Positions 1-64,000 of a DNA stretch of 64,000 nt are shown here, one piece after another; the first letter of the stretch is position 1; the number at the start of each line of letters is the position of its first letter. The position numbers were made by a program, and so were the translations under genes. The notes under the pieces are model-generated. The model had not been told where the DNA came from and did not search any database. It saw only the letters and a list, made by a program, of their open reading frames with translations. The DNA lies in NCBI RefSeq assembly GCF_000975035.1, contig NZ_BBRA01000001.1, positions 1,259,184 through 1,323,183 on the forward strand, in the 5' to 3' direction. Origin of the DNA: Demequina flava (GTDB lineage: Bacteria > Actinomycetota > Actinomycetes > Actinomycetales > Demequinaceae).

Positions 1-273
1 GCACGCGCGCATGACGCGTTCGCGCAGATCGTGTACGCCCGTTTTTGAGGGATTCACGACGAAGGCGACGACTTGGCGCTCTCGCCCCTCGAGCGCGCCG
101 GCGTGCTCTGCCGCGGCCGCCGAGATGGGCTTGATGCGCAGCACGCTACGCCAAAACGGCGGCACCGATAGCGGGTCGCGGCTGCCGATCCGGCGCACGA
201 CGGAGACGGCCAAGGTCAGTGCAGCGATTGCGATTACGAGCGCAAGCGCACCGAGTGAAATTGACCAAGCCAT
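1..273 (-). CDS. Diacylglycerol kinase family protein (5' part only)
   Basis: The first 91 codons of a minus-strand gene are visible; the rest lies beyond the window edge. The product starts with a hydrophobic membrane segment (about residues 4-25), followed by a short basic linker and then VVAFVVNPSKTGV near residues 71-83. That motif is the start of the DAGK catalytic domain, which normally reads IVNPxSG. Such enzymes phosphorylate diacylglycerol or related lipids (YegS/DgkB/BmrU family); an N-terminal membrane anchor ahead of the domain is a common actinobacterial layout. The gene diverges from serS across a 41-bp spacer, and its ATG is preceded by a -10 box with no clear ribosome binding site. 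The lipid substrate cannot be judged from this fragment. Confidence 0.7.
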   Translation of the reverse strand, partial: MAWSISLGALALVIAIAALTLAVSVVRRIGSRDPLSVPPFWRSVLRIKPISAAAAEHAGALEGRERQVVAFVVNPSKTGVHDLRERVMRAC

Positions 274-279
274 GACAGG

Positions 280-285
280 AGCCTA
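280..285 (-). promoter_or_regulatory. -10 box of the DAGK-like gene, leaderless type
   Basis: TAGGCT on the minus strand ends 6 nt before the ATG at 273. The spacing puts the transcription start on or next to the start codon. Confidence 0.5.
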
Positions 286-301
286 CCTACCGCGCGCCCG
301 T

Positions 302-307
302 TAGACT
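302..307 (+). promoter_or_regulatory. -10 box of serS, leaderless type
   Basis: TAGACT ends 7 nt before the serS ATG and no Shine-Dalgarno sequence is present between them. Confidence 0.55.
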
Positions 308-314
308 CGCGCAC

Positions 315-1586
315 ATGATTGACCTGAAGCTTCTGCGTGCCGAGCCCGATGTTGTCCGAGCCAGCCAGCGTGCTCGCGGCGACGACCCCGCTGTCGTGGA
401 CCAGGTGCTCGAAGCGGACTCAGAGCAGCGTGCTGCGCTGACCGAGTTTGAGGCCAAGCGCGCCGAACAGAAGTCGCTGGGCAAGCAGGTCGCGCAGGCG
501 CAGGGCGATGAGAAGCAACAGCTTCTCGCGCACACCAGGGAGCTTGCAGCTGAGGTGAAGAGCCTTCAAGCGACGGCCGATGCTGCAGCCAAGCGGGCGG
601 TCGAGCTTGCCCGGTCCTTGGGTAACGTCCCCGAGCTGGGTGTGCCCTCCGGTGGCGAGGACAACTTCACGGTCCTGCGTCACGAAGGCACACCGCGCGA
701 CTTCGTAGCCGAGGGCATCGAGGTGCAGGACCACCTGGCGATCGGCGAAGGCCTCAAAGCCATCGACATGGAGCGCGGAGCAAAGGTCTCCGGCGCGCGC
801 TTCTACTTCCTCACCGGCGTGGGTGCCCAGCTTGAGTTGGCGATCCTCAACGCCGCGATGAACCTTGCCGCCGAGCGTGGCTTCAGTCCCATGATTACGC
901 CCACCCTGGTGCGCCCCGAGACGATGGCCGGCACCGGCTTCCTTGGCCAGCACTCCGATGAGATCTACTTCCTGGAGCGCGACGAGCTGTACCTCGTGGG
1001 CACCTCCGAGGTCGCGCTGGCCGGCTACCACTCGGACGAGATCATCGACCTCAGCGACGGCCCCCTCCGCTATGCCGGCTGGAGCGCCTGCTACCGCCGC
1101 GAGGCCGGGTCGGCCGGTCGCGATACCCGCGGCATCATCCGTGTGCACCAGTTCCACAAGGTGGAGATGTTCTCTTACGCCCATGCGGAGGATGCGGCGG
1201 CGGAGCACGAGCGCTTCCTGTCCATCGAGGAGGAGATGCTCAACGCCCTTGAGTTGCCCTATCGCGTGATTGACACTGCGGCAGGCGACTTGGGTTCTTC
1301 CGCCGCGCGCAAGTTCGACTGCGAGGCGTGGCTCCCCAGCCAGGAGCGCTGGATGGAGGTCACCTCGACCTCGAACTGCACCACGTATCAGGCACGCCGC
1401 CTCGCGATCCGTGAGCGCGTGGATAAGGGCACCACGCCCGTCGCCACGATCAACGGCACCATCGGTACCACCCGGTGGCTGGTCGCACTGCTGGAGAACC
1501 ACCAGCAGGCAGACGGCTCGGTCTACGTGCCTGAGTTGCTGCGCCCGTACTTGGGCGGCCGTGAGGTTCTCACGCCCGTCAAGTAG
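315..1586 (+). CDS. serS: Seryl-tRNA synthetase
   Basis: This cytoplasmic class II aminoacyl-tRNA synthetase charges tRNA-Ser with serine. The 423-residue product has the normal family length. The N-terminal charged region (about residues 30-100) is the long antiparallel coiled coil that grips the long variable arm of tRNA-Ser. Class II motif 2 is seen around residues 260-280 ([14 protein letters not shown] then RVHQF), and motif 3 around 378-397 (TINGT, then [13 protein letters not shown]). The ATG at 315 was chosen because it gives the canonical MIDLKLLR start and sits 7 nt after a TAGACT -10 box. Two tRNA-Ser genes lie 10 kb downstream. The next gene is a HAD hydrolase on the same strand. 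Confidence 0.98.
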
Positions 1587-1642
1587 AGCCGATGCTGGCT
1601 TGAGTTGCGCGCCAGCGTCACCAAGTTGTCACTGGGCCGTCG

Positions 1643-1648
1643 TAGGCT
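1643..1648 (+). promoter_or_regulatory. -10 box of the HAD hydrolase, leaderless type
   Basis: TAGGCT ends 6 nt before the ATG at 1655; no ribosome binding site is visible. Confidence 0.5.
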
Positions 1649-1654
1649 CGAGTC

Positions 1655-2515
1655 ATGAGTCCGGCCCTCGAAGACATGAATCCGCCGCTCGGTCCCGACA
1701 CGTGGAGGCTTCTAGGCCTCGACATTGACGGCACCGTGATGCACTGGGGAGGGGAGATCTCCCCATCGATTGTGCGAGCGATCGAGCAGGTGCGGATGTG
1801 CCGCAATCACGTGATCCTGTCGACGGGACGCAACATCGTCGCGACCCTGCCGGTTGCAGAGCAACTGGGGATCCGTCGCGGTTGGGCGGTGTGCTCCAAC
1901 GGCGCCGTCACGATTCGCTTGAACCCCGCCACTCCCGGTGGCTACGACATTGTCGAGACGGTGACATTCAACCCGCGGGCGGCTCTGGAGCTCATCCGTG
2001 CGGAGATGCCTGACGCATTCTTCGCCGTGGAGGACCTGGGCGTGGGATTCCGCGTCAGCCGCGAGTTCCCGATGGGGGAGCTCGTGGGGCGGCAGCGGGT
2101 GGTCGACGACTTCGACGAGCTTTCTCATGAGGAGGCAACGCGCGTCGTGATTCGGGCACCGGGTGCAGATGTAAGTCATTTCGATGACTTAGTTCACCGC
2201 ATTGGCCTCAACGATGTGACCTACGCCGTCGGGTACTCAGCGTGGCTCGACCTCACCCCGCCCGGGGTGACCAAAGCCTCGGCCCTCGAAGCGCTGCGCC
2301 GCAAGCTCGGGATCTATCCCGACCACACGGTGGCCGTCGGCGACGGGAACAACGACATCGACATGCTGAGGTGGGCGGGTCAATCTGCCGCGATGGGTAG
2401 CGCCCCCCGTGAAGTCATGGAGGCGGCCGATGAAGTCGTGGCCTCAGTGGACGATGACGGGTTGCTGACGGTGTTGGACCGCATGATTGACCCCCAACGC
2501 CTGGCGGTTCTCTAG
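1655..2515 (+). CDS. HAD-superfamily phosphatase, Cof/IIB type
   Basis: This is a Mg-dependent haloacid-dehalogenase-fold hydrolase, most likely a sugar-phosphate or nucleotide phosphatase. HAD motif I is GLDIDGT with the catalytic Asp pair at residues 23 and 25. Motif II is STGRN around 57-61, the conserved Lys lies near 207 (GVTKASALEAL), and motif III is GDGNNDIDML near 229-238. The large cap between motifs II and III and the phrase NDIDML...AMGSAP are typical of the Cof subfamily. The 286-residue length is normal. It lies 68 bp after serS on the same strand but has its own leaderless-type -10 box, so it can be expressed independently. The substrate is unknown. Confidence 0.85.
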   Translation: MSPALEDMNPPLGPDTWRLLGLDIDGTVMHWGGEISPSIVRAIEQVRMCRNHVILSTGRNIVATLPVAEQLGIRRGWAVCSNGAVTIRLNPATPGGYDIVETVTFNPRAALELIRAEMPDAFFAVEDLGVGFRVSREFPMGELVGRQRVVDDFDELSHEEATRVVIRAPGADVSHFDDLVHRIGLNDVTYAVGYSAWLDLTPPGVTKASALEALRRKLGIYPDHTVAVGDGNNDIDMLRWAGQSAAMGSAPREVMEAADEVVASVDDDGLLTVLDRMIDPQRLAVL

Positions 2516-2536
2516 CCCCCAGGTGCACCGCGTCGC

Positions 2537-2542
2537 TATGGT
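2537..2542 (+). promoter_or_regulatory. -10 box of the AGE-family gene, leaderless type
   Basis: TATGGT ends 6 nt before the ATG at 2549. Confidence 0.45.
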
Positions 2543-2548
2543 GGCGCC

Positions 2549-3781
2549 ATGACGTGGCTGACGACTCCTGCACATCACCGCTGGCTCGAGTCGGAAGGCT
2601 CGCGGCTCCTCGACTTTGGGCGAGGCAGCCGGCACCCCCGCGGCGGCTTCGGCGGCCTGGACGCACAGGGCGCTCTCGCTGACGACGCGGACGCGGAACT
2701 GTGGATCACGTGCCGCATGACGCACTGCTACTCCCTGGCAACTCTGATGGGCCGCCCCGGCGCCGCCGCCCTCGTGGACCACGGCATCGACGCGTTGCGC
2801 TCGCGACTGCGGGATGACGAGCACGGTGGCTGGTTCGCCGCTGTCGGTGCTGACGGCCCCACCAATGACCACAAGCAGGCCTACGCCCACGCGTTCGTGG
2901 TGCTGGCGGCCTCGTCCGCAACGGCAGCGGGCCGCCCCGAGGCGCGTGACCTCCTCGACGAGGCGCTCGAGGTCATCGAAACCCGCTTCTGGGACGAGGA
3001 CGCCGGCACAACGCGTGAGGACTTCGCCCGCGATTGGGCAGACCTCGAGGACTACCGCGGCCTGAACTCGACGATGCACATGGTCGAAGCCTTCCTGGCC
3101 GCCGCGGATGTCACGGGTGACCGGGTCTGGCTGGACCGCGCGACCCGCATTGTGGAGCGCGTTATGAATAGCCTGGCCCCCGCCCACGAGTGGCGCCTAC
3201 CCGAGCACTTCACCTCCGACGGCGACGTGCTCCTGGGTTACAACGAGGAGGACCCCAAACACCCGTTCCGCCCGTTCGGCGCGACGATCGGGCACGGATT
3301 CGAGTGGGCACGGCTCACGGTCCAGTTGTCGATCGCGCTGCAGCAGCGCGGACTCGGTGCGCCCGAGTGGATGATGCCCGCCGCGAAGTCGCTCTACGAT
3401 GCCTCAGCCCGCGACGGCTGGAACGTCGACGGCCAGCGCGGCTTCGTCTATACCGTGAACTGGGAGGGCGAGCCCGTGGTCCGCGAGCGCATGCACTGGG
3501 TGAGCGCTGAGGCGGTAGCGGCCTCCGCAGTGCTGTGGCGCGCGACCAAGATGCCCGTGTACGCGGAGAACTACCAGGAGTGGTGGGACTTTGTGGGTGA
3601 CCACCATCTCGATCTTGAGGGCGGCTCGTGGTGGCACGAACTGGATCCCCAGCTCGAGGTTGCCGGCACTGTGTGGCCGGGCAAGGTGGACGTCTATCAC
3701 GCACTGCAGGCGACGCTCATCCCGCGCCTGCCCGTCACGCCATCACTCGCGTCGTCGCTAGCGGCAGGCAACCTCGCCTGA
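2549..3781 (+). CDS. AGE-family sugar epimerase/isomerase (N-acylglucosamine 2-epimerase fold)
   Basis: The 410-residue protein matches the (alpha/alpha)6-barrel family that includes N-acylglucosamine 2-epimerase, mannose isomerase and the aldose-ketose isomerase YihS. Family landmarks are CRMTHCYS near 55-62, AYAHAFV near 111-117, STMHMVEA near 174-181, GHGFEW near 248-253 and VDVYHALQ near 380-387. Histidines at about 177, 249 and 384 fall almost exactly where the catalytic and substrate histidines of YihS are expected. The product therefore probably interconverts an aldose with its ketose or 2-epimer. No sugar transporter or kinase lies beside it, so the physiological sugar cannot be assigned. 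The start follows from the -10 box 6 nt upstream. Confidence 0.85.
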   Translation: MTWLTTPAHHRWLESEGSRLLDFGRGSRHPRGGFGGLDAQGALADDADAELWITCRMTHCYSLATLMGRPGAAALVDHGIDALRSRLRDDEHGGWFAAVGADGPTNDHKQAYAHAFVVLAASSATAAGRPEARDLLDEALEVIETRFWDEDAGTTREDFARDWADLEDYRGLNSTMHMVEAFLAAADVTGDRVWLDRATRIVERVMNSLAPAHEWRLPEHFTSDGDVLLGYNEEDPKHPFRPFGATIGHGFEWARLTVQLSIALQQRGLGAPEWMMPAAKSLYDASARDGWNVDGQRGFVYTVNWEGEPVVRERMHWVSAEAVAASAVLWRATKMPVYAENYQEWWDFVGDHHLDLEGGSWWHELDPQLEVAGTVWPGKVDVYHALQATLIPRLPVTPSLASSLAAGNLA

Positions 3782-3793
3782 CCTCCAGCCCCG

Positions 3794-4756
3794 TTAGGGC
3801 GTCAGTACTAGCTTTCCGAAGACGTCCCCCGCGGCGAGCGCGTCGTGCGCCTCTTGCGCCTGCGCCAACGGGTAGGTCGTGTGAATCACCGGTGACACGT
3901 GTCCGGGCACGAGTGGCCAGACGTGTTGACGGACCGCCTCCACGATCGCGGCCTTCTCGTCATGGGGCCGAGACCGCAGCGTGGTGCCGATCACCCGGAG
4001 CCGGGACGCCAGCATCCTGCCCAGGTTAATCTCGCCGCGCGCACCCCGCTGCAGCCCGATGATCACGAGCGCGCCGCCCGTGGCGAGGCAGCGGAGGTTC
4101 GCGTCGAGCGCTCCCGCCCCCAGGACGTCAAGAACAATGTCGACCCGGCCGCCCTCCTGGATGCGCGCTACGACGTCATCGCTGCGGTAGTCAAGCGCGA
4201 GATCCGCGCCAAGTTCTTGGCATCGCGCGGCTCGCTCGGGGCCGCCAGCGGTCGAAACAACCTTCAAGCCCCGTGCCTTCCCGATCTGGATCGCGAGGCT
4301 GCCCACTCCGCCCGAGCCCCCGTGCACCAACATCGACTGCCCGGCCCGAGCATCGGCCGCCTGAAGGTTCGACCACACCGTGCAGGCCGCCTCCATGAGA
4401 CCGCCCGCCGCGACCAGGTCCAGTCCTTCGGGAAGCGCGAGCGCGAGATCTTCGTGAACCGCGACCTGCTCGGCGTAACCCCCACCTGCGAGCAGTGCGA
4501 CCACTCTGTCGCCGGGCCGATGCTTGCTCACCTTGGCGCCGACGCTTGCCACGGTGCCGCTCACCTCGAGGCCTGGCCATGAGGGGGCTCCGGGGGGCGG
4601 GGGATAGTGGCCCGCGGCCTGCAAGAGGTCGGCGCGATTGACTCCAGCACCGGCAACGTTGATCACAACGTCGAAGTCTCCGGGCTGTGGATCACTCGCC
4701 TCGGAAAGTGCCAACGTCCCGTTTGAAACGGCGTCTGACTGAGTGGAAATGATCAC
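3794..4756 (-). CDS. NAD(P)H-quinone oxidoreductase-like MDR protein (zinc-independent)
   Basis: This is a medium-chain dehydrogenase/reductase of the quinone oxidoreductase (PIG3/zeta-crystallin) branch. The N-terminal GroES-like half contains GVNRADLLQAAGHYPPPPGAP and PGLEVSGTV (residues 38-70). The Rossmann half has HGGSGGVGS at 145-153 for NADPH binding. The cysteine and histidine zinc ligands of alcohol dehydrogenases are absent, as expected for this branch. Such enzymes reduce quinones or activated alkenes with NADPH. The start is GTG, the only candidate just after a GGGAGTC-like site. The gene is convergent with the AGE-family gene (12-bp gap) and divergent from the conservon. Confidence 0.85.
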   Translation of the reverse strand: MIISTQSDAVSNGTLALSEASDPQPGDFDVVINVAGAGVNRADLLQAAGHYPPPPGAPSWPGLEVSGTVASVGAKVSKHRPGDRVVALLAGGGYAEQVAVHEDLALALPEGLDLVAAGGLMEAACTVWSNLQAADARAGQSMLVHGGSGGVGSLAIQIGKARGLKVVSTAGGPERAARCQELGADLALDYRSDDVVARIQEGGRVDIVLDVLGAGALDANLRCLATGGALVIIGLQRGARGEINLGRMLASRLRVIGTTLRSRPHDEKAAIVEAVRQHVWPLVPGHVSPVIHTTYPLAQAQEAHDALAAGDVFGKLVLTP

Positions 4757-4938
4757 ACCGGACTCCCAGGGTTTCGTGTCTTGTGGGTCACGTTATAGCG
4801 TGTCCTCACAACTAGGCCTCATCACCGGTCAAGGTTTGCGGCGGACGCGCCGATAACTGTGAGAGCCAGGACGGCAGTGACGTCGTCAGGGCTCATCCGC
4901 GGAGTGCGGGTGGTGATGGCTCGTGAGGGTGAGGGTAG

Positions 4939-7900
4939 ATGCTCGACAGATTTGGTATTCGCGGCAAGGTGCTTGCTGTTGTTGCCGTGCCGATTCTTGT
5001 CCTCATCCTCGCTGCGGGCTTCATCGTTGCCCAGTCTGCGCAGTCGCTGAGCCAAGCTCGCGACGCTGAGCGAGTGCTCGACGTCCTCACCTCGATCCAC
5101 GCCGTGCAGGACGACTTCCAGGCAGAGCGCTGGAACTCGACCAACTTTGTGCACTCCTTGCAGGACGGCCAGAACAAGTTGAGCGATGGCTACGCGTCGA
5201 CCGACACCGCACTGGAAGACATTCAGGCGGACCTGGACGCGCTCGCAGCAGAGCCCGAGGTCACCGCGGAGGGGCCCTCCGTTGAGGAGATCACTGCGGA
5301 GATCAACTCCGCGATCGGCCGCTCGGACTCCGGCGACTACCTCCTAGCTCAGCGATCCGTCACGATCGGCGCCCCGACCGAAGAGTCTGGCGGGTGGGTG
5401 ACCTTCCCCGCCGAGGACGAGATTGCCGGCATGCAGGACGGCTACGCAGCGGCGGCCGAGCAGATCGACGCGCTGTCCGAATCCCTGCCCGAGGAGTACG
5501 ACCTCTCCGTCCCGCTGGCAGCTCTTGCCTTCCGTGTGAACAACGAGGCCACGCTGGCAACGGCGCTGTTTACCGAGCCGCAGACCTACCTTGCTGACTT
5601 GCAGACATCCCAGGCCGCCGTGAACTCTTCGGTTCAGCAGCTGGGTGTCGACTCTTCACTGCTCCAGGTGAACGCTGAGAACGAGCAGGCAATCGCCGTG
5701 CTGGCAGAGGCCGAAGAGGCGCTCGCAGACCTCCCGCAGGTGCGCCAGTCGGTCATGAACTCGACCGGTAACGTCTCGTTCCTCACGAACTACTACACGG
5801 GCGTGATCGACGCCACCGTGCGAAGCACCGCCGTGGTCAGTGTGACGATGGGTAACCCCGACATCGTGTCCCGTCTCCAGGCGTACGGAGACCTCGACCT
5901 CCTACTGGAGTCGATGCTCTTTGAAGAGACCGTGACGCAGCGCCTGATTCGCGCGGGAACCTTCCTCCCTGGTGAAGAAGCCCAGGTCCGTACGATGACC
6001 ACGCGAACCGACATCGCGCTTGACTCGTCACAGCAGGCAAACTCCGGAATTGAGGGCGCTCCCGAGGTTCCCGGCTATGGCGCCTCCGCTGGCGACGTCG
6101 ACGGCACCGCGGATTCCTTCGTATCCGTGCGAACCCAGGTCCTCACCGGTCTTGATGCATCGCTGGTGGGTTTGCGTGATGCCGACTGGCCCGCACAGGT
6201 TGACGCGGAAGCCGCGGTCTACACCGACCTGCGTACCGAGATGTGGGGCGAGGTCGAGGGCACCGCCTCGTCGGCACGTAACTCCGCCGTGCTCCAGACG
6301 GTTGTGACCGCCATCGCGGCTATCGTCATCATCGGCCTGTCGCTGCTAGTCGCACTTCTAATCGCACGCCGCATCGTTGGCCCGATGCGCCGCCTGACCA
6401 CGACTGCAACCGCAGTGCGTACCGAGTTGCCGCGACTGGTGGAGCGAGTCGCTGTTCCTGGTGAAGACGTCGACGTGTCCGAAGTGCAGATTCCTGTGGA
6501 GTCGCAGGACGAAGTGGGACGTCTGGCAGAAGCCTTCAACTCGGTCAACGCGACCACCCTGTCGATCGCAGCCGAGCAGGCCGCTCTGCGTGGCTCCATC
6601 TCGGAGATGTTCGTTAACGTCGCCCGTCGCGACCAGGTGCTGCTGAACCGTCAGCTCGCCTCGATCGATGACATGGAGCGCACCGAGGATGACCCCGACA
6701 CGCTGACCAAACTGTTCGCGCTGGACCACCTCGCGACGCGAATGCGCCGAAACTCCGAGTCGCTCCTGGTGCTTGCAGGCATCGACACCGGACGTCGTCT
6801 GCGCCGCCCCATGCCGCTGTCCGACGTGGTGCGTACGGCATCGTCGGAGATCGAGCTGTACGAGCGCGTCGACCTTGACCTTCACGATGACCCCGCCATG
6901 CTTGGTCACGCCGCGCTGAGCACCGCCCACCTGTTCGCGGAGCTGCTCGAGAACGCGACCGTGTTCTCCGACCCCGGTTCGCCCGTCGTCGTGCGCACCT
7001 CCCGCCAGGACGACCACTACGTCGTTGAGGTGATCGACGGGGGCATCGGCATGACCGAGTCCGAGCTCGCCCAGGCCAACGGCCGCGTGGGTTCGACTGC
7101 GGCATCGGAGATCCTGGGAGCCCAGCGACTGGGCCTGTTCGTGGTTGGTCGTATTGCTCGCCGCGTGGGTGCTTCCGTGCAGATCGCCTCGCAAGAGGGC
7201 GAAGGGACGGTCGCCACCGTCCTGCTGCCCGCCTCGCTCTTCGTGACCGAAGCGGAACTGCCCGGTGACTCGGCGCCCGCGCCAGCATCGGCCCCCGCTC
7301 AGTCCTCAAGTGCACCCGAGCCTGCCCGTTCCGTTGCACCGCCGACCGGTGCTGCAGCGCCGGCCGCGCTTGCTGGAGCCGCCTACGCCCCCGCCGCGAT
7401 GGAAGAGGGCGCGAGCCTGACCGGCCGCGGTGGCGACGACATGCCGACGCGTGGCACGGCTGCCCCTGCTGGCGACGGCAACTCGATCGACGACCTGATC
7501 GCAGCCGACGCCGCAGCGGCCCCACAGGCCGAGCCCGCCAATATCGAGGAACTCACCGAGGGTTCAAGCGACGCGGGTCTGCCGACGCGCCGTCGCCGTT
7601 CCGCGCCGGATGCCGCCGATGCTGAGCGCGAGCGCACCTCGGTGGTGGGCCTTCCCGCCCGCGCCACGGATGCTCAGCTGTCCGCGCTCGCCGCAGAAGC
7701 TAATGACTCCTTCATGCCATCTGTACCGGCCGCGGAGATCGCGCCGCAGTCGGCCGAGGAACGCGCATCGATGTTCCGCGGCTTCCGCTCACGCCGCGAG
7801 ACCGAGGGCGAGATGGACGCCAGCGCGTCGCCGCTGCCCAGCCGCCGCAAGGTTGAGTCTGAGCCCGAGGTCGACGACTTCGCCGTGCCGGGCCTCGAGG

Positions 7901-9804
7901 ACGATTCGCCGGCGCACGGTGGCGAAGGCAACGAAGACGAGTCTGGATTTGGTGCAGGAGCGGCCGCTGGTGCCGCCGCTGCGGGAGCCGCCGCGTTCTC
8001 CGCAGCCGCCTTCTTCGGTGGCCGCGACAACGATGCCGCACCTTCGCAGCCCAGCACACAGGCAGATGAGCCAGCCGCTGAATCGGCTCCTGAGGCTTCG
8101 GAGTATGTGCCAGCGCAGGAGGCAATCGAGGACGAGGCTCCGGCCGCGCCTGAGCCTCAGCCTGAGCCCGAGCCCACGTACGACCTGGAGCCCGATGCGG
8201 CCGCTGGCGTCGCAGGTTTCCGCATGCCGAAGTTCGATGCCGCCACGACGGGGCAGTTCGCCGCCATCCGCGACGATGAACCGGCTCCGGAGCCCTACGC
8301 CACGGCTGTTGCCGACGAGGCACCTTTCGTCCCAGGCGCCGCTGACTCCGCGCCTGAGGCCGAGGCTTCGCCGTTCGACTCTGCGCCAGAGCCTGCCCAG
8401 GTTCCCGTGTGGGCACGCACCGAGCAGGAGACTCAGGGCGACGCCGAGGCTTTCGTGGTCCCGACGCTTGAGGACGACGAGGAGTACCCCGCGCCCGCGG
8501 TGGACGAGTCCCCGGCCCCTAACCCGTTCGCACCTGTCTTCGCGGCTGAGGACGCTCTTGTAGCGGACGAGCCTGAAACCGAGGCGGAGTTCGCTCAGCA
8601 GCCAGAAATGCCGGCTGAGCCCTCGCCCTTCGCGCCATCTGCAGAGGTTCCCTCCTTCGAGGAGCCGGCCGCCGTTGAGTCCCCGGCACCCGCCGAAGAT
8701 CAGGGCCCGTTCCCGTTCTCGGCGCCTCAGCCCAAGGCCCCCGAGCCAGTGCAGGAGTACTCGGCACCAGAGGCGGCAGTCGCGCCAGCACCCTGGACGC
8801 GCAGTGCAACGCCAGCTTCCGCAGCGTCGGCCGCGCCTGTTGCACCGAACTCGGCCGACTCGCCACAGTTGGATGCACTTATCCAAAGCGCGGTGGAGGA
8901 CGACCACCAGCCGGGGTTCTTCTCGCGCCTGTTTGGCCGTGGCAAGAGCAACGCGGAAGCTGCGCCTCCAGTCCAGGAAAGCCCAGCATCGGCCGCTCCC
9001 GTCTTCACGCCCGTGACGGGCGCTGCACCGGCGCCCCAAGCGCCCGAGGCGGAGCCGGCCCAGGCGCCCGCCGAGCCTGCGTCAGAAGCCCCCACGAAGG
9101 AGCCTCAGCGCGCATCGTTCATGCCTGCTGCGCCTCAGCCCGAAGCCAGCTCGGCCCCGGAGCCGTGGGCGCAGTCGGCCTCGACGTTCGAGCCCGAGCC
9201 CGAGCCCCAGCCCGCGGCACCTTCGCAGCCATCGGTGTCGTCCTTCGAGCCTGCGCCGCAAGCGTTTGAGCCTGCCCCGCAGGCATTCGCCCCCGCTCCC
9301 CAGTCATTCGAGCCGGATCCTGCGCCAGCGACAGAGCAGCAGGCACCGGCCGCAGACGCTTTCGGTGACAGCCCCGCGTCCTTCACCCCGGATGACTTGG
9401 CTCGCGCCACTGGCTGGGAAGCGGCAGGACAGAACGCCCTCCAGGCGTCCGAGCCCGAGCCCGGTGGCGGTTATCAGCCGATCATCCAGCCGGAACCTCT
9501 GGCGGATGACGAACCCGATATGACGTCGGCAGTGTTCTCGGAACTGTCCTCGTTGGCAGCCGAGCGTCCTAAGGTTGAGAAGACCCGGGCGGGGCTCCAG
9601 AAGCGCCGTCCGGCGAGCGCTCCGCCAGTCGAAGTGAAGCCTCTCGAGGCCGAACCGCAGCCCCAGGGCACAGGTGATGCCCCCGAGCGTGACGCGGATG
9701 CCGTGCGCGAACGGTTCAGTTCCTTCTACTCTGGCACTCAGCGGGCTCGCTCGGACGTTGAGGCAATGGATCAAGACCCGAGCAATCCTGGATCAGGGCA
9801 CTAG
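4939..9804 (+). CDS. Conservon sensor histidine kinase (CvnA-like) with giant Pro/Ala/Glu-rich tail
   Basis: This 1621-residue membrane protein heads a four-gene conservon. A first membrane segment (about 12-35) is followed by a 415-residue extracytoplasmic region resembling a nitrate/nitrite-sensing (NIT) domain. A second segment (about 454-478) leads into a HAMP linker. The dimerisation stretch FALDHLATRMRRNSES carries the likely phospho-His. The ATPase domain has its N box HLFAELLENATVF near 664, DGGIGM near 699 and GLFVVGRIARRVGA near 731. From about 775 to the end is a low-complexity tail (roughly 850 residues) with short repeats such as FEPAPQA near 1435-1465 and an Ala/Gly-rich stretch near 1005-1035. 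The tail ends with short basic segments, TRAGLQKRRP and SFYSGTQRARSD. The tail is unusually long. The signal sensed is unknown. Confidence 0.9.
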   Translation: MLDRFGIRGKVLAVVAVPILVLILAAGFIVAQSAQSLSQARDAERVLDVLTSIHAVQDDFQAERWNSTNFVHSLQDGQNKLSDGYASTDTALEDIQADLDALAAEPEVTAEGPSVEEITAEINSAIGRSDSGDYLLAQRSVTIGAPTEESGGWVTFPAEDEIAGMQDGYAAAAEQIDALSESLPEEYDLSVPLAALAFRVNNEATLATALFTEPQTYLADLQTSQAAVNSSVQQLGVDSSLLQVNAENEQAIAVLAEAEEALADLPQVRQSVMNSTGNVSFLTNYYTGVIDATVRSTAVVSVTMGNPDIVSRLQAYGDLDLLLESMLFEETVTQRLIRAGTFLPGEEAQVRTMTTRTDIALDSSQQANSGIEGAPEVPGYGASAGDVDGTADSFVSVRTQVLTGLDASLVGLRDADWPAQVDAEAAVYTDLRTEMWGEVEGTASSARNSAVLQTVVTAIAAIVIIGLSLLVALLIARRIVGPMRRLTTTATAVRTELPRLVERVAVPGEDVDVSEVQIPVESQDEVGRLAEAFNSVNATTLSIAAEQAALRGSISEMFVNVARRDQVLLNRQLASIDDMERTEDDPDTLTKLFALDHLATRMRRNSESLLVLAGIDTGRRLRRPMPLSDVVRTASSEIELYERVDLDLHDDPAMLGHAALSTAHLFAELLENATVFSDPGSPVVVRTSRQDDHYVVEVIDGGIGMTESELAQANGRVGSTAASEILGAQRLGLFVVGRIARRVGASVQIASQEGEGTVATVLLPASLFVTEAELPGDSAPAPASAPAQSSSAPEPARSVAPPTGAAAPAALAGAAYAPAAMEEGASLTGRGGDDMPTRGTAAPAGDGNSIDDLIAADAAAAPQAEPANIEELTEGSSDAGLPTRRRRSAPDAADAERERTSVVGLPARATDAQLSALAAEANDSFMPSVPAAEIAPQSAEERASMFRGFRSRRETEGEMDASASPLPSRRKVESEPEVDDFAVPGLEDDSPAHGGEGNEDESGFGAGAAAGAAAAGAAAFSAAAFFGGRDNDAAPSQPSTQADEPAAESAPEASEYVPAQEAIEDEAPAAPEPQPEPEPTYDLEPDAAAGVAGFRMPKFDAATTGQFAAIRDDEPAPEPYATAVADEAPFVPGAADSAPEAEASPFDSAPEPAQVPVWARTEQETQGDAEAFVVPTLEDDEEYPAPAVDESPAPNPFAPVFAAEDALVADEPETEAEFAQQPEMPAEPSPFAPSAEVPSFEEPAAVESPAPAEDQGPFPFSAPQPKAPEPVQEYSAPEAAVAPAPWTRSATPASAASAAPVAPNSADSPQLDALIQSAVEDDHQPGFFSRLFGRGKSNAEAAPPVQESPASAAPVFTPVTGAAPAPQAPEAEPAQAPAEPASEAPTKEPQRASFMPAAPQPEASSAPEPWAQSASTFEPEPEPQPAAPSQPSVSSFEPAPQAFEPAPQAFAPAPQSFEPDPAPATEQQAPAADAFGDSPASFTPDDLARATGWEAAGQNALQASEPEPGGGYQPIIQPEPLADDEPDMTSAVFSELSSLAAERPKVEKTRAGLQKRRPASAPPVEVKPLEAEPQPQGTGDAPERDADAVRERFSSFYSGTQRARSDVEAMDQDPSNPGSGH

Positions 9805-9873
9805 CCGCTGATGCATACGTATACCCCCACTACCGGCTCTCCCACAGGGGAGCAGCTACCTCAAGGAGGACCA

Positions 9874-10314
9874 GTGACCGAGCTGAGTACGGAGGCCACC
9901 AACTTTGGATGGCTCCTGGACAACTTTGTCCAGACGGTGCCCGGCACCCGCCACACGCTTGTCGTTAGTGCTGACGGCCTGCTCATGGCGATGTCGAAGA
10001 ATCTTGACCGGACCGGTGGCGACACGCTCGCCGCAGTCGTGTCCGGTATGGCGAGCTTGACCCGTGGAGCTGCACGTCAGCTCCAGGCGGGCGAGGTCCG
10101 TCAGTCCATCATCGAGATGGACGAACTGTTCCTGTTCCTGATGAGCGTGTCCAACGGTTCTGTGCTGGCCGTGGCCGCTGACTCCACCTGCGACGTGGGC
10201 CTGGTTGGCTATGAGATGACGCTGCTGGTGTCGCGCACCGAGAACGCGCTGACCCCGCAACTGATCACCGAAATGCGCCAGAACCTCCCCACCGACGGTG
10301 AGATTCGCGCGTAG
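9874..10314 (+). CDS. Roadblock/LC7-domain protein of the conservon (CvnB-like)
   Basis: This small cytoplasmic Roadblock/LC7-fold protein (146 residues) belongs to the family that acts as a GTPase-activating or scaffold partner for Mgl/Cvn-type small GTPases. Visible family features are FGWLLDNFVQTVPGTRHTLVVSADGLLMA, the central GMASLTRGAARQ helix and the last strand VGLVGYEMTLLV. The GTG at 9874 is chosen over an upstream in-frame ATG at 9811 because AAGGAGG (9863-9869) lies just ahead of it and the homologous fold begins there. It is gene two of the conservon, 69 bp after the kinase. Confidence 0.92.
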   Translation: MTELSTEATNFGWLLDNFVQTVPGTRHTLVVSADGLLMAMSKNLDRTGGDTLAAVVSGMASLTRGAARQLQAGEVRQSIIEMDELFLFLMSVSNGSVLAVAADSTCDVGLVGYEMTLLVSRTENALTPQLITEMRQNLPTDGEIRA

Positions 10315-10323
10315 GGCGATTCC

Positions 10324-10710
10324 ATGAGCGACCAGTCCTACGAGGATGAGGCCTACACGGTCCGGCCTTACGCCGTGACCGGTGGCCGGGTCAGTGCTGC
10401 CAGTAAGGATCTCCCCATGGAGGCCCTCGTGGAGGCACGCTCGGACGCACAGACTTTGAAGGGGCTGACCCCGGAGAAGAAAAAGATCCTGCAGCTTGCT
10501 GCAGGTCAATATCAATCCATCGCCGAGCTCTCCGCTCACACCCGGCTGCCGCTGGGCGTGGTGCGAGTGCTGGTGACGGATCTTGCTACTGCTCAATACA
10601 TTGTGATTCACACCGGCGGCACGGTGGAAGACTCGTCGACACATGACGAGTCGGGTGGCCTGTCGCTCAGTCTTCTGGAGAGTGTCCTTGATGGCATCGC
10701 AGCCCTCTGA
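10324..10710 (+). CDS. DUF742 protein of the conservon (CvnC-like)
   Basis: The 128-residue protein has the DUF742 pattern: VRPYAVTGGR near 14-23, a winged-helix-like middle (EKKKILQLAAGQYQSIAELSAHTRLPLGVVRVLVTDLATAQYI) and a C-terminal LLESVLDGI helix. DUF742 proteins always accompany conservon kinases and GTPases. They are thought to be adaptor or DNA-binding-like modules, but their biochemical role is not settled. The gene starts 9 nt after the roadblock gene and its 3' end overlaps the GTPase start, so the operon is translationally coupled. Confidence 0.9.
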   Translation: MSDQSYEDEAYTVRPYAVTGGRVSAASKDLPMEALVEARSDAQTLKGLTPEKKKILQLAAGQYQSIAELSAHTRLPLGVVRVLVTDLATAQYIVIHTGGTVEDSSTHDESGGLSLSLLESVLDGIAAL

Positions 10711-11293
10711 CGCCGCGGTCGCGCCTAGCGCCGCACACGTTGCTCCTACGGTCGTCAAGATCGTTATCGCCGGCGGATTCGCCGTGGGTAAGACGACCTT
10801 CATCGGCTCGATCTCGGACATCGACCCCCTCAACACCGAGGCGGCGATGACTGAGAAGTCGATCGGAGTTGACGACGCTGGCGGCGTCACTGACCGCAAG
10901 ACCACCACGACGGTCGCGATGGACTTCGGTCGTATCGCACTGCCTGGTTCGCTGTGGCTGTACCTGTTCGGTACGCCGGGACAGGACCGCTTCCTGTTCA
11001 TGTGGGACGACCTGGTGCGCGGCGCAATTGGTGCTGTCGTGCTCGTGGACACCGAGCGTCTCGAGCAGTGCTTCCCCGCGGTGGACTACTTCGAGGGCCG
11101 CGGCGTACCGTTCATCGTGTGCGTGAACTGCTTCGACGGTGTTGCTCGCCACAAGCTTGAGGATGTCCGCGAGGCTTTGGGCATCCCCGAGAACGTGCCG
11201 ATGATGTACACCGACGCCCGTGAGAAGTCTGCGACCAAGCAGGCCCTCATTGCCGTTGTCCAGCTTGCAATGCGCCAGCTCCAGGGGAGCTGA
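10691..11293 (+). CDS. Conservon small GTPase (CvnD-like)
   Basis: This 200-residue P-loop GTPase completes the conservon. Walker A is GGFAVGKT at residues 28-35, the G3 motif is FGTPGQDRF near 94-102, and VNCFD near 145-149 stands in place of the usual NKxD. That change is typical of this GTPase family. The ATG at 10691 overlaps the last 20 nt of the DUF742 gene; an upstream in-frame ATG at 10643 would add a Cys/Trp/Arg-rich extension not expected for the family. The protein probably cycles between kinase-associated and free states as the output of the CvnA-like sensor. Confidence 0.92.
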   Translation: MASQPSDAAVAPSAAHVAPTVVKIVIAGGFAVGKTTFIGSISDIDPLNTEAAMTEKSIGVDDAGGVTDRKTTTTVAMDFGRIALPGSLWLYLFGTPGQDRFLFMWDDLVRGAIGAVVLVDTERLEQCFPAVDYFEGRGVPFIVCVNCFDGVARHKLEDVREALGIPENVPMMYTDAREKSATKQALIAVVQLAMRQLQGS

Positions 11294-11350
11294 CCCACAA
11301 GCGGCCGGTGCGCGCGCAATGGCGCGTGCGCATCGGCTTCACTTCGGGCA

Positions 11351-11356
11351 TATCCT
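11351..11356 (+). promoter_or_regulatory. -10 box of the PIN-domain gene, leaderless type
   Basis: TATCCT ends 7 nt before the GTG at 11364. Confidence 0.45.
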
Positions 11357-11363
11357 GTGACGC

Positions 11364-11795
11364 GTGATCTACCTCGACGGCTCCGCCCTGTGCAGGTTCC
11401 TGCCAGGCGTGCGTTATTTCGAAGAGTTCAGTCAGTGGATCCTCCCGCGGCTGGACCAGGTAGCGACCACCCAGTTGGGTTTGACCGAAGTGCGCCAAGC
11501 GGCCGAGTTGTATCCGCGTGAGGAGAAGTCCCGCGCTTTCGGTGTGGTGGAGCAGATCCGCACCAAGGTCCCGGTGATCCGCTTCTCTGACCAGAACGTC
11601 GGTATCTCAACCCACGCATCGGCCGTCCTGAGGCCTTTTGCCGCGCTCCACCTCGGCGCAGCCGTCGCGCACCCACAGATCGACACGATTGCGACGTACG
11701 ATGCGGACCTCGCGAAGGTCGCGGAAATCTACGAACTGAGCGTCGTTTCGCCAGGAATGCCTCAGGGCTGGCACAATGGCACGGCTGGGGTGTAA
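11364..11795 (+). CDS. PIN-domain protein, VapC-like, without an adjacent antitoxin
   Basis: The 143-residue product has the outline of a PIN-fold ribonuclease: MIYLDGSAL with the first acid at D5, TEVRQ with E42, the ALHLGAAVAH helix near 94-103, TYDADLA with D113, and the closing LSVVSPG. In active VapC toxins the helix usually reads DALHLA; here the Asp is replaced by Ala (FAALHLG), so one metal-binding acid may be missing. No small antitoxin gene lies within the 70 bp upstream or between it and the tRNA gene downstream. It could be a solitary PIN nuclease, a decayed toxin or a protein with altered chemistry. The GTG start is supported by the -10 box 7 nt upstream. Confidence 0.65.
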   Translation: MIYLDGSALCRFLPGVRYFEEFSQWILPRLDQVATTQLGLTEVRQAAELYPREEKSRAFGVVEQIRTKVPVIRFSDQNVGISTHASAVLRPFAALHLGAAVAHPQIDTIATYDADLAKVAEIYELSVVSPGMPQGWHNGTAGV

Positions 11796-11803
11796 GCCCT
11801 ACG

Positions 11804-11892
11804 GGAGAGTTGACCGAGCGGCCGAAGGTGACGGTCTTGAAAACCGTTGAGGCGTTTTAGCGTCTCCGTGGGTTCGAATCCCACACTCTCCG
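11804..11892 (+). tRNA. tRNA-Ser(TGA)
   Basis: This class II tRNA has acceptor strand GGAGAGT pairing with ACTCTCC, discriminator G, anticodon loop CTTGAAA (anticodon TGA), a long variable arm (GGCGTTTTAGCGTC) and T-arm GTGGGTTCGAATCCCAC. CCA is not encoded. It is the likely substrate of the SerS encoded 10 kb upstream. Confidence 0.95.
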
Positions 11893-11897
11893 CCCAC

Positions 11898-11917
11898 GTG
11901 GCATCGGCCGATGCCAC
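11898..11917. repeat. Perfect 20-bp palindrome built from two copies of the window-wide motif
   Basis: GTGGCATCGGCCGATGCCAC is its own reverse complement and holds GCATCGGCC and GGCCGATGC head to head. It lies between tRNA-Ser(TGA) and a terminator-like hairpin. Confidence 0.8.
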
Positions 11918-11921
11918 CGCG

Positions 11922-11945
11922 AGCCGGGTCCCTCGGGGCCCGGCT
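11922..11945 (+). terminator. Terminator-like hairpin after tRNA-Ser(TGA)
   Basis: AGCCGGG and CCCGGCT form a 7-bp GC-rich stem (11922-11928 with 11939-11945) around a short GC-rich loop, followed by a weak T-rich stretch TTCGTGTTT. Confidence 0.6.
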
Positions 11946-12059
11946 TTCGTGTTTCTGATGGTCTTCAGGGCCGATGCTGGCGACAGTCGCGGTGGGGAGG
12001 CGGGGTGCCGCTTTGCTCCCTAAGCCGTGCGACCGGTACCCTGTTCTCGCACCACTCAT

Positions 12060-12146
12060 GGAGACGTGACTGAGCGGCCGAAAGTGCATCCCTGCTAAGG
12101 ATGTGATGGGGTAACCCATCCGTGGGTTCGAATCCCACCGTCTCCG
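12060..12146 (+). tRNA. tRNA-Ser(GCT)
   Basis: Acceptor GGAGACG pairs with CGTCTCC, with discriminator G. The anticodon stem CATCC/GGATG encloses CTGCTAA, giving anticodon GCT. A long variable arm (GATGGGGTAACCCATC) and T-arm GTGGGTTCGAATCCCAC complete it. CCA is not encoded. Confidence 0.95.
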
Positions 12147-12226
12147 CTGCCACGAGGGCAGTGCCGGAGAGTGTCCATAGGGCACTTGAAAGCCTGTATA
12201 CTCGTGTCTCGGCCCTGATGGGTCAC

Positions 12227-12299
12227 GCGCCCGTAGCTCAACGGATAGAGCATCTGACTACGGATCAGAAGGTTGGGGGTTCGAATCCCTCCGGGCGCG
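12227..12299 (+). tRNA. tRNA-Arg(ACG)
   Basis: Acceptor GCGCCCG pairs with CGGGCGC, with discriminator G. The D-arm contains AGCTCAACGGATAGAGC, the anticodon loop gives ACG (A34 is normally deaminated to inosine), and the T-loop reads GGGGGTTCGAATCCCTC. CCA is not encoded. Confidence 0.95.
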
Positions 12300-12305
12300 C
12301 AGATG

Positions 12306-12338
12306 ACGCCCTCGCTGCTTTTGCGGCGGGGGCGTTTT
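12306..12338 (+). terminator. Rho-independent-like terminator after tRNA-Arg
   Basis: ACGCCC (12306-12311) pairs with GGGCGT (12330-12335), with further inner pairing, and is followed by TTT. Confidence 0.65.
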
Positions 12339-12688
12339 GCGCTTTATGCGGCCGGCGAAGGGTCCGTTCCGTGCTCACCGCCCGCATGTCATTGGCAACA
12401 CACTTGGGTGTTGGCGGTAGCCACAATGACATGACCAACCGGTGTCTCGGCATGGGCGTTGGCCGGAATGGGCCTTGCAATCGAGTCCGCGCGCCGACGT
12501 CGCTAACCACGCGGCGTGTGAGGCGGCGGCGCAGACCGCCCGTGCTCGAATAGGGCAAGGTGCTATCCCACAGCACCCCCTATCGGGCAATGGCGGAAGT
12601 CTTGCGCCGCCGTCGGCGTTATCTCCCATAAGGCGCTCCGTTGTCCAAGGACGGGCACGGCGCAGAGTCGAGCGACCAGGGAGGAAGC
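12339..12688. other. Gene-free structured spacer between tRNA-Arg and the alcohol dehydrogenase operon
   Basis: No convincing coding frame is present. It holds two inverted repeats. The first is 12385-12433: CATGTCATTG with CAATGACATG outside, and CAACAC with GTGTTG nested inside. The second is 12551-12582: TAGGG/CCCTA outside and GGTGCT/AGCACC inside. Neither is followed by a T-run, so they are not simple terminators. The promoter of the dehydrogenase operon is probably in the last 100 bp. Confidence 0.6.
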
Positions 12689-12736
12689 ATGACGCAGCAG
12701 GACTATCTCAAGGCGGTCCGACCATGCGCGCGCTGA
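12689..12736 (+). CDS. Possible 15-codon leader ORF overlapping the alcohol dehydrogenase start
   Basis: An ATG at 12689 follows a strong ribosome binding site (GGGAGGAAGC) and opens a 15-residue frame, MTQQDYLKAVRPCAR. It stops at 12736, 13 nt inside the dehydrogenase gene in another frame. The dehydrogenase start itself has only a weaker AAGGCGG site. This arrangement fits translational coupling or a regulatory leader peptide, but nothing identifies a function. Confidence 0.35.
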   Translation: MTQQDYLKAVRPCAR

Positions 12737-13947
12737 CGTGGCAGGGGCGTGAAGACGTCCAAGTGCAGACCGTTCCCGATCCCGAGATCCTCGAGCCCAC
12801 CGATGCCATCATCCGGGTTACTTCCACAGCAATTTGTGGATCGGACCTGCACCTGTATTCGGTTCTAGGTGCGTACTTGTCGCCTGGGGATATCTTGGGG
12901 CACGAGTCCATGGGCATCGTCGAAGAAGTGGGAAAAGACGCCAGTCGATTGTCTCCAGGAGACCGGGTCGTGGTGCCCTTCGGGATCGCTTGTGGCCACT
13001 GCTTCATGTGCCGAAGGGGACTGCACTCGCAGTGTGAAACCACCCAGGTGACCTCGGAAGCTAAGGGCGCGGCCCTGTTCGGCTACACCCGGATGTACGG
13101 CTCGGTCCCCGGCGGCCAGGCAGAGTACCTGCGGGTTCCGCAGGCCCACGCAGGACCAGTGGTAGTGCCCGATGACGGAGCACCCGACGAGCGCTACCTC
13201 TACCTCTCAGACGTCATGCCCACCGCGTGGCAGGCGGTTGAGTATGCCGAAGTGCCTGACGGCGGCACCGTCGCGGTCGTGGGATTGGGCCCGATCGGCC
13301 AGATGGCCGCGCGCATTGCGCGCTACCGCGGGGCTAGCCAGGTCATTGGCATCGACTCTGTTCCAGAGCGGTTGGCCATGGCGAGACGCCACGGGATCGA
13401 CGTGGTGGACGCTACAGACACCGACGACGTGATCGCTGCAGTACGGGAACGCACGTCAGGGCGCGGCGTCGATGGGGCGATCGATGCAGTGGGTATGGAG
13501 GCCCACGGATCTCCGATTGCTCACGCTGGCCACGCCGTGGTGAGTCGGCTCCCCGATGCGGTGGCGGAACCACTGATCGAGCATGCGGCTATTGACCGTC
13601 TCGACGCCCTGCTGACGGCTATCTCGCTCGCAAGGCGTGGTGGCACGGTCTCCGTGGTGGGGGTTTACGGGGGCGCTGTCGATCCACTGCCGATGATGGA
13701 GATCTTCGATCGCCAGCTCACGCTGCGGTTTGGCCAAGCGAATGTTCACCGGTGGATGCCGGACCTAGTTCCGCTGGCGTCAGACCCCACGGACCCACTG
13801 GGCGTCCTGGACCTGCGCACACACCGAGTGCCGCTTGACGATGCTGCGGCGGCGTACGAGATGTTCCAGAAGAAGCAGGATGGATGCATCAAGGTCGTCC
13901 TTGATCCCACCGAGTCGCCTACGAAGGACGTTGGAGAGAAGTCATGA
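12724..13947 (+). CDS. Zinc-dependent alcohol dehydrogenase (FdhA-like MDR)
   Basis: This is a 407-residue zinc alcohol dehydrogenase resembling the glutathione-independent formaldehyde dehydrogenase branch. Catalytic zinc ligands are C38 (ICGSDLH) and the H60-E61 pair (GHESMG). The structural-zinc loop has cysteines at 90, 93, 96 and 104 (CGHCFMC...QC). The NAD-binding motif GLGPIGQMAA is near 190. An insertion around 255-275 (HAGHAVVSRLPDAVAEPL) is also seen in that branch. It would oxidise an alcohol or aldehyde with NAD. It overlaps the following SDR gene by 4 nt (ATGA), so the two are co-translated. ATG 12724 is chosen because upstream codons do not resemble the family. Confidence 0.88.
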   Translation: MRALTWQGREDVQVQTVPDPEILEPTDAIIRVTSTAICGSDLHLYSVLGAYLSPGDILGHESMGIVEEVGKDASRLSPGDRVVVPFGIACGHCFMCRRGLHSQCETTQVTSEAKGAALFGYTRMYGSVPGGQAEYLRVPQAHAGPVVVPDDGAPDERYLYLSDVMPTAWQAVEYAEVPDGGTVAVVGLGPIGQMAARIARYRGASQVIGIDSVPERLAMARRHGIDVVDATDTDDVIAAVRERTSGRGVDGAIDAVGMEAHGSPIAHAGHAVVSRLPDAVAEPLIEHAAIDRLDALLTAISLARRGGTVSVVGVYGGAVDPLPMMEIFDRQLTLRFGQANVHRWMPDLVPLASDPTDPLGVLDLRTHRVPLDDAAAAYEMFQKKQDGCIKVVLDPTESPTKDVGEKS

Positions 13948-14996
13948 AGGTCGTGGTCGTTGGTGCGAGCGGCAACGCCGGGACCGGTCTATTGCGTGCC
14001 CTTCGCGGCGCTGCCGAAGTTACTGAGGTCGTGGGCGTGGCCCGGCGAGTCCCCAGAGCTAGGCCGCCGGAGCCGTACGACCTGGCCGACTGGGTAGCGG
14101 CGGATGTCGCCGCGCCAGACGGTGAGGCGGTCGTGTCCACGTTGGAATCCGCCATGCAAGGGGCCGATGCCGTGGTTCACCTCGCGTGGGCAATCCAGCC
14201 CAATCACAACCGTGCGCTCTTGCGGAAGACTAACGTCGCCGGTACGGCCCGCGTCCTCAACGCTGCGAGGCGTGCCGGGGTGCCACACGTCATCGTCGCG
14301 TCCTCTGTGGGCGCGTACTCGCCCGCTCACGACGACGATCTGCACGACGAGGTGTGGCCCGTTCACGGCATACCGGCGTCCGAGTACAGCGTCGACAAGG
14401 CCGATGTGGAGGCGGTCCTGAACGCCTTCGAGGCCGACAACCCCAGCGTCATGGTCACCCGGCTGCGGCCTGCGCTGATCTTCCAGCGTGACGCAGGGTC
14501 GCAAATGACGCGTTATTTCTTGGGCAGGTGGATGCCGGGATCCGCATTCACGGGACGCTTGCCAGTATTGCCGTGGCCGACGGGTCTGCGGCTCCAAGCG
14601 GTCCACGCCGATGACATTGGCCATGCGTACCTCGCCGCCATTCGCCATAGTTCAGGAGGCGCCTTCAATATTGCGGCGGACGGTGTCCTCGCAGCAGACG
14701 AGGTGGCAGGGGTCCTCGCAGGAGGGCGATGGGCCAACGTGCCCGTCCCCGCCGCTCGTGCAGCCGTGTCAGCGGGCTGGAACTCGCGTGTACTACCCGT
14801 GAGCCCTGGGTGGATTGATATGGGTAGCGGCGCGCCATTGATGGACACCTATCTGGCGCGGCGCAAGCTGGGATGGGCGCCGCAGTACTCCGCCCAGCAA
14901 GCGCTCACCGAGGTAGTTGGAGGCATTCGTGACTCGGCCGGAACTGCCAGTCCGCCGTTGCGTCCGCGAACGCCGCATAGGTCTCCATCGGGTTAG
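13944..14996 (+). CDS. NAD-dependent epimerase/dehydratase family protein (extended SDR)
   Basis: The 350-residue protein is an extended short-chain dehydrogenase. The nucleotide-binding motif GASGNAG is at 8-14, an NVAG motif is near 97, SSVGAY near 116-121, and the catalytic tyrosine-lysine motif YSVDK near 147-151. The C-terminal third contains the substrate-side segment HADDIGHAYLAAI. Its first codon overlaps the stop of the alcohol dehydrogenase, so the two probably act on related metabolites. The exact substrate, such as a nucleotide sugar or small carbonyl compound, cannot be told. Confidence 0.82.
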   Translation: MKVVVVGASGNAGTGLLRALRGAAEVTEVVGVARRVPRARPPEPYDLADWVAADVAAPDGEAVVSTLESAMQGADAVVHLAWAIQPNHNRALLRKTNVAGTARVLNAARRAGVPHVIVASSVGAYSPAHDDDLHDEVWPVHGIPASEYSVDKADVEAVLNAFEADNPSVMVTRLRPALIFQRDAGSQMTRYFLGRWMPGSAFTGRLPVLPWPTGLRLQAVHADDIGHAYLAAIRHSSGGAFNIAADGVLAADEVAGVLAGGRWANVPVPAARAAVSAGWNSRVLPVSPGWIDMGSGAPLMDTYLARRKLGWAPQYSAQQALTEVVGGIRDSAGTASPPLRPRTPHRSPSG

Positions 14997-14999
14997 AGT
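14994..14999 (+). promoter_or_regulatory. -10 box of the DUF885 peptidase gene, leaderless type
   Basis: TAGAGT ends 6 nt before the GTG at 15006 and overlaps the stop codon of the upstream SDR gene. Confidence 0.5.
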
Positions 15000-15005
15000 C
15001 GAAGG

Positions 15006-16640
15006 GTGACGACGCTGACTGAACTTGCTGACGAGTACTACGCCTACCGACAGTCCACGGACATCAATCGGCTCCTGTGGGACGGCGCCCTGGAAAACCT
15101 CGAGAGGTGGGAGGACGTCTCCCCAGAAGGCGTAGCAACTCGGCAGGATCGCCTGCGTGAGTTTGCCGATCAGGCGGACGCGCTCGCGATCGACGAGGAC
15201 GACCTCACCCAGGTTGCGCTCCGCGATGCGGTGGTCCACACCGCGCGGGCCTCCGCTGTGCAACTCAAATGGTCCACCGAGTTGGGCGATATCAACCCGC
15301 GTATGGGTGTCCTTGCACTCGCTGAAGTCTTTTTGAGCCGCTTCCCGCTGAACTCCGATGAGGACGGCGAGCACTACCTCACGAAGCTCCAGGCCATGCC
15401 GACCATGCTGGAGGACCTTGTTGCCGTCGTTCAGGCGGCGGCTCTCGAGGGCAGGACCGCGCTGGCGCTCCACCTGCGCCAGACCGCCGAGGCCCTGCGA
15501 AGCCTGGCGAGCAACCCCACACCGTTGCTGGCGCAGCCGGCGCCCACAGCATCGGCTGATGTGGAGACGTGGAAGCAGTCATTGGCGGAAACCGTTGAGG
15601 CGGACGTGGTGCCGGCACTGGTGCGGACGGCCGATGCTTTGGCGGCTGTCGCTGAACGTGGCCGTGACGAGGAACAGCCAGGCTTGGTGCACCTTGACGG
15701 CGGTGGCGAGCTGTACGAGCAGTTGGTTCACGCGTACACGACGGTGGAGATGTCTGCGGCTGAGGTGCACGAGTTGGGCCTCGCTGTGATCGATGAACTT
15801 GAGGCGGAGTACCGCGATGTTGCCGGGCCGGTGTTGGGCACGGACGACAATGCGGAGATCTACGCTCGCCTGCGCGACGACGAGTCCATGCACTACGCCT
15901 CTGGCGAGGACATCGTGACGGATGCGACCGCGGCGCTCGAACGCGCCAAGGCTGCAGCACCCGAGTGGTTCGCCACCATTCCTCAGTCGCCGTGCATTGC
16001 GCACGCAACGGAGGCGGGTCCCGTCGCGTTCTACTCGGCGCCGTCGCGTGCCTCGGGCAAGCCCGGCGAGTTCTTCTTCAATGCAGCGAACCCTGCTCAG
16101 TGGTCCACGTATGAACTGGAAGCGATTGCCTTCCACGAGGCCATTCCCGGGCACCACCTGCAGTTCGCTCTGCACGAGGAGGCGGACGATCTGCACCCGG
16201 TGCTGAAGCACTTTGGCGTGACGGCGTATCTCGAGGGCTGGGGGCTCTACACCGAGCGGCTCGCTGACGAGATGGGTCTGTACTCCTCGGACATGGCTCG
16301 GATCGGAATGCTCGCCGCTGATTCCCTGCGCGCGTGCAGGCTCGTGGTCGACACGGGCATGCACGCTCTGGGGTGGAGCCGGCGCGAGGCGATCGAATAC
16401 ATGTCCGCACATTGCCCCTTGAGCATTGATCAAATTACCCAGGAGATTGACCGCTACATCGGCATGCCCGGACAGGCGCTGGCGTACATGGTGGGGCGGC
16501 GTGAGATCGAGCAGGTGCGCGCGCGAGCCGAACTGCGCGAAGACTTCGATATCCGCGAGTTTCACGACACCGTCCTGCGCTACGGAATGGTCCCGTTGCC
16601 GACGTTGCGCAGGCTAGTGCTCGGTACATATTCCGACTAG
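15006..16640 (+). CDS. DUF885 family zinc metallopeptidase-like protein
   Basis: The 544-residue product belongs to the DUF885 family, which resembles thermolysin-like or carboxypeptidase-like metallopeptidases. The key element is HEAIPGHHLQFALHEE near 377-392, whose His-Glu...His-His arrangement is the predicted zinc site. It is followed by EGWGLYTERLADEMG near 409-423, supplying a further acidic ligand. The N-terminal two thirds are helical with no signal peptide, so the enzyme is expected in the cytoplasm. Length is normal. It lies 9 bp after the SDR gene but has its own leaderless-type promoter. The substrate is unknown; peptide hydrolysis is inferred only from the motif. Confidence 0.85.
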   Translation: MTTLTELADEYYAYRQSTDINRLLWDGALENLERWEDVSPEGVATRQDRLREFADQADALAIDEDDLTQVALRDAVVHTARASAVQLKWSTELGDINPRMGVLALAEVFLSRFPLNSDEDGEHYLTKLQAMPTMLEDLVAVVQAAALEGRTALALHLRQTAEALRSLASNPTPLLAQPAPTASADVETWKQSLAETVEADVVPALVRTADALAAVAERGRDEEQPGLVHLDGGGELYEQLVHAYTTVEMSAAEVHELGLAVIDELEAEYRDVAGPVLGTDDNAEIYARLRDDESMHYASGEDIVTDATAALERAKAAAPEWFATIPQSPCIAHATEAGPVAFYSAPSRASGKPGEFFFNAANPAQWSTYELEAIAFHEAIPGHHLQFALHEEADDLHPVLKHFGVTAYLEGWGLYTERLADEMGLYSSDMARIGMLAADSLRACRLVVDTGMHALGWSRREAIEYMSAHCPLSIDQITQEIDRYIGMPGQALAYMVGRREIEQVRARAELREDFDIREFHDTVLRYGMVPLPTLRRLVLGTYSD

Positions 16641-16708
16641 GCTGTGTCGCGGTCCCCGCGTGAGCGCGGAGACATCACAATTTCTTCCGCCTCACAAGGA
16701 GTATTTCA

Positions 16709-17101
16709 GTGGATTTCTTCGAGAACTTCCTGTCCATCCTGTTCTTCACGCTGTGGATCTTTGTCATGGTGGCGTTCTTCTTCGTCATCATCCGCATCAT
16801 CATGGACGTGTTCCGCGACAGCGAGCTCGGTGGCTTCGGCAAGACCCTGTGGACCATCTTCGTGATCTTCCTGCCCGTGATCGGTGCGCTGGTGTACCTG
16901 ATCGCACGTGGCAAGGGCATGTCGCGTCGCGACGCCACGCAGGCCGCTGAGATGCGCGCCGCACAGGTCGAATACACCAAGGACCTCATGACCGAGGCTG
17001 GCTCGGCAAGCGAGATCAAGGCGGCGAAGGAGCTGCTCGACTCGGGCGCCATCACGCAGGATGAGTTCGAGGCCCTCAAGGCCAAGGCCATCCAGAAGTA
17101 A
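16709..17101 (+). CDS. Small membrane protein with PLDc_N-like N-terminus and C-terminal SHOCT domain
   Basis: The 130-residue protein has two membrane segments (about 5-30 and 46-66). They are followed by the charged helix DATQAAEMRAAQVEYTKDL and a classic SHOCT module at 100-128 (SEIKAAKELLDSGAITQDEFEALKAKAI). SHOCT domains are short oligomerisation modules found on membrane anchors, and this membrane-plus-SHOCT layout is common in actinobacteria without a known function. The GTG at 16709 is preceded by AAGGAG. A strong terminator follows directly, so the gene is the end of its transcription unit. Confidence 0.85.
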   Translation: MDFFENFLSILFFTLWIFVMVAFFFVIIRIIMDVFRDSELGGFGKTLWTIFVIFLPVIGALVYLIARGKGMSRRDATQAAEMRAAQVEYTKDLMTEAGSASEIKAAKELLDSGAITQDEFEALKAKAIQK

Positions 17102-17116
17102 CGCCTTCACGACGCT

Positions 17117-17156
17117 AACAACGGCGCTCTCACCTCACGGTGGGGGCGCCGTTGTT
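17117..17156. terminator. Bidirectional-looking terminator between convergent genes
   Basis: AACAACGGCGC (17117-17127) and GCGCCGTTGTT (17146-17156) form an 11-bp perfect stem. The T-rich 3' arm serves the plus-strand SHOCT gene, and the structure also sits just past the 3' end of the minus-strand operon. Confidence 0.85.
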
Positions 17157-17170
17157 GTGTCTGCGAGCGG

Positions 17171-18196
17171 CTACCGCTCGATTGGATAGCCATCCTCGCC
17201 CAAGGTGAGGCGGTAGACGTCCTCACCCTGGGACGCGCGAATGGTGAGCGCGCTGGCGCGTCCTCCAGGCCCGAGCCGTACCGTCACGTCGCCGGAGTCG
17301 GCATTGTCGAGCGTCAATACGACAGCCGCAACCATGCGGCCAAGTGCGTCGCCGTCGTGTACTGGATCGCCGCGATCGTCGAGCAAAGTCACTCCCACTC
17401 CGCGCATACGTGCCTGCTCCGCAGCATCCACGATGGGAGGCAGAGCGATGGCATGGCCGCGGACCCCGTCACGGAGCCGGGCTTCTGCACGCGCCATCTC
17501 TGACCGTTCCTCCTCCGAGAGGTCCTTTCCAGCCGTGATTCGTGTGAGCAAGGGAGACACGAGCTGCGCGAGCTCGTCGGCGCGCGTCCGGCGAATCTGC
17601 GCGGCCGCACTGGCTGCCGCCCCCTCTCCGGCCGCTACGATCGCGCGCTGGTTAAAGTCAGTGATCTTTTCTGCGGTGCGCTTGAGTGACACCGCAAAGA
17701 GTGTGCCCACCACCAGAATGCCGATGTGGGTATCGACGAGCATCGCGCCACTCAAGGCGCCCCTGCCTGAACGCGCCGCCCACTCAATGCTCTGGAGCAT
17801 CATGATGCCCATGCCCAGCCAAGCAAAGCCGATCCGCCCGCGCATTGTGAGGAAGAAGAGCGCCCACGTGGACGAGCCCAGCTGCCAGGTAGCGCGGCCC
17901 AGGTCGTCGTGGGGTTGGAGGTTGGTGAAGACTGCAAGTGACCCCGCAGCGAGGCAAGCCAATACTGCAAGCGTGTCCATGAGGGGGAAGGGGTAGGGGC
18001 GATCGCGAACGATGAGGACCCCGGCCGCTGACACGAATGCGACCGCGAGCATCGCCTGCCACGGCCGTACGACGTGGTCGAGGGTCCCGAGCGCGAGGGC
18101 CGCGTTCGTCGTGACGAAGAGGACCAGGATGATGCGCGCGGGCGGGCCTGTCAGCGGTAGGAGGTCTGAGGCCTTGACGACGGTCGTGGGAGTCAT
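17171..18196 (-). CDS. Membrane protein resembling a degenerate histidine kinase (pseudo-kinase)
   Basis: The 341-residue product has about six membrane segments in residues 18-180. A cytoplasmic helix follows where a HisKA_3 dimerisation domain would be (IRRTRADELAQLVSPLLTRI), but no histidine is at the phosphoacceptor position. The C-terminal region DALGRMVAAVVLTLDNADSGDVTVRLGPGG vaguely recalls an ATPase domain without the Asn or Gly boxes. It is the last gene of a three-gene operon (regulator, kinase, this gene) with 4-nt overlaps. It is therefore probably a partner or co-sensor of the kinase rather than an active enzyme. No closer family is recognised. Confidence 0.65.
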   Translation of the reverse strand: MTPTTVVKASDLLPLTGPPARIILVLFVTTNAALALGTLDHVVRPWQAMLAVAFVSAAGVLIVRDRPYPFPLMDTLAVLACLAAGSLAVFTNLQPHDDLGRATWQLGSSTWALFFLTMRGRIGFAWLGMGIMMLQSIEWAARSGRGALSGAMLVDTHIGILVVGTLFAVSLKRTAEKITDFNQRAIVAAGEGAAASAAAQIRRTRADELAQLVSPLLTRITAGKDLSEEERSEMARAEARLRDGVRGHAIALPPIVDAAEQARMRGVGVTLLDDRGDPVHDGDALGRMVAAVVLTLDNADSGDVTVRLGPGGRASALTIRASQGEDVYRLTLGEDGYPIER

Positions 18197-19443
18197 GGGC
18201 GGCTCCAGGCAAGTTCGACGATGGTTCCGTCGCCCGGACGAGAGTGCACCTGGGCGTTGCCACGAGGCACGGTATGCATACGCTCCGTGATTGACACTGC
18301 GATGCCGAGCCGGCGGGGATCGACGTCCTTTGGGCTAAACCCGACCCCGTCGTCGTGGATCGACACCCGCGCGCCCTCGGCATCAATCGCGACAGCAATG
18401 GTGATGCTGGCCTCAGGTCCCGCGTGCGTGCAGCAATTCCTCACCGCCTCTGCCGTAGCTTCCGTCAATGCCGCCACGGCGCTTCCGGGGACCGGGCCGC
18501 TCGCGGTCACGCTCTCCGTGAACGAGACCGACAGCGGGGCTGTCGCACTCACCGATCGCAGTACTGCGACGAGTTCGTCAGCTTCGTAGTTCCGGCTCGT
18601 CGCGTCTGGGACCTCGATGATGTGGGCAATCGAGGACTGCGCCCGCTGCGCCTGCTCCTGCACGGCGGGCGTGGCACCTACGCGGCTTGCGGCTAGGAGC
18701 ACGGACATCACGTCGTCGTGGACGATTGCGTTGATGCGCGCGAGCTCGCGCTCACGGGTATGCGCGACGGCGCGCTCGGACGCGAGCCGGCGTGCAGTGG
18801 CGGCGGCGGAGTCGAGGGTGTCTCCGGACTCGACGATCGCCAGCGCCATGCCCGTCAGAATCGAGCAGAAGATCACTGCGCCGCAGCCGTCCAGCACCGC
18901 ATCGATGGTGTCGGTGTCGCTCACTGCGAGTTGGACGATAGGGACAAGAACCAGCTGTGTGGCAGGCATCACCCAGACCACGCGGGTCGCGAACACGACA
19001 CCGGCCAAGGTCGATGGGAGGGCATTGATGCCTTGTAGCCAGGGGGTGCCGCCGTTTGCGAGGGTGAGGCCGTCCATCACCGGAATCCATGCGACCTGCA
19101 CCACAAGGAAGCCCACAACGCAGATGATCGCGATCACATGGAGCACACGCATCGGCGCAGCGAAGGCGGTAGCCAGGTAGGTGGCGGGGAGTGCGGCGGC
19201 GATGAGGACCGTCGCCCACCAGAACCACTCAGGCACCTGGCCGCGAGTCGCCAGAATGCCCGAGTCGCCAGACAGCATGAGGAAACCGAACACCACCGCG
19301 CCCACGCCGCACGCGAAGTACAAGGCCCGCTGCAGGCGGTGTCGCGCGTCGTGAGCACCGGGCGCGGACCCGGCAGACGACAACGCCCCCCAGCGCTGTT
19401 TCGTAGGGCCGGGCGTGGATGCCAGCGACGCCGGATGACTCAT
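18193..19443 (-). CDS. Membrane sensor histidine kinase (NarL-partner type)
   Basis: The 416-residue protein has about six membrane segments in the first half, then a HisKA_3-like dimerisation helix with the phosphoacceptor in INAIVHDDVMSVLLAA (near residue 243). The HATPase domain has ALTEATAEAVRNCCTHA as N box and IHDDGVGFSPKDVDPRRLGIAVSITERM as G boxes. It is the cognate kinase of the response regulator immediately upstream (ATGA overlap). With no large extracytoplasmic loop, the signal is probably perceived within the membrane. Its target genes are not evident from the neighbourhood. Confidence 0.88.
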   Translation of the reverse strand: MSHPASLASTPGPTKQRWGALSSAGSAPGAHDARHRLQRALYFACGVGAVVFGFLMLSGDSGILATRGQVPEWFWWATVLIAAALPATYLATAFAAPMRVLHVIAIICVVGFLVVQVAWIPVMDGLTLANGGTPWLQGINALPSTLAGVVFATRVVWVMPATQLVLVPIVQLAVSDTDTIDAVLDGCGAVIFCSILTGMALAIVESGDTLDSAAATARRLASERAVAHTRERELARINAIVHDDVMSVLLAASRVGATPAVQEQAQRAQSSIAHIIEVPDATSRNYEADELVAVLRSVSATAPLSVSFTESVTASGPVPGSAVAALTEATAEAVRNCCTHAGPEASITIAVAIDAEGARVSIHDDGVGFSPKDVDPRRLGIAVSITERMHTVPRGNAQVHSRPGDGTIVELAWSRP

Positions 19444-20066
19444 TCCAGGAGACCGTCTTCTCTAGCGCGGCGGTACAGATCAACGCGGGAGCTGGCCTCG
19501 CGTCCTGCGTCGGTGTATTTGCGGCGGATCCTCGCTACGTAGTCACTGACGGTCGCGCGCGAAATGCCCAGGACGTGTGCAACGGTCTGTGCCGTCTCTC
19601 CCGCGGCGTACATCGCGAGAACCTCCATCTCACGGTCGCTCAATCCGGCATCGACCAGGTCGTCGTCAGCATCGATCGCGGCTGCCCATTCCGTCGTGAA
19701 CACCGATCCGCCATCGGCTGCCACCCTGATGGCATCGAGCAGTTCTTCCGGGGGCGCAGACTTGCGGACGAGCCCCGATGCGCCCGAACGAGCTGCAGAC
19801 TGAATGAGCTCGCGGTCCTCGGCCCCGGTGTAGATGAGGACAGGGATACTGCGGGCGAGAATGGTGGCGACATTGCTGTCAGGCGAGGAGCCGTCCGCGA
19901 GCCTGAGGTCGAGCACCACGAGGTCGAGGGCGCTCTCAGGAAGGTCGGCGACGGTCGTGACGCACGCGACGAGGTCGATGTCGTCGGCAGGGGAGACTAA
20001 GTCGCTAAAGCCCATAGAGATGAGCGCGTGATCCTCGACGAGCGCGATCGTCTTGCACTGCGACAT
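19440..20066 (-). CDS. NarL/FixJ-family response regulator
   Basis: The 208-residue two-domain regulator has an N-terminal receiver domain with acidic residues in VEDHALIS, the phosphoacceptor Asp in DLVVLDLRLADG near 52, and the Lys in LVRKSAPPEEL. The C-terminal LuxR-type HTH reads LSDREMEVLAMYAAGETAQTVAHVLGISRATVSDYVARI. The start at 20066 is preceded on the minus strand by GAGGAGGA; an in-frame ATG at 20132 would add 22 residues outside the receiver fold. It is the first gene of the operon and probably regulates its own promoter region at 20067-20288. Confidence 0.92.
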   Translation of the reverse strand: MSQCKTIALVEDHALISMGFSDLVSPADDIDLVACVTTVADLPESALDLVVLDLRLADGSSPDSNVATILARSIPVLIYTGAEDRELIQSAARSGASGLVRKSAPPEELLDAIRVAADGGSVFTTEWAAAIDADDDLVDAGLSDREMEVLAMYAAGETAQTVAHVLGISRATVSDYVARIRRKYTDAGREASSRVDLYRRAREDGLLE

Positions 20067-20288
20067 GGGCGGGTCCTCCTCGATGTGGTCGCTTGGGCTC
20101 ACGATAGCGGCGTGAGCCCGTATGCAGGCCACATGCCTCGCGTGCCCTCACAGTTGCTGCCCGTATAAGTAATGGCTTTACGGGTTTAGACGCCAGTGCC
20201 ACGCTGGGCTTGTTGACGGGCGGCCCGATGCCATCGCGGGCCGCCCCTCAACTTCAAAGAGGGGGCGGCGACACGTAGGGGGGCGCGT

Positions 20289-20843
20289 ATGTCATGGGTC
20301 AGTGGGGAACTGATTCTGGCTGTGACGGGCGTGCTGTTCGCAGTGGTGGCCGCACTCGGCACTATGCCGAGTGCGGCCCTCGCCACGTCAATGAGACTCC
20401 TCTACCTCTCCATCGGAGTGATGTCGGTTGGCGCTGCCTTCGTGTTGTCCTCCATTGAGGGAATGGCATACCCGCCGGCCCTCTGGGTGCTTCCGCTGGT
20501 GCCGTGCATCATCGGTGCGGTCATGATCTCCGACTCTCACCGCCACACTCATCACGACAACCTCCCTGCGGACCCCACCACCGAAACCTTGGCCTGCGGC
20601 ATGCCCGCGATCACCAAGAACGCTGAGTCTGCGGCGCACCCCACGGTCAGCACCGACGCCGATGTTGCGTTGGTTGCAGCAGACCCGGCCGCAGCCCCTA
20701 GTGAGTTAGCGCGTATCGCTTTCGCATGCCCGCACTTGCGAGCCGCCGTTGCTGCGAACCCAGCGACTCCGGCGAACCTGCTGGAGTGGCTTGCTGCAGT
20801 CGGTGACGAGGCCGTCGTGGCGTCAATCGCACGCCGCGCTTAG
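20289..20843 (+). CDS. Membrane protein with C-terminal variant leucine-rich-repeat-like segment
   Basis: The 184-residue protein has three predicted membrane segments in residues 5-80, a His-rich turn (SHRHTHHD), a linker and a C-terminal repeat-like part. In that part ALVAADPAAAPSELARIAFACPHLRAAVAANPATPANLLEWLA follows the variant leucine-rich-repeat pattern (alternating ADP...P..L..LA and VR.AVA.NP) seen in actinobacterial proteins. Start: ATG with a G-rich site immediately upstream. It diverges from the response regulator and could be one of its targets. No function is known. Confidence 0.65.
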   Translation: MSWVSGELILAVTGVLFAVVAALGTMPSAALATSMRLLYLSIGVMSVGAAFVLSSIEGMAYPPALWVLPLVPCIIGAVMISDSHRHTHHDNLPADPTTETLACGMPAITKNAESAAHPTVSTDADVALVAADPAAAPSELARIAFACPHLRAAVAANPATPANLLEWLAAVGDEAVVASIARRA

Positions 20844-20855
20844 GTTGAACTCGAC

Positions 20856-21521
20856 CTAAGCGTTCTGCGTCTGCGTCGTGTCCTCGTCCTGGTTTACGGG
20901 AGCGTCGATCAGGGACTCGGTCAGTTCCTCATTCGCAACGACGAGGCAGCTGACGGTTCTGTCGCCACGCTGCCAAGAGTCGGCGGTCGGGACCCACATG
21001 GTCCAGCCAGCGCCTGCGGGCAGGTCGAGCGGGATGCGCGGCTCACAAAATTCCTCGGCCTGGTCGACCACGCCCTCACCCCCCGGATAGACCTCGACGG
21101 GGAGATTCGTCGCTGCCACCACTTGCGCATGGTGTGGCCTCTCACACGCGACGACCTCGACGGTGGCAATCGGACCGTCGTCGCTCACCGAGGCGATGCA
21201 CATGCCCTCGACCACGCTGAGGGCGTGCATGTCGCCTGTCGCGTCCGGGTCTGCTGGCGCGGTGCGGGAGTCAAGGAAGACGAGCACCCCCGCCCACACG
21301 ATTCCGACCAAAATGACGACTGAGGCGATGACGCCAAACCACAGCGCCCACCGCGGCGCGCCCTTTGTGGGACCACCCTTCGGAGGGCGGCCCGGACCAC
21401 CGGGATTCCCGGCCTCAGCGGGCACTCCGGCGCCCACCGGCGGGTAGCCACCTGGAGGCGCATCACGCCGCGGCGTGGCCTGCCCGGGTGGAGTCGGTGC
21501 CGCGAAGCCGCCGTCGGTCAT
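20856..21521 (-). CDS. Membrane-anchored septum-formation-domain protein
   Basis: The 221-residue protein has a Pro/Gly-rich cytoplasmic N-terminus (about 1-55), one membrane segment (about 58-83) and an extracytoplasmic domain. The domain follows the Septum_form pattern: VVEGMCIA, VVACERPHHAQVVAATNL, EEFCEPRIP, and a terminal SWQRGDRTVSCLV. The four cysteines probably form two disulfides. A lipoprotein with the same domain is encoded at 37655-38104. The family name comes from a suspected role in division-septum formation, which is not proven. It is translationally coupled to the downstream xthA gene by a 4-nt overlap. Confidence 0.75.
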   Translation of the reverse strand: MTDGGFAAPTPPGQATPRRDAPPGGYPPVGAGVPAEAGNPGGPGRPPKGGPTKGAPRWALWFGVIASVVILVGIVWAGVLVFLDSRTAPADPDATGDMHALSVVEGMCIASVSDDGPIATVEVVACERPHHAQVVAATNLPVEVYPGGEGVVDQAEEFCEPRIPLDLPAGAGWTMWVPTADSWQRGDRTVSCLVVANEELTESLIDAPVNQDEDTTQTQNA

Positions 21522-22309
21522 GGTGCCTCGATGTCCAGCACGACGGGCACGTGATCGGAAGCCCCCTTGCCCTTGCGCTCATTGCGCTCGATCGTCACGT
21601 TCGTGGCGCGGTCCACTAGCGGCTGCGAGCCGTAGATGAAGTCGATGCGCATGCCTTCGTTCTTGGGGAAGCGCAGCTGCTTGTAGTCCCAGAAGGTGTA
21701 CTTGTTCTCGTCGGGGATGAATTTGCGCGACAGTTCGGTGTAGCCGGCATCTGCGAAGGCGTGGAAGGCGGCGCGAGCCTCGTCGGTAACGTGCGTCTCC
21801 GCTTCGGAGTCCTCCTTGGACCAGATGTCCGTGTCCAGCGGCGCGACGTTGAAGTCGCCCACGAGCGCGGTCGCCTCCTGTGTCCAACCCGCGGCCTGCT
21901 CGCGCAACTGATCCAGGAACGCCAACTTGTAGGTGTAGTGCGGGTCGTTGAGCCCGCGGCCGTTGGGGACGTACAGGCTCCACACCCGGACGCCGCCGCA
22001 TGTCGCACCGATCGCGCGCGCTTCAACAATGGCCTCCTGGCCGGGCTTGCCAAATGACGGCTGGCCGGGAAAGGACGTCTCGATGTTGTCGAGACCCACG
22101 CGGGAAGCGATCGCGACGCCGTTCCACTGATTGAGTCCGTGAATGGCGAGTTCGTAGCCCGCGGCCTCGAACGCCTCGCGCGGGAACTGTTCGGGCTTGC
22201 ACTTGATCTCCTGCATCGCCAAGACATCGGTGCCGGAGCGCTCCAACCAGTCCACGACACGGTCGCAGCGGGCTCGGACAGAGTTCACATTCCACGTGGC
22301 CAGTCGCAT
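21518..22309 (-). CDS. xthA: Exodeoxyribonuclease III
   Basis: This 263-residue member of the exonuclease III/AP-endonuclease family cleaves DNA at abasic sites and degrades 3' ends in base-excision repair. The landmarks are MRLATWNVNSVRAR at the start, the Mg ligand in QEIKC near 35, YVPNGRGLNDPHYTYKLAFL near 112-131, VGDFNVAP near 148 and the terminal GASDHVPVVLDI. The ATG at 22309 gives the canonical start and lies 7 nt after TAGCGT on the minus strand. A much longer upstream frame is non-coding. It precedes the septum-domain gene and overlaps it by 4 nt. Confidence 0.95.
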   Translation of the reverse strand: MRLATWNVNSVRARCDRVVDWLERSGTDVLAMQEIKCKPEQFPREAFEAAGYELAIHGLNQWNGVAIASRVGLDNIETSFPGQPSFGKPGQEAIVEARAIGATCGGVRVWSLYVPNGRGLNDPHYTYKLAFLDQLREQAAGWTQEATALVGDFNVAPLDTDIWSKEDSEAETHVTDEARAAFHAFADAGYTELSRKFIPDENKYTFWDYKQLRFPKNEGMRIDFIYGSQPLVDRATNVTIERNERKGKGASDHVPVVLDIEAP

Positions 22310-22316
22310 GGCCTCC

Positions 22317-22322
22317 ACGCTA
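22317..22322 (-). promoter_or_regulatory. -10 box of xthA, leaderless type
   Basis: TAGCGT on the minus strand ends 7 nt before the ATG at 22309. A GGAGG follows but lies too close to the start codon for normal spacing. Confidence 0.45.
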
Positions 22323-22403
22323 CCGGTCGCAGGTGACAGCGGGAGCGTCACAGGCTCTCTCGGAGGGCCGATGCTGGGACGCGGTTGTGGATTCAGGTGT
22401 GCG

Positions 22404-22409
22404 TAGTCT
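22404..22409 (+). promoter_or_regulatory. -10 box of the SDR gene, leaderless type
   Basis: TAGTCT ends 6 nt before the ATG at 22416. Confidence 0.5.
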
Positions 22410-22415
22410 GGGGCC

Positions 22416-23180
22416 ATGGCAACTGTATTGATCACCGGAGCATCCAAGGGGCTGGGCAAGGAGTTCGCCTGGGAACTGGCGGCGGGCTTCCACGATTTGG
22501 TCCTGGTGGCGCGTAGTGCAGACGCGCTTGCCGAGCTGGCGGAAGACATCAGGGGTGTTGCAGGCGTCGACGTCGAAGTGTTGGTGGCGGACCTTTCCAA
22601 CCCTGACGACCTCGATTCCGTTGCCGCGCGTGTTGCAGATCCCGACCGCCCCGTGAGCCTGCTGATCAACAATGCCGGTTACGGCATTGGCCAAGACGTG
22701 ATCGACAGTGACTGGGAGACGGAGAAGGCCGTCCTCGACGTGCTGGTCACGGCACCCCTTCGGTTATCGCAGGCGGCGGCCAAGGCCATGGCGGAGCGCG
22801 GCCACGGCGCGATTCTCAACGTGTCGTCGATCGCCGCGCACCTTGCCAATACGACGTATGCCGCTCACAAGCGCTGGGTCCTCGACTTCACGGAGGCGCT
22901 CGCAACGCAGTTGCGCGGCACCAACGTCACTGCCACTGCCGTTCTGCCGGGCCTGGTCAAGACGGAGTTCCACTCCCACCCCACGCTTGAGCACATGCGC
23001 GACGAGTTCCCTGACGCCACCTGGCTAACTGCGGAGCAGGTCGTGTCATCCGCGCTCGCGGCTGTGCGCCGCGGCGATGTCGTGGTGACGCCGTCGGCGA
23101 AATACGCGATCGCGGGCGTCATCATGCGCATGCTCCCGTCGGCCGTGACCCGGCGTATGAACTCGATGCGCTCGCGCTAG
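22416..23180 (+). CDS. Classical short-chain dehydrogenase/reductase
   Basis: The 254-residue SDR has the NADP-binding motif TGASKGLG at 7-14, NNAGYG near 88-93, the catalytic Ser in LNVSSIAAH near 132, and YAAHK near 149-153 supplying Tyr and Lys. The phrase GLVKTEF is typical of a broad group of uncharacterised actinobacterial oxidoreductases. It stands alone, divergent from xthA with the iterated GGCCGATGCTGG motif in between, and is followed by pyrE. The substrate is unknown. Confidence 0.88.
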   Translation: MATVLITGASKGLGKEFAWELAAGFHDLVLVARSADALAELAEDIRGVAGVDVEVLVADLSNPDDLDSVAARVADPDRPVSLLINNAGYGIGQDVIDSDWETEKAVLDVLVTAPLRLSQAAAKAMAERGHGAILNVSSIAAHLANTTYAAHKRWVLDFTEALATQLRGTNVTATAVLPGLVKTEFHSHPTLEHMRDEFPDATWLTAEQVVSSALAAVRRGDVVVTPSAKYAIAGVIMRMLPSAVTRRMNSMRSR

Positions 23181-23197
23181 TCACAACGGGGCGCCGG

Positions 23198-23203
23198 TAG
23201 GAT
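23198..23203 (+). promoter_or_regulatory. -10 box of pyrE, leaderless type
   Basis: TAGGAT ends 7 nt before the ATG at 23211. Confidence 0.5.
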
Positions 23204-23210
23204 TTGCGGC

Positions 23211-23777
23211 ATGACGACCGGAACCCCGCGCGAGCAGCTGCGCGACCTCATCAAGGAACTCGCGGTCGTGCACGGCCGCATCACCCTCGCCTCGGGCAAA
23301 GAAGCCGACTACTACGTCGACCTGCGCCGCATCACGCTTCACCACCGCGCCGCGCCGCTCGTGGGGCACGTGTTGCTGGACCAGCTTGAAGTCGAGGGCT
23401 ACGGTCCGGCCGACGTTGACGCCGTGGGTGGTCTGACGCTCGGTGCCGACCCCGTCGCTACTTCGCTCCTGCACGCCGCCGCCTCGCGCGGGCTTGATCT
23501 CGACGCGTTCGTGGTGCGCAAGGAAAACAAGGCTCACGGCCTCCAGCGCCGCATCGAAGGCCCGGACATCGCTGGCCGCACGGTGATCGCGGTCGAGGAC
23601 ACCTCCACGACCGGCGGCTCGGTGCTCACGGCAGTCGACGCCATCCGGGAGGCGGGGGCAACTGTCGCCGCCGTTGCAGTGATCGTCGACCGCGATACTG
23701 GTGCCCGCGAAAAGATCGAGGCCGAAGGTCTTCCCTACCTGTCGCTGTACGGGCTGGACGATCTGGGCCTCAGCTAA
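23211..23777 (+). CDS. pyrE: Orotate phosphoribosyltransferase
   Basis: This enzyme converts orotate and PRPP to orotidine 5'-monophosphate in pyrimidine biosynthesis. The 188-residue length and motifs fit: ASGKEADYYVDLRRITL near 27-43, GLTLGADP near 76-83, VVRKENKAHG near 103-112, and the PRPP loop VIAVEDTSTTGGS near 125-137. It is monocistronic, between an SDR gene and an uncharacterised membrane protein, rather than in a pyr operon. That arrangement is common in actinobacteria. Confidence 0.95.
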   Translation: MTTGTPREQLRDLIKELAVVHGRITLASGKEADYYVDLRRITLHHRAAPLVGHVLLDQLEVEGYGPADVDAVGGLTLGADPVATSLLHAAASRGLDLDAFVVRKENKAHGLQRRIEGPDIAGRTVIAVEDTSTTGGSVLTAVDAIREAGATVAAVAVIVDRDTGAREKIEAEGLPYLSLYGLDDLGLS

Positions 23778-23815
23778 CCCGAGCATCGGCCCTATCCCGT
23801 GGACCCCGCAATGGC

Positions 23816-23821
23816 TACAGT
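23816..23821 (+). promoter_or_regulatory. -10 box of the 23828 gene, leaderless type
   Basis: TACAGT ends 6 nt before the first ATG of the following gene. Confidence 0.45.
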
Positions 23822-23827
23822 TGCGCC

Positions 23828-24757
23828 ATGATGCGTAGGGGCGGGATTGTGCAGTGGGTGATCCCGTGCGCCTTTATGGCCTTCGGTTTTCTAGGCGTGA
23901 TGACGTTTGAGGGCCAGGGCGTGATTCTCGGGCTCGCAGTGGCCGCCGTGGTCCTTGGCGTGCTCTGGCTCGTGTGGGACGTCTGGCAGGCATCGCGCCA
24001 CCGCGACGCTTACCGAGAGTTTGCGGCGTCGCAGGGGTGGGACTACCAAGCCCTCTCGCATGCCTACTCCAGCCGGTTCGTGGAGTACCCCTTCGGAACC
24101 GGCTCCTCGGTTCGGCAGGAAACGCTGGTAAGTGGCTCGTTCAACGGCCGGCAGTGCGCTGCGTTTGTACATGTCTATGAATCCAACCGCGACCGCAATG
24201 GCAACAGTTCGGTCAAGGTGCCACACCAGGTTGTGCTCGCTGAGCTCGACGTCGCACTGCCGCGGCTTGACCTCATTCCGCAGGGAGTCGCGCAGACCGT
24301 CGCGACATCGCTTGGGGCCGCCGACATCGACGTGGAGTCGTACGACTTCAACCGTCAGTGGCGCGTGGTGTGTAACGACCTTCGTTACGCGCACAGCGTG
24401 CTGGACCCGCGCATGGTGGAACGCCTGCTGTGGGCCGATGCTGTGGGCACCTCGATCCGGATCGAAGGGTCCGCCGTGTACCTGTGGGCCCCGGGCCGGA
24501 TCGCGCCCGCAGACCTGGCCTCCCGGCTGGGAGTCGTGACGGCGATAGCTCGCAGGATTCCTGATCACGTGCTGCGGGAGTTTCGCGATCTGGGTTACGG
24601 TGCAGGCCGTCGCGGAGAACCAAATAGTGGGCCGATGCCCGGGCCCGGCTGGGCAACCGAGAGCGGCGTTCTGAACGGGCGCAGGTATACCGGAATCGGC
24701 GTGGACGCTGACGGCGACGGGGTGGAAGACGCCTCTCAGCTGTACGGCAACTCGTAG
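23828..24757 (+). CDS. Uncharacterised membrane protein
   Basis: I do not recognise the family with certainty. The 309-residue product has two membrane segments (about 9-27 and 31-51) and then a soluble domain. The soluble part contains AYREFAASQGWDY, a beta-rich middle (ETLVSGSFNGRQCAAFVHVYE) and FNRQWRVVCNDLRYAHSVLDPRMVERLL. The last phrase is shared by actinobacterial DUF-type proteins whose domains bind small lipid-like or peptide ligands in no established way. The C-terminus ends with an acidic DADGDGVEDASQLYG stretch. ATG 23828 is preceded by a leaderless-type -10 box. It lies just upstream of lemA. Confidence 0.65.
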   Translation: MMRRGGIVQWVIPCAFMAFGFLGVMTFEGQGVILGLAVAAVVLGVLWLVWDVWQASRHRDAYREFAASQGWDYQALSHAYSSRFVEYPFGTGSSVRQETLVSGSFNGRQCAAFVHVYESNRDRNGNSSVKVPHQVVLAELDVALPRLDLIPQGVAQTVATSLGAADIDVESYDFNRQWRVVCNDLRYAHSVLDPRMVERLLWADAVGTSIRIEGSAVYLWAPGRIAPADLASRLGVVTAIARRIPDHVLREFRDLGYGAGRRGEPNSGPMPGPGWATESGVLNGRRYTGIGVDADGDGVEDASQLYGNS

Positions 24758-24820
24758 CGAGGACCCGCCGCATGGGTGAGTGCGTCGTTAGACTCAACGA
24801 AACTCGAGGGGATTGAACTG

Positions 24821-25381
24821 ATGGAAGCCTTCTTTGTTGCGCTGGCGATTGGCGTTGTGGTCATCGTGCTGTGGGGCGTGGTGTTGTACAACGCGCTGGT
24901 CAAAGTGCGAAACCTTGTGCAGGAGAGTTGGCGCCAGGTCGACGTCGAGCTGCAGCGCCGCCACGATCTGATTCCCAACCTTGTCGAGACCGTCAAGGCC
25001 TATGCGACACATGAGCGAGCAACGCTCGAAGAGGTGACGGAGGCTCGTTCCGTGGCCGCCGCGCCCGGATCCAGCCCAGCTGAGCAGGCCACCCAGGAGA
25101 ACGTGCTGACCCAGGCGCTGGGTCGCCTGTTCGCGCTGTCGGAGAACTACCCAGACCTCAAGGCCAACCAGAACTTCCTGGAGTTGCAACGGGAGTTGGC
25201 CAACACGGAGGACCGCATCGCAGCAGGACGGCGCTTCTACAACGCCAACGTGCGCGCCCTCAACACGAAGATCGAGGTGTTCCCCTCTTCGGTTGTGGCC
25301 GGCATGTTCCACTTCCAACGCGAGGAGTACTTCGAGCTGGTCAACCCTGAAGCGCGCGAGGCGCCCTCAGTGCAGTTCTAG
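24821..25381 (+). CDS. lemA: LemA family protein
   Basis: The 186-residue protein has one N-terminal membrane segment (about 3-24) and a four-helix coiled bundle facing outside, as in LemA. The signature is YNALVKVRNLVQESWRQVDVELQRRHDLIPNLVETVKAYATHERATLEEV. Later come LSENYPDLKANQNFLELQRELANTEDRIAAGRRFYN and the terminal FQREEYFEL. The biochemical role of LemA proteins is not settled. The ATG at 24821 is used because the membrane segment begins there and GAGGGG lies upstream. The next two genes follow closely (12-nt gap, then 4-nt overlap) and form one operon. Confidence 0.92.
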   Translation: MEAFFVALAIGVVVIVLWGVVLYNALVKVRNLVQESWRQVDVELQRRHDLIPNLVETVKAYATHERATLEEVTEARSVAAAPGSSPAEQATQENVLTQALGRLFALSENYPDLKANQNFLELQRELANTEDRIAAGRRFYNANVRALNTKIEVFPSSVVAGMFHFQREEYFELVNPEAREAPSVQF

Positions 25382-25393
25382 TGACGGTGCGAC

Positions 25394-25555
25394 ATGCTTG
25401 AAGTTCTTTTTCCCGTCCTCTTTATCGGTGTCCTCGTGGCGCTGCTGTGGTGGACGCGCAAGAACGCCATGGCGGGCCGGAACTCTGATGGGACGCGCAC
25501 GGATTCCACCGCGGAGGACGAGTCCCGCGACGACGACAATCCCGGTAGCCCGTGA
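25394..25555 (+). CDS. 53-residue single-pass membrane microprotein
   Basis: A short frame between lemA and the methyltransferase gene encodes an N-terminal hydrophobic helix (LEVLFPVLFIGVLVALLWW, residues 2-20). A basic residue pair (TRKN) and a 30-residue hydrophilic acidic tail rich in Asp, Ser and Thr follow. It starts 12 nt after the lemA stop, and its TGA overlaps the next gene's GTG by 4 nt, which strongly suggests it is translated. Codon choice is GC-rich at third positions as in the neighbours. No family is recognised; a role with LemA in the membrane is conceivable but unproven. Confidence 0.7.
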   Translation: MLEVLFPVLFIGVLVALLWWTRKNAMAGRNSDGTRTDSTAEDESRDDDNPGSP

Positions 25556-26241
25556 GTGCTGCGGACCCCGCTCCCTCGGCTGCCAGCGCCGCGGAGGGGG
25601 AGGGCGATACGGAACCTAGCCACGGCATCGGCCCGTATCCCGGTGGCGAGGCCGCCTGGCCCACCGGGGAGCAGTTCGACCCCGAGCTGCTTGCCAACGG
25701 CGACCGGCGCAACGTCGTGGACCGTTACCGCTACTGGCGTCACGACGCGATCGTCGCCGACCTCGATGCGCGGCGTCACACATTTCACGTAGCGATTGAG
25801 AACTGGGCGCACGACTTCAACATTGGCTCCGTGGTCCGCACTGCGAATGCATTCATGGCGCGCGAGGTCCACATTGTCGGCAAGCGGCGCTGGAACCGCC
25901 GTGGCGCCATGGTCACCGACCGCTATCAGCACGTGCGCCACCACCCGTCGGTCGAGGAGTTCGTGGCGTGGGCGCACGGCGAGGGTCTGACGGTCATTGG
26001 GATCGACAACCTGCCCGGATCGGTGCCGCTGGAGACCTTCGATCTGCCGCGCGATTGCGTGTTGGTGTTCGGCCAGGAGTCCGTGGGGCTCACCGATGCG
26101 GTGCGGGAAGCGGCCGATGCCACGCTCGCCATCGCGCAGTACGGTTCCACACGCTCGATCAACGCCGGCGCCGCGGCAGCAATCGCGATGCACGCGTGGG
26201 TGGGGCAGCACGGAGACATCGAGGCGGGCCACGAGGGCTGA
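25552..26241 (+). CDS. TrmH/SpoU-family RNA 2'-O-methyltransferase
   Basis: The 229-residue SPOUT enzyme would transfer a methyl group from SAM to a ribose 2'-OH of tRNA or rRNA. Motif 1 is DFNIGSVVRTANAFM (N and R conserved) near 87-101. Motif 2 is VLVFGQESVGLT near 169-180. Motif 3, which forms the SAM-binding knot, is STRSINAGAAAAIAMHAW near 201-218. Residues 1-45 are a low-complexity extension. The target nucleotide is unknown. It starts with a GTG overlapping the stop of the microprotein gene, so it is the last gene of the lemA operon. Confidence 0.9.
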   Translation: MSAADPAPSAASAAEGEGDTEPSHGIGPYPGGEAAWPTGEQFDPELLANGDRRNVVDRYRYWRHDAIVADLDARRHTFHVAIENWAHDFNIGSVVRTANAFMAREVHIVGKRRWNRRGAMVTDRYQHVRHHPSVEEFVAWAHGEGLTVIGIDNLPGSVPLETFDLPRDCVLVFGQESVGLTDAVREAADATLAIAQYGSTRSINAGAAAAIAMHAWVGQHGDIEAGHEG

Positions 26242-26258
26242 CCCCGTTCTTGGCGCTT

Positions 26259-26315
26259 TCAACCACCGTGCGCAAGCTCCATCGAGCTTCGGTGTGCGGA
26301 GGGTCGGGTGGTTGA
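26259..26315. repeat. Nested inverted repeat after the TrmH-family gene
   Basis: The outer arms TCAACCACC (26259-26267) and GGTGGTTGA (26307-26315) are perfect. The inner arms AAGCTC (26274-26279) and GAGCTT (26284-26289) are perfect with a 4-nt loop. There is no T-run, so it may be a transcript-end stabiliser or part of a regulatory RNA. Confidence 0.7.
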
Positions 26316-26389
26316 CCGGTTAGTAGTGCTGGGCGGTCGAGTGGCCAGTGTGGACGCAGGGTCGAAAGTCGCAATCGCGGCTAGCATTC

Positions 26390-26403
26390 TTAGGGCTTCC
26401 TCA
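26390..26403 (+). promoter_or_regulatory. Candidate DtxR/MntR-type operator upstream of the metal ABC operon
   Basis: TTAGGGCTTCCTCA is one mismatch from a TTAGG-N4-CCTAA dyad and sits directly before the -10 box at 26405. The operon encodes its own DtxR-family regulator. This is a pattern match only. Confidence 0.3.
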
Positions 26404-26404
26404 C

Positions 26405-26410
26405 TATAGT
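26405..26410 (+). promoter_or_regulatory. -10 box of the metal ABC operon, leaderless type
   Basis: TATAGT ends 7 nt before the ATG at 26418. A perfect 14-bp palindrome, TTCGGCATGCCGAA (26412-26425), spans the start codon and may be a repressor site. Confidence 0.5.
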
Positions 26411-26417
26411 TTTCGGC

Positions 26418-27371
26418 ATGCCGAACTTCCCAGTGAGTGCCCGTGCCCGCGTTCAACTTGCCACTGTGTTGCTAGCTGGAATTGGAGTGGCGGGCTGCTC
26501 CAGTTCTGATGCGGAGTCGGAAACCGGCGCTGCTTCTCAGCCAGCCTCTGACGCGCCCCTGGTGCTCACTACCTTCACCGTTCTCGCAGACATGGCCAGC
26601 AATGTCGCGGGCGACGACCTGCGTGTGGAGTCCATCACTAAAGTAGGCTCCGAGATCCACGGATATGAGCCCACCCCGGGCGACATTCGCAAGGCGCAAG
26701 ACGCTGAACTGATCCTCGACAATGGGCTGGGCTTGGAAGCATGGTTCGCTCGGTTCGTTGAGGACGTAGACGCGCCGCACGTCGAGGTCACCGCGCAGGT
26801 GGAGCCAATCGATATCGCCTCGGACGCCTACGCAGGAACGCCCAATCCTCATGCGTGGATGAGCCCGTCGGACGCGCAACTCTATGTCGACGAGATCGCG
26901 ACGGCCTTTGCGAATCTCGACCCCGACAACGCAGACGACTACGCGCAGCGGGCCAGCGACTACCAAGCCGATATCGCAGCCGTCGCCGGTGACCTCGACG
27001 CCGCCGTCGACACCCTCCCGGAGGCCCACCGCGCCCTCGTCACGTGCGAAGGCGCCTTCTCCTACCTCGCCCGCGATGCCGGCCTGACGGAGGTTTACCT
27101 GTGGCCGGTGAACGCCGAGCAGCAGGCCACGCCCCAGCAGATCGCCGCCGCCATCGAGTACGTCGACGAGCACCAGGTGCCGGCCGTCTTCTGCGAGTCG
27201 ACCGTGTCTGACAAGCCCATGCAGCAGGTCGTCGACGCGACCGGCGCCGCGTTTGGCGGAACGCTTTACGTCGACTCGCTGTCCGAGGCAGACGGCCCCG
27301 TGGCCACGTACCTCGACCTCCTGCGCTACGACGTCGACCTCATCGTTGACGGGCTGACGGGGACCGCATGA
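26418..27371 (+). CDS. Metal ABC transporter substrate-binding lipoprotein (Mn/Fe type)
   Basis: This 317-residue cluster A-I binding lipoprotein captures divalent metal outside the membrane. A signal peptide ends in the lipobox GVAGC with Cys27 as lipid anchor. Predicted metal ligands are H81 (EIHGYEPTP), H145 (NPHAWMSP), E211 (CEGAFSYLARDAGL) and D286 (LYVDSLSE). The His-His-Glu-Asp set is the one found in Mn/Fe-binding members; zinc binders usually have a third His and a His-rich loop, which is absent here. The regulator at the end of the operon is DtxR-like, which also favours manganese or iron. Confidence 0.92.
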   Translation: MPNFPVSARARVQLATVLLAGIGVAGCSSSDAESETGAASQPASDAPLVLTTFTVLADMASNVAGDDLRVESITKVGSEIHGYEPTPGDIRKAQDAELILDNGLGLEAWFARFVEDVDAPHVEVTAQVEPIDIASDAYAGTPNPHAWMSPSDAQLYVDEIATAFANLDPDNADDYAQRASDYQADIAAVAGDLDAAVDTLPEAHRALVTCEGAFSYLARDAGLTEVYLWPVNAEQQATPQQIAAAIEYVDEHQVPAVFCESTVSDKPMQQVVDATGAAFGGTLYVDSLSEADGPVATYLDLLRYDVDLIVDGLTGTA

Positions 27372-28105
27372 CCACCCCCGCCCTCGAGATCGACAACGTC
27401 TCCGTGTCATACGGCGAGGTGGCGGCGCTCACGGGCTGCACGCTCTCCCTCGCACCCGGGCAGGTCACGGGACTGATCGGCATGAACGGCTCGGGTAAAT
27501 CCACGCTGTTCAAGTCGATCATGGGCGTGGTCGCACCGCAGATGGGCACCATCCGAGTTGATGGGGCCGATGCTGCGAAGGCCAGGCGTGCCCAACGCGT
27601 CTCGTACGTCCCCCAGAGCGAGGACGTGGACTGGGACTTCCCGCTGTCAGTGTGGGACGTCGTCATGATGGGCAGGTACGGGCTCATGGGGCCGATGCGC
27701 CGGCCAAGTCGCGCGGACCGTGCGGCAGTTGAAGAGGCGCTCGAGCGGGTGGAGTTGGCTGACCTGGCCGGGCGCCAGATTGGGCAATTGTCCGGTGGGC
27801 AGCGCAAGCGGGCGTTTGTCGCGCGAGGTATCGCCCAAGGCGCGTCGTTGATGCTGCTCGACGAGCCATTCGCCGGCGTGGACAAGCGCTCGGAGCGCAC
27901 CATCATCGCGCTGCTGCGTGATCTCGCGGCAGACGGTCGCACGGTACTGGTTTCCACCCACGACCTTCATGCGCTCCCGTCGCTGGCCGACGAGGCGATC
28001 CTCCTTCTGCGCCGCGTCCTCTATCAGGGCGACGTCGCTGGTGCCCTGGAGCCGGAGAACCTCACGCGTGCTTTCGGCTTGGCCCTGGGCGGGGGTGCGG
28101 CATGA
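27368..28105 (+). CDS. Metal ABC transporter ATP-binding protein
   Basis: This 245-residue ABC ATPase powers the metal importer. Walker A is GMNGSGKST near 38-46, the Q-loop lies in YVPQSEDVDWDFP near 79-91, the signature is LSGGQRKRAFVARGIAQG near 140-157, Walker B is LMLLDEPFAGVD near 161-172, and the switch His is in STHDLHAL. Q-loop context VPQ...DWDFPLSVWDVVMMGRYG is characteristic of Mn/Zn importers. It overlaps both neighbours by 4 nt, so the three subunits are translationally coupled. Confidence 0.95.
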   Translation: MTTPALEIDNVSVSYGEVAALTGCTLSLAPGQVTGLIGMNGSGKSTLFKSIMGVVAPQMGTIRVDGADAAKARRAQRVSYVPQSEDVDWDFPLSVWDVVMMGRYGLMGPMRRPSRADRAAVEEALERVELADLAGRQIGQLSGGQRKRAFVARGIAQGASLMLLDEPFAGVDKRSERTIIALLRDLAADGRTVLVSTHDLHALPSLADEAILLLRRVLYQGDVAGALEPENLTRAFGLALGGGAA

Positions 28106-28992
28106 GTGTGATCGACATCATCGTGGAGCCGTTGCAATACGACTTCATGGTCCGCGCACTGATCGTGACGGTGATGGCGGCTGTGGTCTGCGCGTTGCTG
28201 TCGTGTTGGCTCGTGCTGGTGGGCTGGTCGCTCATGGGCGACGCCGTCTCTCACGCAGTATTGCCGGGGGTGGTGCTCGCCTACGTGATTGGGGCGCCCT
28301 TCGCGCTGGGCGCGCTGGGGTTCGGAGTCCTGGCGGTGGTGCTCATCGGAGTCCTGCGCGGCACCAGCCGCATCAAGGAGGACGCCGCGATCGGCATCGT
28401 CTTCACGACGCTGTTCGCGCTGGGTCTGGTCCTGGTCTCCGTGATCCCTTCCCAGACTGACCTCTCCCACATCCTCTTCGGCAACATCCTCGGAGTGTCG
28501 ACGTCGGACCTGTGGCAGATCGGCATCCTCGCTCTCGTGGCGCTCGCGGTGCTGCTGTTCAAGAGCCGGGACTTCACTCTCTTTGCCTTCGACCCTGTGC
28601 ATGCCCACGGCATCGGCCTGAACCCCAAGCGCCTGGGCTGGTTGCTGCTGGGACTGCTTGCGGTGGTGTGCGTCGTGGCGCTGCAGGTCGTGGGCGTGAT
28701 TCTGGTCGTGGCGCTACTGATCATCCCCGGCGCGACGGCGTACCTGCTGACCGACAAGTTCACGCACATGCTGTGGATCGCGCCGTTGATGTCCTCCGTC
28801 ACCGCGGTCATAGGGATCTACCTGAGCTACTGGTTCGACGCGTCCTCAGGCGGGCTCGTAGTCGTCACCCAAGGTGTGGCTTTTGCGCTGGTGTACGTCT
28901 TCAGCCCGCGCCACGGACTGCTCCGCACATGGCGGCAGGCAGGCCGGGTACGGAACAATGGGGCCGGACAGCACAGTTCGAACCACGAGTAG
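28102..28992 (+). CDS. Metal ABC transporter permease (ABC-3 family)
   Basis: The 296-residue integral membrane protein has about eight or nine membrane segments. It carries the ABC-3 signature regions LLSCWLVLVGWSLMGDAVSHAVLPGVVLAY and ALLIIPGATAYLLTDKFTHMLWIAP. It forms the channel for the metal delivered by the lipoprotein and driven by the ATPase of the two preceding genes. The C-terminal 20 residues are basic and cytoplasmic. A regulator gene begins 11 nt downstream. Confidence 0.93.
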   Translation: MSVIDIIVEPLQYDFMVRALIVTVMAAVVCALLSCWLVLVGWSLMGDAVSHAVLPGVVLAYVIGAPFALGALGFGVLAVVLIGVLRGTSRIKEDAAIGIVFTTLFALGLVLVSVIPSQTDLSHILFGNILGVSTSDLWQIGILALVALAVLLFKSRDFTLFAFDPVHAHGIGLNPKRLGWLLLGLLAVVCVVALQVVGVILVVALLIIPGATAYLLTDKFTHMLWIAPLMSSVTAVIGIYLSYWFDASSGGLVVVTQGVAFALVYVFSPRHGLLRTWRQAGRVRNNGAGQHSSNHE

Positions 28993-29003
28993 GGGGCAGG
29001 CCG

Positions 29004-29669
29004 ATGGCTGGACCAACCGTCACAGAGGACTACCTCAAGGCGATCTGGAACGCCCGCGAATGGTCCGACGACCCCGTCACAAACTCGGTGCTCGCAAGCC
29101 GGTTGGGCCTGTCGCCCTCTTCGGTTTCTGAACTCGTTCGCAAGCTTGCCGATCGTGGACTCGTGACCCACGCCCGTTACGGGTCCGTGGAACTCACGGA
29201 CGAGGGAAGGCGAGTTGCGCTCGCCACGGTGCGCAAGCATCGGCTGGTCGAAACCTTCCTTGTCGACTACCTGGGCTACGACTGGGCTGACGTCCACGAC
29301 GAGGCCGAGGTCCTCGAGCACGCGGTGTCCGACACGTTCATTGAGCGACTCGCGGAAAAGCTCGGCCACCCCACGCATGACCCTCACGGCGACCCCATTC
29401 CGACTGCTGCTGGCGATCTGCCGACTGTGGCGCAGGTGCCGCTGGCCCAGGTCGATGAGGGCGCCGTGGTCACGGTCGCGCGCGTCTCCGACGACGACCC
29501 CGACCTGCTTCGCCACCTGCGCGAGGTCGGAATCGACATCGGGACCACGGTGACGCTCGCCGCGCGCCGGCCCGCCGCAGGGGTGGTGGAACTCACCGCG
29601 GGGGACCAGGCAGTCGCCCTCGGCCTCCCCGCGGCGGAGACGATCCTCACCGAGGTCGCCCAGCCCTGA
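29004..29669 (+). CDS. DtxR/MntR-family metal-dependent transcriptional regulator
   Basis: The 221-residue repressor has an N-terminal winged helix (TEDYLKAIWNAREWSDDPVTNSVLASRLGLSPSSVSELVRKLADRGLVTHARYGSVELTDEG), a dimerisation and metal-binding helix bundle (RKHRLVETFLVDYLGYDWADVHDEAEVLEHAVSDTFIERL, with GHPTHDPHGDPIP) and a C-terminal FeoA/SH3-like domain. The regulatory metal site uses the conserved His and Glu residues of the middle domain. Being the fourth gene of a Mn/Fe importer operon, it probably represses the operon when the metal is plentiful. ATG 29004 is used; longer upstream frames run through the permease gene. Confidence 0.93.
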   Translation: MAGPTVTEDYLKAIWNAREWSDDPVTNSVLASRLGLSPSSVSELVRKLADRGLVTHARYGSVELTDEGRRVALATVRKHRLVETFLVDYLGYDWADVHDEAEVLEHAVSDTFIERLAEKLGHPTHDPHGDPIPTAAGDLPTVAQVPLAQVDEGAVVTVARVSDDDPDLLRHLREVGIDIGTTVTLAARRPAAGVVELTAGDQAVALGLPAAETILTEVAQP

Positions 29670-29700
29670 GTGACTTTCTGAAAGTTTTTCAGCGCGGGGA

Positions 29701-29726
29701 TGTCGATCTGTTGCGCTGAACGCGTC
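29701..29726 (+). promoter_or_regulatory. Candidate ECF42-dependent promoter
   Basis: TGTCGA (29701-29706) and CGTC (29723-29726) are separated by 16 nt, matching the recalled ECF42 pattern of TGTCGA at -35 and CGTC or CGAC at -10. It precedes the DGPF and ECF42 genes, which suggests autoregulation. It overlaps an inverted repeat TTCAGCGC/GCGCTGAA (29688-29720). Confidence 0.6.
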
Positions 29727-29778
29727 GTAGGGGTGAGACTCGGGAAACACCCGGGCTCATCGACCAGGAGGTCTCCCC

Positions 29779-30135
29779 ATGAAGTACCTACTTCTCATCG
29801 CTTCTGACCCAACGCTGCCTTCTCCTGAGCCGGGCGACGCTGACTTCGACGCCTACATGGCCGCATGGACTCAGTACACCGAGGACATGGAAGCCGCGGG
29901 CGTGTACTGCGGAGGCGAGGCCCTCCAAGGCGCCGACACTGCCACGACCGTCCGCCACGATTCGGGTGCGACCACCATCGTCGATGGCCCCTTCGCAGAG
30001 CTCAAGGAACACCTCGGCGGCTACTACCTGATCGATGTCGACACCCTCGACGACGCGCTCGCGTGGGCCAAGCGCCTTCCCGTCGGCACCGGCGCGGTCG
30101 AGGTTCGCCCCGTCTTCCCCACGGACGAGTTCTGA
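29779..30135 (+). CDS. DGPF-domain (YCII-related) protein
   Basis: This 118-residue small protein carries the name-giving motif in TIVDGPFAELKEHLGGYYLIDVDTLDDALAWAKRLP, preceded by MKYLLLIASDP and the GGEAL turn. DGPF proteins of the YCII-related fold are the constant companions of ECF42 sigma factors and are often their main regulon members. Their biochemical activity is unknown. An AGGAGG site precedes the ATG, and a small hairpin (TGAG...CTCA, 29734-29759) lies in the leader. Its TGA overlaps the presumed CTG start of the sigma-factor gene. Confidence 0.88.
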   Translation: MKYLLLIASDPTLPSPEPGDADFDAYMAAWTQYTEDMEAAGVYCGGEALQGADTATTVRHDSGATTIVDGPFAELKEHLGGYYLIDVDTLDDALAWAKRLPVGTGAVEVRPVFPTDEF

Positions 30136-31436
30136 CAGACAGCCAAGGGGCCGATGCCGCACTCACCCGGGTAGCCCGGGAGGAGGGCGGGCGATTGCTC
30201 GCCCTCCTTGCGGACCGCCTTGGTAACTTGGACGTCGCGCACGACGGGCTGCAGGACGCCTATGCGAAGGCGGCGTCAGTCTGGGCGGCCGATGCTGGGG
30301 TTCCCGACGACCCGGCGGCGTGGGTTTACGTGGTCGCACGCAATGCCGCTATTGACCGAATTCGCCGGGACGCTGCGGCTCGCAACCGCCTCGCGAGTCA
30401 GGCTCGGGTGCTCGACACGGCAGTCGCGGGGGATGTCGACCCGGGCGAGGAGGAACCGCCGAGCCTCATCGCGGACGAGGGTCTGGCGGACGAAGGCTTG
30501 GCAGGTGCAGGCGACGAGCAACTGCGCCTGATGCTGCTGTGCTGCCACCCGGCGCTGTCGCGGGAAAGTCAGGTGGTGCTGACGCTGCGGCTCGCGGGAG
30601 GCCTAACCACCGAGGAGATCGCCGCGGCGTTCCTCTTGCAAGAGAGCACCGTCCAGCAACGGATCGTCCGTGCCAAACGCAAGATTCGCGAGGCCCGTAT
30701 CCCCTTAGCGATGCCGGCCGAGCTGCCCGAGCGGGCGCAACTGCTTGCCACGGTCTTAGGGCTCATCTTCAACGAGGGATATGTGGCGCACTCGAGCGAC
30801 GCCGCCACTTTGACGCGCAGTGACCTTGCAGACCAGGCGATCAGGCTGACGGCCACCGCGGCGGACGCACTCCCAGACGAACCCGAGCTCGCGGGCCTGC
30901 TGGCGCTTGAACTCTTCCATCGCTCCCGTGAGCGCGCGCGGACTGATGCGAGTGGGCGCCTCATACGGCTCGCGGAGCAGGACCGTTCGCTGTGGGAAGC
31001 GTCGTTTATTGCTCGTGGGCATGCAGCGCTCGCGGCGGCGCTTAACCACCGACGCCTGGGCCCATGGCAGATGCAGGCACTGATCGCCGCCGAACACACA
31101 CGTCGCGCCACCGACTGGGAACGGGTCGTGCGGTACTACGACACCCTGCTGGGGATGAGTCCCGGGCCAGTCATCCGGTTGTCGCGTGCGATCGCGGTGG
31201 GCGAGGCGCAGGGACCTGAGGCGGCGCTCGCGGAGGTGGAGGAGATCGACGGTCTCGATGGCTATCACCTGTTCCATGCCGCCCGTGCGGACCTACTGGA
31301 ACGCACCGGTGATCCGCACGGAGCCGTCGCCGCGTGGGACCGGGCAGCGGCGCTTGCGACCAATCCAGCAGAGGTTCAGTACCTTCGCTCGCGCACCCGG
31401 GACGTGCGGCCCATACCGCCGCGCGGCGTTATCTGA
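30132..31436 (+). CDS. ECF42-type RNA polymerase sigma factor with C-terminal TPR-like extension
   Basis: The 434-residue product begins with a sigma-2 region (LDVAHDGLQDAYAKAASVWAADAGVPDDPAAWVYVVARNAAIDRIRRD). A sigma-4 region follows (RESQVVLTLRLAGGLTTEEIAAAFLLQESTVQQRIVRAKRKI). The 200-residue helical C-terminal part (LGLIFNEGY, LALELFHRSRERAR, HTRRATDWERVVRYYDTLL) is the TPR-like extension that defines ECF42. No ATG or GTG lies near the conserved N-terminus; the only fitting start is CTG at 30132, which makes a 4-nt CTGA overlap with the DGPF gene. A TTG at 30195 would truncate conserved sequence. It probably drives its own operon. Confidence 0.85.
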   Translation: MTDSQGADAALTRVAREEGGRLLALLADRLGNLDVAHDGLQDAYAKAASVWAADAGVPDDPAAWVYVVARNAAIDRIRRDAAARNRLASQARVLDTAVAGDVDPGEEEPPSLIADEGLADEGLAGAGDEQLRLMLLCCHPALSRESQVVLTLRLAGGLTTEEIAAAFLLQESTVQQRIVRAKRKIREARIPLAMPAELPERAQLLATVLGLIFNEGYVAHSSDAATLTRSDLADQAIRLTATAADALPDEPELAGLLALELFHRSRERARTDASGRLIRLAEQDRSLWEASFIARGHAALAAALNHRRLGPWQMQALIAAEHTRRATDWERVVRYYDTLLGMSPGPVIRLSRAIAVGEAQGPEAALAEVEEIDGLDGYHLFHAARADLLERTGDPHGAVAAWDRAAALATNPAEVQYLRSRTRDVRPIPPRGVI

Positions 31437-31480
31437 CAGAATGGACGACGGTTCCAACCGCACAACTTCAGGAGAGACAC

Positions 31481-32500
<1,020 letters not shown>

Positions 32501-32516
32501 GTCCGACATTCGGCGC

Positions 32517-32555
32517 GTCAGCCCCGGGGAGTCGGACAGACACCCCGGGGCTGAC
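32517..32555 (+). terminator. Strong hairpin after fba
   Basis: GTCAGCCCCGGGG (32517-32529) and CCCCGGGGCTGAC (32543-32555) form a 13-bp perfect stem with a 13-nt loop. There is no T-run, which is common for actinobacterial terminators. Confidence 0.75.
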
Positions 32556-32678
32556 GTACGTCCGGCCGATGCGCGCGTCGCCTCCCGTATGAGGCGTCAC
32601 TGTGTGGTCGGATAAGACGGCGGGACACACCTGCCGTACCAAGCCCCCGGCTTGAACCGGGGTGAGGGGAGAGGGCGC

Positions 32679-33971
32679 ATGCCCGGAGTAGTAATCGTCG
32701 GAGCCCAGTGGGGCGACGAGGGCAAGGGGAAGGCCACTGACGTGCTCGGTTCGCGCGTCGATTATGTGGTGAAGTTCAACGGGGGCAACAACGCGGGACA
32801 CACGGTCGTCATTGGCGACCAGAAGTTCGCGCTTCACCTGCTCCCCTCGGGCATTTTGACGCCGGACGTCACGCCCGTCATCGGTAACGGAGTGGTCGTC
32901 GACATCTCCGTGCTGTTCAGTGAGATTGATGCGCTGATTGAGCGCGGGGTTGACCCGTCCAAGCTGCTCATCTCCAACGCCGCGCACGTGATTGCGCCGT
33001 ATGCGCGCACGCTCGACAATGTCACTGAGCGCTTCCTTGGCAAGCGCAAGATCGGCACCACCGGACGCGGCATTGGCCCGGCCTACGCCGACAAGATCAA
33101 CCGTCTCGGTATCCGCATGGGCGACCTGTTTGACGAGCAGCTGTTGCGCGACAAGATCGAAGGCGCGCTCGAGCAGAAGAACCACATGCTCGTGAAGGTC
33201 TACAACCGCCGCGCCATCGAAGTGGACGAGGTTGCTGACGAGCTGCTCCAGTACCGCGACCGCCTCGAGCCCATGGTCACCGACACCTCGCTGGTGCTGA
33301 ACCAGGCGCTCGACCGTGGCGAGACCGTCCTGTTCGAGGGCGGCCAGGCGACCATGCTGGACGTCGATCACGGCACCTACCCGTTCGTCACGTCCTCCAA
33401 CGCGACCGCCGGCGGTGCTTCGACGGGTTCTGGCGTGGGTCCTACGCGCATCGACTCCGTCATTGGCATCGTCAAGGCCTACACGACCCGTGTGGGCGAA
33501 GGCCCCATGCCGACCGAGCTGTTCGACGAGGACGGTGTCAAGCTGCAGACCATCGGCGGTGAGTTCGGTGTCACCACCGGGCGCACGCGTCGTTGTGGCT
33601 GGTACGACGCCGTGATTGCCCGCTACGCCTCGCGCATCAACGGGCTGACGGACCTCGTGCTCACCAAGCTCGACGTGCTGACCGGCTGGGAGTCCATCCC
33701 TGTCTGTGTCGCATACGACGTGGACGGTGTCCGCTACGACGAGCTTCCGCAGGACCAGGCCGACTTTGCCGCTGCGAAGCCCATCTGGGAGAACTTCCCC
33801 GGGTGGACCGAGGACATCTCCGGATGCCGCAGCTTCGACGAGTTGCCCGCCAACGCGCAGAACTACGTCAAGGCTCTTGAGTCGATGTCGGGTTGCCGCA
33901 TCAGCTCCATCGGTGTGGGCCCTGACCGCGAGCAGACCATCGAGGTCCACGACCTCATCCACGCTCGCTAA
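32679..33971 (+). CDS. purA: Adenylosuccinate synthetase
   Basis: The enzyme condenses IMP and aspartate using GTP in AMP synthesis. The 430-residue protein shows the GTP-binding [11 protein letters not shown] at 8-18, [12 protein letters not shown] near 32-43, [14 protein letters not shown] near 127-140, [24 protein letters not shown] near 219-242, and [12 protein letters not shown] near 298-309. ATG 32679 follows GAGGGGAGAGG; an in-frame ATG at 32652 would add residues unlike the family. A small hairpin (CCCCGG/CCGGGG) sits just ahead of the ribosome binding site. A terminator follows directly, so it is a single-gene unit. Confidence 0.98.
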
Positions 33972-33984
33972 GTCGTCACGCAAG

Positions 33985-34035
33985 CCGCCCCCTTCCCCTG
34001 GCCGTACATACACGGCGGGGATCGGGGCGGTTTTT
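33985..34035 (+). terminator. Terminator after purA
   Basis: CCGCCCC (33985-33991) pairs with GGGGCGG (34024-34030), immediately followed by TTTTT. Confidence 0.8.
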
Positions 34036-34091
34036 GCGTCTGGCCGTACTTTTCCGTCGAAGGTCGCGGAACGTTCTACCTCGGCCCGTAA

Positions 34092-34442
34092 CTAGAACAG
34101 GGCTGTGACATCGTCGATCCATGTCGTGACGACGGTAATCGCCCGTGGGTTTAGGCGGTACAGGCGCTCGCGTCCGTCGCGTCCCATGGAGACCAGGCCC
34201 GCTTTCTTGAGCACATTGAGATGGTGTGACCCGCGAGCGAGTGAGATCCCAAACGCTTCGGCTACCGCGAGGGCGAGGTGCGTCGCGGTGGCATCGTCCA
34301 CTTCTTCGAGCAGTTCCAGAATGAATCTGCGCGCGGGATGCGTCAGCGCGGTCAGAACTTCGTCGAGAAGGGCGTCCTGCGCAATGTGCTCGAGGGCTGG
34401 CGTCGCGGCCCGCCCGGAGTGCATACGACGGCTGCGCGGCAT
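34092..34442 (-). CDS. ArsR-family winged-helix transcriptional regulator
   Basis: The 116-residue protein is an ArsR-fold regulator: LLDEVLTALTHPARRFILELLEEVDDATATHLALAVAEAFGISLARGSHHLNVLKKAGLVSMGRDGRERLYRLNP. The SHHLNVLKKAGLV recognition helix is typical. It contains no cysteine and no metal-binding CxC, so it is unlikely to be a classical metal sensor; the inducer is unknown. The start at 34442 is chosen because an ACGAGGT site precedes it. A longer frame from 34496 would translate through a perfect 42-bp palindrome that is better explained as its operator. It diverges from purD. Confidence 0.85.
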   Translation of the reverse strand: MPRSRRMHSGRAATPALEHIAQDALLDEVLTALTHPARRFILELLEEVDDATATHLALAVAEAFGISLARGSHHLNVLKKAGLVSMGRDGRERLYRLNPRAITVVTTWIDDVTALF

Positions 34443-34450
34443 GAGTGACC

Positions 34451-34492
34451 TCGTTTCGTTCATTCTCGGAATTCCGAGAATGAACGAAACGA
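34451..34492. promoter_or_regulatory. Perfect 42-bp palindrome, probable ArsR-type operator
   Basis: The left arm TCGTTTCGTTCATTCTCGGA is mirrored exactly on the right about the centre between 34471 and 34472 (GGAATTCC). It begins 9 bp upstream of the regulator's start codon and covers its leader region, as expected for autorepression. It lies about 97 bp from the purD start. Confidence 0.75.
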
Positions 34493-34575
34493 GCACCGGC
34501 CTCCCGCGGAGGCGAGAACGTGTGGAGAAGGCATCCGGCGCAGCAACCTGTGGAACCCGGTTGTGAGTGGCTCGC

Positions 34576-34581
34576 TAGACT
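34576..34581 (+). promoter_or_regulatory. -10 box of purD, leaderless type
   Basis: TAGACT ends 7 nt before the GTG at 34589; no Shine-Dalgarno sequence lies between them. Confidence 0.55.
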
Positions 34582-34588
34582 CGCACGC

Positions 34589-35875
34589 GTGAAGGTACTC
34601 ATAGTCGGCTCCGGAGCCCGCGAGCACGCGATCGCCCGCTCCCTCCACCTCGACCCCGCTGTCACGGAACTGCATGCAGTCCCGGGCAACCCGGGCATCG
34701 GCCAGATTGCGCAGCTCCACACCGCGGATCAGAACGATGGCGCGTCTGTGGCCTCGCTCGCAACGAACCTGCGGGCTGACCTCGTCATCGTGGGGCCCGA
34801 GGCGCCGCTGGTAGCCGGTGTCGCCGACGCCGTGCGCGAAGTGGGCATCCCGTGCTTTGGGCCCACCGCCGAGGCCGCGATGCTGGAAGGGTCCAAGGCG
34901 TTCGCGAAGGACGTGATGGCCGCCGCAAAGGTGCCGACCGCCGAGCCGCGCGTGTGCACCACCCGTGACGAGCTCGATGCCGCGCTTGCCGAGTTTGGCG
35001 CCCCGTACGTCGTGAAGGATGACGGTCTCGCCGCGGGTAAGGGCGTCGTGGTCACCGAGGTGCTCGACGAGGCCACCGCGCACGGTCAGGCCATTTTGGA
35101 CGCTGACGGCACCATCGTGATCGAGGAGTTCCTCGATGGACCTGAGGTGTCGCTGTTCTGCATCTGCGACGGCGCGACGGTGGTCCCGCTACAGCCGGCG
35201 CAGGACTTTAAGCGCGCGTACGACGGCGACGAAGGCCTCAACACGGGCGGCATGGGCGCGTACACACCGCTGCCATGGGCTCCGATCGACTTGGTGGATG
35301 AGGTCGTCACGCACGTTGCCCAGCCCACGGTCGACGAGATGGCCCGCCGCGGCACGCCATTCCAGGGGGTCTTGTACTGCGGGCTCGCGCTGACCAGCAA
35401 GGGTCTGCGAGTTGTTGAATTCAACGCGCGCTTTGGTGACCCCGAGACGCAGTCAGTCCTGGCCCGGCTCGAGACTCCGCTTGCTGGGGTCCTGCTGGCT
35501 GCTGCCGAGGGGCGACTGCACGAGATCGACCCCCTCGTGTGGAGCGAGGACGCTTTCGTGACAGTGGTGCTCGCGTCGCACGGGTACCCCGAGTCCGCGC
35601 GCAAGGGTGACCCGATCACGGGCGCCGATGACGCGGATGGTATCGACGGCGCGCACGTGCTTCATGCCGGAACGGCGATCGACGAAAACGGCGAGTTGGT
35701 TGCCGCGGGCGGTCGCGTGCTGTCGGTCATTGGTCGTGGCGAGACGTTGGCCGATGCTCGGGCGCTTGCGTACGAGGCGCTCGGCAAGATTGACCTGCCG
35801 GGCTCGCACCACCGCAGCGACATCGCGCTCAAGGCCGCCGATGGCGAAGCGAATGCACGGGAGGCGCTCGCCTGA
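34589..35875 (+). CDS. purD: Phosphoribosylamine-glycine ligase (GAR synthetase)
   Basis: This ATP-grasp enzyme forms glycinamide ribonucleotide, step two of purine synthesis. Features of the 428-residue protein are KVLIVGSGAREHAIA at the start, FGPTAEAAMLEGSKAFAK near 91-108, YVVKDDGLAAGKGVVV near 141-156, PAQDFKRAYDGDEGLNTGGMGAYTP near 206-230 and VVEFNARFGDPETQ near 272-285. The GTG start fits the family N-terminus and the -10 box 7 nt upstream. The stop overlaps the purC start (TGATG), so purD and purC are co-translated. Confidence 0.97.
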   Translation: MKVLIVGSGAREHAIARSLHLDPAVTELHAVPGNPGIGQIAQLHTADQNDGASVASLATNLRADLVIVGPEAPLVAGVADAVREVGIPCFGPTAEAAMLEGSKAFAKDVMAAAKVPTAEPRVCTTRDELDAALAEFGAPYVVKDDGLAAGKGVVVTEVLDEATAHGQAILDADGTIVIEEFLDGPEVSLFCICDGATVVPLQPAQDFKRAYDGDEGLNTGGMGAYTPLPWAPIDLVDEVVTHVAQPTVDEMARRGTPFQGVLYCGLALTSKGLRVVEFNARFGDPETQSVLARLETPLAGVLLAAAEGRLHEIDPLVWSEDAFVTVVLASHGYPESARKGDPITGADDADGIDGAHVLHAGTAIDENGELVAAGGRVLSVIGRGETLADARALAYEALGKIDLPGSHHRSDIALKAADGEANAREALA

Positions 35876-36771
35876 TGCCCGGCCACGTCATTCCGCCCAC
35901 CGCGCCCGAACTCGAGGGCTGGCGGCACATCTACTCGGGCAAGATTCGTGACCTCTACGAGCCGGTGGATCCGCATCCTCGCGGGGACGTCGTGCTTGTT
36001 GTCGCGTCCGACCGCATCAGCGCGTACGACTGGGTTCTTCCCACGGAGATCCCCGGCAAGGGGGGCGTTCTGACGGGCCTCAGCATGTGGTGGTTTGACC
36101 GTGTGGTCGACATCGTCGACAACCACACCGTGGAAGCACCCGTGCCCGCCGAGGTCGAGGGCCGCGCAATGGTGTGCCAGCGCCTCACGATGTTCCCTGT
36201 GGAGTGCGTGGCGCGCGGCTATCTGACCGGTTCGGGGCTGGCCGAGTACCGCGAGTCCGGCACCGTGTGCGGCATCCAACTGCCCCCGGGACTGGAAGAC
36301 GGGTCCCGTCTACCCGAACCCATCTTCACCCCCGCAACCAAAGCCGAGGTTGGCGAGCACGACGAGAACGTGAGTTTTGAGGCTGTGGTGGCCAGCATCG
36401 GCCGGGAAGACGCTGAAGAGCTACGACGCCTGACCCTCGCCGTCTACGAGCGTGCCCACGAGATCGCCGCGGCGAAGGGCATCATCCTCGCGGACACAAA
36501 GTTTGAGTTTGGCCGCGACGGCGACGGTCGCATCGTGTTGGGTGACGAGGTCCTGACGCCTGACTCGAGCCGCTTCTGGCCAGCAGACACGTGGGAGCCG
36601 GGCAAGGCCCAGCCCAGCTTCGACAAGCAGTTTGTGCGCGACTGGCTCACGTCTGAGGAGTCCGGCTGGGACAAGAAGTCTGACTCCCCGCCACCGGCTC
36701 TACCCGCAGAGGTCGTGGACCGCACGCGCCAGCGCTACCTTGAGGCCTACGACAGGCTCGCCAAGCACTAG
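35875..36771 (+). CDS. purC: Phosphoribosylaminoimidazole-succinocarboxamide synthase (SAICAR synthetase)
   Basis: The enzyme joins CAIR and aspartate with ATP in purine biosynthesis. The 298-residue product has HIYSGKIRDLYEP at 19-31, VASDRISAYDWVLPTEIPGKGGVLTGLSMWWFD near 42-74, VECVARGYLTGSGLAEYRESGTVCGIQLPPGLEDGSRLPEPIFTPATKAEVGEHDENV near 108-165, and LADTKFEFGRD with LTPDSSRFWPADTWEPG near 204-250. The first codon overlaps the purD stop. A minus-strand membrane protein gene follows 7 bp after the stop. Confidence 0.97.
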   Translation: MPGHVIPPTAPELEGWRHIYSGKIRDLYEPVDPHPRGDVVLVVASDRISAYDWVLPTEIPGKGGVLTGLSMWWFDRVVDIVDNHTVEAPVPAEVEGRAMVCQRLTMFPVECVARGYLTGSGLAEYRESGTVCGIQLPPGLEDGSRLPEPIFTPATKAEVGEHDENVSFEAVVASIGREDAEELRRLTLAVYERAHEIAAAKGIILADTKFEFGRDGDGRIVLGDEVLTPDSSRFWPADTWEPGKAQPSFDKQFVRDWLTSEESGWDKKSDSPPPALPAEVVDRTRQRYLEAYDRLAKH

Positions 36772-36778
36772 CCGTGCG

Positions 36779-37507
36779 TTAGCCCCCGTAGTGGCCAACG
36801 TCGGGGTGGCCATGAGGTGCGTCCACGTCGACGCGCTTTCCGCCCACTGTTGGCACGCCCCAACCGAACTTGATGGATGCCAGCCGGATGGCGAGGATCA
36901 CCACGATCGGCACCCAAAACGCCACGGTGCGCGGTACGTCAAACCAGATCAGCACGCCATAGACGGCTGCGCCAGCGAGCGCGGCGGTCGCATAGAACTG
37001 GCCATTGCGCAGGACGTCAGGGACGTCGTTGGCGAGCATGTCGCGGATGATGCCGCCGCCCACGCCGGTCAGGACGCCCATTGTGGCGGCAATGAGCAGC
37101 GGAGCACCTGCGTCGATCCCGACACCAGTGCCGACGACCACGAAAACGGAAAGTCCAAGAGCATCGGATGCCTGCACAATGCGGAAGCGACCCAGACGGT
37201 CGGGCTGATGCCAGCGGGCAAGGAGCGCTACCGCGAGGCCGGTGACAGCACCGACGATCAGGAAGCTGGGGCTTTCAATCCAGAACACGGGGACGTCGAG
37301 GATGACGTCGCGGACCGTGCCGCCGCCGATCGCGACCATGCACGCGAGCACAACGGCGCCCACCAGGTCCATGCGCTTGCGCCCTGCCGCGACTGCACCG
37401 GAGATCGCGAACGCCACGGTCCCGATGTACTCCAGGACCGTGCGGAGCGTACCCAGTGCGGAGTCAATGATCTCCGGCGTGGTGGCGAGGTCGAGCAAGG
37501 CAGGCAC
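36779..37507 (-). CDS. TRIC/UPF0126 family membrane channel-like protein
   Basis: The 242-residue protein consists of two tandem three-helix repeats of the TRIC (trimeric intracellular cation channel, formerly UPF0126) family. Repeat 1 includes FAISGAVAAGRKRMDLVGAVVLACMVAIGGGTVRDVILD, and repeat 2 includes ASDALGLSVFVVVGTGVG and GVLTGVGGGIIRDMLANDVPDVL. The glycine-rich GGGTVRD and GGGIIRD motifs mark the pore helices. A short cytoplasmic tail is His/Asp-rich. Bacterial members are thought to pass monovalent ions or small solutes, though the physiological substrate is not certain. It starts with GTG and diverges from the lipoprotein gene. Confidence 0.88.
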   Translation of the reverse strand: MPALLDLATTPEIIDSALGTLRTVLEYIGTVAFAISGAVAAGRKRMDLVGAVVLACMVAIGGGTVRDVILDVPVFWIESPSFLIVGAVTGLAVALLARWHQPDRLGRFRIVQASDALGLSVFVVVGTGVGIDAGAPLLIAATMGVLTGVGGGIIRDMLANDVPDVLRNGQFYATAALAGAAVYGVLIWFDVPRTVAFWVPIVVILAIRLASIKFGWGVPTVGGKRVDVDAPHGHPDVGHYGG

Positions 37508-37654
37508 AACTGTGACCGATCTGTGTGGGGGAGGGCAGACCCATGGTAGTCAGCGCGCAGGGCTGGCGAGTACTTGCTAGGTTGACGGTGCTGATATTTC
37601 CCCGTCAGCGCTGGTGCAGGCGGGGCCGCTGAGGAACCGTGAAGGACGAACGCC

Positions 37655-38104
37655 ATGACCCGTCTCCGTATGCCCGTCGTGCTGGTCGCCGCTCTTGCGG
37701 CGGTGGCCCTGTCTGGATGTTCTCTCTTTGCCGCCGACGAGCCTGACTTCGACATGGCCGCAGGCGAGTGCGTGGTGGATGAGTCCATCACCTCGGACAC
37801 CCAGACCGAGATCGGCGAACTCCCAGTCGTCGACTGCTCCGAACCCCACCACGGCGAGGTGTACTACGCCGAGGTCATTGACGCCACGATATATCCCGAC
37901 AACATCGCGACCACGGTCGAGGAAGCGTGCTTGGAGAACTTCGCCGACTACGTGGGTGTCGAGTACGCCGAGTCGCGCTATTACATCTCCCTCATCTACC
38001 CATCGGAGACCACGTGGGACGAGGGAGACCGGCAGACGGCCTGCCTCATCACGGGCGATACGGACGAGGAACTGACGAGCTCCGTCGAAGGCTCGGGGGA
38101 GTAG
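37655..38104 (+). CDS. Septum-formation-domain lipoprotein
   Basis: The 149-residue protein has a signal peptide with lipobox LSGC (Cys22), so it is anchored to the outer face of the membrane. The mature part shows the same pattern as the protein at 20856-21521: AGECVVDE, VVDCSEPHHGEVYYAEVI, EEACLENFADYVG and a terminal WDEGDRQTACLI. Four cysteines are placed to form two disulfides. The ATG follows GAAGGACG. The domain's role is unproven. The gene lies just upstream of purS, which has its own promoter. Confidence 0.78.
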   Translation: MTRLRMPVVLVAALAAVALSGCSLFAADEPDFDMAAGECVVDESITSDTQTEIGELPVVDCSEPHHGEVYYAEVIDATIYPDNIATTVEEACLENFADYVGVEYAESRYYISLIYPSETTWDEGDRQTACLITGDTDEELTSSVEGSGE

Positions 38105-38115
38105 TCGCCTACCGG

Positions 38116-38121
38116 TAGACT
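38116..38121 (+). promoter_or_regulatory. -10 box of purS, leaderless type
   Basis: TAGACT ends 7 nt before the purS ATG at 38129. Confidence 0.55.
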
Positions 38122-38128
38122 TCGGCGC

Positions 38129-38377
38129 ATGGCCACGATCGTCGTTCACGTCATGCCCAAGCCCGAGATCCTTGACCCTCAGGGCAAGGCAGTCGGCAAT
38201 GCACTTCCCCGACTCGGATTTGAGGGCTTCGCGTCCGTCCGTCAGGGCAAGCGCTTCGAGCTCACGGTGGACGGCGACGTCACCGAGGAGACTCTCGCCA
38301 AGGCGCGTGAGGCAGCGGAGACGATGCTGTCGAACCCCGTCATCGAGGATGTCGTGGCCGTGGAGGTCGTTGACTGA
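38129..38377 (+). CDS. purS: FGAM synthetase subunit PurS
   Basis: The 82-residue protein is the small structural subunit of the three-part phosphoribosylformylglycinamidine synthetase. It bridges the glutaminase PurQ and the synthetase PurL. The pattern [40 protein letters not shown] is diagnostic. Its last base is the first base of purQ (TGATG overlap), which ensures equal synthesis. purL is not in this window, unlike the common purSQL order. Confidence 0.95.
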
Positions 38378-39078
38378 TGGCACGCATCGGTGTGGTGACC
38401 TTTCCGGGCACCCTTGACGACCGCGATGCGGCCCGCGCGGTGCGCCTTGCTGGCGGCGAGCCCGTCAACCTGTTCCACACCGACCACAACCTGCAGAACG
38501 TCGACGCGGTCGTGCTTCCTGGTGGATTCTCCTACGGCGACTACCTGCGCGCCGGCGCTATCTCGCGCTTCTCGCCCATTATGGACGAGGTCGTGGACGC
38601 CGCCAATGGTGGAATGCCGGTCCTCGGAATCTGCAACGGTTTCCAGGTCTTGACCGAGGTGCACCTGCTGCCCGGGTCCATGATCAAGAACAACGACCTG
38701 CACTTCATCTGCCGCGACCAGGTCCTGCGCGTCGAGAACACCGACACTGCCTGGACTAACGCGTACATCACCGGCGAAGAGATCACGATCCCGCTCAAGA
38801 ACCAGGACGGCCAGTACGTCGCTGATGAGCGCACTCTCGACGAGCTCGAGGGAGAGGGCCGCGTGGCGTTCCGCTACGTGGGCGGCAACCCCAACGGATC
38901 GCGTCGCGACATTGCCGGCGTGACCAACGCCCGCGGCAACGTGGTGGGCCTCATGCCGCACCCCGAGCACGCGGTTGAGCCAGGTTTTGGCCCGGACTCC
39001 CGTGAAGGCGGCCGTACGGGCACCGACGGCCTGGGCTTCTTTGCTTCCGCACTGAACGCGCTGCTCGCTTCGGCCTAG
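38377..39078 (+). CDS. purQ: FGAM synthetase glutaminase subunit PurQ
   Basis: This class I glutamine amidotransferase of 233 residues supplies ammonia to PurL. The nucleophile Cys lies in [11 protein letters not shown] near 86-96, and the His-Glu pair in [11 protein letters not shown] near 192-202. [19 protein letters not shown] near 49-67 and [15 protein letters not shown] near 171-185 are PurQ-specific. Its TAG stop interlocks with the TAG stop of the convergent minus-strand gene in the tetranucleotide CTAG (39075-39078). Confidence 0.96.
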
Positions 39079-40151
39079 TACGACCGCCCGCGAAGGGCCG
39101 ATGCTGGCGTGGGTCCCGTGTGGTCCGGTGCCAAGCGGTCGCGTAGCTCGACAAACGCGTCGAAGGTGTTGCGGTTGAAGGCTGCGCCCAGCTGGTTGGG
39201 GATCGTGACGAGCACGGTGTCGGCACTCATGACGGCCTCGTCGTCGCGTAGTTCGGCTTCGATCTTGTCGAGGTCGCCCACGTAGGTCTTGCCGAATGTC
39301 GCGGTGAAATTGTCGATCTGGCCCACCTGGTCGCGGTTGGCGCCCATCTCGTCGCGCGCGAGCGTGGTGCCGAAGTAGGTGCGGGTGGCGTCGTCGAAAA
39401 TCGGCATGATCGAGCGGGACACGGAGACGCGGGGTGTGCCCTCGTGGCCCGCGTCGGCCCACGCCGTCCGGTAGGCGTCGATCTGACGCTGCTGCACAAC
39501 GCCGAGCGGCTCGCCGGAGCCACCCTCAACGAGCGTCGAGGACATCAGATGCATTCCAAGTGAGCCGACTCGCTTTGCAGACTCCTCGCCACCCGCGCCG
39601 TACCAAATCCGGTCACTAAGACCTGGGGACTGGGGCTGGATGGGGAGCTTCTCGCCGGCCCGCACGTGCGCACGCGCGCCCGGTGCGGCGATCCCGGCGC
39701 CAGAGATTGCCTCGCGGAAGCGGGCGATGCGCTCCGCAGAATCCTCGGCCGGCGACATGCCAACGGGGAGCGGGTATCCGAACTCTCCCGGGCCGTCGGC
39801 TGCGGGCTCCGGTGACCCACGGCTCACGCCGAGCTGGAGCCGACCATCTGCGATCAGATCTGCGGTCGCGGCAGCTTCCGCCATGTACAGCGGGTTCTCG
39901 TAGCGCATGTTGATGACGCCCGTGCCGAGTTCGACGCGGCTTGTGCGAGCGCCCATCGCGGCTAGTAGCGGGAATGGCGACGAGGTGTTTTGCTCAAAGT
40001 GGTGAATGCGGATCCAGGCGCCGTCCATTCCGGCGTCCTCGGCCGCCTCCGCCAGGGCGATGGTGTCGTGCATGAGGTCGCTCGCGGTGCGCACATTCGA
40101 GCCGGGAGCGCCGGAGAACCAGCCAAAGGACAGGAAGCCGATGTTGAGCAT
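39075..40151 (-). CDS. LLM-class flavin-dependent oxidoreductase
   Basis: This 358-residue luciferase-like TIM-barrel protein probably binds FMN or F420. Family landmarks are [13 protein letters not shown] at the start, [78 protein letters not shown], and the later [23 protein letters not shown]. It resembles uncharacterised actinobacterial oxidoreductases whose substrates are unknown. An in-frame GTG at 40175 with an AGGA site upstream could add eight residues. It is unrelated in sequence to the two monooxygenases of the 44-54 kb cluster beyond the common fold. Confidence 0.85.
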
Positions 40152-40189
40152 GCTGTGAGAACGCTCAGGCCGCACCCACGATTCCTGAT

Positions 40190-40975
40190 CTAGCCGGACT
40201 GTCTGCTCGGGAGCGTCAGGATCTCCGCACCGTCGTCCGTGATCGCGATTGTGTGCTCGGTGTGGGCGGTCCGGCAGCCGGTCTCGCTACGTAGGGTCCA
40301 CCCGTCATCCGGGTCGGTAATGAGTTGGTTCGTATCCGCCATCACCCATGGCTCTAGCGCGAGCATGAGGCCGGGCTGGAGCTTGTAGCCGCGCCCCGGC
40401 CGCCCGTTGTTCGGGACGTGCGGGTCCTGGTGCATGGTGGTGCCGATTCCGTGCCCGCCAAACTCCATGTTGATCGCGTACCCAGCGGCTGTGAGCACCG
40501 CGCCTATCGCGTGGGAGAGGTCGCCGATGCGAGCACCGGGCTTGGCGGTGGCGATTCCCGCCGCGAGGGCGCGCTCCGTGGTGTCGATCATTCGTTGGTC
40601 TTCCGGTGAGCCGGCTTGCCCGACCACAAAGCTGATGGCCGCGTCCGCCGCAATGCCCCGGAGCTTGACCGCGAGATCAAGAGTGAGCAGGTCGCCGTCG
40701 GCCAGTCGGTAGTCGCGCGGCATCCCGTGGAGGACTCCATCGTTGACGGCTGTGCAGATGTAATGACCGAAAGGCCCCTGGCCAAATGCCGGCGCGTAGT
40801 CGACGTAGCAAGACTCGGCGCCGGCGCTGAGGATCATGTCCTTGGCCCACTGGTTGATGTCGAGCAGGTTGGTGCCTACGCGCGCTCGGCCGCGCAGTGT
40901 GTCAAGGATGTCCCCAACGAGGCGGCCCGTACGCCGGGCTTGATCAACCTCGGAAGTGCTCAGAATCTCAATCAT
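40190..40975 (-). CDS. map: Methionine aminopeptidase, type I
   Basis: The metalloenzyme removes the N-terminal methionine of new proteins. In this 261-residue form the dinuclear metal ligands are in LLTLDLAVKLRGIAADAAISF (two Asp), GGHGIGTTMHQDPHVPN (His), LMLALEPWVM (Glu) and SETGCRTAHTEHTIAI (Glu). There is no N-terminal SH3-binding extension. The ATG at 40975 (MIEILSTSEVDQAR) is chosen because it lies 7 nt after TATAGT and matches the family start. It is divergent from the HTH gene across a 46-bp promoter region with paired TACCGGT sites. Other map copies may exist elsewhere in the genome. Confidence 0.93.
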   Translation of the reverse strand: MIEILSTSEVDQARRTGRLVGDILDTLRGRARVGTNLLDINQWAKDMILSAGAESCYVDYAPAFGQGPFGHYICTAVNDGVLHGMPRDYRLADGDLLTLDLAVKLRGIAADAAISFVVGQAGSPEDQRMIDTTERALAAGIATAKPGARIGDLSHAIGAVLTAAGYAINMEFGGHGIGTTMHQDPHVPNNGRPGRGYKLQPGLMLALEPWVMADTNQLITDPDDGWTLRSETGCRTAHTEHTIAITDDGAEILTLPSRQSG

Positions 40976-40982
40976 TCCAATA

Positions 40983-40988
40983 ACTATA
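40983..40988 (-). promoter_or_regulatory. -10 box of map, leaderless type
   Basis: TATAGT on the minus strand ends 7 nt before the ATG at 40975. Confidence 0.5.
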
Positions 40989-41007
40989 CCGGTCATGTAA
41001 TACCGGT
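40987..41007. promoter_or_regulatory. Paired TACCGGT sites between map and the HTH regulator
   Basis: TACCGGT occurs at 40987-40993 and 41001-41007. The ACCGGT cores are self-complementary and centred 14 bp apart. They lie between the two divergent -10 boxes, so they are a plausible operator for the adjacent HTH protein. Confidence 0.5.
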
Positions 41008-41009
41008 AC

Positions 41010-41015
41010 TAGAAT
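41010..41015 (+). promoter_or_regulatory. -10 box of the HTH gene, leaderless type
   Basis: TAGAAT ends 6 nt before the ATG at 41022. Confidence 0.5.
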
Positions 41016-41021
41016 GCTGTC

Positions 41022-41294
41022 ATGGTCAGACTCCCACTTACCGCTGAAGAGATTGAGCGTGGCCAGCGCCTAGGTGCCTTGTTGCGGCAGGCCCGCGCTG
41101 AACGCTCCATCCTTGAGGTCGCGCTCGACGCCGGAGTGTCGCCAGAGACGCTACGCAAGATCGAGACTGGTCGCGTGGCCACGCCAGCCTTTTCGACTAT
41201 CGCTGCGGTCGCGGCGGTGCTCGGTCTTTCCCTCGACGATGTGTGGGCGCAGGTCGCGATACCTATTCGCGAGCCCATGGCCGTGAGTTCCTGA
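41022..41294 (+). CDS. XRE-type helix-turn-helix regulator
   Basis: The 90-residue protein is essentially one Cro/C1-type HTH domain: ERGQRLGALLRQARAERSILEVALDAGVSPETLRKIETGRVATPAFSTIAAVAAVLGLSLDDVW. The first helices carry GxxLGxLLRxAR, and SPETLRKIE is the recognition helix. It has no sensor domain. It diverges from map, and paired TACCGGT sites lie between the two starts, so it may control both promoters. A link between a HTH regulator and methionine aminopeptidase is not something I can place in a known pathway. Confidence 0.85.
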   Translation: MVRLPLTAEEIERGQRLGALLRQARAERSILEVALDAGVSPETLRKIETGRVATPAFSTIAAVAAVLGLSLDDVWAQVAIPIREPMAVSS

Positions 41295-41342
41295 CCCCAG
41301 CGACGGTGCCCCGGACCGGTGTCATGCGCCAGGATGGAGGGC

Positions 41343-42848
41343 ATGACCGACGCCGCTCAGCAGCCTGACCCCCGCACGGGACGCCGCTCGCCCGAGGAGC
41401 TCGATGAGTTCCAGCTCGCGGAGACGCGTCCCGACTTTCGCGTCGACATTGAGCGCATCCGCTTCTCGCCGTACTTCTCGCGGCTGTCTGCAGTCACGCA
41501 GGTCATCTCGCAAACCGGCGCCGGGCTCGCGGTGCATAACCGCCTCACGCACTCGGTCAAGGTTGCCGCGGTGGCGCGCGCGATCGCGATGCACCTTCAT
41601 CGCGATGAGGGGCCCGTCGGGCAATTAGTCGGCGAGCTCGGTGGCTGCGACCCCGTGGTGGTGCAGGCCGCCGCCAGCGCGCACGATGTTGGCCACCCTC
41701 CTTTCGGGCACCTCGGCGAGCGTGCGCTGGACCGCCTGGCCCGTGACCGCTTTCGGCTTCGCGAGGGCTTCGAGGGCAATGCCCAGACCTTCCGCATCCT
41801 CACCCGCCTCGACGAACACGACACCGCAGGGGTGGGCCTCAACCTCACTCGTGGCGTGCGCGCGGCCGTGCTGAAGTATCCGTGGTTGCGCGGCGAGGGT
41901 GGCGACCGTCGCGGTGCGGCCAGCGACAAGTTCTCGATGTACGTGGTCGATGTGGACGATGCTCGGGATGCCTTGACCGCTTATCCCAAGATCGAGGCGG
42001 GTCAGCAAACGCTCGAGTGCTCCGTGATGGACATCGCTGACGACATCGCCTATTCGCTGCACGACCTCGACGACTTCTACCGCGCAGGGCTCCTCAACCA
42101 GGCGACCATCGCGGGAGAGTTCCGCGAGTGGCGCCGGGACCTGGCGGAATTGCGCGAGCTCGACGAGGCGACGCTCAGGGACACGGCGCGCTCGCCCGGC
42201 CACTCGCTCGAACTGCTCTGGCGACGGCTGGAAGACCGCGATCCCTGGATCGCCAACGCGGATGCCTTTGACGCCGCCGTCGAGCGCGTCACCGAGGAGG
42301 TTGTCGAGGGCCTGCTGACCGTGCCCTTCGACGGTTCCCTCGCCGCCGACCGCTCGCTCGCCCGCTTCACGACCGACTGGATCCGCCACCTGCAGTCCTC
42401 GGTCGAGGTGCACCGGGACCCCGCACACCGCTCGGGTCACGTGTCGCTTAACCAGCGCGCCTGGCACGAGGTCGCCGTCCTCAAGTTCCTCCACGAGCGA
42501 TTCATCCTGGACCGCCCCGATCTCGCCGTCTACCAGCGGGGACAGGCCAGCCTGATCGAGCGCTTGGTCGATGGCTTCGCCGCGTGGCTCGACGACGATC
42601 ACGACGCCCGGCGTGCGCCGCGAAGGCTCATCGATCTCGTCGACATGGCCACCGAGGACTACATGCGGATCCTGCACGAGGAGCCGCAACTCCTGCCCAC
42701 CGTGGACGAGGTGGAACTGCGCCGTCGCGCAGCCGGCCGCGGCATCATCGACTACGTGGCCGCCCTCACCGACGCCCAGGCCACCCATCTCGACGCCATG
42801 CTTGCCGGCCGCACCGAACGCTTGTGGGACGCGGGGCAGGGACTGTAG
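41343..42848 (+). CDS. dgt: Deoxyguanosinetriphosphate triphosphohydrolase-like protein
   Basis: This 501-residue HD-domain dNTP triphosphohydrolase probably removes triphosphate from dGTP or other dNTPs and so controls nucleotide pools. The HD metal ligands are H70 in HNRLTHSVKVAAVARAIA and the H114-D115 pair in ASAHDVGHPPFGHLGERALD. A further Asp lies in DIADDIAYSLHDLDDFYRAG. EGNAQTFRILTRL near 140-152 is also conserved. The ATG at 41343 is preceded by GGAGGG at very short spacing and by a CAGGAT hexamer 7 nt away, so it may be leaderless. A copy of the iterated GGCCGATGCTGG motif follows its stop. Confidence 0.92.
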   Translation: MTDAAQQPDPRTGRRSPEELDEFQLAETRPDFRVDIERIRFSPYFSRLSAVTQVISQTGAGLAVHNRLTHSVKVAAVARAIAMHLHRDEGPVGQLVGELGGCDPVVVQAAASAHDVGHPPFGHLGERALDRLARDRFRLREGFEGNAQTFRILTRLDEHDTAGVGLNLTRGVRAAVLKYPWLRGEGGDRRGAASDKFSMYVVDVDDARDALTAYPKIEAGQQTLECSVMDIADDIAYSLHDLDDFYRAGLLNQATIAGEFREWRRDLAELRELDEATLRDTARSPGHSLELLWRRLEDRDPWIANADAFDAAVERVTEEVVEGLLTVPFDGSLAADRSLARFTTDWIRHLQSSVEVHRDPAHRSGHVSLNQRAWHEVAVLKFLHERFILDRPDLAVYQRGQASLIERLVDGFAAWLDDDHDARRAPRRLIDLVDMATEDYMRILHEEPQLLPTVDEVELRRRAAGRGIIDYVAALTDAQATHLDAMLAGRTERLWDAGQGL

Positions 42849-42885
42849 CCAGCATCGGCCCGCTCCAATCCCCGATACTGGTGAC

Positions 42886-43881
42886 GTGCACGACATCACC
42901 ATTCGCCACAGCCTCGCCGCCGAAGACGCAGTCCTCGCGCTGTGGACCGAGCAGGAGCGCGACCTCGGGATTCGCTACGACGACCCTGAACTGACGCTCG
43001 AGAGCGAGTTTCCGACCGGCACCGGCGTGTGGGTCGCCGAGAACGGCAGCGGTGAGGCTCTCGGGGCCATTGCCGCACGCTGGGGGACGCGCTCTGAACT
43101 GTGCCCCGGTGACCTGGAGCTCAAGCGCCTGTGGGTGGCGCCCGGCGCTCGTGGCACGGGACTTGCGAAGGCGCTGATGCGCGCCGCGGAGGATGACGGC
43201 CGGCGGCTCGGTGCCACCCGCCTCGTGCTCGAAACCGGACTCAAGCAACCCGAGGCGATCGGGCTGTACGAGCACCTGGGCTACCACCGCATCGTCCCGT
43301 ATGGCGACTACGCCGACCATCCCGACACCGTCTGCATGGCGCTTGATCTACCTTCGCGAGTACTCGTGATCAACGGCACCATGGGCGCGGGCAAGTCGAC
43401 CGCGGCCGCTGCCGTCCACGAGATTCTGAGCGAGCGCGGGGCACGAGCGTCGTGGATCGACGCGGACGCCTTGTGCCAGGTCTCGCCGTCACTCGCCGAC
43501 GATCCCTTCAACCAGCGCCTGCTATTCGACGCGCTCGCGGGTGCCGCGCCTGCCTACAGGGACCACGGCATCGGGCTAATGGTGATTGCGCGGGTGGTGG
43601 AGGACCCCGCGGATCGCGAGCGCTACGCCACGATCTTTGGGAAGGCCGATGCTGGCCTTGCTTCCGTCTCCATCGTGCGTGTGAGCGCGGGGGAGGCGGA
43701 GCGGATGGCTCGGTTGAGTGTGCGGGAGCCCGAGGGCCCGTGGCGCGAGTTTGCGTATGCGCGGACGGTTGAGTTGGAGGAGTCTTTGCTCAGGCTTGAT
43801 CTGGACGATGCCGTTGTTGCGACCGATGGCGCCGACCGGCTCGAGGTGGCCGCGAGGGTGTTGGATGCCGCTGGGTGGTGA
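42886..43881 (+). CDS. Fusion of GNAT acetyltransferase and P-loop kinase-like domain
   Basis: The 331-residue protein joins two modules. Residues 1-155 are a GNAT N-acetyltransferase; the acetyl-CoA loop is LWVAPGARGTGLAKALMRA near 82-100, and GLYEHLGYHRI near 136-146 is the final strand. Residues 158-331 form an AAA_33-like nucleotide kinase domain with Walker A GTMGAGKST at 164-172, the lid-like segment RERYATIFGKA and a C-terminal VVATDGADRLEVAARVLDAA. GNATs acetylate amines; AAA_33 kinases phosphorylate small molecules such as shikimate-like compounds, nucleotides or aminoglycosides. The GTG at 42886 was inferred from the GNAT start and a GATACT hexamer 6 nt upstream. The function of the pair is unknown. 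Confidence 0.75.
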   Translation: MHDITIRHSLAAEDAVLALWTEQERDLGIRYDDPELTLESEFPTGTGVWVAENGSGEALGAIAARWGTRSELCPGDLELKRLWVAPGARGTGLAKALMRAAEDDGRRLGATRLVLETGLKQPEAIGLYEHLGYHRIVPYGDYADHPDTVCMALDLPSRVLVINGTMGAGKSTAAAAVHEILSERGARASWIDADALCQVSPSLADDPFNQRLLFDALAGAAPAYRDHGIGLMVIARVVEDPADRERYATIFGKADAGLASVSIVRVSAGEAERMARLSVREPEGPWREFAYARTVELEESLLRLDLDDAVVATDGADRLEVAARVLDAAGW

Positions 43882-43883
43882 GG

Positions 43884-43906
43884 TGGCCGTCGAAAGGTGA
43901 CGGCCA
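43884..43906. repeat. Perfect short hairpin after the GNAT-kinase gene
   Basis: TGGCCGTC (43884-43891) and GACGGCCA (43899-43906) form an 8-bp stem with a 7-nt loop. There is no T-run. It separates convergent genes and could end transcription from either side. Confidence 0.6.
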
Positions 43907-43969
43907 GGGACGTTTGGGCGCCGAAATCCCGCCGAGTATGTACGGCCAGGGGATGAAGGGGTGAGGCGG

Positions 43970-44689
43970 TTAGGTGAGGGCGAAACGCAGGGCCGCGTCG
44001 ACGTGGAGCGCCATCGAGTCGAAGTACGGGTCGGCGACGTCGTCCGCGGTCAGCACCATGGGGATCTCGGTGCAACCAGAGATGACGCCTTGGGCTCCGC
44101 GTGCCTTGAGCTCGTCGTAAACACCGCGGGTCCACGCCGCCGCACCCTCGGGGACGATTCCGCGCGCGAGGTTGCCGTAGATGAGGTCGTGCACCTCTTG
44201 GAGGGTGGGCTCCTCGGGAACGATCGTGGTGATCCCGCGCGCGGCCATGTGGTCGCGGTAGAACGGATCGCGCATCGTGTACCCGGTGCCCAGGAGCGCG
44301 ATGGTGTCGAGGCCGGCCGCTTCGATGGCGTCTGCGGTGGCGTCAAGCATGTGGATGACTGGGATGTCGATCGCGCTCGCGACGGCTGGCGCAACCTTGT
44401 GCATGGTGTTGGCGCAGATGAGGATGGCCTCGGCGCCTGCGGCCTCGAGTGCTTTCGCGTCCTTGGCGAAGGTCTGGCCCAACCCTTCCCAGTCCCCGGC
44501 CGCCTGGGCGTCCGCGATGGTCTGGAAGTTGTAGCTGCGCACCAGCAGGTCGGCGGCGCTCGACCCTCCTCGGGCAGTGTTGACGCCCTCGTTAAGCAGG
44601 CGCTCGAACTCCAGCGAACTGTGCCAAGTGATGCCGCCGAGCAGTCCCAGGCGGCGCGGTTCGGTGCGGGTGGCTGTGATGGGGCTCAT
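43970..44689 (-). CDS. Aspartate/glutamate racemase family protein (YgeA-like)
   Basis: This 239-residue cofactor-independent amino-acid racemase resembles E. coli YgeA. The two catalytic cysteines are in AILICANTMHKVA and GVISGCTEIPMVL. The start RRLGLLGGITWHSSLEFERLLNEGVN is also YgeA-like. Such enzymes invert amino acids such as homoserine or aspartate by a two-base thiol mechanism. It is the last gene of the eleven-gene minus-strand cluster and overlaps the preceding MFS gene by 4 nt. A TACAGT box (44697-44702) 7 nt before its ATG may add an internal promoter. Its role in the pathway could be the last processing step of an amino-acid product. Confidence 0.85.
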   Translation of the reverse strand: MSPITATRTEPRRLGLLGGITWHSSLEFERLLNEGVNTARGGSSAADLLVRSYNFQTIADAQAAGDWEGLGQTFAKDAKALEAAGAEAILICANTMHKVAPAVASAIDIPVIHMLDATADAIEAAGLDTIALLGTGYTMRDPFYRDHMAARGITTIVPEEPTLQEVHDLIYGNLARGIVPEGAAAWTRGVYDELKARGAQGVISGCTEIPMVLTADDVADPYFDSMALHVDAALRFALT

Positions 44690-46134
44690 GCCTCCGACTG
44701 TACGGCGATGCCCCCGGATGTGGTCCAGGGCCACCGGCGTCCAGTCTGGCCCCCGGGCGCGTCCGGGACTGGCGCGGATGCTCGGGCGAGGCGTGGAGCG
44801 AGGACAGCGCCGACGATCGTCACCACGCACATCGGAAGGAGCGTCCACACCATGTTGTCTGAGTTCACGGCCAAGATGGCTGCGGTCACCGCGGCTCCTA
44901 GGAGCGCTCCAACCTGACGTTGGGTATTGAAGACGCCCGAAGCGCTTCCTGCCAGTTCCGACGGGATCGAGACCATCGCGATGACTGAGAGCGGTGACCA
45001 CACGAATGAGTTGGCCACGCCAAACACGGCGAGGGCTGCGCCAATGACGATTGGTCCCGAATCGAGGCCCACCGCCACCGTGACCGCACACACTGTGCTT
45101 GCGAGCATGGCTGTGCCCAGGACGGCGACACGGCCTGCTCCTATGCGATTGACCAGAGAGCCGGCGACGGGAGCGCACACCGCCGCACACAGGCCCATCG
45201 GTATCAGTACGTAGGACGACGGCCCGGGTGCGAGTCCTACGTCAACTTGGAGATAGAGCATCACCGGGATCATGATCGCCGAGACGGCGAATGCAGTGGT
45301 CGCGACAACGATGACGGAGAGCGTGAACGGCCGTGACCGGAAGAGTGACAGAGGCAAGAGAACCTCATCAGGAGCACCGCGCTGATGTCGCAAGTACCAG
45401 GTCAGGAGCGCGATGCCGCCAACGATGAGCAGAGGCGCGGGAACCCATCCTTCGATCAGCATCCACTGATGTGCTGGTCCTTCGTGGATACCCACGACGA
45501 CGGCCAATATCGCCATCATCGTCACGGCTATGCCGAGGAGAGGGACTGTGCGAGCTTGTTGAGGAAGCACTGGTAGCCACAGCCACGCTGTCACGAACGC
45601 GATCGCACCAACCGGCACGTTGATGAGGAATATCCATTCCCAGCCGAGGGAGTCGATGAGGGCCCCACCCAGGAGGGGACCACTGATGCTGGCGACACCT
45701 CCGACAGTTCCCCATAAGCCCATCGCGATGGGGAGCTCTTTGCCGGCGAATGTCCGCGCGATGATGGCCATCGATTGTGGTGTCATGGCGGCGGCGCCGA
45801 GCCCTTGAAGGACTCGAGCGCCCACCAGTACCTCGAAAGACGGCGCGAGTCCCGCGATGGCAGAGGCTGCGATGAACGTCCCAAGCCCCACCAAGTACAG
45901 GCGGCGTGGGCCGTACCGGTCACCGAGACGTCCGGTAACGAGCAATGGAACTGCGTAGGCGAAGAGGTACGCGGTTGTAATCCAAAGCACGGCGGCGGCG
46001 TCGATACCGAACGCCTCCATGAACGTGGGAGTCCCCACCGAGACGATCGTTCCATCCACGAGGAGGAGGAAGAAGCCAAGGCATAGGGTCGCGAGCGTGT
46101 GCCACCGGCGTGAGTCAGAGCCATGCGGCGTCAT
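44686..46134 (-). CDS. MFS transporter, DHA2 (14-helix) type
   Basis: The 482-residue integral membrane protein shows the DHA2 drug/proton antiporter pattern: LLVDGTIVSVGTPTFMEAFG in helix 1, GRLGDRYGPRRLYLVGLG in the 2-3 loop, GARVLQGLGAAAMTPQSMAIIA and GLWGTVGGVASISGPLLGGALIDSLGWEWIFLINVPVG (motif C). Such proteins usually export small molecules. Placed between the second MFS gene and the racemase with 4-nt overlaps, it probably exports a by-product or toxic intermediate of the pathway. Efflux of an unrelated drug cannot be excluded. Confidence 0.9.
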   Translation of the reverse strand: MTPHGSDSRRWHTLATLCLGFFLLLVDGTIVSVGTPTFMEAFGIDAAAVLWITTAYLFAYAVPLLVTGRLGDRYGPRRLYLVGLGTFIAASAIAGLAPSFEVLVGARVLQGLGAAAMTPQSMAIIARTFAGKELPIAMGLWGTVGGVASISGPLLGGALIDSLGWEWIFLINVPVGAIAFVTAWLWLPVLPQQARTVPLLGIAVTMMAILAVVVGIHEGPAHQWMLIEGWVPAPLLIVGGIALLTWYLRHQRGAPDEVLLPLSLFRSRPFTLSVIVVATTAFAVSAIMIPVMLYLQVDVGLAPGPSSYVLIPMGLCAAVCAPVAGSLVNRIGAGRVAVLGTAMLASTVCAVTVAVGLDSGPIVIGAALAVFGVANSFVWSPLSVIAMVSIPSELAGSASGVFNTQRQVGALLGAAVTAAILAVNSDNMVWTLLPMCVVTIVGAVLAPRLARASAPVPDAPGGQTGRRWPWTTSGGIAVQSEA

Positions 46135-47417
46135 GCGGGAACCTCGCGGTTTTGCGGCGTCGAATGCGATGCGCCGTTGGCCGTGGCTGTAGTGACAGAG
46201 TCCTGCGCACGTGCGGACTTGCGCGCGATGGGGATGAAGAGGATCGCGGAGAGTGTCAGCACGACACCGATGGACGCGAGTGCCCACCACACGGATCCTT
46301 GACCGTACAAGGTAAGGACGACGAGTGGGCCCACGACTGCGCCCGCATCGCCGGCCGTCCGTGTGATGCCCACCGCAGTGCCAGTCAGCCGTCGTGGCAC
46401 GCGGTCCGCTGTCACAACGGCCGGCACCATTCCGGAGACTGCCGAAGACACGCTGTATGCGGCGATCAGGACCCCAAACACCCAAGGTTCGTTGGCGAGG
46501 GGGAAGAGCATGACTGCCAAGATTGCGAATGCTGTCGCCGGCAAGAAAACGCTCAGCCGCGCACCGCGATTCACAGCCCGGCCGATAGGCCCGAGCGTGG
46601 CAATTGAGAGGCCCGTTCCTACGGCCAGCATGACGCCCAGCATCGTGGGACTTACCTTCGCGATGTCGTATGCCATCGTAGGAATCAAGCCTTGCTCTCC
46701 ACCAAAGCGGGCAAAGAAGGCCGCAAACGAGACGACGGCAAGCACCGTGATAACCCATGCAATCGACGAGCGCTGGCGCCGCGGCGTTTCGGTAACTTCC
46801 ACGGAGCGTGATTGGGTCGCGGGTTCACCGCCGCGTGTTGCAGCCCAGTAGTGGCGCGCAGGTCGCGTCACGTCCCAGACCATGACCGCGAGCAGGGGAA
46901 CAACAATGACGGGAAAGACCCATCGCAAGCCCCAGGTGTCAGCGACCCATCCTCCGACAAACGAGCCGATGGCAGCCGCAGACAGCTGCACGACCGTTGC
47001 GGTCGCGATGACTGAGCCGCGTCGAGAAGCCGGGGCGCCTGCGATGAGGACTGCAAACGCGATCGTGATGGTTGCGCCGCCGAAGAGTCCTGCAATGAGC
47101 CGGAGGGCCACCAAGTGAGTGGGGGAGGACACGAGCGCTGTCGCGACGGTCGTCACGATCAGCCCGGTCGCCGTGACGAACAGGTAGGGGCGCGGACGCC
47201 ACCACTTCATCATGATGCCCGCTGGGATGCCGATGATCGCGCGCCCCAGGGCGAAGGCCGCGAGTGCGGGACCGAGCAACGCAATGCTGGTCCCGAACTC
47301 GCGGGCGTAAAGGGGTAGTACAGGCGCGAGCGCACCCCACGTGAGCTGGCTCGCGCCGATGAAGGCACTGAGAACGAGCGCTTGCTCGGTCAGGGTGGAC
47401 TCGCGCGGCAGTGTCAT
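46131..47417 (-). CDS. MFS transporter (12-helix)
   Basis: The 428-residue membrane protein has two six-helix halves separated by a cytoplasmic loop (RPARHYWAATRGGEPATQSRSVEVTETPRRQRSS broken by Arg clusters). The first half contains ALGRAIIGIPAGIMMKWWRPRPYLF in place of the usual RxGRR loop and ALRLIAGLFGGATITIAFAVLI. It is not closely similar to its MFS neighbour. The pattern resembles uptake permeases for small organic acids or amides, but assignment is weak. It overlaps both neighbours by 4 nt and so belongs to the flavoenzyme operon. Confidence 0.88.
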   Translation of the reverse strand: MTLPRESTLTEQALVLSAFIGASQLTWGALAPVLPLYAREFGTSIALLGPALAAFALGRAIIGIPAGIMMKWWRPRPYLFVTATGLIVTTVATALVSSPTHLVALRLIAGLFGGATITIAFAVLIAGAPASRRGSVIATATVVQLSAAAIGSFVGGWVADTWGLRWVFPVIVVPLLAVMVWDVTRPARHYWAATRGGEPATQSRSVEVTETPRRQRSSIAWVITVLAVVSFAAFFARFGGEQGLIPTMAYDIAKVSPTMLGVMLAVGTGLSIATLGPIGRAVNRGARLSVFLPATAFAILAVMLFPLANEPWVFGVLIAAYSVSSAVSGMVPAVVTADRVPRRLTGTAVGITRTAGDAGAVVGPLVVLTLYGQGSVWWALASIGVVLTLSAILFIPIARKSARAQDSVTTATANGASHSTPQNREVPA

Positions 47418-48751
47418 GGCCGGAGGTTCTCTCGCAGCGTGCCGTGGGGGTATTGAGGGGCAAGTGCTCCGCGACGGCGCAGTTCTGGTGCGAGCAGATC
47501 AGCGATGTCGGTGTAACCGCCGGGCATCGACAGCGGGGAAGAGAACATGAACCCTCCTCGGCTACCTGTGGCCTCGAAGTTCTCCTCGAGCGTGTCAGCG
47601 ACAGCCTCTGCCGTCCCACACACGACGTGGTCGTAGTGCGTCGCGTGACGCCACCCGCGCTCAAAGAACTCGTCCTTGGACATCTGGTAATCGGCGCCAA
47701 ACTCCTCGAGGAGTGACCCCACCAGACCGCCAGGGCTCGCCTGCTGTGCTCGAATCAACTCCCCGAGCTCGCCAAGGACAATCGTGTCCGGTAGATCGGA
47801 GAAGTCGTAGCCCGCGTTGTGAGAGAGGTACGCGCCCACTGCTTCCTCGTCCCAGAACTCGAGCGTCTCGGCCAATCGTGCACGGGCTTCGTCGTCCGAG
47901 CGACCAACGACTGCCTGAACGGACCAGAGGATGCCGACCTGTGAGGGGTTGCGGCCTTCGGCCGTAAGTGCAGCGTCGAGTGCATCGCGGTGACGTAATT
48001 GCGACGCCAAGCCTGAACCTGCGCCAAAGACGAGGTCCGCGAACTTGGCGGACGCTGCGATGCCCCGCGGTGAATTGCCGGCCTGAATGAGAACTGGCCG
48101 GCCCTGCGGGCTTGGAACACTCGACAGCGGTCCCTTGACCTTGAAGAACTCGCCATCGTGGTTGATGGGATGCACCTTGGACGGATCCGCGAACCTGCCG
48201 GTCTCTCGGTCCGCGACGATCGCATCGGGCTCAACCGAATCCCATAGCTCCTGGCAGACCTTGACGAACTCCTCCATACGCTCGTATCGCTTGGCGTGTT
48301 CCATCAATTGATCGAAGCCATAGTTGTTCGCGTCGGCGCTGCGAGTCGATGCGACTACGTTGAACGCGAGCCGGCCAGCGGTGACGTGATCGAGCGAATT
48401 GAGCAGGCGCGCGACATAGAACGGGTGCATGAACGTCGACGAGTAGGTGAGGCCAAAGCCGATGTTCTCGGTGACTGCGGCCATGGCCGCGATGAATGGA
48501 CTCATGTCCTGGCGTGGCCACTGGATTCCCCACTCGACGGCGGGGTCAATCGAGCCGCGCCAGGTGTCGGGGATTCCCGAGCCGTCTCCGAAGAAGAGCA
48601 AGTCGATGCCGGCGCGCTCGGCCGTCATCGCGAGTTCCTGAAAGACGCGGACGTCGGGGAACGATGTGCCGACCCACGAGCCTGGTCGGGCCCATCGGCC
48701 TTCTGTGTGGCTGAAGGAGAGGTCGAATGCGAGGTGCATGTTGCCGGTCAT
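47414..48751 (-). CDS. FMN-dependent monooxygenase, NtaA/SnaA/DszA family
   Basis: The 445-residue protein is a luciferase-like flavin monooxygenase of the group that includes nitrilotriacetate, pristinamycin IIA, dibenzothiophene-sulfone and dimethylsulfide monooxygenases. Diagnostic stretches are HLAFDLSFSHTEGRWARPGS, AERAGIDLLFFGDGSGI, LTYSSTFMHPFYVARLLNSLDHVTAGRLAFNVV, STRSADANNYG and GRPVLIQAGNSPRGIAASAKFADLVF. These enzymes use reduced FMN supplied by a separate reductase and cleave C-N or C-S bonds. Two reductase genes sit at the head of the same operon. A 4-nt overlap couples it to the RutB-like hydrolase gene. The substrate is unknown. Confidence 0.9.
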   Translation of the reverse strand: MTGNMHLAFDLSFSHTEGRWARPGSWVGTSFPDVRVFQELAMTAERAGIDLLFFGDGSGIPDTWRGSIDPAVEWGIQWPRQDMSPFIAAMAAVTENIGFGLTYSSTFMHPFYVARLLNSLDHVTAGRLAFNVVASTRSADANNYGFDQLMEHAKRYERMEEFVKVCQELWDSVEPDAIVADRETGRFADPSKVHPINHDGEFFKVKGPLSSVPSPQGRPVLIQAGNSPRGIAASAKFADLVFGAGSGLASQLRHRDALDAALTAEGRNPSQVGILWSVQAVVGRSDDEARARLAETLEFWDEEAVGAYLSHNAGYDFSDLPDTIVLGELGELIRAQQASPGGLVGSLLEEFGADYQMSKDEFFERGWRHATHYDHVVCGTAEAVADTLEENFEATGSRGGFMFSSPLSMPGGYTDIADLLAPELRRRGALAPQYPHGTLRENLRP

Positions 48752-49437
48752 GAGGCAACCTTTCGTGCTGCTGTTGTGGTGTGCCACAGCTCGACGATGT
48801 CGGAAGTCGTCGAGATGAGGGCGGCGTTGTCGCTGAGTTGACGCAACGCGGCGGTGTGGACTGGTAGGTCGTATGCGGCGGTCGCATCGGACGCCACGAC
48901 TACAGGGAAGCCCGTTTGAAAGGCGTCCAAGGCTGTGGTCGCGACGCAACACTCTGTGGTGAGGCCCGCCATAACGAGCCATGTGATTCCGGCGTGACGC
49001 AGTTCGTTCTCGAGGTCTGTGCCGTGAAAACCGGAGTAGCGTCGCTTTTTTACGACGATCTCCCCTGGCTCGGGTGCCACGCGGAACCATTCAGCGCCCA
49101 CCGTGCCCTCGACACACGGGTACGTCGCGTCGAGCGGGGCATCCATCGGGTTGCCCGCCAGCCAGTTCGATGTTTGCCATGGCTGCGTCGGGTCGGACGC
49201 GAGTTCGACCCACACCACCGGGATGCCCAAGCCGCGGGCCGTCGAGACGAGCTCTTGCATGGTGTCGATCGCAGCTGACACTGCCTTCATCGCCTCATCG
49301 GTAAGACCGAATTCGCGAATGAAGTCCGGATCTCCGAACGATCGCTGGACGTCGATGACAACAAGGGCGCCATTTTGGTCGTCGGCCACGAGTGCGGCTC
49401 CTGCCGGTACCTGCGCTAGTGCGGGTACGCCACTCAT
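48748..49437 (-). CDS. Isochorismatase-like cysteine hydrolase (RutB-like)
   Basis: The 229-residue product belongs to the cysteine-hydrolase family with a Cys-Asp-Lys triad: D29 in ALVVIDVQRSF, Lys130/131 in GEIVVKKRRYSGF and Cys163/164 in AGLTTECCVATT. The RRYSGFHGTDLENELRHAGITWLVMAG segment is like RutB (ureidoacrylate amidohydrolase) and N-carbamoylsarcosine amidohydrolase, which cut amide or carbamoyl C-N bonds. It lies directly between the two monooxygenases, coupled to both by 4-nt overlaps. A sequence of oxidation followed by hydrolysis is therefore likely. Related family members hydrolyse nicotinamide or isochorismate, so the substrate stays open. Confidence 0.85.
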   Translation of the reverse strand: MSGVPALAQVPAGAALVADDQNGALVVIDVQRSFGDPDFIREFGLTDEAMKAVSAAIDTMQELVSTARGLGIPVVWVELASDPTQPWQTSNWLAGNPMDAPLDATYPCVEGTVGAEWFRVAPEPGEIVVKKRRYSGFHGTDLENELRHAGITWLVMAGLTTECCVATTALDAFQTGFPVVVASDATAAYDLPVHTAALRQLSDNAALISTTSDIVELWHTTTAARKVAS

Positions 49438-50492
49438 GCAGGCACGTCCTTGCCTCGCAAGAGTGGCAAGGCCTCGGCTCCAAAGATCGGAAGCTCTCGC
49501 TCGTAGTCCGGGAAGATGAGCATGAGTCCGTCAAGCTCTGCCTTGTTGACTATGGTCTCGATCTTCTCAACGACCGTGTCTCGTGAGCCCGCGACAAAGG
49601 GAGTCTGGAATGCGGCGTGGCCCTTTGCCTCTGCGGTCCAGCTCAGCGCACGGTCGTGCGGCATTCCCCAGGACATCGCCATGGCTGTCAACGCCTCGCG
49701 ATCGACACCCTCGCCGTAGGCCTCCGCGCGCTGCTCCGCGATGGCGTCGGTTTCGTCCATCACGACGGTGAGCATCGCGTAGGTCTTGCACTCGCGGTCG
49801 AAGGAAGCGGCCCGTTCGTGCACGTCCCGCGAGAGGTCTCTGAGCTCTTCGGGTGAGTCTGCGCCCAAGAACGCGCCGTCGCAGTGCTTCGCCTGGAACG
49901 CACGCCCAGGCTCGGACCGGCCCGCACTAATGAGAGTGGGTGTCGTGCTCGGTTGGGGACGAGACTCACAGTCGGTCAACGAGAAGAACTCGCCGTCCAT
50001 GTCGACGCGCCCGTCGTTCCAGAGTGCCTTAATGGCCGTGATCCACTCATCGACCATGCGATAGCGCTCGTCCTTCGTCATGGCCGCATCCCACATGCCC
50101 ATCTGCTCGAACTCGGCGGCGTAAGAACCGGAGACGATATTCATGCCGACGCGACCCGGCGCGATGTGCTCGAGGGTCGTGAACATCTTGGCTGCGATCG
50201 CCGGGTTCTGAAGGTTGGCGTGGACGGTGGCCCAGATATCGATGGTGCTGGTGGCCTCTGCGATTCCGGCCATCATGGTGATCGACTCGAGAGTCCGTCC
50301 CCAGTGGTCCGTGGTGCCGCCGAAGCCGCGCCACTTGGCCATCGCCATGGCGAAGTCCATGCCGGCTTCCTCCGCGAGGACGGCCGTGTTCTTGTTCTGC
50401 TCGTATGTGGCCTCGGCGTGCGGTGCCGTGTCCGAGATGAGCCATCCTCCGTTGCCGATCGGCAGGAAAACTCCGTATTCCTTGGAACCCAT
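49434..50492 (-). CDS. Flavin-dependent monooxygenase, RutA-like (pyrimidine oxygenase family)
   Basis: The 352-residue luciferase-like protein strongly recalls RutA: YGVFLPIGNGGWLIS at the start, MDFAMAMAKWRGFGGTTDHWGRTLESITMMAGIAEATS, ANLQNPAIAAKMFTTLEHIAPGRVGMNIVSGSYAAEFEQMGMWD and FSLTDCESRPQPS. RutA opens the uracil ring between N3 and C4 with a flavin-N5-oxide. Whether this homologue acts on uracil or on another cyclic or acyclic amide cannot be told. The rest of the rut operon (rutC, D, E, G) is missing. The ATG at 50492 follows AAGGAGG. Alkanesulfonate or dimethylsulfone monooxygenase is the alternative reading, but the motif match is poorer. Confidence 0.85.
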   Translation of the reverse strand: MGSKEYGVFLPIGNGGWLISDTAPHAEATYEQNKNTAVLAEEAGMDFAMAMAKWRGFGGTTDHWGRTLESITMMAGIAEATSTIDIWATVHANLQNPAIAAKMFTTLEHIAPGRVGMNIVSGSYAAEFEQMGMWDAAMTKDERYRMVDEWITAIKALWNDGRVDMDGEFFSLTDCESRPQPSTTPTLISAGRSEPGRAFQAKHCDGAFLGADSPEELRDLSRDVHERAASFDRECKTYAMLTVVMDETDAIAEQRAEAYGEGVDREALTAMAMSWGMPHDRALSWTAEAKGHAAFQTPFVAGSRDTVVEKIETIVNKAELDGLMLIFPDYERELPIFGAEALPLLRGKDVPA

Positions 50493-50530
50493 GGTTCCCT
50501 CCTTCAAGTCAGTGGTGGTCCGCGAGACGG

Positions 50531-51670
50531 TTAGGACGTCGCGGGCCAGACGAGTGCGGTGCCGTCGTAGATGGCGTCGTTGAACGACCCGTCAAAGAGG
50601 TCGAGAGCCTCGTCTGCGGTGAGCCCCGAGGTCACGAGCTCGTATTCGGTGAGGAAGTCGTAGATGGTGGCGACGAGGTCGCTATCGACGGTGCCCAAGG
50701 CTGCCTCGGGGTCCGCTGACTCTGTGACGACGCCCACTTCGGTCTCCCACACGGCGATGTTGTGGTCGACGTCGTAACCGGGTCCGGACTCCTCGGAGGC
50801 GTAGCCCACGCACTCTTCGGCGTTTGAGGCGCAGTAGTCGTACGCGTGAGTGATGGCGCGAAGGAAGTCCTCAACCGCTGTGGGGTTTTCCGCGGCGAAG
50901 TCTGGGTTCACCGCCGTCACACCCATGGATGAAGGCACGTCGTAGTCATAAGGGCGCCACACTGTGACGTCCTCGCCCATAGCGGCGAGAAGGTTGGGCT
51001 CGTTTGAGATGTATCCGGTGAGTGAGTCGACTTGACCTCGCGGGAGGATCGAGGGGTCGTAGCCAACGGTCACCTGGTCGATTGCATCAATGTCGACGCC
51101 AGCGTTTGAGAGCATTGCTGCGACGGTGGTCGGAAGGGACCCCTTCTGGCCCAACGTTGTGCCCTCGAGTTCCGTGAGGTCAGTGACATCGGTTGGGGTC
51201 ATCAGAATGTCGAGGCCGACGTCGGAGAAGACCGACACTCCGAGAATGTTGATGTTGTTGTCCGCAGCGAGAATGATGTTCTGGGCGTCAAGGCCTGTGA
51301 ACTGGATGGTGTTCGCAGCGAGGAGCTGGGTGTTCTGAGCGGTGTCGCCCGTCCCCGGTTGCACCGTGACGTCGAGGCAGAGATCCTCGAAGTACCCAAG
51401 TTCCTTGGCTGCGACGACGTTCAGGATTCCCACGGATGCTTGGTAGTAGTAACCAGTTGCGAAGGTAATTTCTCCGGCCTCGGTGTTGAGGTCGCAACGC
51501 TCCTGCGAGAACTCGGCTGCCTCGGTTTCTGGTGCAGCGCTCGAGGTCGTAGCTGGCGCTTCGCTTGCCATCGCCGACGTATCTGACGTGGCTTCCGAGT
51601 CGGTGGCGCACCCGGTCAAGAGGAGTGCGGTGGACGCCGCGAGGGCGATTGTGGGTAGGCGGTAGTGCAT
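50531..51670 (-). CDS. ABC transporter substrate-binding lipoprotein (NMT1/THI5-SsuA-like)
   Basis: The 379-residue lipoprotein has a signal peptide ending in LLLTGCATDS (Cys21). A Ser/Ala/Thr-rich linker follows to about residue 58, and then a two-lobed binding domain. ITFATGYYYQASVGILNVVAAKELGYFEDLCLDVTVQPGTGDTAQNTQLLAANTIQFTG is the pattern of NMT1/THI5-like proteins, which bind pyrimidine precursors of thiamine, riboflavin, taurine or aliphatic sulfonates. Two extra Cys (CDLNTEAG and LCLDV) may form a disulfide. It captures the substrate of the importer encoded by the next two upstream genes and probably defines the compound entering the pathway. Confidence 0.9.
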   Translation of the reverse strand: MHYRLPTIALAASTALLLTGCATDSEATSDTSAMASEAPATTSSAAPETEAAEFSQERCDLNTEAGEITFATGYYYQASVGILNVVAAKELGYFEDLCLDVTVQPGTGDTAQNTQLLAANTIQFTGLDAQNIILAADNNINILGVSVFSDVGLDILMTPTDVTDLTELEGTTLGQKGSLPTTVAAMLSNAGVDIDAIDQVTVGYDPSILPRGQVDSLTGYISNEPNLLAAMGEDVTVWRPYDYDVPSSMGVTAVNPDFAAENPTAVEDFLRAITHAYDYCASNAEECVGYASEESGPGYDVDHNIAVWETEVGVVTESADPEAALGTVDSDLVATIYDFLTEYELVTSGLTADEALDLFDGSFNDAIYDGTALVWPATS

Positions 51671-51730
51671 GGTGTGCTCCTTGGAGGCAGTGTGCGGGTG
51701 ACCCGCAGGGTGGTGGGGAGAGGGGTGGTG

Positions 51731-52606
51731 CTACTGGCCCTGGCGTGACTCGTGCCAGTGAAGGACTCGCCGTTCTACGACGGTGACGAGGAAGAGAAGT
51801 CCAGCGCCCATGAGCGCGAGGAAGAAGATCGAGGCGTAGATCACGGCGAGCTGGTTGTTCGACGACGCCAGGCTGATCGCGGTGCCAAGGCCCTCGGCGG
51901 CACCAGGGGCGTTCAACTCGGCGACAACGGCACCGATGATCGACAGCGGGAACACGACTCTGAGCGCAGTGAACATGTACGGCAGCGAACTCGGGAGTCG
52001 GAGGTAGCGCAGCGTTTCAAAACGTGACGCCTTCAGGGTTCGGAAGACGTGGAGTGCGGCGGGATCCACTGACAACAGCCCCGTGGAAACGCTGATGAGG
52101 ATCGGGAAGAAACAGATCAGCGCGGTCACGATGAGTTTGGGCTCGGGACCGAACCCGAAGGCGACGACTAGGGCAGGTGCAAGGGCGACCAGCGGTGTCA
52201 CGTTGAGGACCACCGCGTAGGGCATGATCGCGCGACGTGCGATCGGCATCTCGCTAATGAGGATCGCCAGCAAAAACGACGTCACGAACGCGATGCCGAG
52301 CCCGACAAGCGAGACCTGTAGCGTGACCCACGCGTTGGACACGTAGTACTGCCAATCGTTGACGATCGATTCGCCGACCGCGGTCAGAGGCGGGAGGAGG
52401 AACGGCTTGGTGTGCGCGGTCCAGGCCCAAAGGGACGCGAAGACCACGAGGAGTGCGGTGGCCGGTAGCCAAAAGCTTGGCTTCAAGACTGCGACAGCGG
52501 ACGCCACCGAGCTCGAGATCTTGCCGCCTCGGGCCTGTCTCTCCGCGAACTTCGTCGTGCCCGTCGCATCCGTGGTGGGCGCGGCGGCATTGTTGATAGC
52601 GGTCAC
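51731..52606 (-). CDS. ABC transporter permease (SsuC/ThiX-like)
   Basis: The 291-residue protein has six membrane segments and the binding-protein-dependent permease EAA loop, seen as FRTLKASRFETLRYLRLPSSLPYMFTALRV near 184-213. Other conserved parts are KPFLLPPLTAVGESIVNDWQYYVSNAWVTLQVSLVGLGIAF and FGPEPKLIVTALICFFPILIS. The GTG at 52606 follows AGGAGAAG and is preferred over an upstream ATG that would read through the site. It forms the channel of the importer with the ATPase gene immediately upstream. Confidence 0.92.
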   Translation of the reverse strand: MTAINNAAAPTTDATGTTKFAERQARGGKISSSVASAVAVLKPSFWLPATALLVVFASLWAWTAHTKPFLLPPLTAVGESIVNDWQYYVSNAWVTLQVSLVGLGIAFVTSFLLAILISEMPIARRAIMPYAVVLNVTPLVALAPALVVAFGFGPEPKLIVTALICFFPILISVSTGLLSVDPAALHVFRTLKASRFETLRYLRLPSSLPYMFTALRVVFPLSIIGAVVAELNAPGAAEGLGTAISLASSNNQLAVIYASIFFLALMGAGLLFLVTVVERRVLHWHESRQGQ

Positions 52607-52620
52607 TCGCTTCTCCTGAC

Positions 52621-53463
52621 TTAAGCCGCAGCTTGGGAGTTGTCGCGCCATGCAGACTGCAGGTGCTGGCGAATGTGGTTTTCGTACTGGTGGAATTCGG
52701 CGCTACTCAGGAGCTGCTCGTCTCGCGGCCTAGGTAGATTGATCTCCACTTCTGCCGTGATACGTCCAGGATTCGCCCCCATGATGATCACTCGATCGCT
52801 GAGGCGCACGGCCTCAGAGACGTTGTGGGTGACGAACACGACGGTGGTCTGCATGTCTCGCCAGATCTCGAGGAGCTGACCCTGCAGGGCCTCTCGCGTG
52901 AACTCGTCGAGCGCGCTGAAGGGTTCATCCATGAGCAGGACCTCGGGCTGAATGCCAAAGGCACGCACGATGGAGGCCCTTTGTCGCATTCCTCCGGAAA
53001 GCTCGGCCGGCAACTTGTGTGCAGCATCGGCCAGGCCCACGCGCTGAAGGAGCGCATCGATGTCGACCGGCTCGGTTCGGACCTGCGCTCCGCCGATCCC
53101 GTGTCGGCGCCGTCGTTCTGCACCCGGGTTGATTCGCGACGGCAGCGTGACGTTCTTGCGGACTGTCAGCCAAGGAAGCAGGGCGGGCACTTGAGGGACA
53201 AGGCCGACCATCTTCGCGTTGCAGGCGTCCTCGGTCGACAATCCGAAGATGGAGACTTCACCGTCGTCTGCCGTCTCAAGTCCCGCGATCATGCGCAAGA
53301 GCGTGGACTTGCCGCATCCGGACGGTCCAATGATGCTCACGAAGTCGCCGCGACGGATGGAGGCATCGACGCCGCCAAGCGCGACGACTGGGCGTTCCGC
53401 GTCGCCGTATGCTTTGCGGGCATCAGAGACCACGATCGCGTCGGGGTGCTGAGGGAGTGTCAT
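52621..53463 (-). CDS. ABC transporter ATP-binding protein (SsuB/ThiZ/TauB-like)
   Basis: The 280-residue ATPase shows Walker A IIGPSGCGKST near 44-54, the Q-loop LVPQVPALLPWLTVRKNVTLP near 88-108, the signature LSGGMRQRASIVRAFGIQPEVLLMDEPFSALD near 155-186 (with Walker B) and the switch His in VFVTHNVSEAVRLSDRV. An insertion (NPGAERRRRHGIGGAQVRTEPVD) sits in the helical subdomain. The general pattern is that of the nitrate/sulfonate/taurine/thiamine-precursor importers, matching the binding protein and permease next to it. Confidence 0.93.
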   Translation of the reverse strand: MTLPQHPDAIVVSDARKAYGDAERPVVALGGVDASIRRGDFVSIIGPSGCGKSTLLRMIAGLETADDGEVSIFGLSTEDACNAKMVGLVPQVPALLPWLTVRKNVTLPSRINPGAERRRRHGIGGAQVRTEPVDIDALLQRVGLADAAHKLPAELSGGMRQRASIVRAFGIQPEVLLMDEPFSALDEFTREALQGQLLEIWRDMQTTVVFVTHNVSEAVRLSDRVIIMGANPGRITAEVEINLPRPRDEQLLSSAEFHQYENHIRQHLQSAWRDNSQAAA

Positions 53464-53465
53464 GG

Positions 53466-53999
53466 CTACACCAGGTTTCGGTAGGCGCGGTTTTGGTAGA
53501 CCAGCGGCGCGTTCTCGCTCGTGCAGACCGCTTCAACTTCAATGAGCAGCATCAGATGGTCGCCGGCGTCGTCTCGGTGAGCGATGCGGCCTTTCAGTGC
53601 GGCCATGTGGCCGTCGATCACGGGCAAATCAACGTGCTCCTCGGCGAGGGCGACTTCGCCAAACTTGTCGTTGTTTTTGCGTGCAAAGTGGCTCGCGACG
53701 TCGCCTTGCCCTTCGGCCAATATGTTGATGGCCACGCGCTCCGCTTCGCAGAAGGCCCGGTAGCTGTCGGCCGTCTCTGCGAGGAACACGGCCACGAGTG
53801 GGGGAGAGGACGACACGGAAGTAAAGCTGTTCGCGGTGAATCCGTACCGCTCGCCCTCGTGGTGAGTGGTCACAACAGTGACTGAGGTGGCCATGGCTCC
53901 AAGTGCTTCACGCAGGTGATTCGGGTCGAAGGACTGGGGCGAGGGGGAAGCGCCGCTTGAGGCGGCCGATGCTGTGGTGCGGTGAGAGACGGTAGTCAT
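53466..53999 (-). CDS. Flavin reductase domain protein (RutF/HpaC-like)
   Basis: The 177-residue protein has the flavin-reductase-like split-barrel pattern: LREALGAMATSVTVVTTHHEGERYGFTANSFTSVSSSPPLVAVFL, RVAINILAEGQGDVASHFARKN and the terminal PLVYQNRAYRNL. Such enzymes use NAD(P)H to reduce FMN or FAD and hand it to a two-component monooxygenase; RutF does so for RutA. The N-terminal 25 residues are Ser/Thr/Ala-rich and probably disordered. The ATG at 53999 follows GAGGAGAAC. It is gene two of the operon, 2 bp upstream of the ABC ATPase. Confidence 0.9.
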   Translation of the reverse strand: MTTVSHRTTASAASSGASPSPQSFDPNHLREALGAMATSVTVVTTHHEGERYGFTANSFTSVSSSPPLVAVFLAETADSYRAFCEAERVAINILAEGQGDVASHFARKNNDKFGEVALAEEHVDLPVIDGHMAALKGRIAHRDDAGDHLMLLIEVEAVCTSENAPLVYQNRAYRNLV

Positions 54000-54054
54000 G
54001 AGAGTTCTCCTCAGGTCAGGAAGGGCGACGGTGCCCCGAGATGTGTGTTGTGAG

Positions 54055-54585
54055 CTACGCGGAGGCAGCTGCGGAGACGACAGGCAGGATGGGCTCGTGA
54101 CGAGAGACCCAGGCATCGATTGCGCCGTCGAGTGCGCTCTCGTCGCGGGCTACGGACTCCATGACGCCCAAGCCTGCGAACGGAGTCAGCGCACCGACTT
54201 CGCCGAGCAGCGTGCTCGTGTGAAGGGGCGTCGAGTACGCGTGTACCGGTGAGCCAGCGACGGCAACGGGGACCGCGATTGTGCCTGCCAGTGACGCGGG
54301 CCCATACCCGTCGAGGAATGCCTTGAGGAGGCCCGTATAGGTCCCCTTGTATGACGGGGTCGCGACTACAACGAGTTGTGCATCGGCTACGCGGCGGCGG
54401 GCTGATTCAGCGTCGGGGTGCTGCCACGTGAGCAGGGTGTCCGTGATGTCAGACAACTCCAGAACGGAGATGTCGAGATCTACACCAGCGGCTTCGCCAA
54501 GTGCGCGAGTGGCGCGTGTGGCGACGTCGAGGGTCGTGGAATTCGGTCGGGGATTCCCCGAGACGATGAGGGTAGGGCAAGGCAT
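54055..54585 (-). CDS. NAD(P)H-dependent FMN reductase (SsuE/MsuE flavodoxin-like)
   Basis: The 176-residue flavodoxin-fold protein begins TLIVSGNPRPNSTTLDVATRATRAL. It continues with the flavin-binding segment LVVVATPSYKGTYTGLLKAFLDGYGPASLAGTIAVPVAVAGSPVHA, as in SsuE and MsuE, which supply reduced FMN to sulfonate monooxygenases. Having both this enzyme and a RutF-like reductase in one operon with two different monooxygenases suggests a dedicated reductase for each. The ATG at 54585 follows AGGAGG. It is the first gene of the cluster; the promoter should lie in 54586-54724, where I see no clear -35/-10 pair. Confidence 0.92.
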   Translation of the reverse strand: MPCPTLIVSGNPRPNSTTLDVATRATRALGEAAGVDLDISVLELSDITDTLLTWQHPDAESARRRVADAQLVVVATPSYKGTYTGLLKAFLDGYGPASLAGTIAVPVAVAGSPVHAYSTPLHTSTLLGEVGALTPFAGLGVMESVARDESALDGAIDAWVSRHEPILPVVSAAASA

Positions 54586-54724
54586 AGAAACCTCCTGAGC
54601 TCGATCCTTGAGTGAACAGAGCGGAGAGCTTGCTGGCCGAGTGAGTGATCCAATTGGCCTGCGGAGGTCCGTCGTACTGATGGCTACATTAAGGGCCGGA
54701 CGTTTCTTGAATCCGCCCCACGTG

Positions 54725-55177
54725 TTAAATCTGTGTGTCGTCCAGTTCTTGCTCAGCGTGAAGTCGACGGGTGCCGTCCGTGCCATGAACGTAGATGTCA
54801 ACGCCGAGGTCGTGAGCGGCCTGTGCGGGCCAACTCGTTGCACTGAAGTACGGAGCGACGGGCTCTGTAATGCACAAGACCAGGCGGGCCTTTGGCGCAA
54901 CGGCGGCGCGTAGCCATGTGAGTTTCAGCATGTCCGCGAGAACCCGGTTGCGGTGCGCGGACCGCACCGTTCCTTGTGTCGCAACTACTTTGACCAGGAC
55001 GGAGTCATCCGAAGCGGCACCGTCGACCTCTGCCCGCACCCCGGACGGGAGCTTTAGAGCGCGTGGCTCAAGAGGAACTTTTAGGGTGGCCGCCAAGTCG
55101 GTGAGCATCCGAACCTCGATGGAGTCCGGTGCAAAGCGGTGCCACGGATGAGGCATCTTGCCAGCGGATTCGGTCAT
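54725..55177 (-). CDS. Uncharacterised protein with nuclease-like pattern
   Basis: The 150-residue product has no recognised function. The middle (GVRAEVDGAASDDSVLVKVVATQGTVRSAHRNRVLADMLKLTWLRA) has the spacing of a PD-(D/E)XK-type core. It is followed by ARLVLCITEPVAPYFSATSWPAQAAHDLGVDIYVH, as in a small family of actinobacterial proteins. One expected acidic residue near VLVKVV is not acidic, so activity is doubtful. A CACAAT hexamer lies 6 nt before the ATG. It is transcribed toward the flavoenzyme operon, but the 139-bp gap suggests a separate unit. Confidence 0.6.
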   Translation of the reverse strand: MTESAGKMPHPWHRFAPDSIEVRMLTDLAATLKVPLEPRALKLPSGVRAEVDGAASDDSVLVKVVATQGTVRSAHRNRVLADMLKLTWLRAAVAPKARLVLCITEPVAPYFSATSWPAQAAHDLGVDIYVHGTDGTRRLHAEQELDDTQI

Positions 55178-55297
55178 GCCTGCATTGTGGCAATCGAGTG
55201 TTTCTCGTCCGTTACTGGCGTGCGCCGGACCGATGACGTACGGGGCGCTGGGGCGAAAGGGTTACAGTGAAGTGGAATGTTGACGGGAGAGTGAGAC

Positions 55298-55702
55298 ATG
55301 CGCATTGGTGAGTTGGCAGACAAGGCCGGCGTGACCGCCAAGACCGTTCGGTACTACGAGTCGATCGGGCTCCTGCCGGATCCTGGCCGAACCTCGTCCG
55401 GCTACCGCGATTACGACGAGGAGTTCCTCAAGCGCCTCACGTTCGTGCGCGATGCTCAAGCCGCAGGCCTGACGCTCAAGGAGTCGCGTCAGATTCTCGA
55501 CATGAAGTCGGAGGGGCACTCGACGTGCGAGCACACGAGCGCTCTGCTGGACCAGCACTTGGCGCTCATTGAGAACCAGATCGCTTCGCTTGAAGCAGCC
55601 AAGTCGGAACTCCAGGCGCTGCGAGCTCGCGCCGACGTTCTGGACCCCGACTCTTGCAACGACCCCAACCGCTGCCAGGTCGTGGAGCACGCCGCGCACT
55701 AA
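55298..55702 (+). CDS. MerR-family metal-responsive regulator
   Basis: The 134-residue regulator has a MerR winged helix (MRIGELADKAGVTAKTVRYYESIGLLPDPGRTSSGYRDY), a second DNA-contacting region and a long dimer helix. Cysteines are at 77 (STCEHT), 120 and 126 (CNDPNRC). In E. coli the Cu(I) sensor CueR has Ser in place of the first Cys, whereas divalent sensors such as ZntR have Cys there. The ligand set thus looks like a Zn/Cd-type sensor or a mixed form. The only classical MerR-type promoter in the window is in front of copZ-copA, 3.4 kb downstream, and is copper-like. Its own promoter region holds a related half-site at 55265-55280. Confidence 0.85.
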   Translation: MRIGELADKAGVTAKTVRYYESIGLLPDPGRTSSGYRDYDEEFLKRLTFVRDAQAAGLTLKESRQILDMKSEGHSTCEHTSALLDQHLALIENQIASLEAAKSELQALRARADVLDPDSCNDPNRCQVVEHAAH

Positions 55703-55922
55703 GTGGCCCGCGGCGAAGTGCCCAGATACCAGGGGTGCCGGTGGGCGGCGCGGGGACCATCGTCCCGTCGCATTCGGCGCCGTTCCCGATAGAGTCGTGA
55801 ACCGAAGGCGACGGTGCGCAAGTGCCTCCGCCGCCGCGTGCGCCTGAGCGCGTCGCGGGTCCGGATTCACATGACGACGGCACGACGCATCTGCGCGCGT
55901 GGCAGCTCGAGAGGCAGGGCGC

Positions 55923-57491
55923 ATGAAGATCGCCATCCCGAAGGAGACGGCCGAGGGCTCGACCTTGGTGGCCGCGACACCCAAGACGGTTGAGGCGCTC
56001 ACGAAGCTCGGCTATGAGGTGCTGGTTGAGGCGGGTGCCGGACAGGCTGCGAACTTCGGTGACGAGGCCTACCTGGTTGCAGGCGCCGCGGTCACGGATG
56101 CCGCCAGCGTGTGGGGTGGGGACATCGTCGCCGCCTACAACCCGCCCACCGAGCAGCAGCGAGACCTCCTCAAGCGCGGCGGCGTCCTGATTGGCACCCT
56201 CGCCCCGCACTCCAGCCATGACCTGATCGCGGACCTTGCCCAGCGCAACGTCACCGCGCTCTCCCTGGACGCCGTACCCCGCATCTCCCGCGCACAGGCC
56301 CTCGACGTGCTGTCCACGATGTCGAATGTGTCTGGCTACCGCGCGGTGATCGAGGCCGCGGAGGCGTACGGAGCGATGTTCGCCGGCCAAGTCACCGCCG
56401 CGGGCAAGACGGACCCCGCCACGGTCTTTGTCATTGGCGCCGGAGTTGCCGGCCTTGCGTCGCTCGGGGCCGCAGTCTCCCTGGGTGCTCAGGTGCGCAG
56501 CTTTGACGTCCGCCCCGAGGTCGCCGAGCAGATCGAGTCCATGGGCGCGACCTTTGTGCACGCCCCGGCTGCCCAGCAGGAGGTCTCCTCCGACGGCTAC
56601 GCCAAGCCACTCACGCAGGAGCAGCTCGCGGCCGCCCTCGACGTCTACGCAGAGGAGTCGAGCAGCGCCGACATCGTCATCACCACCGCGCTGGTGCGCG
56701 GCTCCGCGCCCACGACCATCACCGCAGACATGGTCGCGGCCATGAAGCCGGGGTCCGTGATCGTTGACCTGGCGGCGATCGGCGGCGGCAACTGCGAACT
56801 GACCGTGCCCGGCGAGAAGGTCATCTCCGACAACGGCGTGACGATCATCGGCTACACCGACCTGCCCAGCCGCATGCCGCAACACACGTCGCAGCTCCTC
56901 GGCACCAACATCGTCAACCTCATGAAGCTCCTCACGCCCGCGAAGGACGGCGAGGCGGTGCTCGACATGGAAGACGAGGTCGTTCGCGGCATGACCGTCG
57001 CCTCGAACGGCGAGGTGATGTGGCCGCCGCCTCCCGTATCGGTTTCGGCCGATGCTGGCGCCAGGGCCGCTGCCGCCGCACCCGAGGTGTCGGAAGAGGA
57101 GCGCAAAGCGGAAGCCGAGCGAGCATCGGCCCAAGAGGCGGCCAGGAAGAAGCGCAATGCGTGGACCATGGGCGTCTCGGGCGGACTGCTCGCGATTGCG
57201 CTGTGCTTCGCGAACCCCGCGTTCCTCATGATGATGACCGTCTTCATCCTCGCGGTCTTCATTGGCTATTACGTGATCTCGAACGTGTCCCACTCGCTCC
57301 ACACCCCGCTGATGAGTCAGACGAACGCGATTAGCGGAATCATCCTCGTCGGTGCGCTGCTACAGCTGGGATCGTCGTCCACGGTGGTGACGGTGCTCGC
57401 ATTCATTGCCGCCTCCGTCGCCTCGATCAACGTGTTCGGCGGATTTCTCGTGACCTACCGGATGCTCGGCATGTTCCAGAAGGGAGCGTGA
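55923..57491 (+). CDS. pntA: NAD(P) transhydrogenase subunit alpha (full-length PntA)
   Basis: The 522-residue alpha subunit contains the soluble NAD(H)-binding domain [54 protein letters not shown] near 168-204, and [16 protein letters not shown] near 277-292. A charged Ala/Glu linker of variable type follows ([33 protein letters not shown]). Four membrane helices of domain II fill residues 415-522. With PntB it moves hydride from NADH to NADP, driven by proton entry. It is a fused form, whereas many actinobacteria split it into PntAA and PntAB. The stop overlaps the pntB GTG by 4 nt. Confidence 0.95.
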
Positions 57492-58888
57492 GTGCGATGA
57501 CTCTCACCAGCATCGCCCAGGTCGCCTACTTGGTGGCCGCCGTCCTCTTCATCCTGTCGCTCGCGGGGCTGTCCAAGCAGACCACCGCGCGCCGCGGAAA
57601 CCTGCTCGGCATGGCCGGCATGGGTATCGCGATTCTCGCCACGATTGCCCTCGCGCTGGATCAGTCTGAGCGTGCTTGGGGCGTGACGCTTCTGCTGATT
57701 GCCTGCGTCCTGCTGATTGGCGCATCCGTCGGCATCTACCGCGCCCGGACCGTCGAGATGACGCAGATGCCCGAGCTGATCGCTCTGCTGCACTCCTTTG
57801 TGGGTCTGGCGGCGGTGCTCATTGGCTACAACTCGTACCTGACCGAGGGGCACGACGCGATGCACCTGGTCGAGGTGTTCCTGGGTGTCCTGATCGGCGC
57901 CGTGACGTTCACGGGCTCGATCGTCGCGTACCTCAAGCTTTCTGCGCGGATGTCCTCCAAGCCCCTCACTTTGCCGGGGCGTCACGCGCTGAATGTCGGC
58001 ATCCTGGTCGCATCCGCCGCGCTGATGGTGTGGTTCCTGGCGGCTCCGTCGGTGTGGCCGCTGATTCTGATGACGGTGCTGGCGCTCGCGTTGGGCTACC
58101 ACCTGGTCGCGGCCATCGGCGGTGGAGATATGCCCGTCGTGGTCTCGATGCTCAACTCCTACTCGGGCTGGGCCGCGGCTGCCGCGGGCTTCATGCTCGG
58201 CAATGACCTGCTCATCGTGACCGGTGCCCTCGTGGGTGCCTCCGGCGCGATCCTGTCCTACCTGATGTGCAAGGCCATGAACCGGAAGTTCCTCGCGGTG
58301 ATCCTCGGCGGATTCGGTGGCGAGACGTCCTCCGGTGGGGCCGAAGTGACGGGCACGCACCAGGAGACCAGCGCTTCAGCGTTGGCAGACCAGTTGGCGA
58401 CGGCGAAGTCGGTGGTCATCGCGCCCGGTTACGGCATGGCCGTGGCCAAGGCGCAGTACCCGGTCGCTGATCTGGTGTCCCGCCTGCGTGAACAGGGAGT
58501 CAAGGTGCGCTTTGCGGTGCACCCCGTGGCGGGAAGGCTTCCTGGCCACATGAACGTGCTCCTGGCCGAGGCTCGCGTGCCCTACGACATCGTGCTCGAA
58601 CTCGACGAAATCAACGACGACTTCCCCGACACCGACGTGGTGCTGGTGATCGGTGCGAACGACACCGTGAACCCCGCGGCGCTGGACGACCCGTCCTCGC
58701 CGATTGCCGGCATGCCGGTGCTTGAGGTGTGGAACGCGAAGAGCGTCGTGGTGTTCAAGCGGTCCATGGCCACCGGCTACGCGGGTGTGCAGAACCCACT
58801 GTTCTTCAAGGAGAACACGGAGATGCTCTTTGGCGACGCGAAGGATCAGGTCGAGGCGATCCTCGCCGCGATGACCGCGCGCGTCTAG
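57488..58888 (+). CDS. pntB: NAD(P) transhydrogenase subunit beta
   Basis: The 466-residue beta subunit has about nine membrane helices in residues 8-265 (including the proton-channel residues around [22 protein letters not shown] and [20 protein letters not shown]). These precede the NADP(H)-binding domain III. Domain III shows [58 protein letters not shown] near 317-375 and [14 protein letters not shown] near 388-401, then [22 protein letters not shown]. It starts with GTG inside the pntA stop, so the two subunits are made in equal amounts. Confidence 0.96.
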
Positions 58889-59065
58889 CTGGCTCTTCAC
58901 CCCGCGTTCTTCTCCCGCTTGCTGGTGAAGGATCTGCGGTGAGCCGATTCGGGTTCCCAGAGACGTGCGCAGCCAGCTGAACCCGATTCTCTGGGCCGCA
59001 GGTTCTCCACCGAAAGGGCCGGAGGCGACTTGGGAGCGCGCCGAGAGCGTCATGAGGCGAACGCC

Positions 59066-59097
59066 TTGACATTCCAGTGCAGTGGAAGGTTTACCGT
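59066..59097 (+). promoter_or_regulatory. CueR-type copper promoter and operator
   Basis: TTGACA (59066-59071) is separated by 20 bp from TACCGT (59092-59097), the over-long spacer that MerR-family activators correct. The spacer holds the dyad ACATTCC-N8-GGAAGGT (59069-59090), nearly identical to known CueR operators. It precedes copZ-copA. Confidence 0.85.
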
Positions 59098-59130
59098 GAA
59101 GTTATCGTTCATCGACACGGAGGTTTCACC

Positions 59131-59358
59131 ATGCCTGACTCACCACTCATCACCGTCACTGTGATCGGCATGACGTGTAATGGATGCGCCACGTCCGTGC
59201 GCGAAGCGCTCGAGGCCTCCGACGGCATCATGACCGCCGCCGTCGACCACGAGTCCGGCCGCGTCGAGGTCACCCCAGACGGCACCGTGCCCGCCGCTGA
59301 CCTCGAGTTCACCATCGACGAGGCCGTCACGGAGGCCGGGTACTCGGTGTCCTCATGA
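59131..59358 (+). CDS. copZ: Copper chaperone (CopZ-like HMA domain)
   Basis: This 75-residue single heavy-metal-associated domain carries the Cu(I)-binding motif GMTCNGC at 12-18, in ITVTVIGMTCNGCATSVREALEASDGIMTAAVDHESGRVEV. It shuttles Cu(I) in the cytoplasm to the CopA pump encoded immediately downstream (4-nt overlap). The ATG at 59131 follows GGAGG; an in-frame ATG at 59077 lies inside the promoter. It is the first gene of the copper operon, controlled by the CueR-type operator at 59066-59097. Confidence 0.92.
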   Translation: MPDSPLITVTVIGMTCNGCATSVREALEASDGIMTAAVDHESGRVEVTPDGTVPAADLEFTIDEAVTEAGYSVSS

Positions 59359-61775
59359 CCCGGGACCACGGAGTTCACGTCTCAGAGAGTGTGCAGGTGC
59401 CCGTCGCGCCGACGGCACCGGGCGCTGCCAGTCAGACGTCCTCGGTATCCCTGGCAGTGGACGGCATGACCTGCTCGAGTTGCGCCGCGACAATTCAGGG
59501 CGGACTCGCAAAGCTTCCAGGCGTCGAGGACGCCGTGGTCAACTACGCCACGCGTCGCGCCACGGTGCGCTCCGACGGCGCCATCGACCCGGATCAGCTC
59601 GACGCTGCGATGCGGGAGACCATCGAGGGCTTTGGGTACGGCGTGATCACCAAGCCGCGCGCGACGTCCGCTGCAAGCGCAGGCGAGCACGCCGAGCATG
59701 GCGCCCACGTGAGTGACGGCGGCGACCACGATGACCACGGCGACGAGCACGCGGCCCACATGAAGGCCGACGCCTCCCGCATCGCGGATTACCGCCGCCG
59801 CTTCATCGTCTCCGCGATCCTCAGCCTCCCGCTCATGCTGATCTCAATGATCCCGGGATGGCAGTTCACCGGCTGGGAGTGGCTGGCGGCCGCGCTTGCG
59901 ACCCTGATTGTGTGGTGGTCCGCATGGCCGTTCCACCGGTCCACCCTCATGAGTGTGCGCCACGGCAGCACCAACATGGACACCCTGGTCACGATGGGAA
60001 CGATGGCCGCGTGGGTGTGGTCGACGGTGGTCGTTCTCGCGCACGCCGCGGGTGCCATGCCTGGTGCCCACATCTATTACGAGACCGCTGGCGTGATCGT
60101 TACCCTGATCCTGCTGGGCAAGTGGATGGAGGTGCGCTCGACCGCCAAGGCCGGCGACGCCATCCGCGCCCTCAGTTCCCGCCAGTCCAAGACCGCTCGC
60201 CTTGAGGACGGCACGGTGATCGACCGTGATCAGCTCGAGGTGGGCATGCGCTTCATTGTCCGTCCCGGCGAAACCATCGCGACCGACGGCACCGTCGTCG
60301 AGGGTGGAGCGGCCGTCGATGCGTCGATGATCACCGGAGAATCGGTCCCAGTCCGCGCGGAAGAAGGCGCCGAGGTCGTGGGCGGAACCATTGCTACCGA
60401 CGGGTCCATCACGGTTGAAGCCACCAAGGTCGGCTCCGAGACCATGCTCGCCCAGATCGCGCAGATGGTCGACGACGCGCAATCGGGCCGTGCCCGCGTG
60501 CAGCGCCTGGCTGACCGCATTTCACGCATCTTTGTCCCCATCGTGATCGCGGTCGCGCTGATCACCCTGGTGAGCTGGCTGGCCATCACCGGCGACGGAA
60601 ACGCCGCCTTCACGGCGGCCGTCGCGGTCCTCATCATCAGCTGCCCCTGCGCCCTGGGTCTCGCCACGCCGCTGGCCATCATGGTCGGCACCGGCCGAGG
60701 CGCCCAGCTCGGCGTCCTCGTCCGCGGCCCCGAGGCTCTCGAGGACACCCGCGATGTCACGACCATCGTGCTCGACAAGACCGGCACGGTCACCGAGGGC
60801 AAGATGACCCTCGTCGACGCACAAGCCCCTGCCGTGGAACGCGATCATGGGGCCGATGCCGTGGAGACTTTGCTCAACGCAGTCGCCTCGGTCGAGGCTC
60901 GCTCTGAGCACCCGATCGCCCAGGCGATTGCCAACTCCCGGGAGGGCCGGGTCAAGCTCAAGGGCTTCCGGTCGGTCGCGGGTCACGGCGTCGCTGCCAC
61001 GGTGCAACGCGCTGGTGCGGACGGCGGCAACGCTGACGTCCTGGTGGGCGCGCGTCGCATGTTCGACGTGATCCCCGACGAACTGGAGGCACTCGCGAGC
61101 GACGCGGAGTCCCGCGGCCAGACTGCGGTATTCGCCGGACGCATCTCGCCGGTGGCCACCGCGGAAGGTGTCGGCGCAGTGTTGGCGACCCGAGCATCGG
61201 CCCGTGCTGAGGCAGCGCTGATGGTGAGCGACACCGTGAAGCCATCGTCTGCCGAAGCCATTCGTGCCTTCCGGGACCTGGGCCTTGACGTGGTGCTGCT
61301 GACCGGCGACAACGAGCGGGCGGCGCAGGCTGTGGCCCGTGAGGTCGGGATCGAACGCGTCATCGCTGAGGTTCTCCCTGGCGACAAGGCCGACGTCATC
61401 CGCGACCTTCAAGCCGATGGTGCCCGGGTGGCGATGGTTGGCGACGGCGTGAACGACGCGCCGGCGCTTGCGCAGGCAGACCTGGGCCTCGCGGTCGGAA
61501 CGGGCACGGATGTCGCACGGGAGGCCTCGGACCTCACGATTGTTTCTGGTGATCTCAGGGCCGCGGCCGATGCCATTGCCCTGTCGCGAAGGACGCTCGG
61601 CACTATCAGGGGCAACCTTTTCTGGGCCTTCGCGTACAACACGGCGGCGATTCCTCTGGCGGCGCTGGGCATCCTGAACCCCATGATCGCTGCGGCGGCC
61701 ATGGGTGGGTCCAGCCTGTTCGTGGTTGGCAACTCCCTGAGGCTGCGCGGCTTCGCGGGACACCGTCCGCGCTAG
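59355..61775 (+). CDS. copA: Cu(I)-exporting P1B-type ATPase
   Basis: The 806-residue pump starts with one HMA domain (GMTCSSC near 37-43) and a His/Asp-rich linker (HGAHVSDGGDHDDHGDEHAAH near 115-135). Eight membrane helices follow. Metal-site CPC lies in IISCPCALGLATPLAIM, the phosphorylation site is DKTGTVTEG, the P1B-specific HP motif is in SEHPIAQAI, the ATP-binding turn is GDNERAAQAVA, and the hinge is MVGDGVNDAPALAQ. These give a Cu(I)/Ag(I) exporter of the P1B-1 class. The His-rich stretch may buffer metal. Its TAG interlocks with the convergent protease gene's stop in CTAG at 61772-61775. Confidence 0.96.
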   Translation: MTRDHGVHVSESVQVPVAPTAPGAASQTSSVSLAVDGMTCSSCAATIQGGLAKLPGVEDAVVNYATRRATVRSDGAIDPDQLDAAMRETIEGFGYGVITKPRATSAASAGEHAEHGAHVSDGGDHDDHGDEHAAHMKADASRIADYRRRFIVSAILSLPLMLISMIPGWQFTGWEWLAAALATLIVWWSAWPFHRSTLMSVRHGSTNMDTLVTMGTMAAWVWSTVVVLAHAAGAMPGAHIYYETAGVIVTLILLGKWMEVRSTAKAGDAIRALSSRQSKTARLEDGTVIDRDQLEVGMRFIVRPGETIATDGTVVEGGAAVDASMITGESVPVRAEEGAEVVGGTIATDGSITVEATKVGSETMLAQIAQMVDDAQSGRARVQRLADRISRIFVPIVIAVALITLVSWLAITGDGNAAFTAAVAVLIISCPCALGLATPLAIMVGTGRGAQLGVLVRGPEALEDTRDVTTIVLDKTGTVTEGKMTLVDAQAPAVERDHGADAVETLLNAVASVEARSEHPIAQAIANSREGRVKLKGFRSVAGHGVAATVQRAGADGGNADVLVGARRMFDVIPDELEALASDAESRGQTAVFAGRISPVATAEGVGAVLATRASARAEAALMVSDTVKPSSAEAIRAFRDLGLDVVLLTGDNERAAQAVAREVGIERVIAEVLPGDKADVIRDLQADGARVAMVGDGVNDAPALAQADLGLAVGTGTDVAREASDLTIVSGDLRAAADAIALSRRTLGTIRGNLFWAFAYNTAAIPLAALGILNPMIAAAAMGGSSLFVVGNSLRLRGFAGHRPR

Positions 61776-63214
61776 TCCTGCTTGGGCTCGGCGGGTTCGT
61801 CGAGGCCGGTTGTGGGCGCCTGTGCACCGGTGGGGAACTGGTCGGTCGTAGCCACCTCGCTCGTGCGCGGGCGGCGCTTGGGGATTTTCCGGATCGCGAT
61901 CTCGCCTGTGGACCGGGCGACCGTGCGTAGGCCTTCGGTGTCGATGCGCTCGCGCGTCTGGCCCGCCCAGTCCTGGAGCGCGCGCGTTGAGCGCCTCCGC
62001 TCGGGCCGATCGATCAGGCCGAGTCCCGGGCCACGCGTCACACCCGCCTCGCGGTAGATCTCGATGAGTTCGTCGCGCAGCTCGGCGACATCGCGCGAGA
62101 GTTCCTCTGTGCGCGGTGACCCCCAGCCGTCCTCGTGCGTCGCGGTGAGCAGGCTGAGTTGAGCCCCTTGAAAGTACTTCAAGGTCCGGTCGGCCGCGCG
62201 ACCGGCAGCGCGCTTAGCCTCGCGGCGTACTTCGCGACGGGTGCGACGCGCGGCGAGGAGGCGGAAGTGCGCGGGGCTGACGAGATCGTCGGGCACCACC
62301 TCGGCGGCAAGGCCAGCGAAGGTGCGGCGTTCCCTGAGGTGCGCCCAGCGCAGCACGATCAGGAACAGTACGAGCACCGGGACGCCCTTGGTGATCGAAC
62401 TGATCCACACGTTGGCGTTCACGATGGGGGTGTCGAAGAAGCCGTGGACCGCCATGGCCAGGCCGAGTGTTCCGAGCAGGACAAACCACCGCCGGCCACG
62501 CGAGGCGGACGCGTTGAAGAAGTACCCCACGCCCGCGCCGGCCATCGCTGTGTAGGTGGGGTGGTTCCACAGCCCGCCCACAACGCCGCGCAACAGCACC
62601 ATCGCGAACACGGTGGTGGCAGTGCCGTCCGCGCTGATGACGGCTGTGTAGAGGAAAGACTCGGATACCTGGAAGCCCAGGCCAATCACGGCGCCGTAGA
62701 ACAGTCCGTCGGCCGCAGAGCGCACGCGAGCACCGGGAATCATTGCCAGCGCCACGACCCCGAGCCACTTGAGCGGTTCCTCCACAAGGGGCGCCGCGAA
62801 GGACGCCACCCACTCGTCGGGGACCGGCACTACCGCGGTGACGATGTCGTGCATCGCTGGCGCCGCGACCGCGGCCATGCCGGGGGCCGCGAGGCCGCCC
62901 CACGCGAGCGCGCCCAACACCGTGATGGGCGACCGGCGCTCAAACAGCTCCATCCGGTACAGGATCACAATGAAGACGAAGCCGTACATGAGCCACGCGA
63001 TCGCAGACAAAACAGCCGTCGCGGGGTGGCTTTGTAGACGTCCCATCACCAATGGCATCCAGGTGATGGCGCCGTAAAGGGTGATTGCGCAACCCACCCA
63101 GAACACCCATGAGCGGGTGTCGACAAAGGTGGGAGTGCGCGGCAGGGCGCGCTTCACGGTCGCGAGCGCAACGGTCTGGGGTGCGGATTCCGAGACTCCG
63201 CCGGAGATGCTCAC
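61772..63214 (-). CDS. PrsW-family intramembrane metalloprotease with long basic tail
   Basis: The 480-residue membrane protein has about nine helices and the PrsW motifs: VEEPLKW near 148-154 (EExxK), GLGFQVSESFLYT near 179-191, GLWNHPTYTAMAGAGVGYFF and AMAVHGFFDTP. The invariant Glu and His residues fit a zinc protease acting inside the membrane, as PrsW does on anti-sigma factors. The C-terminal 170 residues are cytoplasmic and rich in Arg/Lys, with a helix TRRTRREVRREAKRA. The GTG at 63214 overlaps the upstream gene's TGA by 4 nt. Its substrate may be the single-pass membrane protein encoded by that gene, although this is only a contextual guess. Confidence 0.85.
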   Translation of the reverse strand: MSISGGVSESAPQTVALATVKRALPRTPTFVDTRSWVFWVGCAITLYGAITWMPLVMGRLQSHPATAVLSAIAWLMYGFVFIVILYRMELFERRSPITVLGALAWGGLAAPGMAAVAAPAMHDIVTAVVPVPDEWVASFAAPLVEEPLKWLGVVALAMIPGARVRSAADGLFYGAVIGLGFQVSESFLYTAVISADGTATTVFAMVLLRGVVGGLWNHPTYTAMAGAGVGYFFNASASRGRRWFVLLGTLGLAMAVHGFFDTPIVNANVWISSITKGVPVLVLFLIVLRWAHLRERRTFAGLAAEVVPDDLVSPAHFRLLAARRTRREVRREAKRAAGRAADRTLKYFQGAQLSLLTATHEDGWGSPRTEELSRDVAELRDELIEIYREAGVTRGPGLGLIDRPERRRSTRALQDWAGQTRERIDTEGLRTVARSTGEIAIRKIPKRRPRTSEVATTDQFPTGAQAPTTGLDEPAEPKQD

Positions 63215-63891
63215 GTGGGGCCCTGAGAGAAGGTGGTTGATAAGACCATCGCGGCCACACCATCTTGAAGTGCGGGCCATGTCGCGGAGGGGGAGTCCGC
63301 CTCAAAAGTGGCGTACGAGCCGCCGTGGAGCACCGCGCACGTGAACTGAAGATCGGTGGTGGTGGAGGCGGTGATGCACTGTCCTGGATCGTTCGCGTCC
63401 GTGGTGATCGGGACCGGGTCCGAGATTACCCACCCGCTCGAAGGGTCCTCCGCCAGCGCGACGGTCGCCTCAGCGAGCACGTCGTCGAGTGTCGCGTCCG
63501 GGCCGAGTGCGCGCGGCGGCGTTACGGCGAAGGTGGCTCCCGCATTCACGAGCGTGACGGACGTCGAGTCGGGGCCATTGATGGAGTCGTCCGCAATGTT
63601 CCAGCCGTCTTCCAAGGTGATCGTGACGGTTGCGGAACCGGGCGAGTTGACGGCGAGCGTGCGCGCGGCGGGCTCTTCAATGCCCTCTTGCGTAGGCAGG
63701 GCCGATGCTAGCCAGGGCAGTCCGAACACGAACGCCACAGCGATGGTCGCCATGAAGAGCGCGCCGGGCCAGCTGGGAAGGGAGATCAGGCGGAGAGACA
63801 GGGGGAGCGAGGGGCGGGCGGAGCCGCCCTCACTCAGATATGTGTCCTGCGAGCGGCTTTGTGCCCCACCCCGGGGCACACGCGCGCTCAT
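63211..63891 (-). CDS. Uncharacterised single-pass membrane protein
   Basis: The 226-residue product has a Ser/Arg-rich cytoplasmic N-terminus (1-38), one membrane helix (about 44-65) and an extracytoplasmic domain of about 155 residues with two cysteines (GQCITAS and FTCAVL) that may form a disulfide. The beta-rich pattern SATVTITLEDGWNIADDSINGPDSTSVTLVNAGATFAVTPP is not assigned to a family. It is translationally coupled to the PrsW-type protease, so it might be its substrate or partner. TAGTTT lies 6 nt before the ATG. Confidence 0.7.
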   Translation of the reverse strand: MSARVPRGGAQSRSQDTYLSEGGSARPSLPLSLRLISLPSWPGALFMATIAVAFVFGLPWLASALPTQEGIEEPAARTLAVNSPGSATVTITLEDGWNIADDSINGPDSTSVTLVNAGATFAVTPPRALGPDATLDDVLAEATVALAEDPSSGWVISDPVPITTDANDPGQCITASTTTDLQFTCAVLHGGSYATFEADSPSATWPALQDGVAAMVLSTTFSQGPT

Positions 63892-63897
63892 GGCGAG

Positions 63898-63903
63898 AAA
63901 CTA
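63898..63903 (-). promoter_or_regulatory. -10 box of the 63211-63891 gene, leaderless type
   Basis: TAGTTT on the minus strand ends 6 nt before the ATG at 63891. Confidence 0.5.
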
Positions 63904-64000
63904 GCACGCGGCAGGCGGGAAACCGCGCGCCTCACCGAACGCGCCGGATGGTGGCAGATCGTCTCAGCCACGGCATCGGCCGCTGGTCAGGATTTACACC

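Follow-up and report, generated by a model that had tools for sequence, protein, structure and literature searches.

The window, a 64,000-nucleotide stretch of the Demequina flava genome, contains a perfect palindrome (CTCGTTTCGTTCATTCTCGGAA/TTCCGAGAATGAACGAAACGAG) that sits between a gene for an ArsR-type regulator on the minus strand and purD on the plus strand, downstream of purA. It spans positions 34450-34493, that is 44 bp in 22 matched pairs with 22-bp arms and no spacer, one pair more per side than the perfect 42-bp palindrome described in the first-pass annotation. It ranks first of the 17 inverted-repeat pairs that a listing with distances of up to 60 nt gives for the window, and at the base composition of the window (G+C 0.65) the number of perfect dyads with 22-bp arms and zero spacer to be expected per window is only 2.7e-8. 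The locus comprises the following features:

32679..33971, plus strand: purA (adenylosuccinate synthetase), used as synteny anchor (ORF, Pfam).
34092..34442, minus strand: ArsR-type regulator (arsR), 116 aa, no Cys, with a predicted recognition helix at residues 68-80 (L-A-R-G71-S-H73-H-L...) (Pfam, AlphaFold2).
34449..34452, minus strand: GAGG, possible Shine-Dalgarno sequence of arsR; a palindrome arm contains three of the four bases (from the sequence, by inference).
34450..34493, no strand: 44-bp perfect palindrome, 22-bp arms, no spacer (inverted-repeat listing).
34458..34485, no strand: 28-bp dyad, the form in common with relatives (model R2, pairing statistics).
34463..34480, no strand: 18-bp predicted operator core TTCTCGGAATTCCGAGAA, with half-site positions 1-7 reading TTCTCGG (18-mer dyad scan).
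34576..34581, plus strand: TAGACT, 7 nt upstream of the purD GTG and putatively the -10-like element of a start of the leaderless type.
34589..35875, plus strand: purD (phosphoribosylamine-glycine ligase), starting with GTG and divergent from arsR (ORF, Pfam).

The ArsR-type ORF matches two Pfam families above their cut-offs, PF12840 (HTH_20; 30.9 bits, cut-off 27) and PF01022 (HTH_5; 26.3 bits, cut-off 22). In its AlphaFold2 model (mean pLDDT 87.1) the recognition helix spans residues 68-80, so that residues 71 and 73 are residues 4 and 6 of this helix. The solved structures nearest to the model are ArsR-type winged-helix (wHTH) proteins, with 3f6o as the best match (Z 13.7, rmsd 1.4, 88 aligned residues), followed by SrnR (7p6f, Z 13.3), HlyU (4ooi, Z 10.3) and NolR (4omy, Z 9.1). 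Translation probably starts at ATG 34442, which leaves 7 nt to the palindrome instead of the 9 bp given earlier; this start is uncertain because a second in-frame ATG falls within the palindrome. Counted from ATG 34442, the 116-aa product has no cysteine, as had been claimed, and no CxC metal/thiol site, which would be consistent with an inducer other than a thiol-held metal.

A consensus scan of positions 33950-34700 found no intrinsic terminator (G+C-rich stem followed by a T run), and at gathering score the only Rfam matches in the window are three tRNAs. With nothing over the palindrome in either scan, we set aside its interpretation as a terminator or an Rfam RNA. Two other structures were noted nearby and in relatives. 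A strong inverted repeat at 32516-32556 (18-nt arms, 94% complementary, 5-nt loop), in the gap between an ORF end (32500) and purA, is probably a terminator, and the purA-purD intergenic regions of three genomes whose loci have no ArsR gene (G064, G023 and G013; L181, L182, L183) contain long terminator-like stem-loops soon after the purA stop codon.

We then looked at the distribution of the half-site in the same genome. Searching for it in front of other genes, as the first-pass annotation had suggested, gave 48 matches to TTCATTCTCGGAA with at most two mismatches, against 5 for the reversed pattern. The best matches led to three further palindromes (B, C and D; A is the palindrome beside arsR), and a covariance model built from this genome's sites only (R1, later replaced by the model R2) led to a fourth (E):

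Site B, C2:242847-242874: between rarA and a gene for an MMPL transporter.
Site C, around C3:806982-807007: upstream of a FAS1-type dehydratase gene (FAS1_DH), imperfect.
Site D, around C3:283140: upstream of a flavin monooxygenase gene, imperfect.
Site E, C3:919597-919624: between dcd and a GH94 gene.

All five own sites (A-E) lie upstream of at least one gene start. Their core is nearly constant, and their outer arms vary on both sides, with two-sided changes in 5 of 20 pairs (four sequences). Because sites A and C have a common 16-bp flank, some own sites may be copies of one another.

With paralogues counted, the query protein (P0001) has matches at 1e-6 in 39 of 59 genomes. A profile of 13 homologues (A3), 12 of which are encoded beside purA or purD, detected matches in 37/44 congeneric genomes (threshold 1e-10). 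Between 1.8e-24 and 5.5e-19 the values jump, and the genomes above this step (19/44) are those that we regard as carrying this ArsR. All of them have purA and/or purD in the locus except G015. In one genome this ArsR type is encoded twice, at a distance of about 5 kb (G022:C10:61500-72500, L176).

Upstream dyads were sought with a motif-free inverted-repeat scan, an 18-mer TT...AA paired-arm scan and a reading of the intergenic regions. Poor conservation at orthologous loci had been named in advance as evidence against an operator; we found an 18-bp dyad with about five further partly paired bases per side upstream of the ArsR gene in 14 of the 19 genomes. The same three scans gave no accepted upstream dyad in G002, G007, G015 and G021, and the one upstream of the G009 gene is imperfect, with an indel. 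Fifteen 28-mers from these loci, two of them from G006, were aligned (A4); as these rows were chosen as dyads, their pairing statistics are not independent evidence. R2, the genus-wide model built from A4 and run on the 44 congeners, has stricter filters and loses weak matches. It detected dyads (E ≤0.1) in 16 of the 19 genomes with the ArsR gene versus 1 of the 25 without it, and, when training sites are left out, in 11/19 versus 1/25 (Fisher p 9e-5). G013 has kept a site and lacks the gene. Presence of the gene changed at least eight times on a purA tree of 40 genomes, and the genomes without it include the close relatives G008 and G049 (purD lies beyond the G008 stretch that was covered). 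After correction for the tree, the co-occurrence of gene and site keeps its direction and is not significant, with a mean of 2.6 concordant, 0.1 opposed and 3.3 not differing among six independent pairs.

We computed the co-variation between the recognition helix and the half-site. In the four genomes whose protein has His73 (G000, G050, G065 and G009), half-site position 5 is C or T in 14/14 half-sites, while it is A in 84/84 half-sites of the 12 genomes with Gln73 and in both half-sites of G013, where the gene is absent. This tally covers 50 of the 51 distinct R2 places; the Gln73 place G048:C1:128990 belongs to another ArsR-type gene. R2 could have found A-type sites in His73 genomes, because it is a single genus-wide model with A at position 5 in 11 of its 15 training rows. 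Among the 116 columns of the window protein, residue 73 is the only gap-free one that separates the C/T genomes from the A genomes (16/16). Sites outside the tally were also inspected. R1, unlike R2, picked up own sites C and D, and these have C or T at position 5; the FAS1_DH site kept in G065 has the base expected for its His73. The arsR dyad of G044 (Gln73) has the halves TTTCG and TTTCA, thus G at position 5 in one of them. In G009 (His73) an A-biased pattern, left out of the position-5 tally, detected two A-type dyads as well, one in a GC3-rich frame and the other apparently intergenic, with no paired flanks.

Residue 71 shows a comparable, if looser, relation to half-site positions 3-4. 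It is the only column right for 16/16 genomes on the presence of TTCT at the arsR site. Positions 3-4 read CT in 12/12 half-sites with the helix motif RGSHHL and CT or CC in 10/10 with RGSQHL, start with T in 28/28 with RVSQHL, and are mixed with RASQHL (CT in 2/46), so the residue-71 rule is not strict. On the purA tree, where 13 of the 40 genomes have both traits, residue 73 changed at least three times and residue 71 at least twice. Residue 73 and base 5 are concordant in all three independent pairs, too few for significance (sign test p 0.25).

There are precedents for helix residue 6: correlations between protein and DNA in the MerR, Rex and NrtR families involve it (PMC5045206). In Vibrio cholerae HlyU, Ser62-Gln63-His64-Leu65, an S-Q-H-L motif, lie on the recognition helix (PMC4330345); Gln63 is described as needed for DNA binding and reporter activation, and the Q63A protein is reported to give no rise in promoter activity. 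By the common S-x-H-L motif, HlyU Gln63 would be the equivalent of residue 73. HlyU is also presented as an activator with an imperfect dyad upstream of a promoter, possibly a further likeness, and differs from our protein in its 17-bp imperfect palindromic operator, its Cys pair and its target genes. NolR (PMC8960804) is likewise a cysteine-free ArsR-type global regulator of unknown signal in which a recognition-helix Gln reads A or T, and differs in its motif, (A/T)TTAG-N9-A(T/A).

More generally, the regulator resembles the ArsR/SmtB family (SmtB, CzrA, NolR, HlyU, SrnR, RexT) in its HTH_20/HTH_5 domains, its wHTH fold and the dyad beside its gene, and departs from it in the longer, gap-free 44-bp palindrome and the lack of cysteine. 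Neither its signature R-[GAV]-S-[HQ]-H-L nor the purA/purD linkage was seen in the 14 ArsR loci examined from other families. We had considered these 14 related loci for an out-of-genus test of the residue-base code; they turned out to be uninformative because their helix is different (SQPA.S[QR]HL), purA and purD are lacking within the 1.5-kb flanks, and their dyad, where present, is another one (TTATATAA in some). In other families of the order, three loci (L222, L233, L234) encode SRHL-type ArsR proteins (SQPA.SRHL) with an upstream dyad close to GTTATATAAC, a different half-site.

Residue 73 tracks base 5, sits at helix residue 6 and has changed jointly with the base at least three times; the palindrome is therefore very probably the binding site of the winged-helix ArsR-type protein from the adjacent gene, and as such an autoregulatory operator. 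This is also what the first-pass annotation had proposed, and the helix/half-site co-variation, the four other copies and the dyad in 14 of 19 genomes support it. A dimer would bind with each subunit reading TTCTCGG from one side of the centre, where position 5 (C/T) would correspond to His73 and positions 3-4 (CT) to Gly71. The four further palindromes, at MMPL/rarA, the FAS1-type dehydratase, the flavin monooxygenase and dcd, would very probably be bound by this ArsR too, and so a small regulon may be under its control. Judging from sequence, binding, autoregulation and regulation of the other genes are thus predicted, and the sign of regulation may be either.

The position of the sites bears on that sign. 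Measured against starts of the leaderless type, in which TANNNT precedes the ATG/GTG by 6-7 nt, the sites at purD, dcd, FAS1_DH, MMPL and DUF6318 are some 80-130 nt upstream, off the -10/-35 region. Such a position outside the core promoter could be that of an activator or of a distal repressor no less than that of a classical repressor. We dropped the idea of a fixed helical phasing to the start codons, as the centre-to-start distances are 81 nt (MMPL), 87 nt (FAS1_DH), 88 nt (dcd) and 117 nt (purD). Site turnover is high: within 200 nt upstream, the dcd dyad is present in 1 of 10 genomes (this one only) and the FAS1_DH dyad in 2 of 10 (this genome and G065). DUF6318 neighbours have a site in G022, G006, G044 and G015, and the sbcD and EngA neighbourhoods in three genomes each; in these neighbour sets Pfam was run on one or two members each, and N-terminal sequence served to match the others. 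We also observed a different long inverted repeat, made of AAATGGNNCCATTT-like dyads, ahead of FAS1_DH in G008 (L213) and G050 (L212), and in G065 (L215) a seemingly eroded repeat of this kind adjoins the ArsR-type site.

The length of the palindrome deserves separate consideration. Pairing is high to about 14 bp from the centre both in own sites and in those of relatives. At offsets 15-22 the five own sites have a pairing of 0.70, against 0.35 at offsets 25-40. For relatives the corresponding values are 0.40 and 0.39, taken over 30 pooled sites, namely the 47 R2 places outside this genome minus those of G006 (14), G013, G022 and G048 (one each). Since pairing in relatives is near background past offset 14, the extra arms are mainly a feature of own sites, and we abandoned selection on the outer arms across the genus as unsupported. 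The earlier statement that the palindrome is far longer than usual operators thus holds at this locus and does not extend to relatives, whose pooled sites are paired over about 28 bp only. There is a somewhat better than even chance that perfection and length beyond about 28 bp have no extra function and are mutational or due to shared descent, which would complement the operator reading. Template switching is reported to make and mend perfect stems (PMC8794818), and the outer 8 bp of each arm, outside the shared operator, would probably persist by such arm-homogenising template switching or by copying between sites. Against a lack of function, the own sites number only five, of which A, B and C are possibly copies of one another, single relatives have long arms that pooling hides (G062 and G048, 16-17 bp), and a second dimer on the outer arms is conceivable.

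Alternatively, the palindrome might serve mainly as an RNA hairpin that forms in the leader of arsR and masks the Shine-Dalgarno sequence. The predicted stem is indeed strong (-46.7 kcal/mol over 91 nt, z -5.4), as expected of any such palindrome, and it covers the GAG of GAGG. The end of the 18-bp core is 20 nt from the in-frame arsR ATG here and 18 nt in G062 and G065. These are, however, 3 of 14 dyad genomes; at least 42 nt separate the core from the likely arsR start in the remaining 11 (two of them, G050 and G059, have weaker in-frame GTG codons nearer to it). The block of transcription or sequestration of the ribosome site put forward in the first-pass annotation is conjectural. Similar dyads also lie upstream of leaderless-type starts, where they would fall outside the transcripts of those genes, and a hairpin leaves the link between residue 73 and base 5 unexplained, which makes this reading very unlikely.

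REP/BIME elements with their RAYT transposases are dispersed intergenic palindromes, and the palindromes described here share this dispersal. They could accordingly form a repeat family of that kind, with the arsR copy placed by chance or ArsR merely adapted to the repeat. In G006 (L094-L099, L104-L109), 13 of the 18 stretches extracted contain an amplified, imperfectly palindromic repeat of about 130 bp with conserved TCGTGTYCGCG-like flanks, and every copy carries two ArsR-type dyads that face each other, as in paired REP units. Sites are found between convergent genes (4/14 in G022, 7/25 in G006) or inside a called frame (7/25 in G006), counted on pattern-found sites with rough gene calling, and these are unlike a plain promoter regulon. 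The flank common to sites A and C and the co-varying outer arms of own sites would also suit repeats. However, Y1 transposase (PF01797) was found in 0/44 congeners by a search that was positive in 5/14 named genomes as a control, and we ruled out a RAYT-driven REP element as the main reading. The half-site base moreover tracks helix residue 73, the FAS1_DH, DUF6318, sbcD and EngA neighbourhoods keep the site in two to four genomes, and the dyad recurs upstream of the ArsR gene, so that we judge a repeat family improbable. A mixed possibility, to which we give a little more credit while still considering it unlikely, is that ArsR and the long intergenic palindromes are one co-evolving system in which the protein binds repeats and structures the chromosome or silences them. 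Genomes have from one to about 25 palindromes found, and 24 of 25 congeners without the ArsR gene show none. If true, ArsR would be a repeat-binding factor instead of, or besides, a small-molecule switch.

On the preferred reading, that of an operator of the adjacent ArsR, the regulator gains a defined predicted site and a candidate regulon of small size, together with a two-residue code (residue 71 for positions 3-4, residue 73 for position 5) that can be tested and would have changed repeatedly within one genus. To our knowledge, there are few ArsR-type proteins for which changes in specificity have been followed alongside the operators. Among titles and abstract openings, our search on ArsR operators, specificity co-evolution and actinobacterial ArsR regulons or RAYT did not find this system, and a search for Demequina with ArsR found nothing. 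What is new is the code, the regulon and its possible spread by way of repeats, whereas the system as such is not a new kind; the link between operator and repeat in one relative would let the growth of a regulon by repeat spread be watched. Finally, in G048:C1:126500-131500 (L165) we observed an ArsR-rhodanese fusion gene whose start overlaps its own perfect dyad, CTATTCCATGAATTCATGGAATAG.
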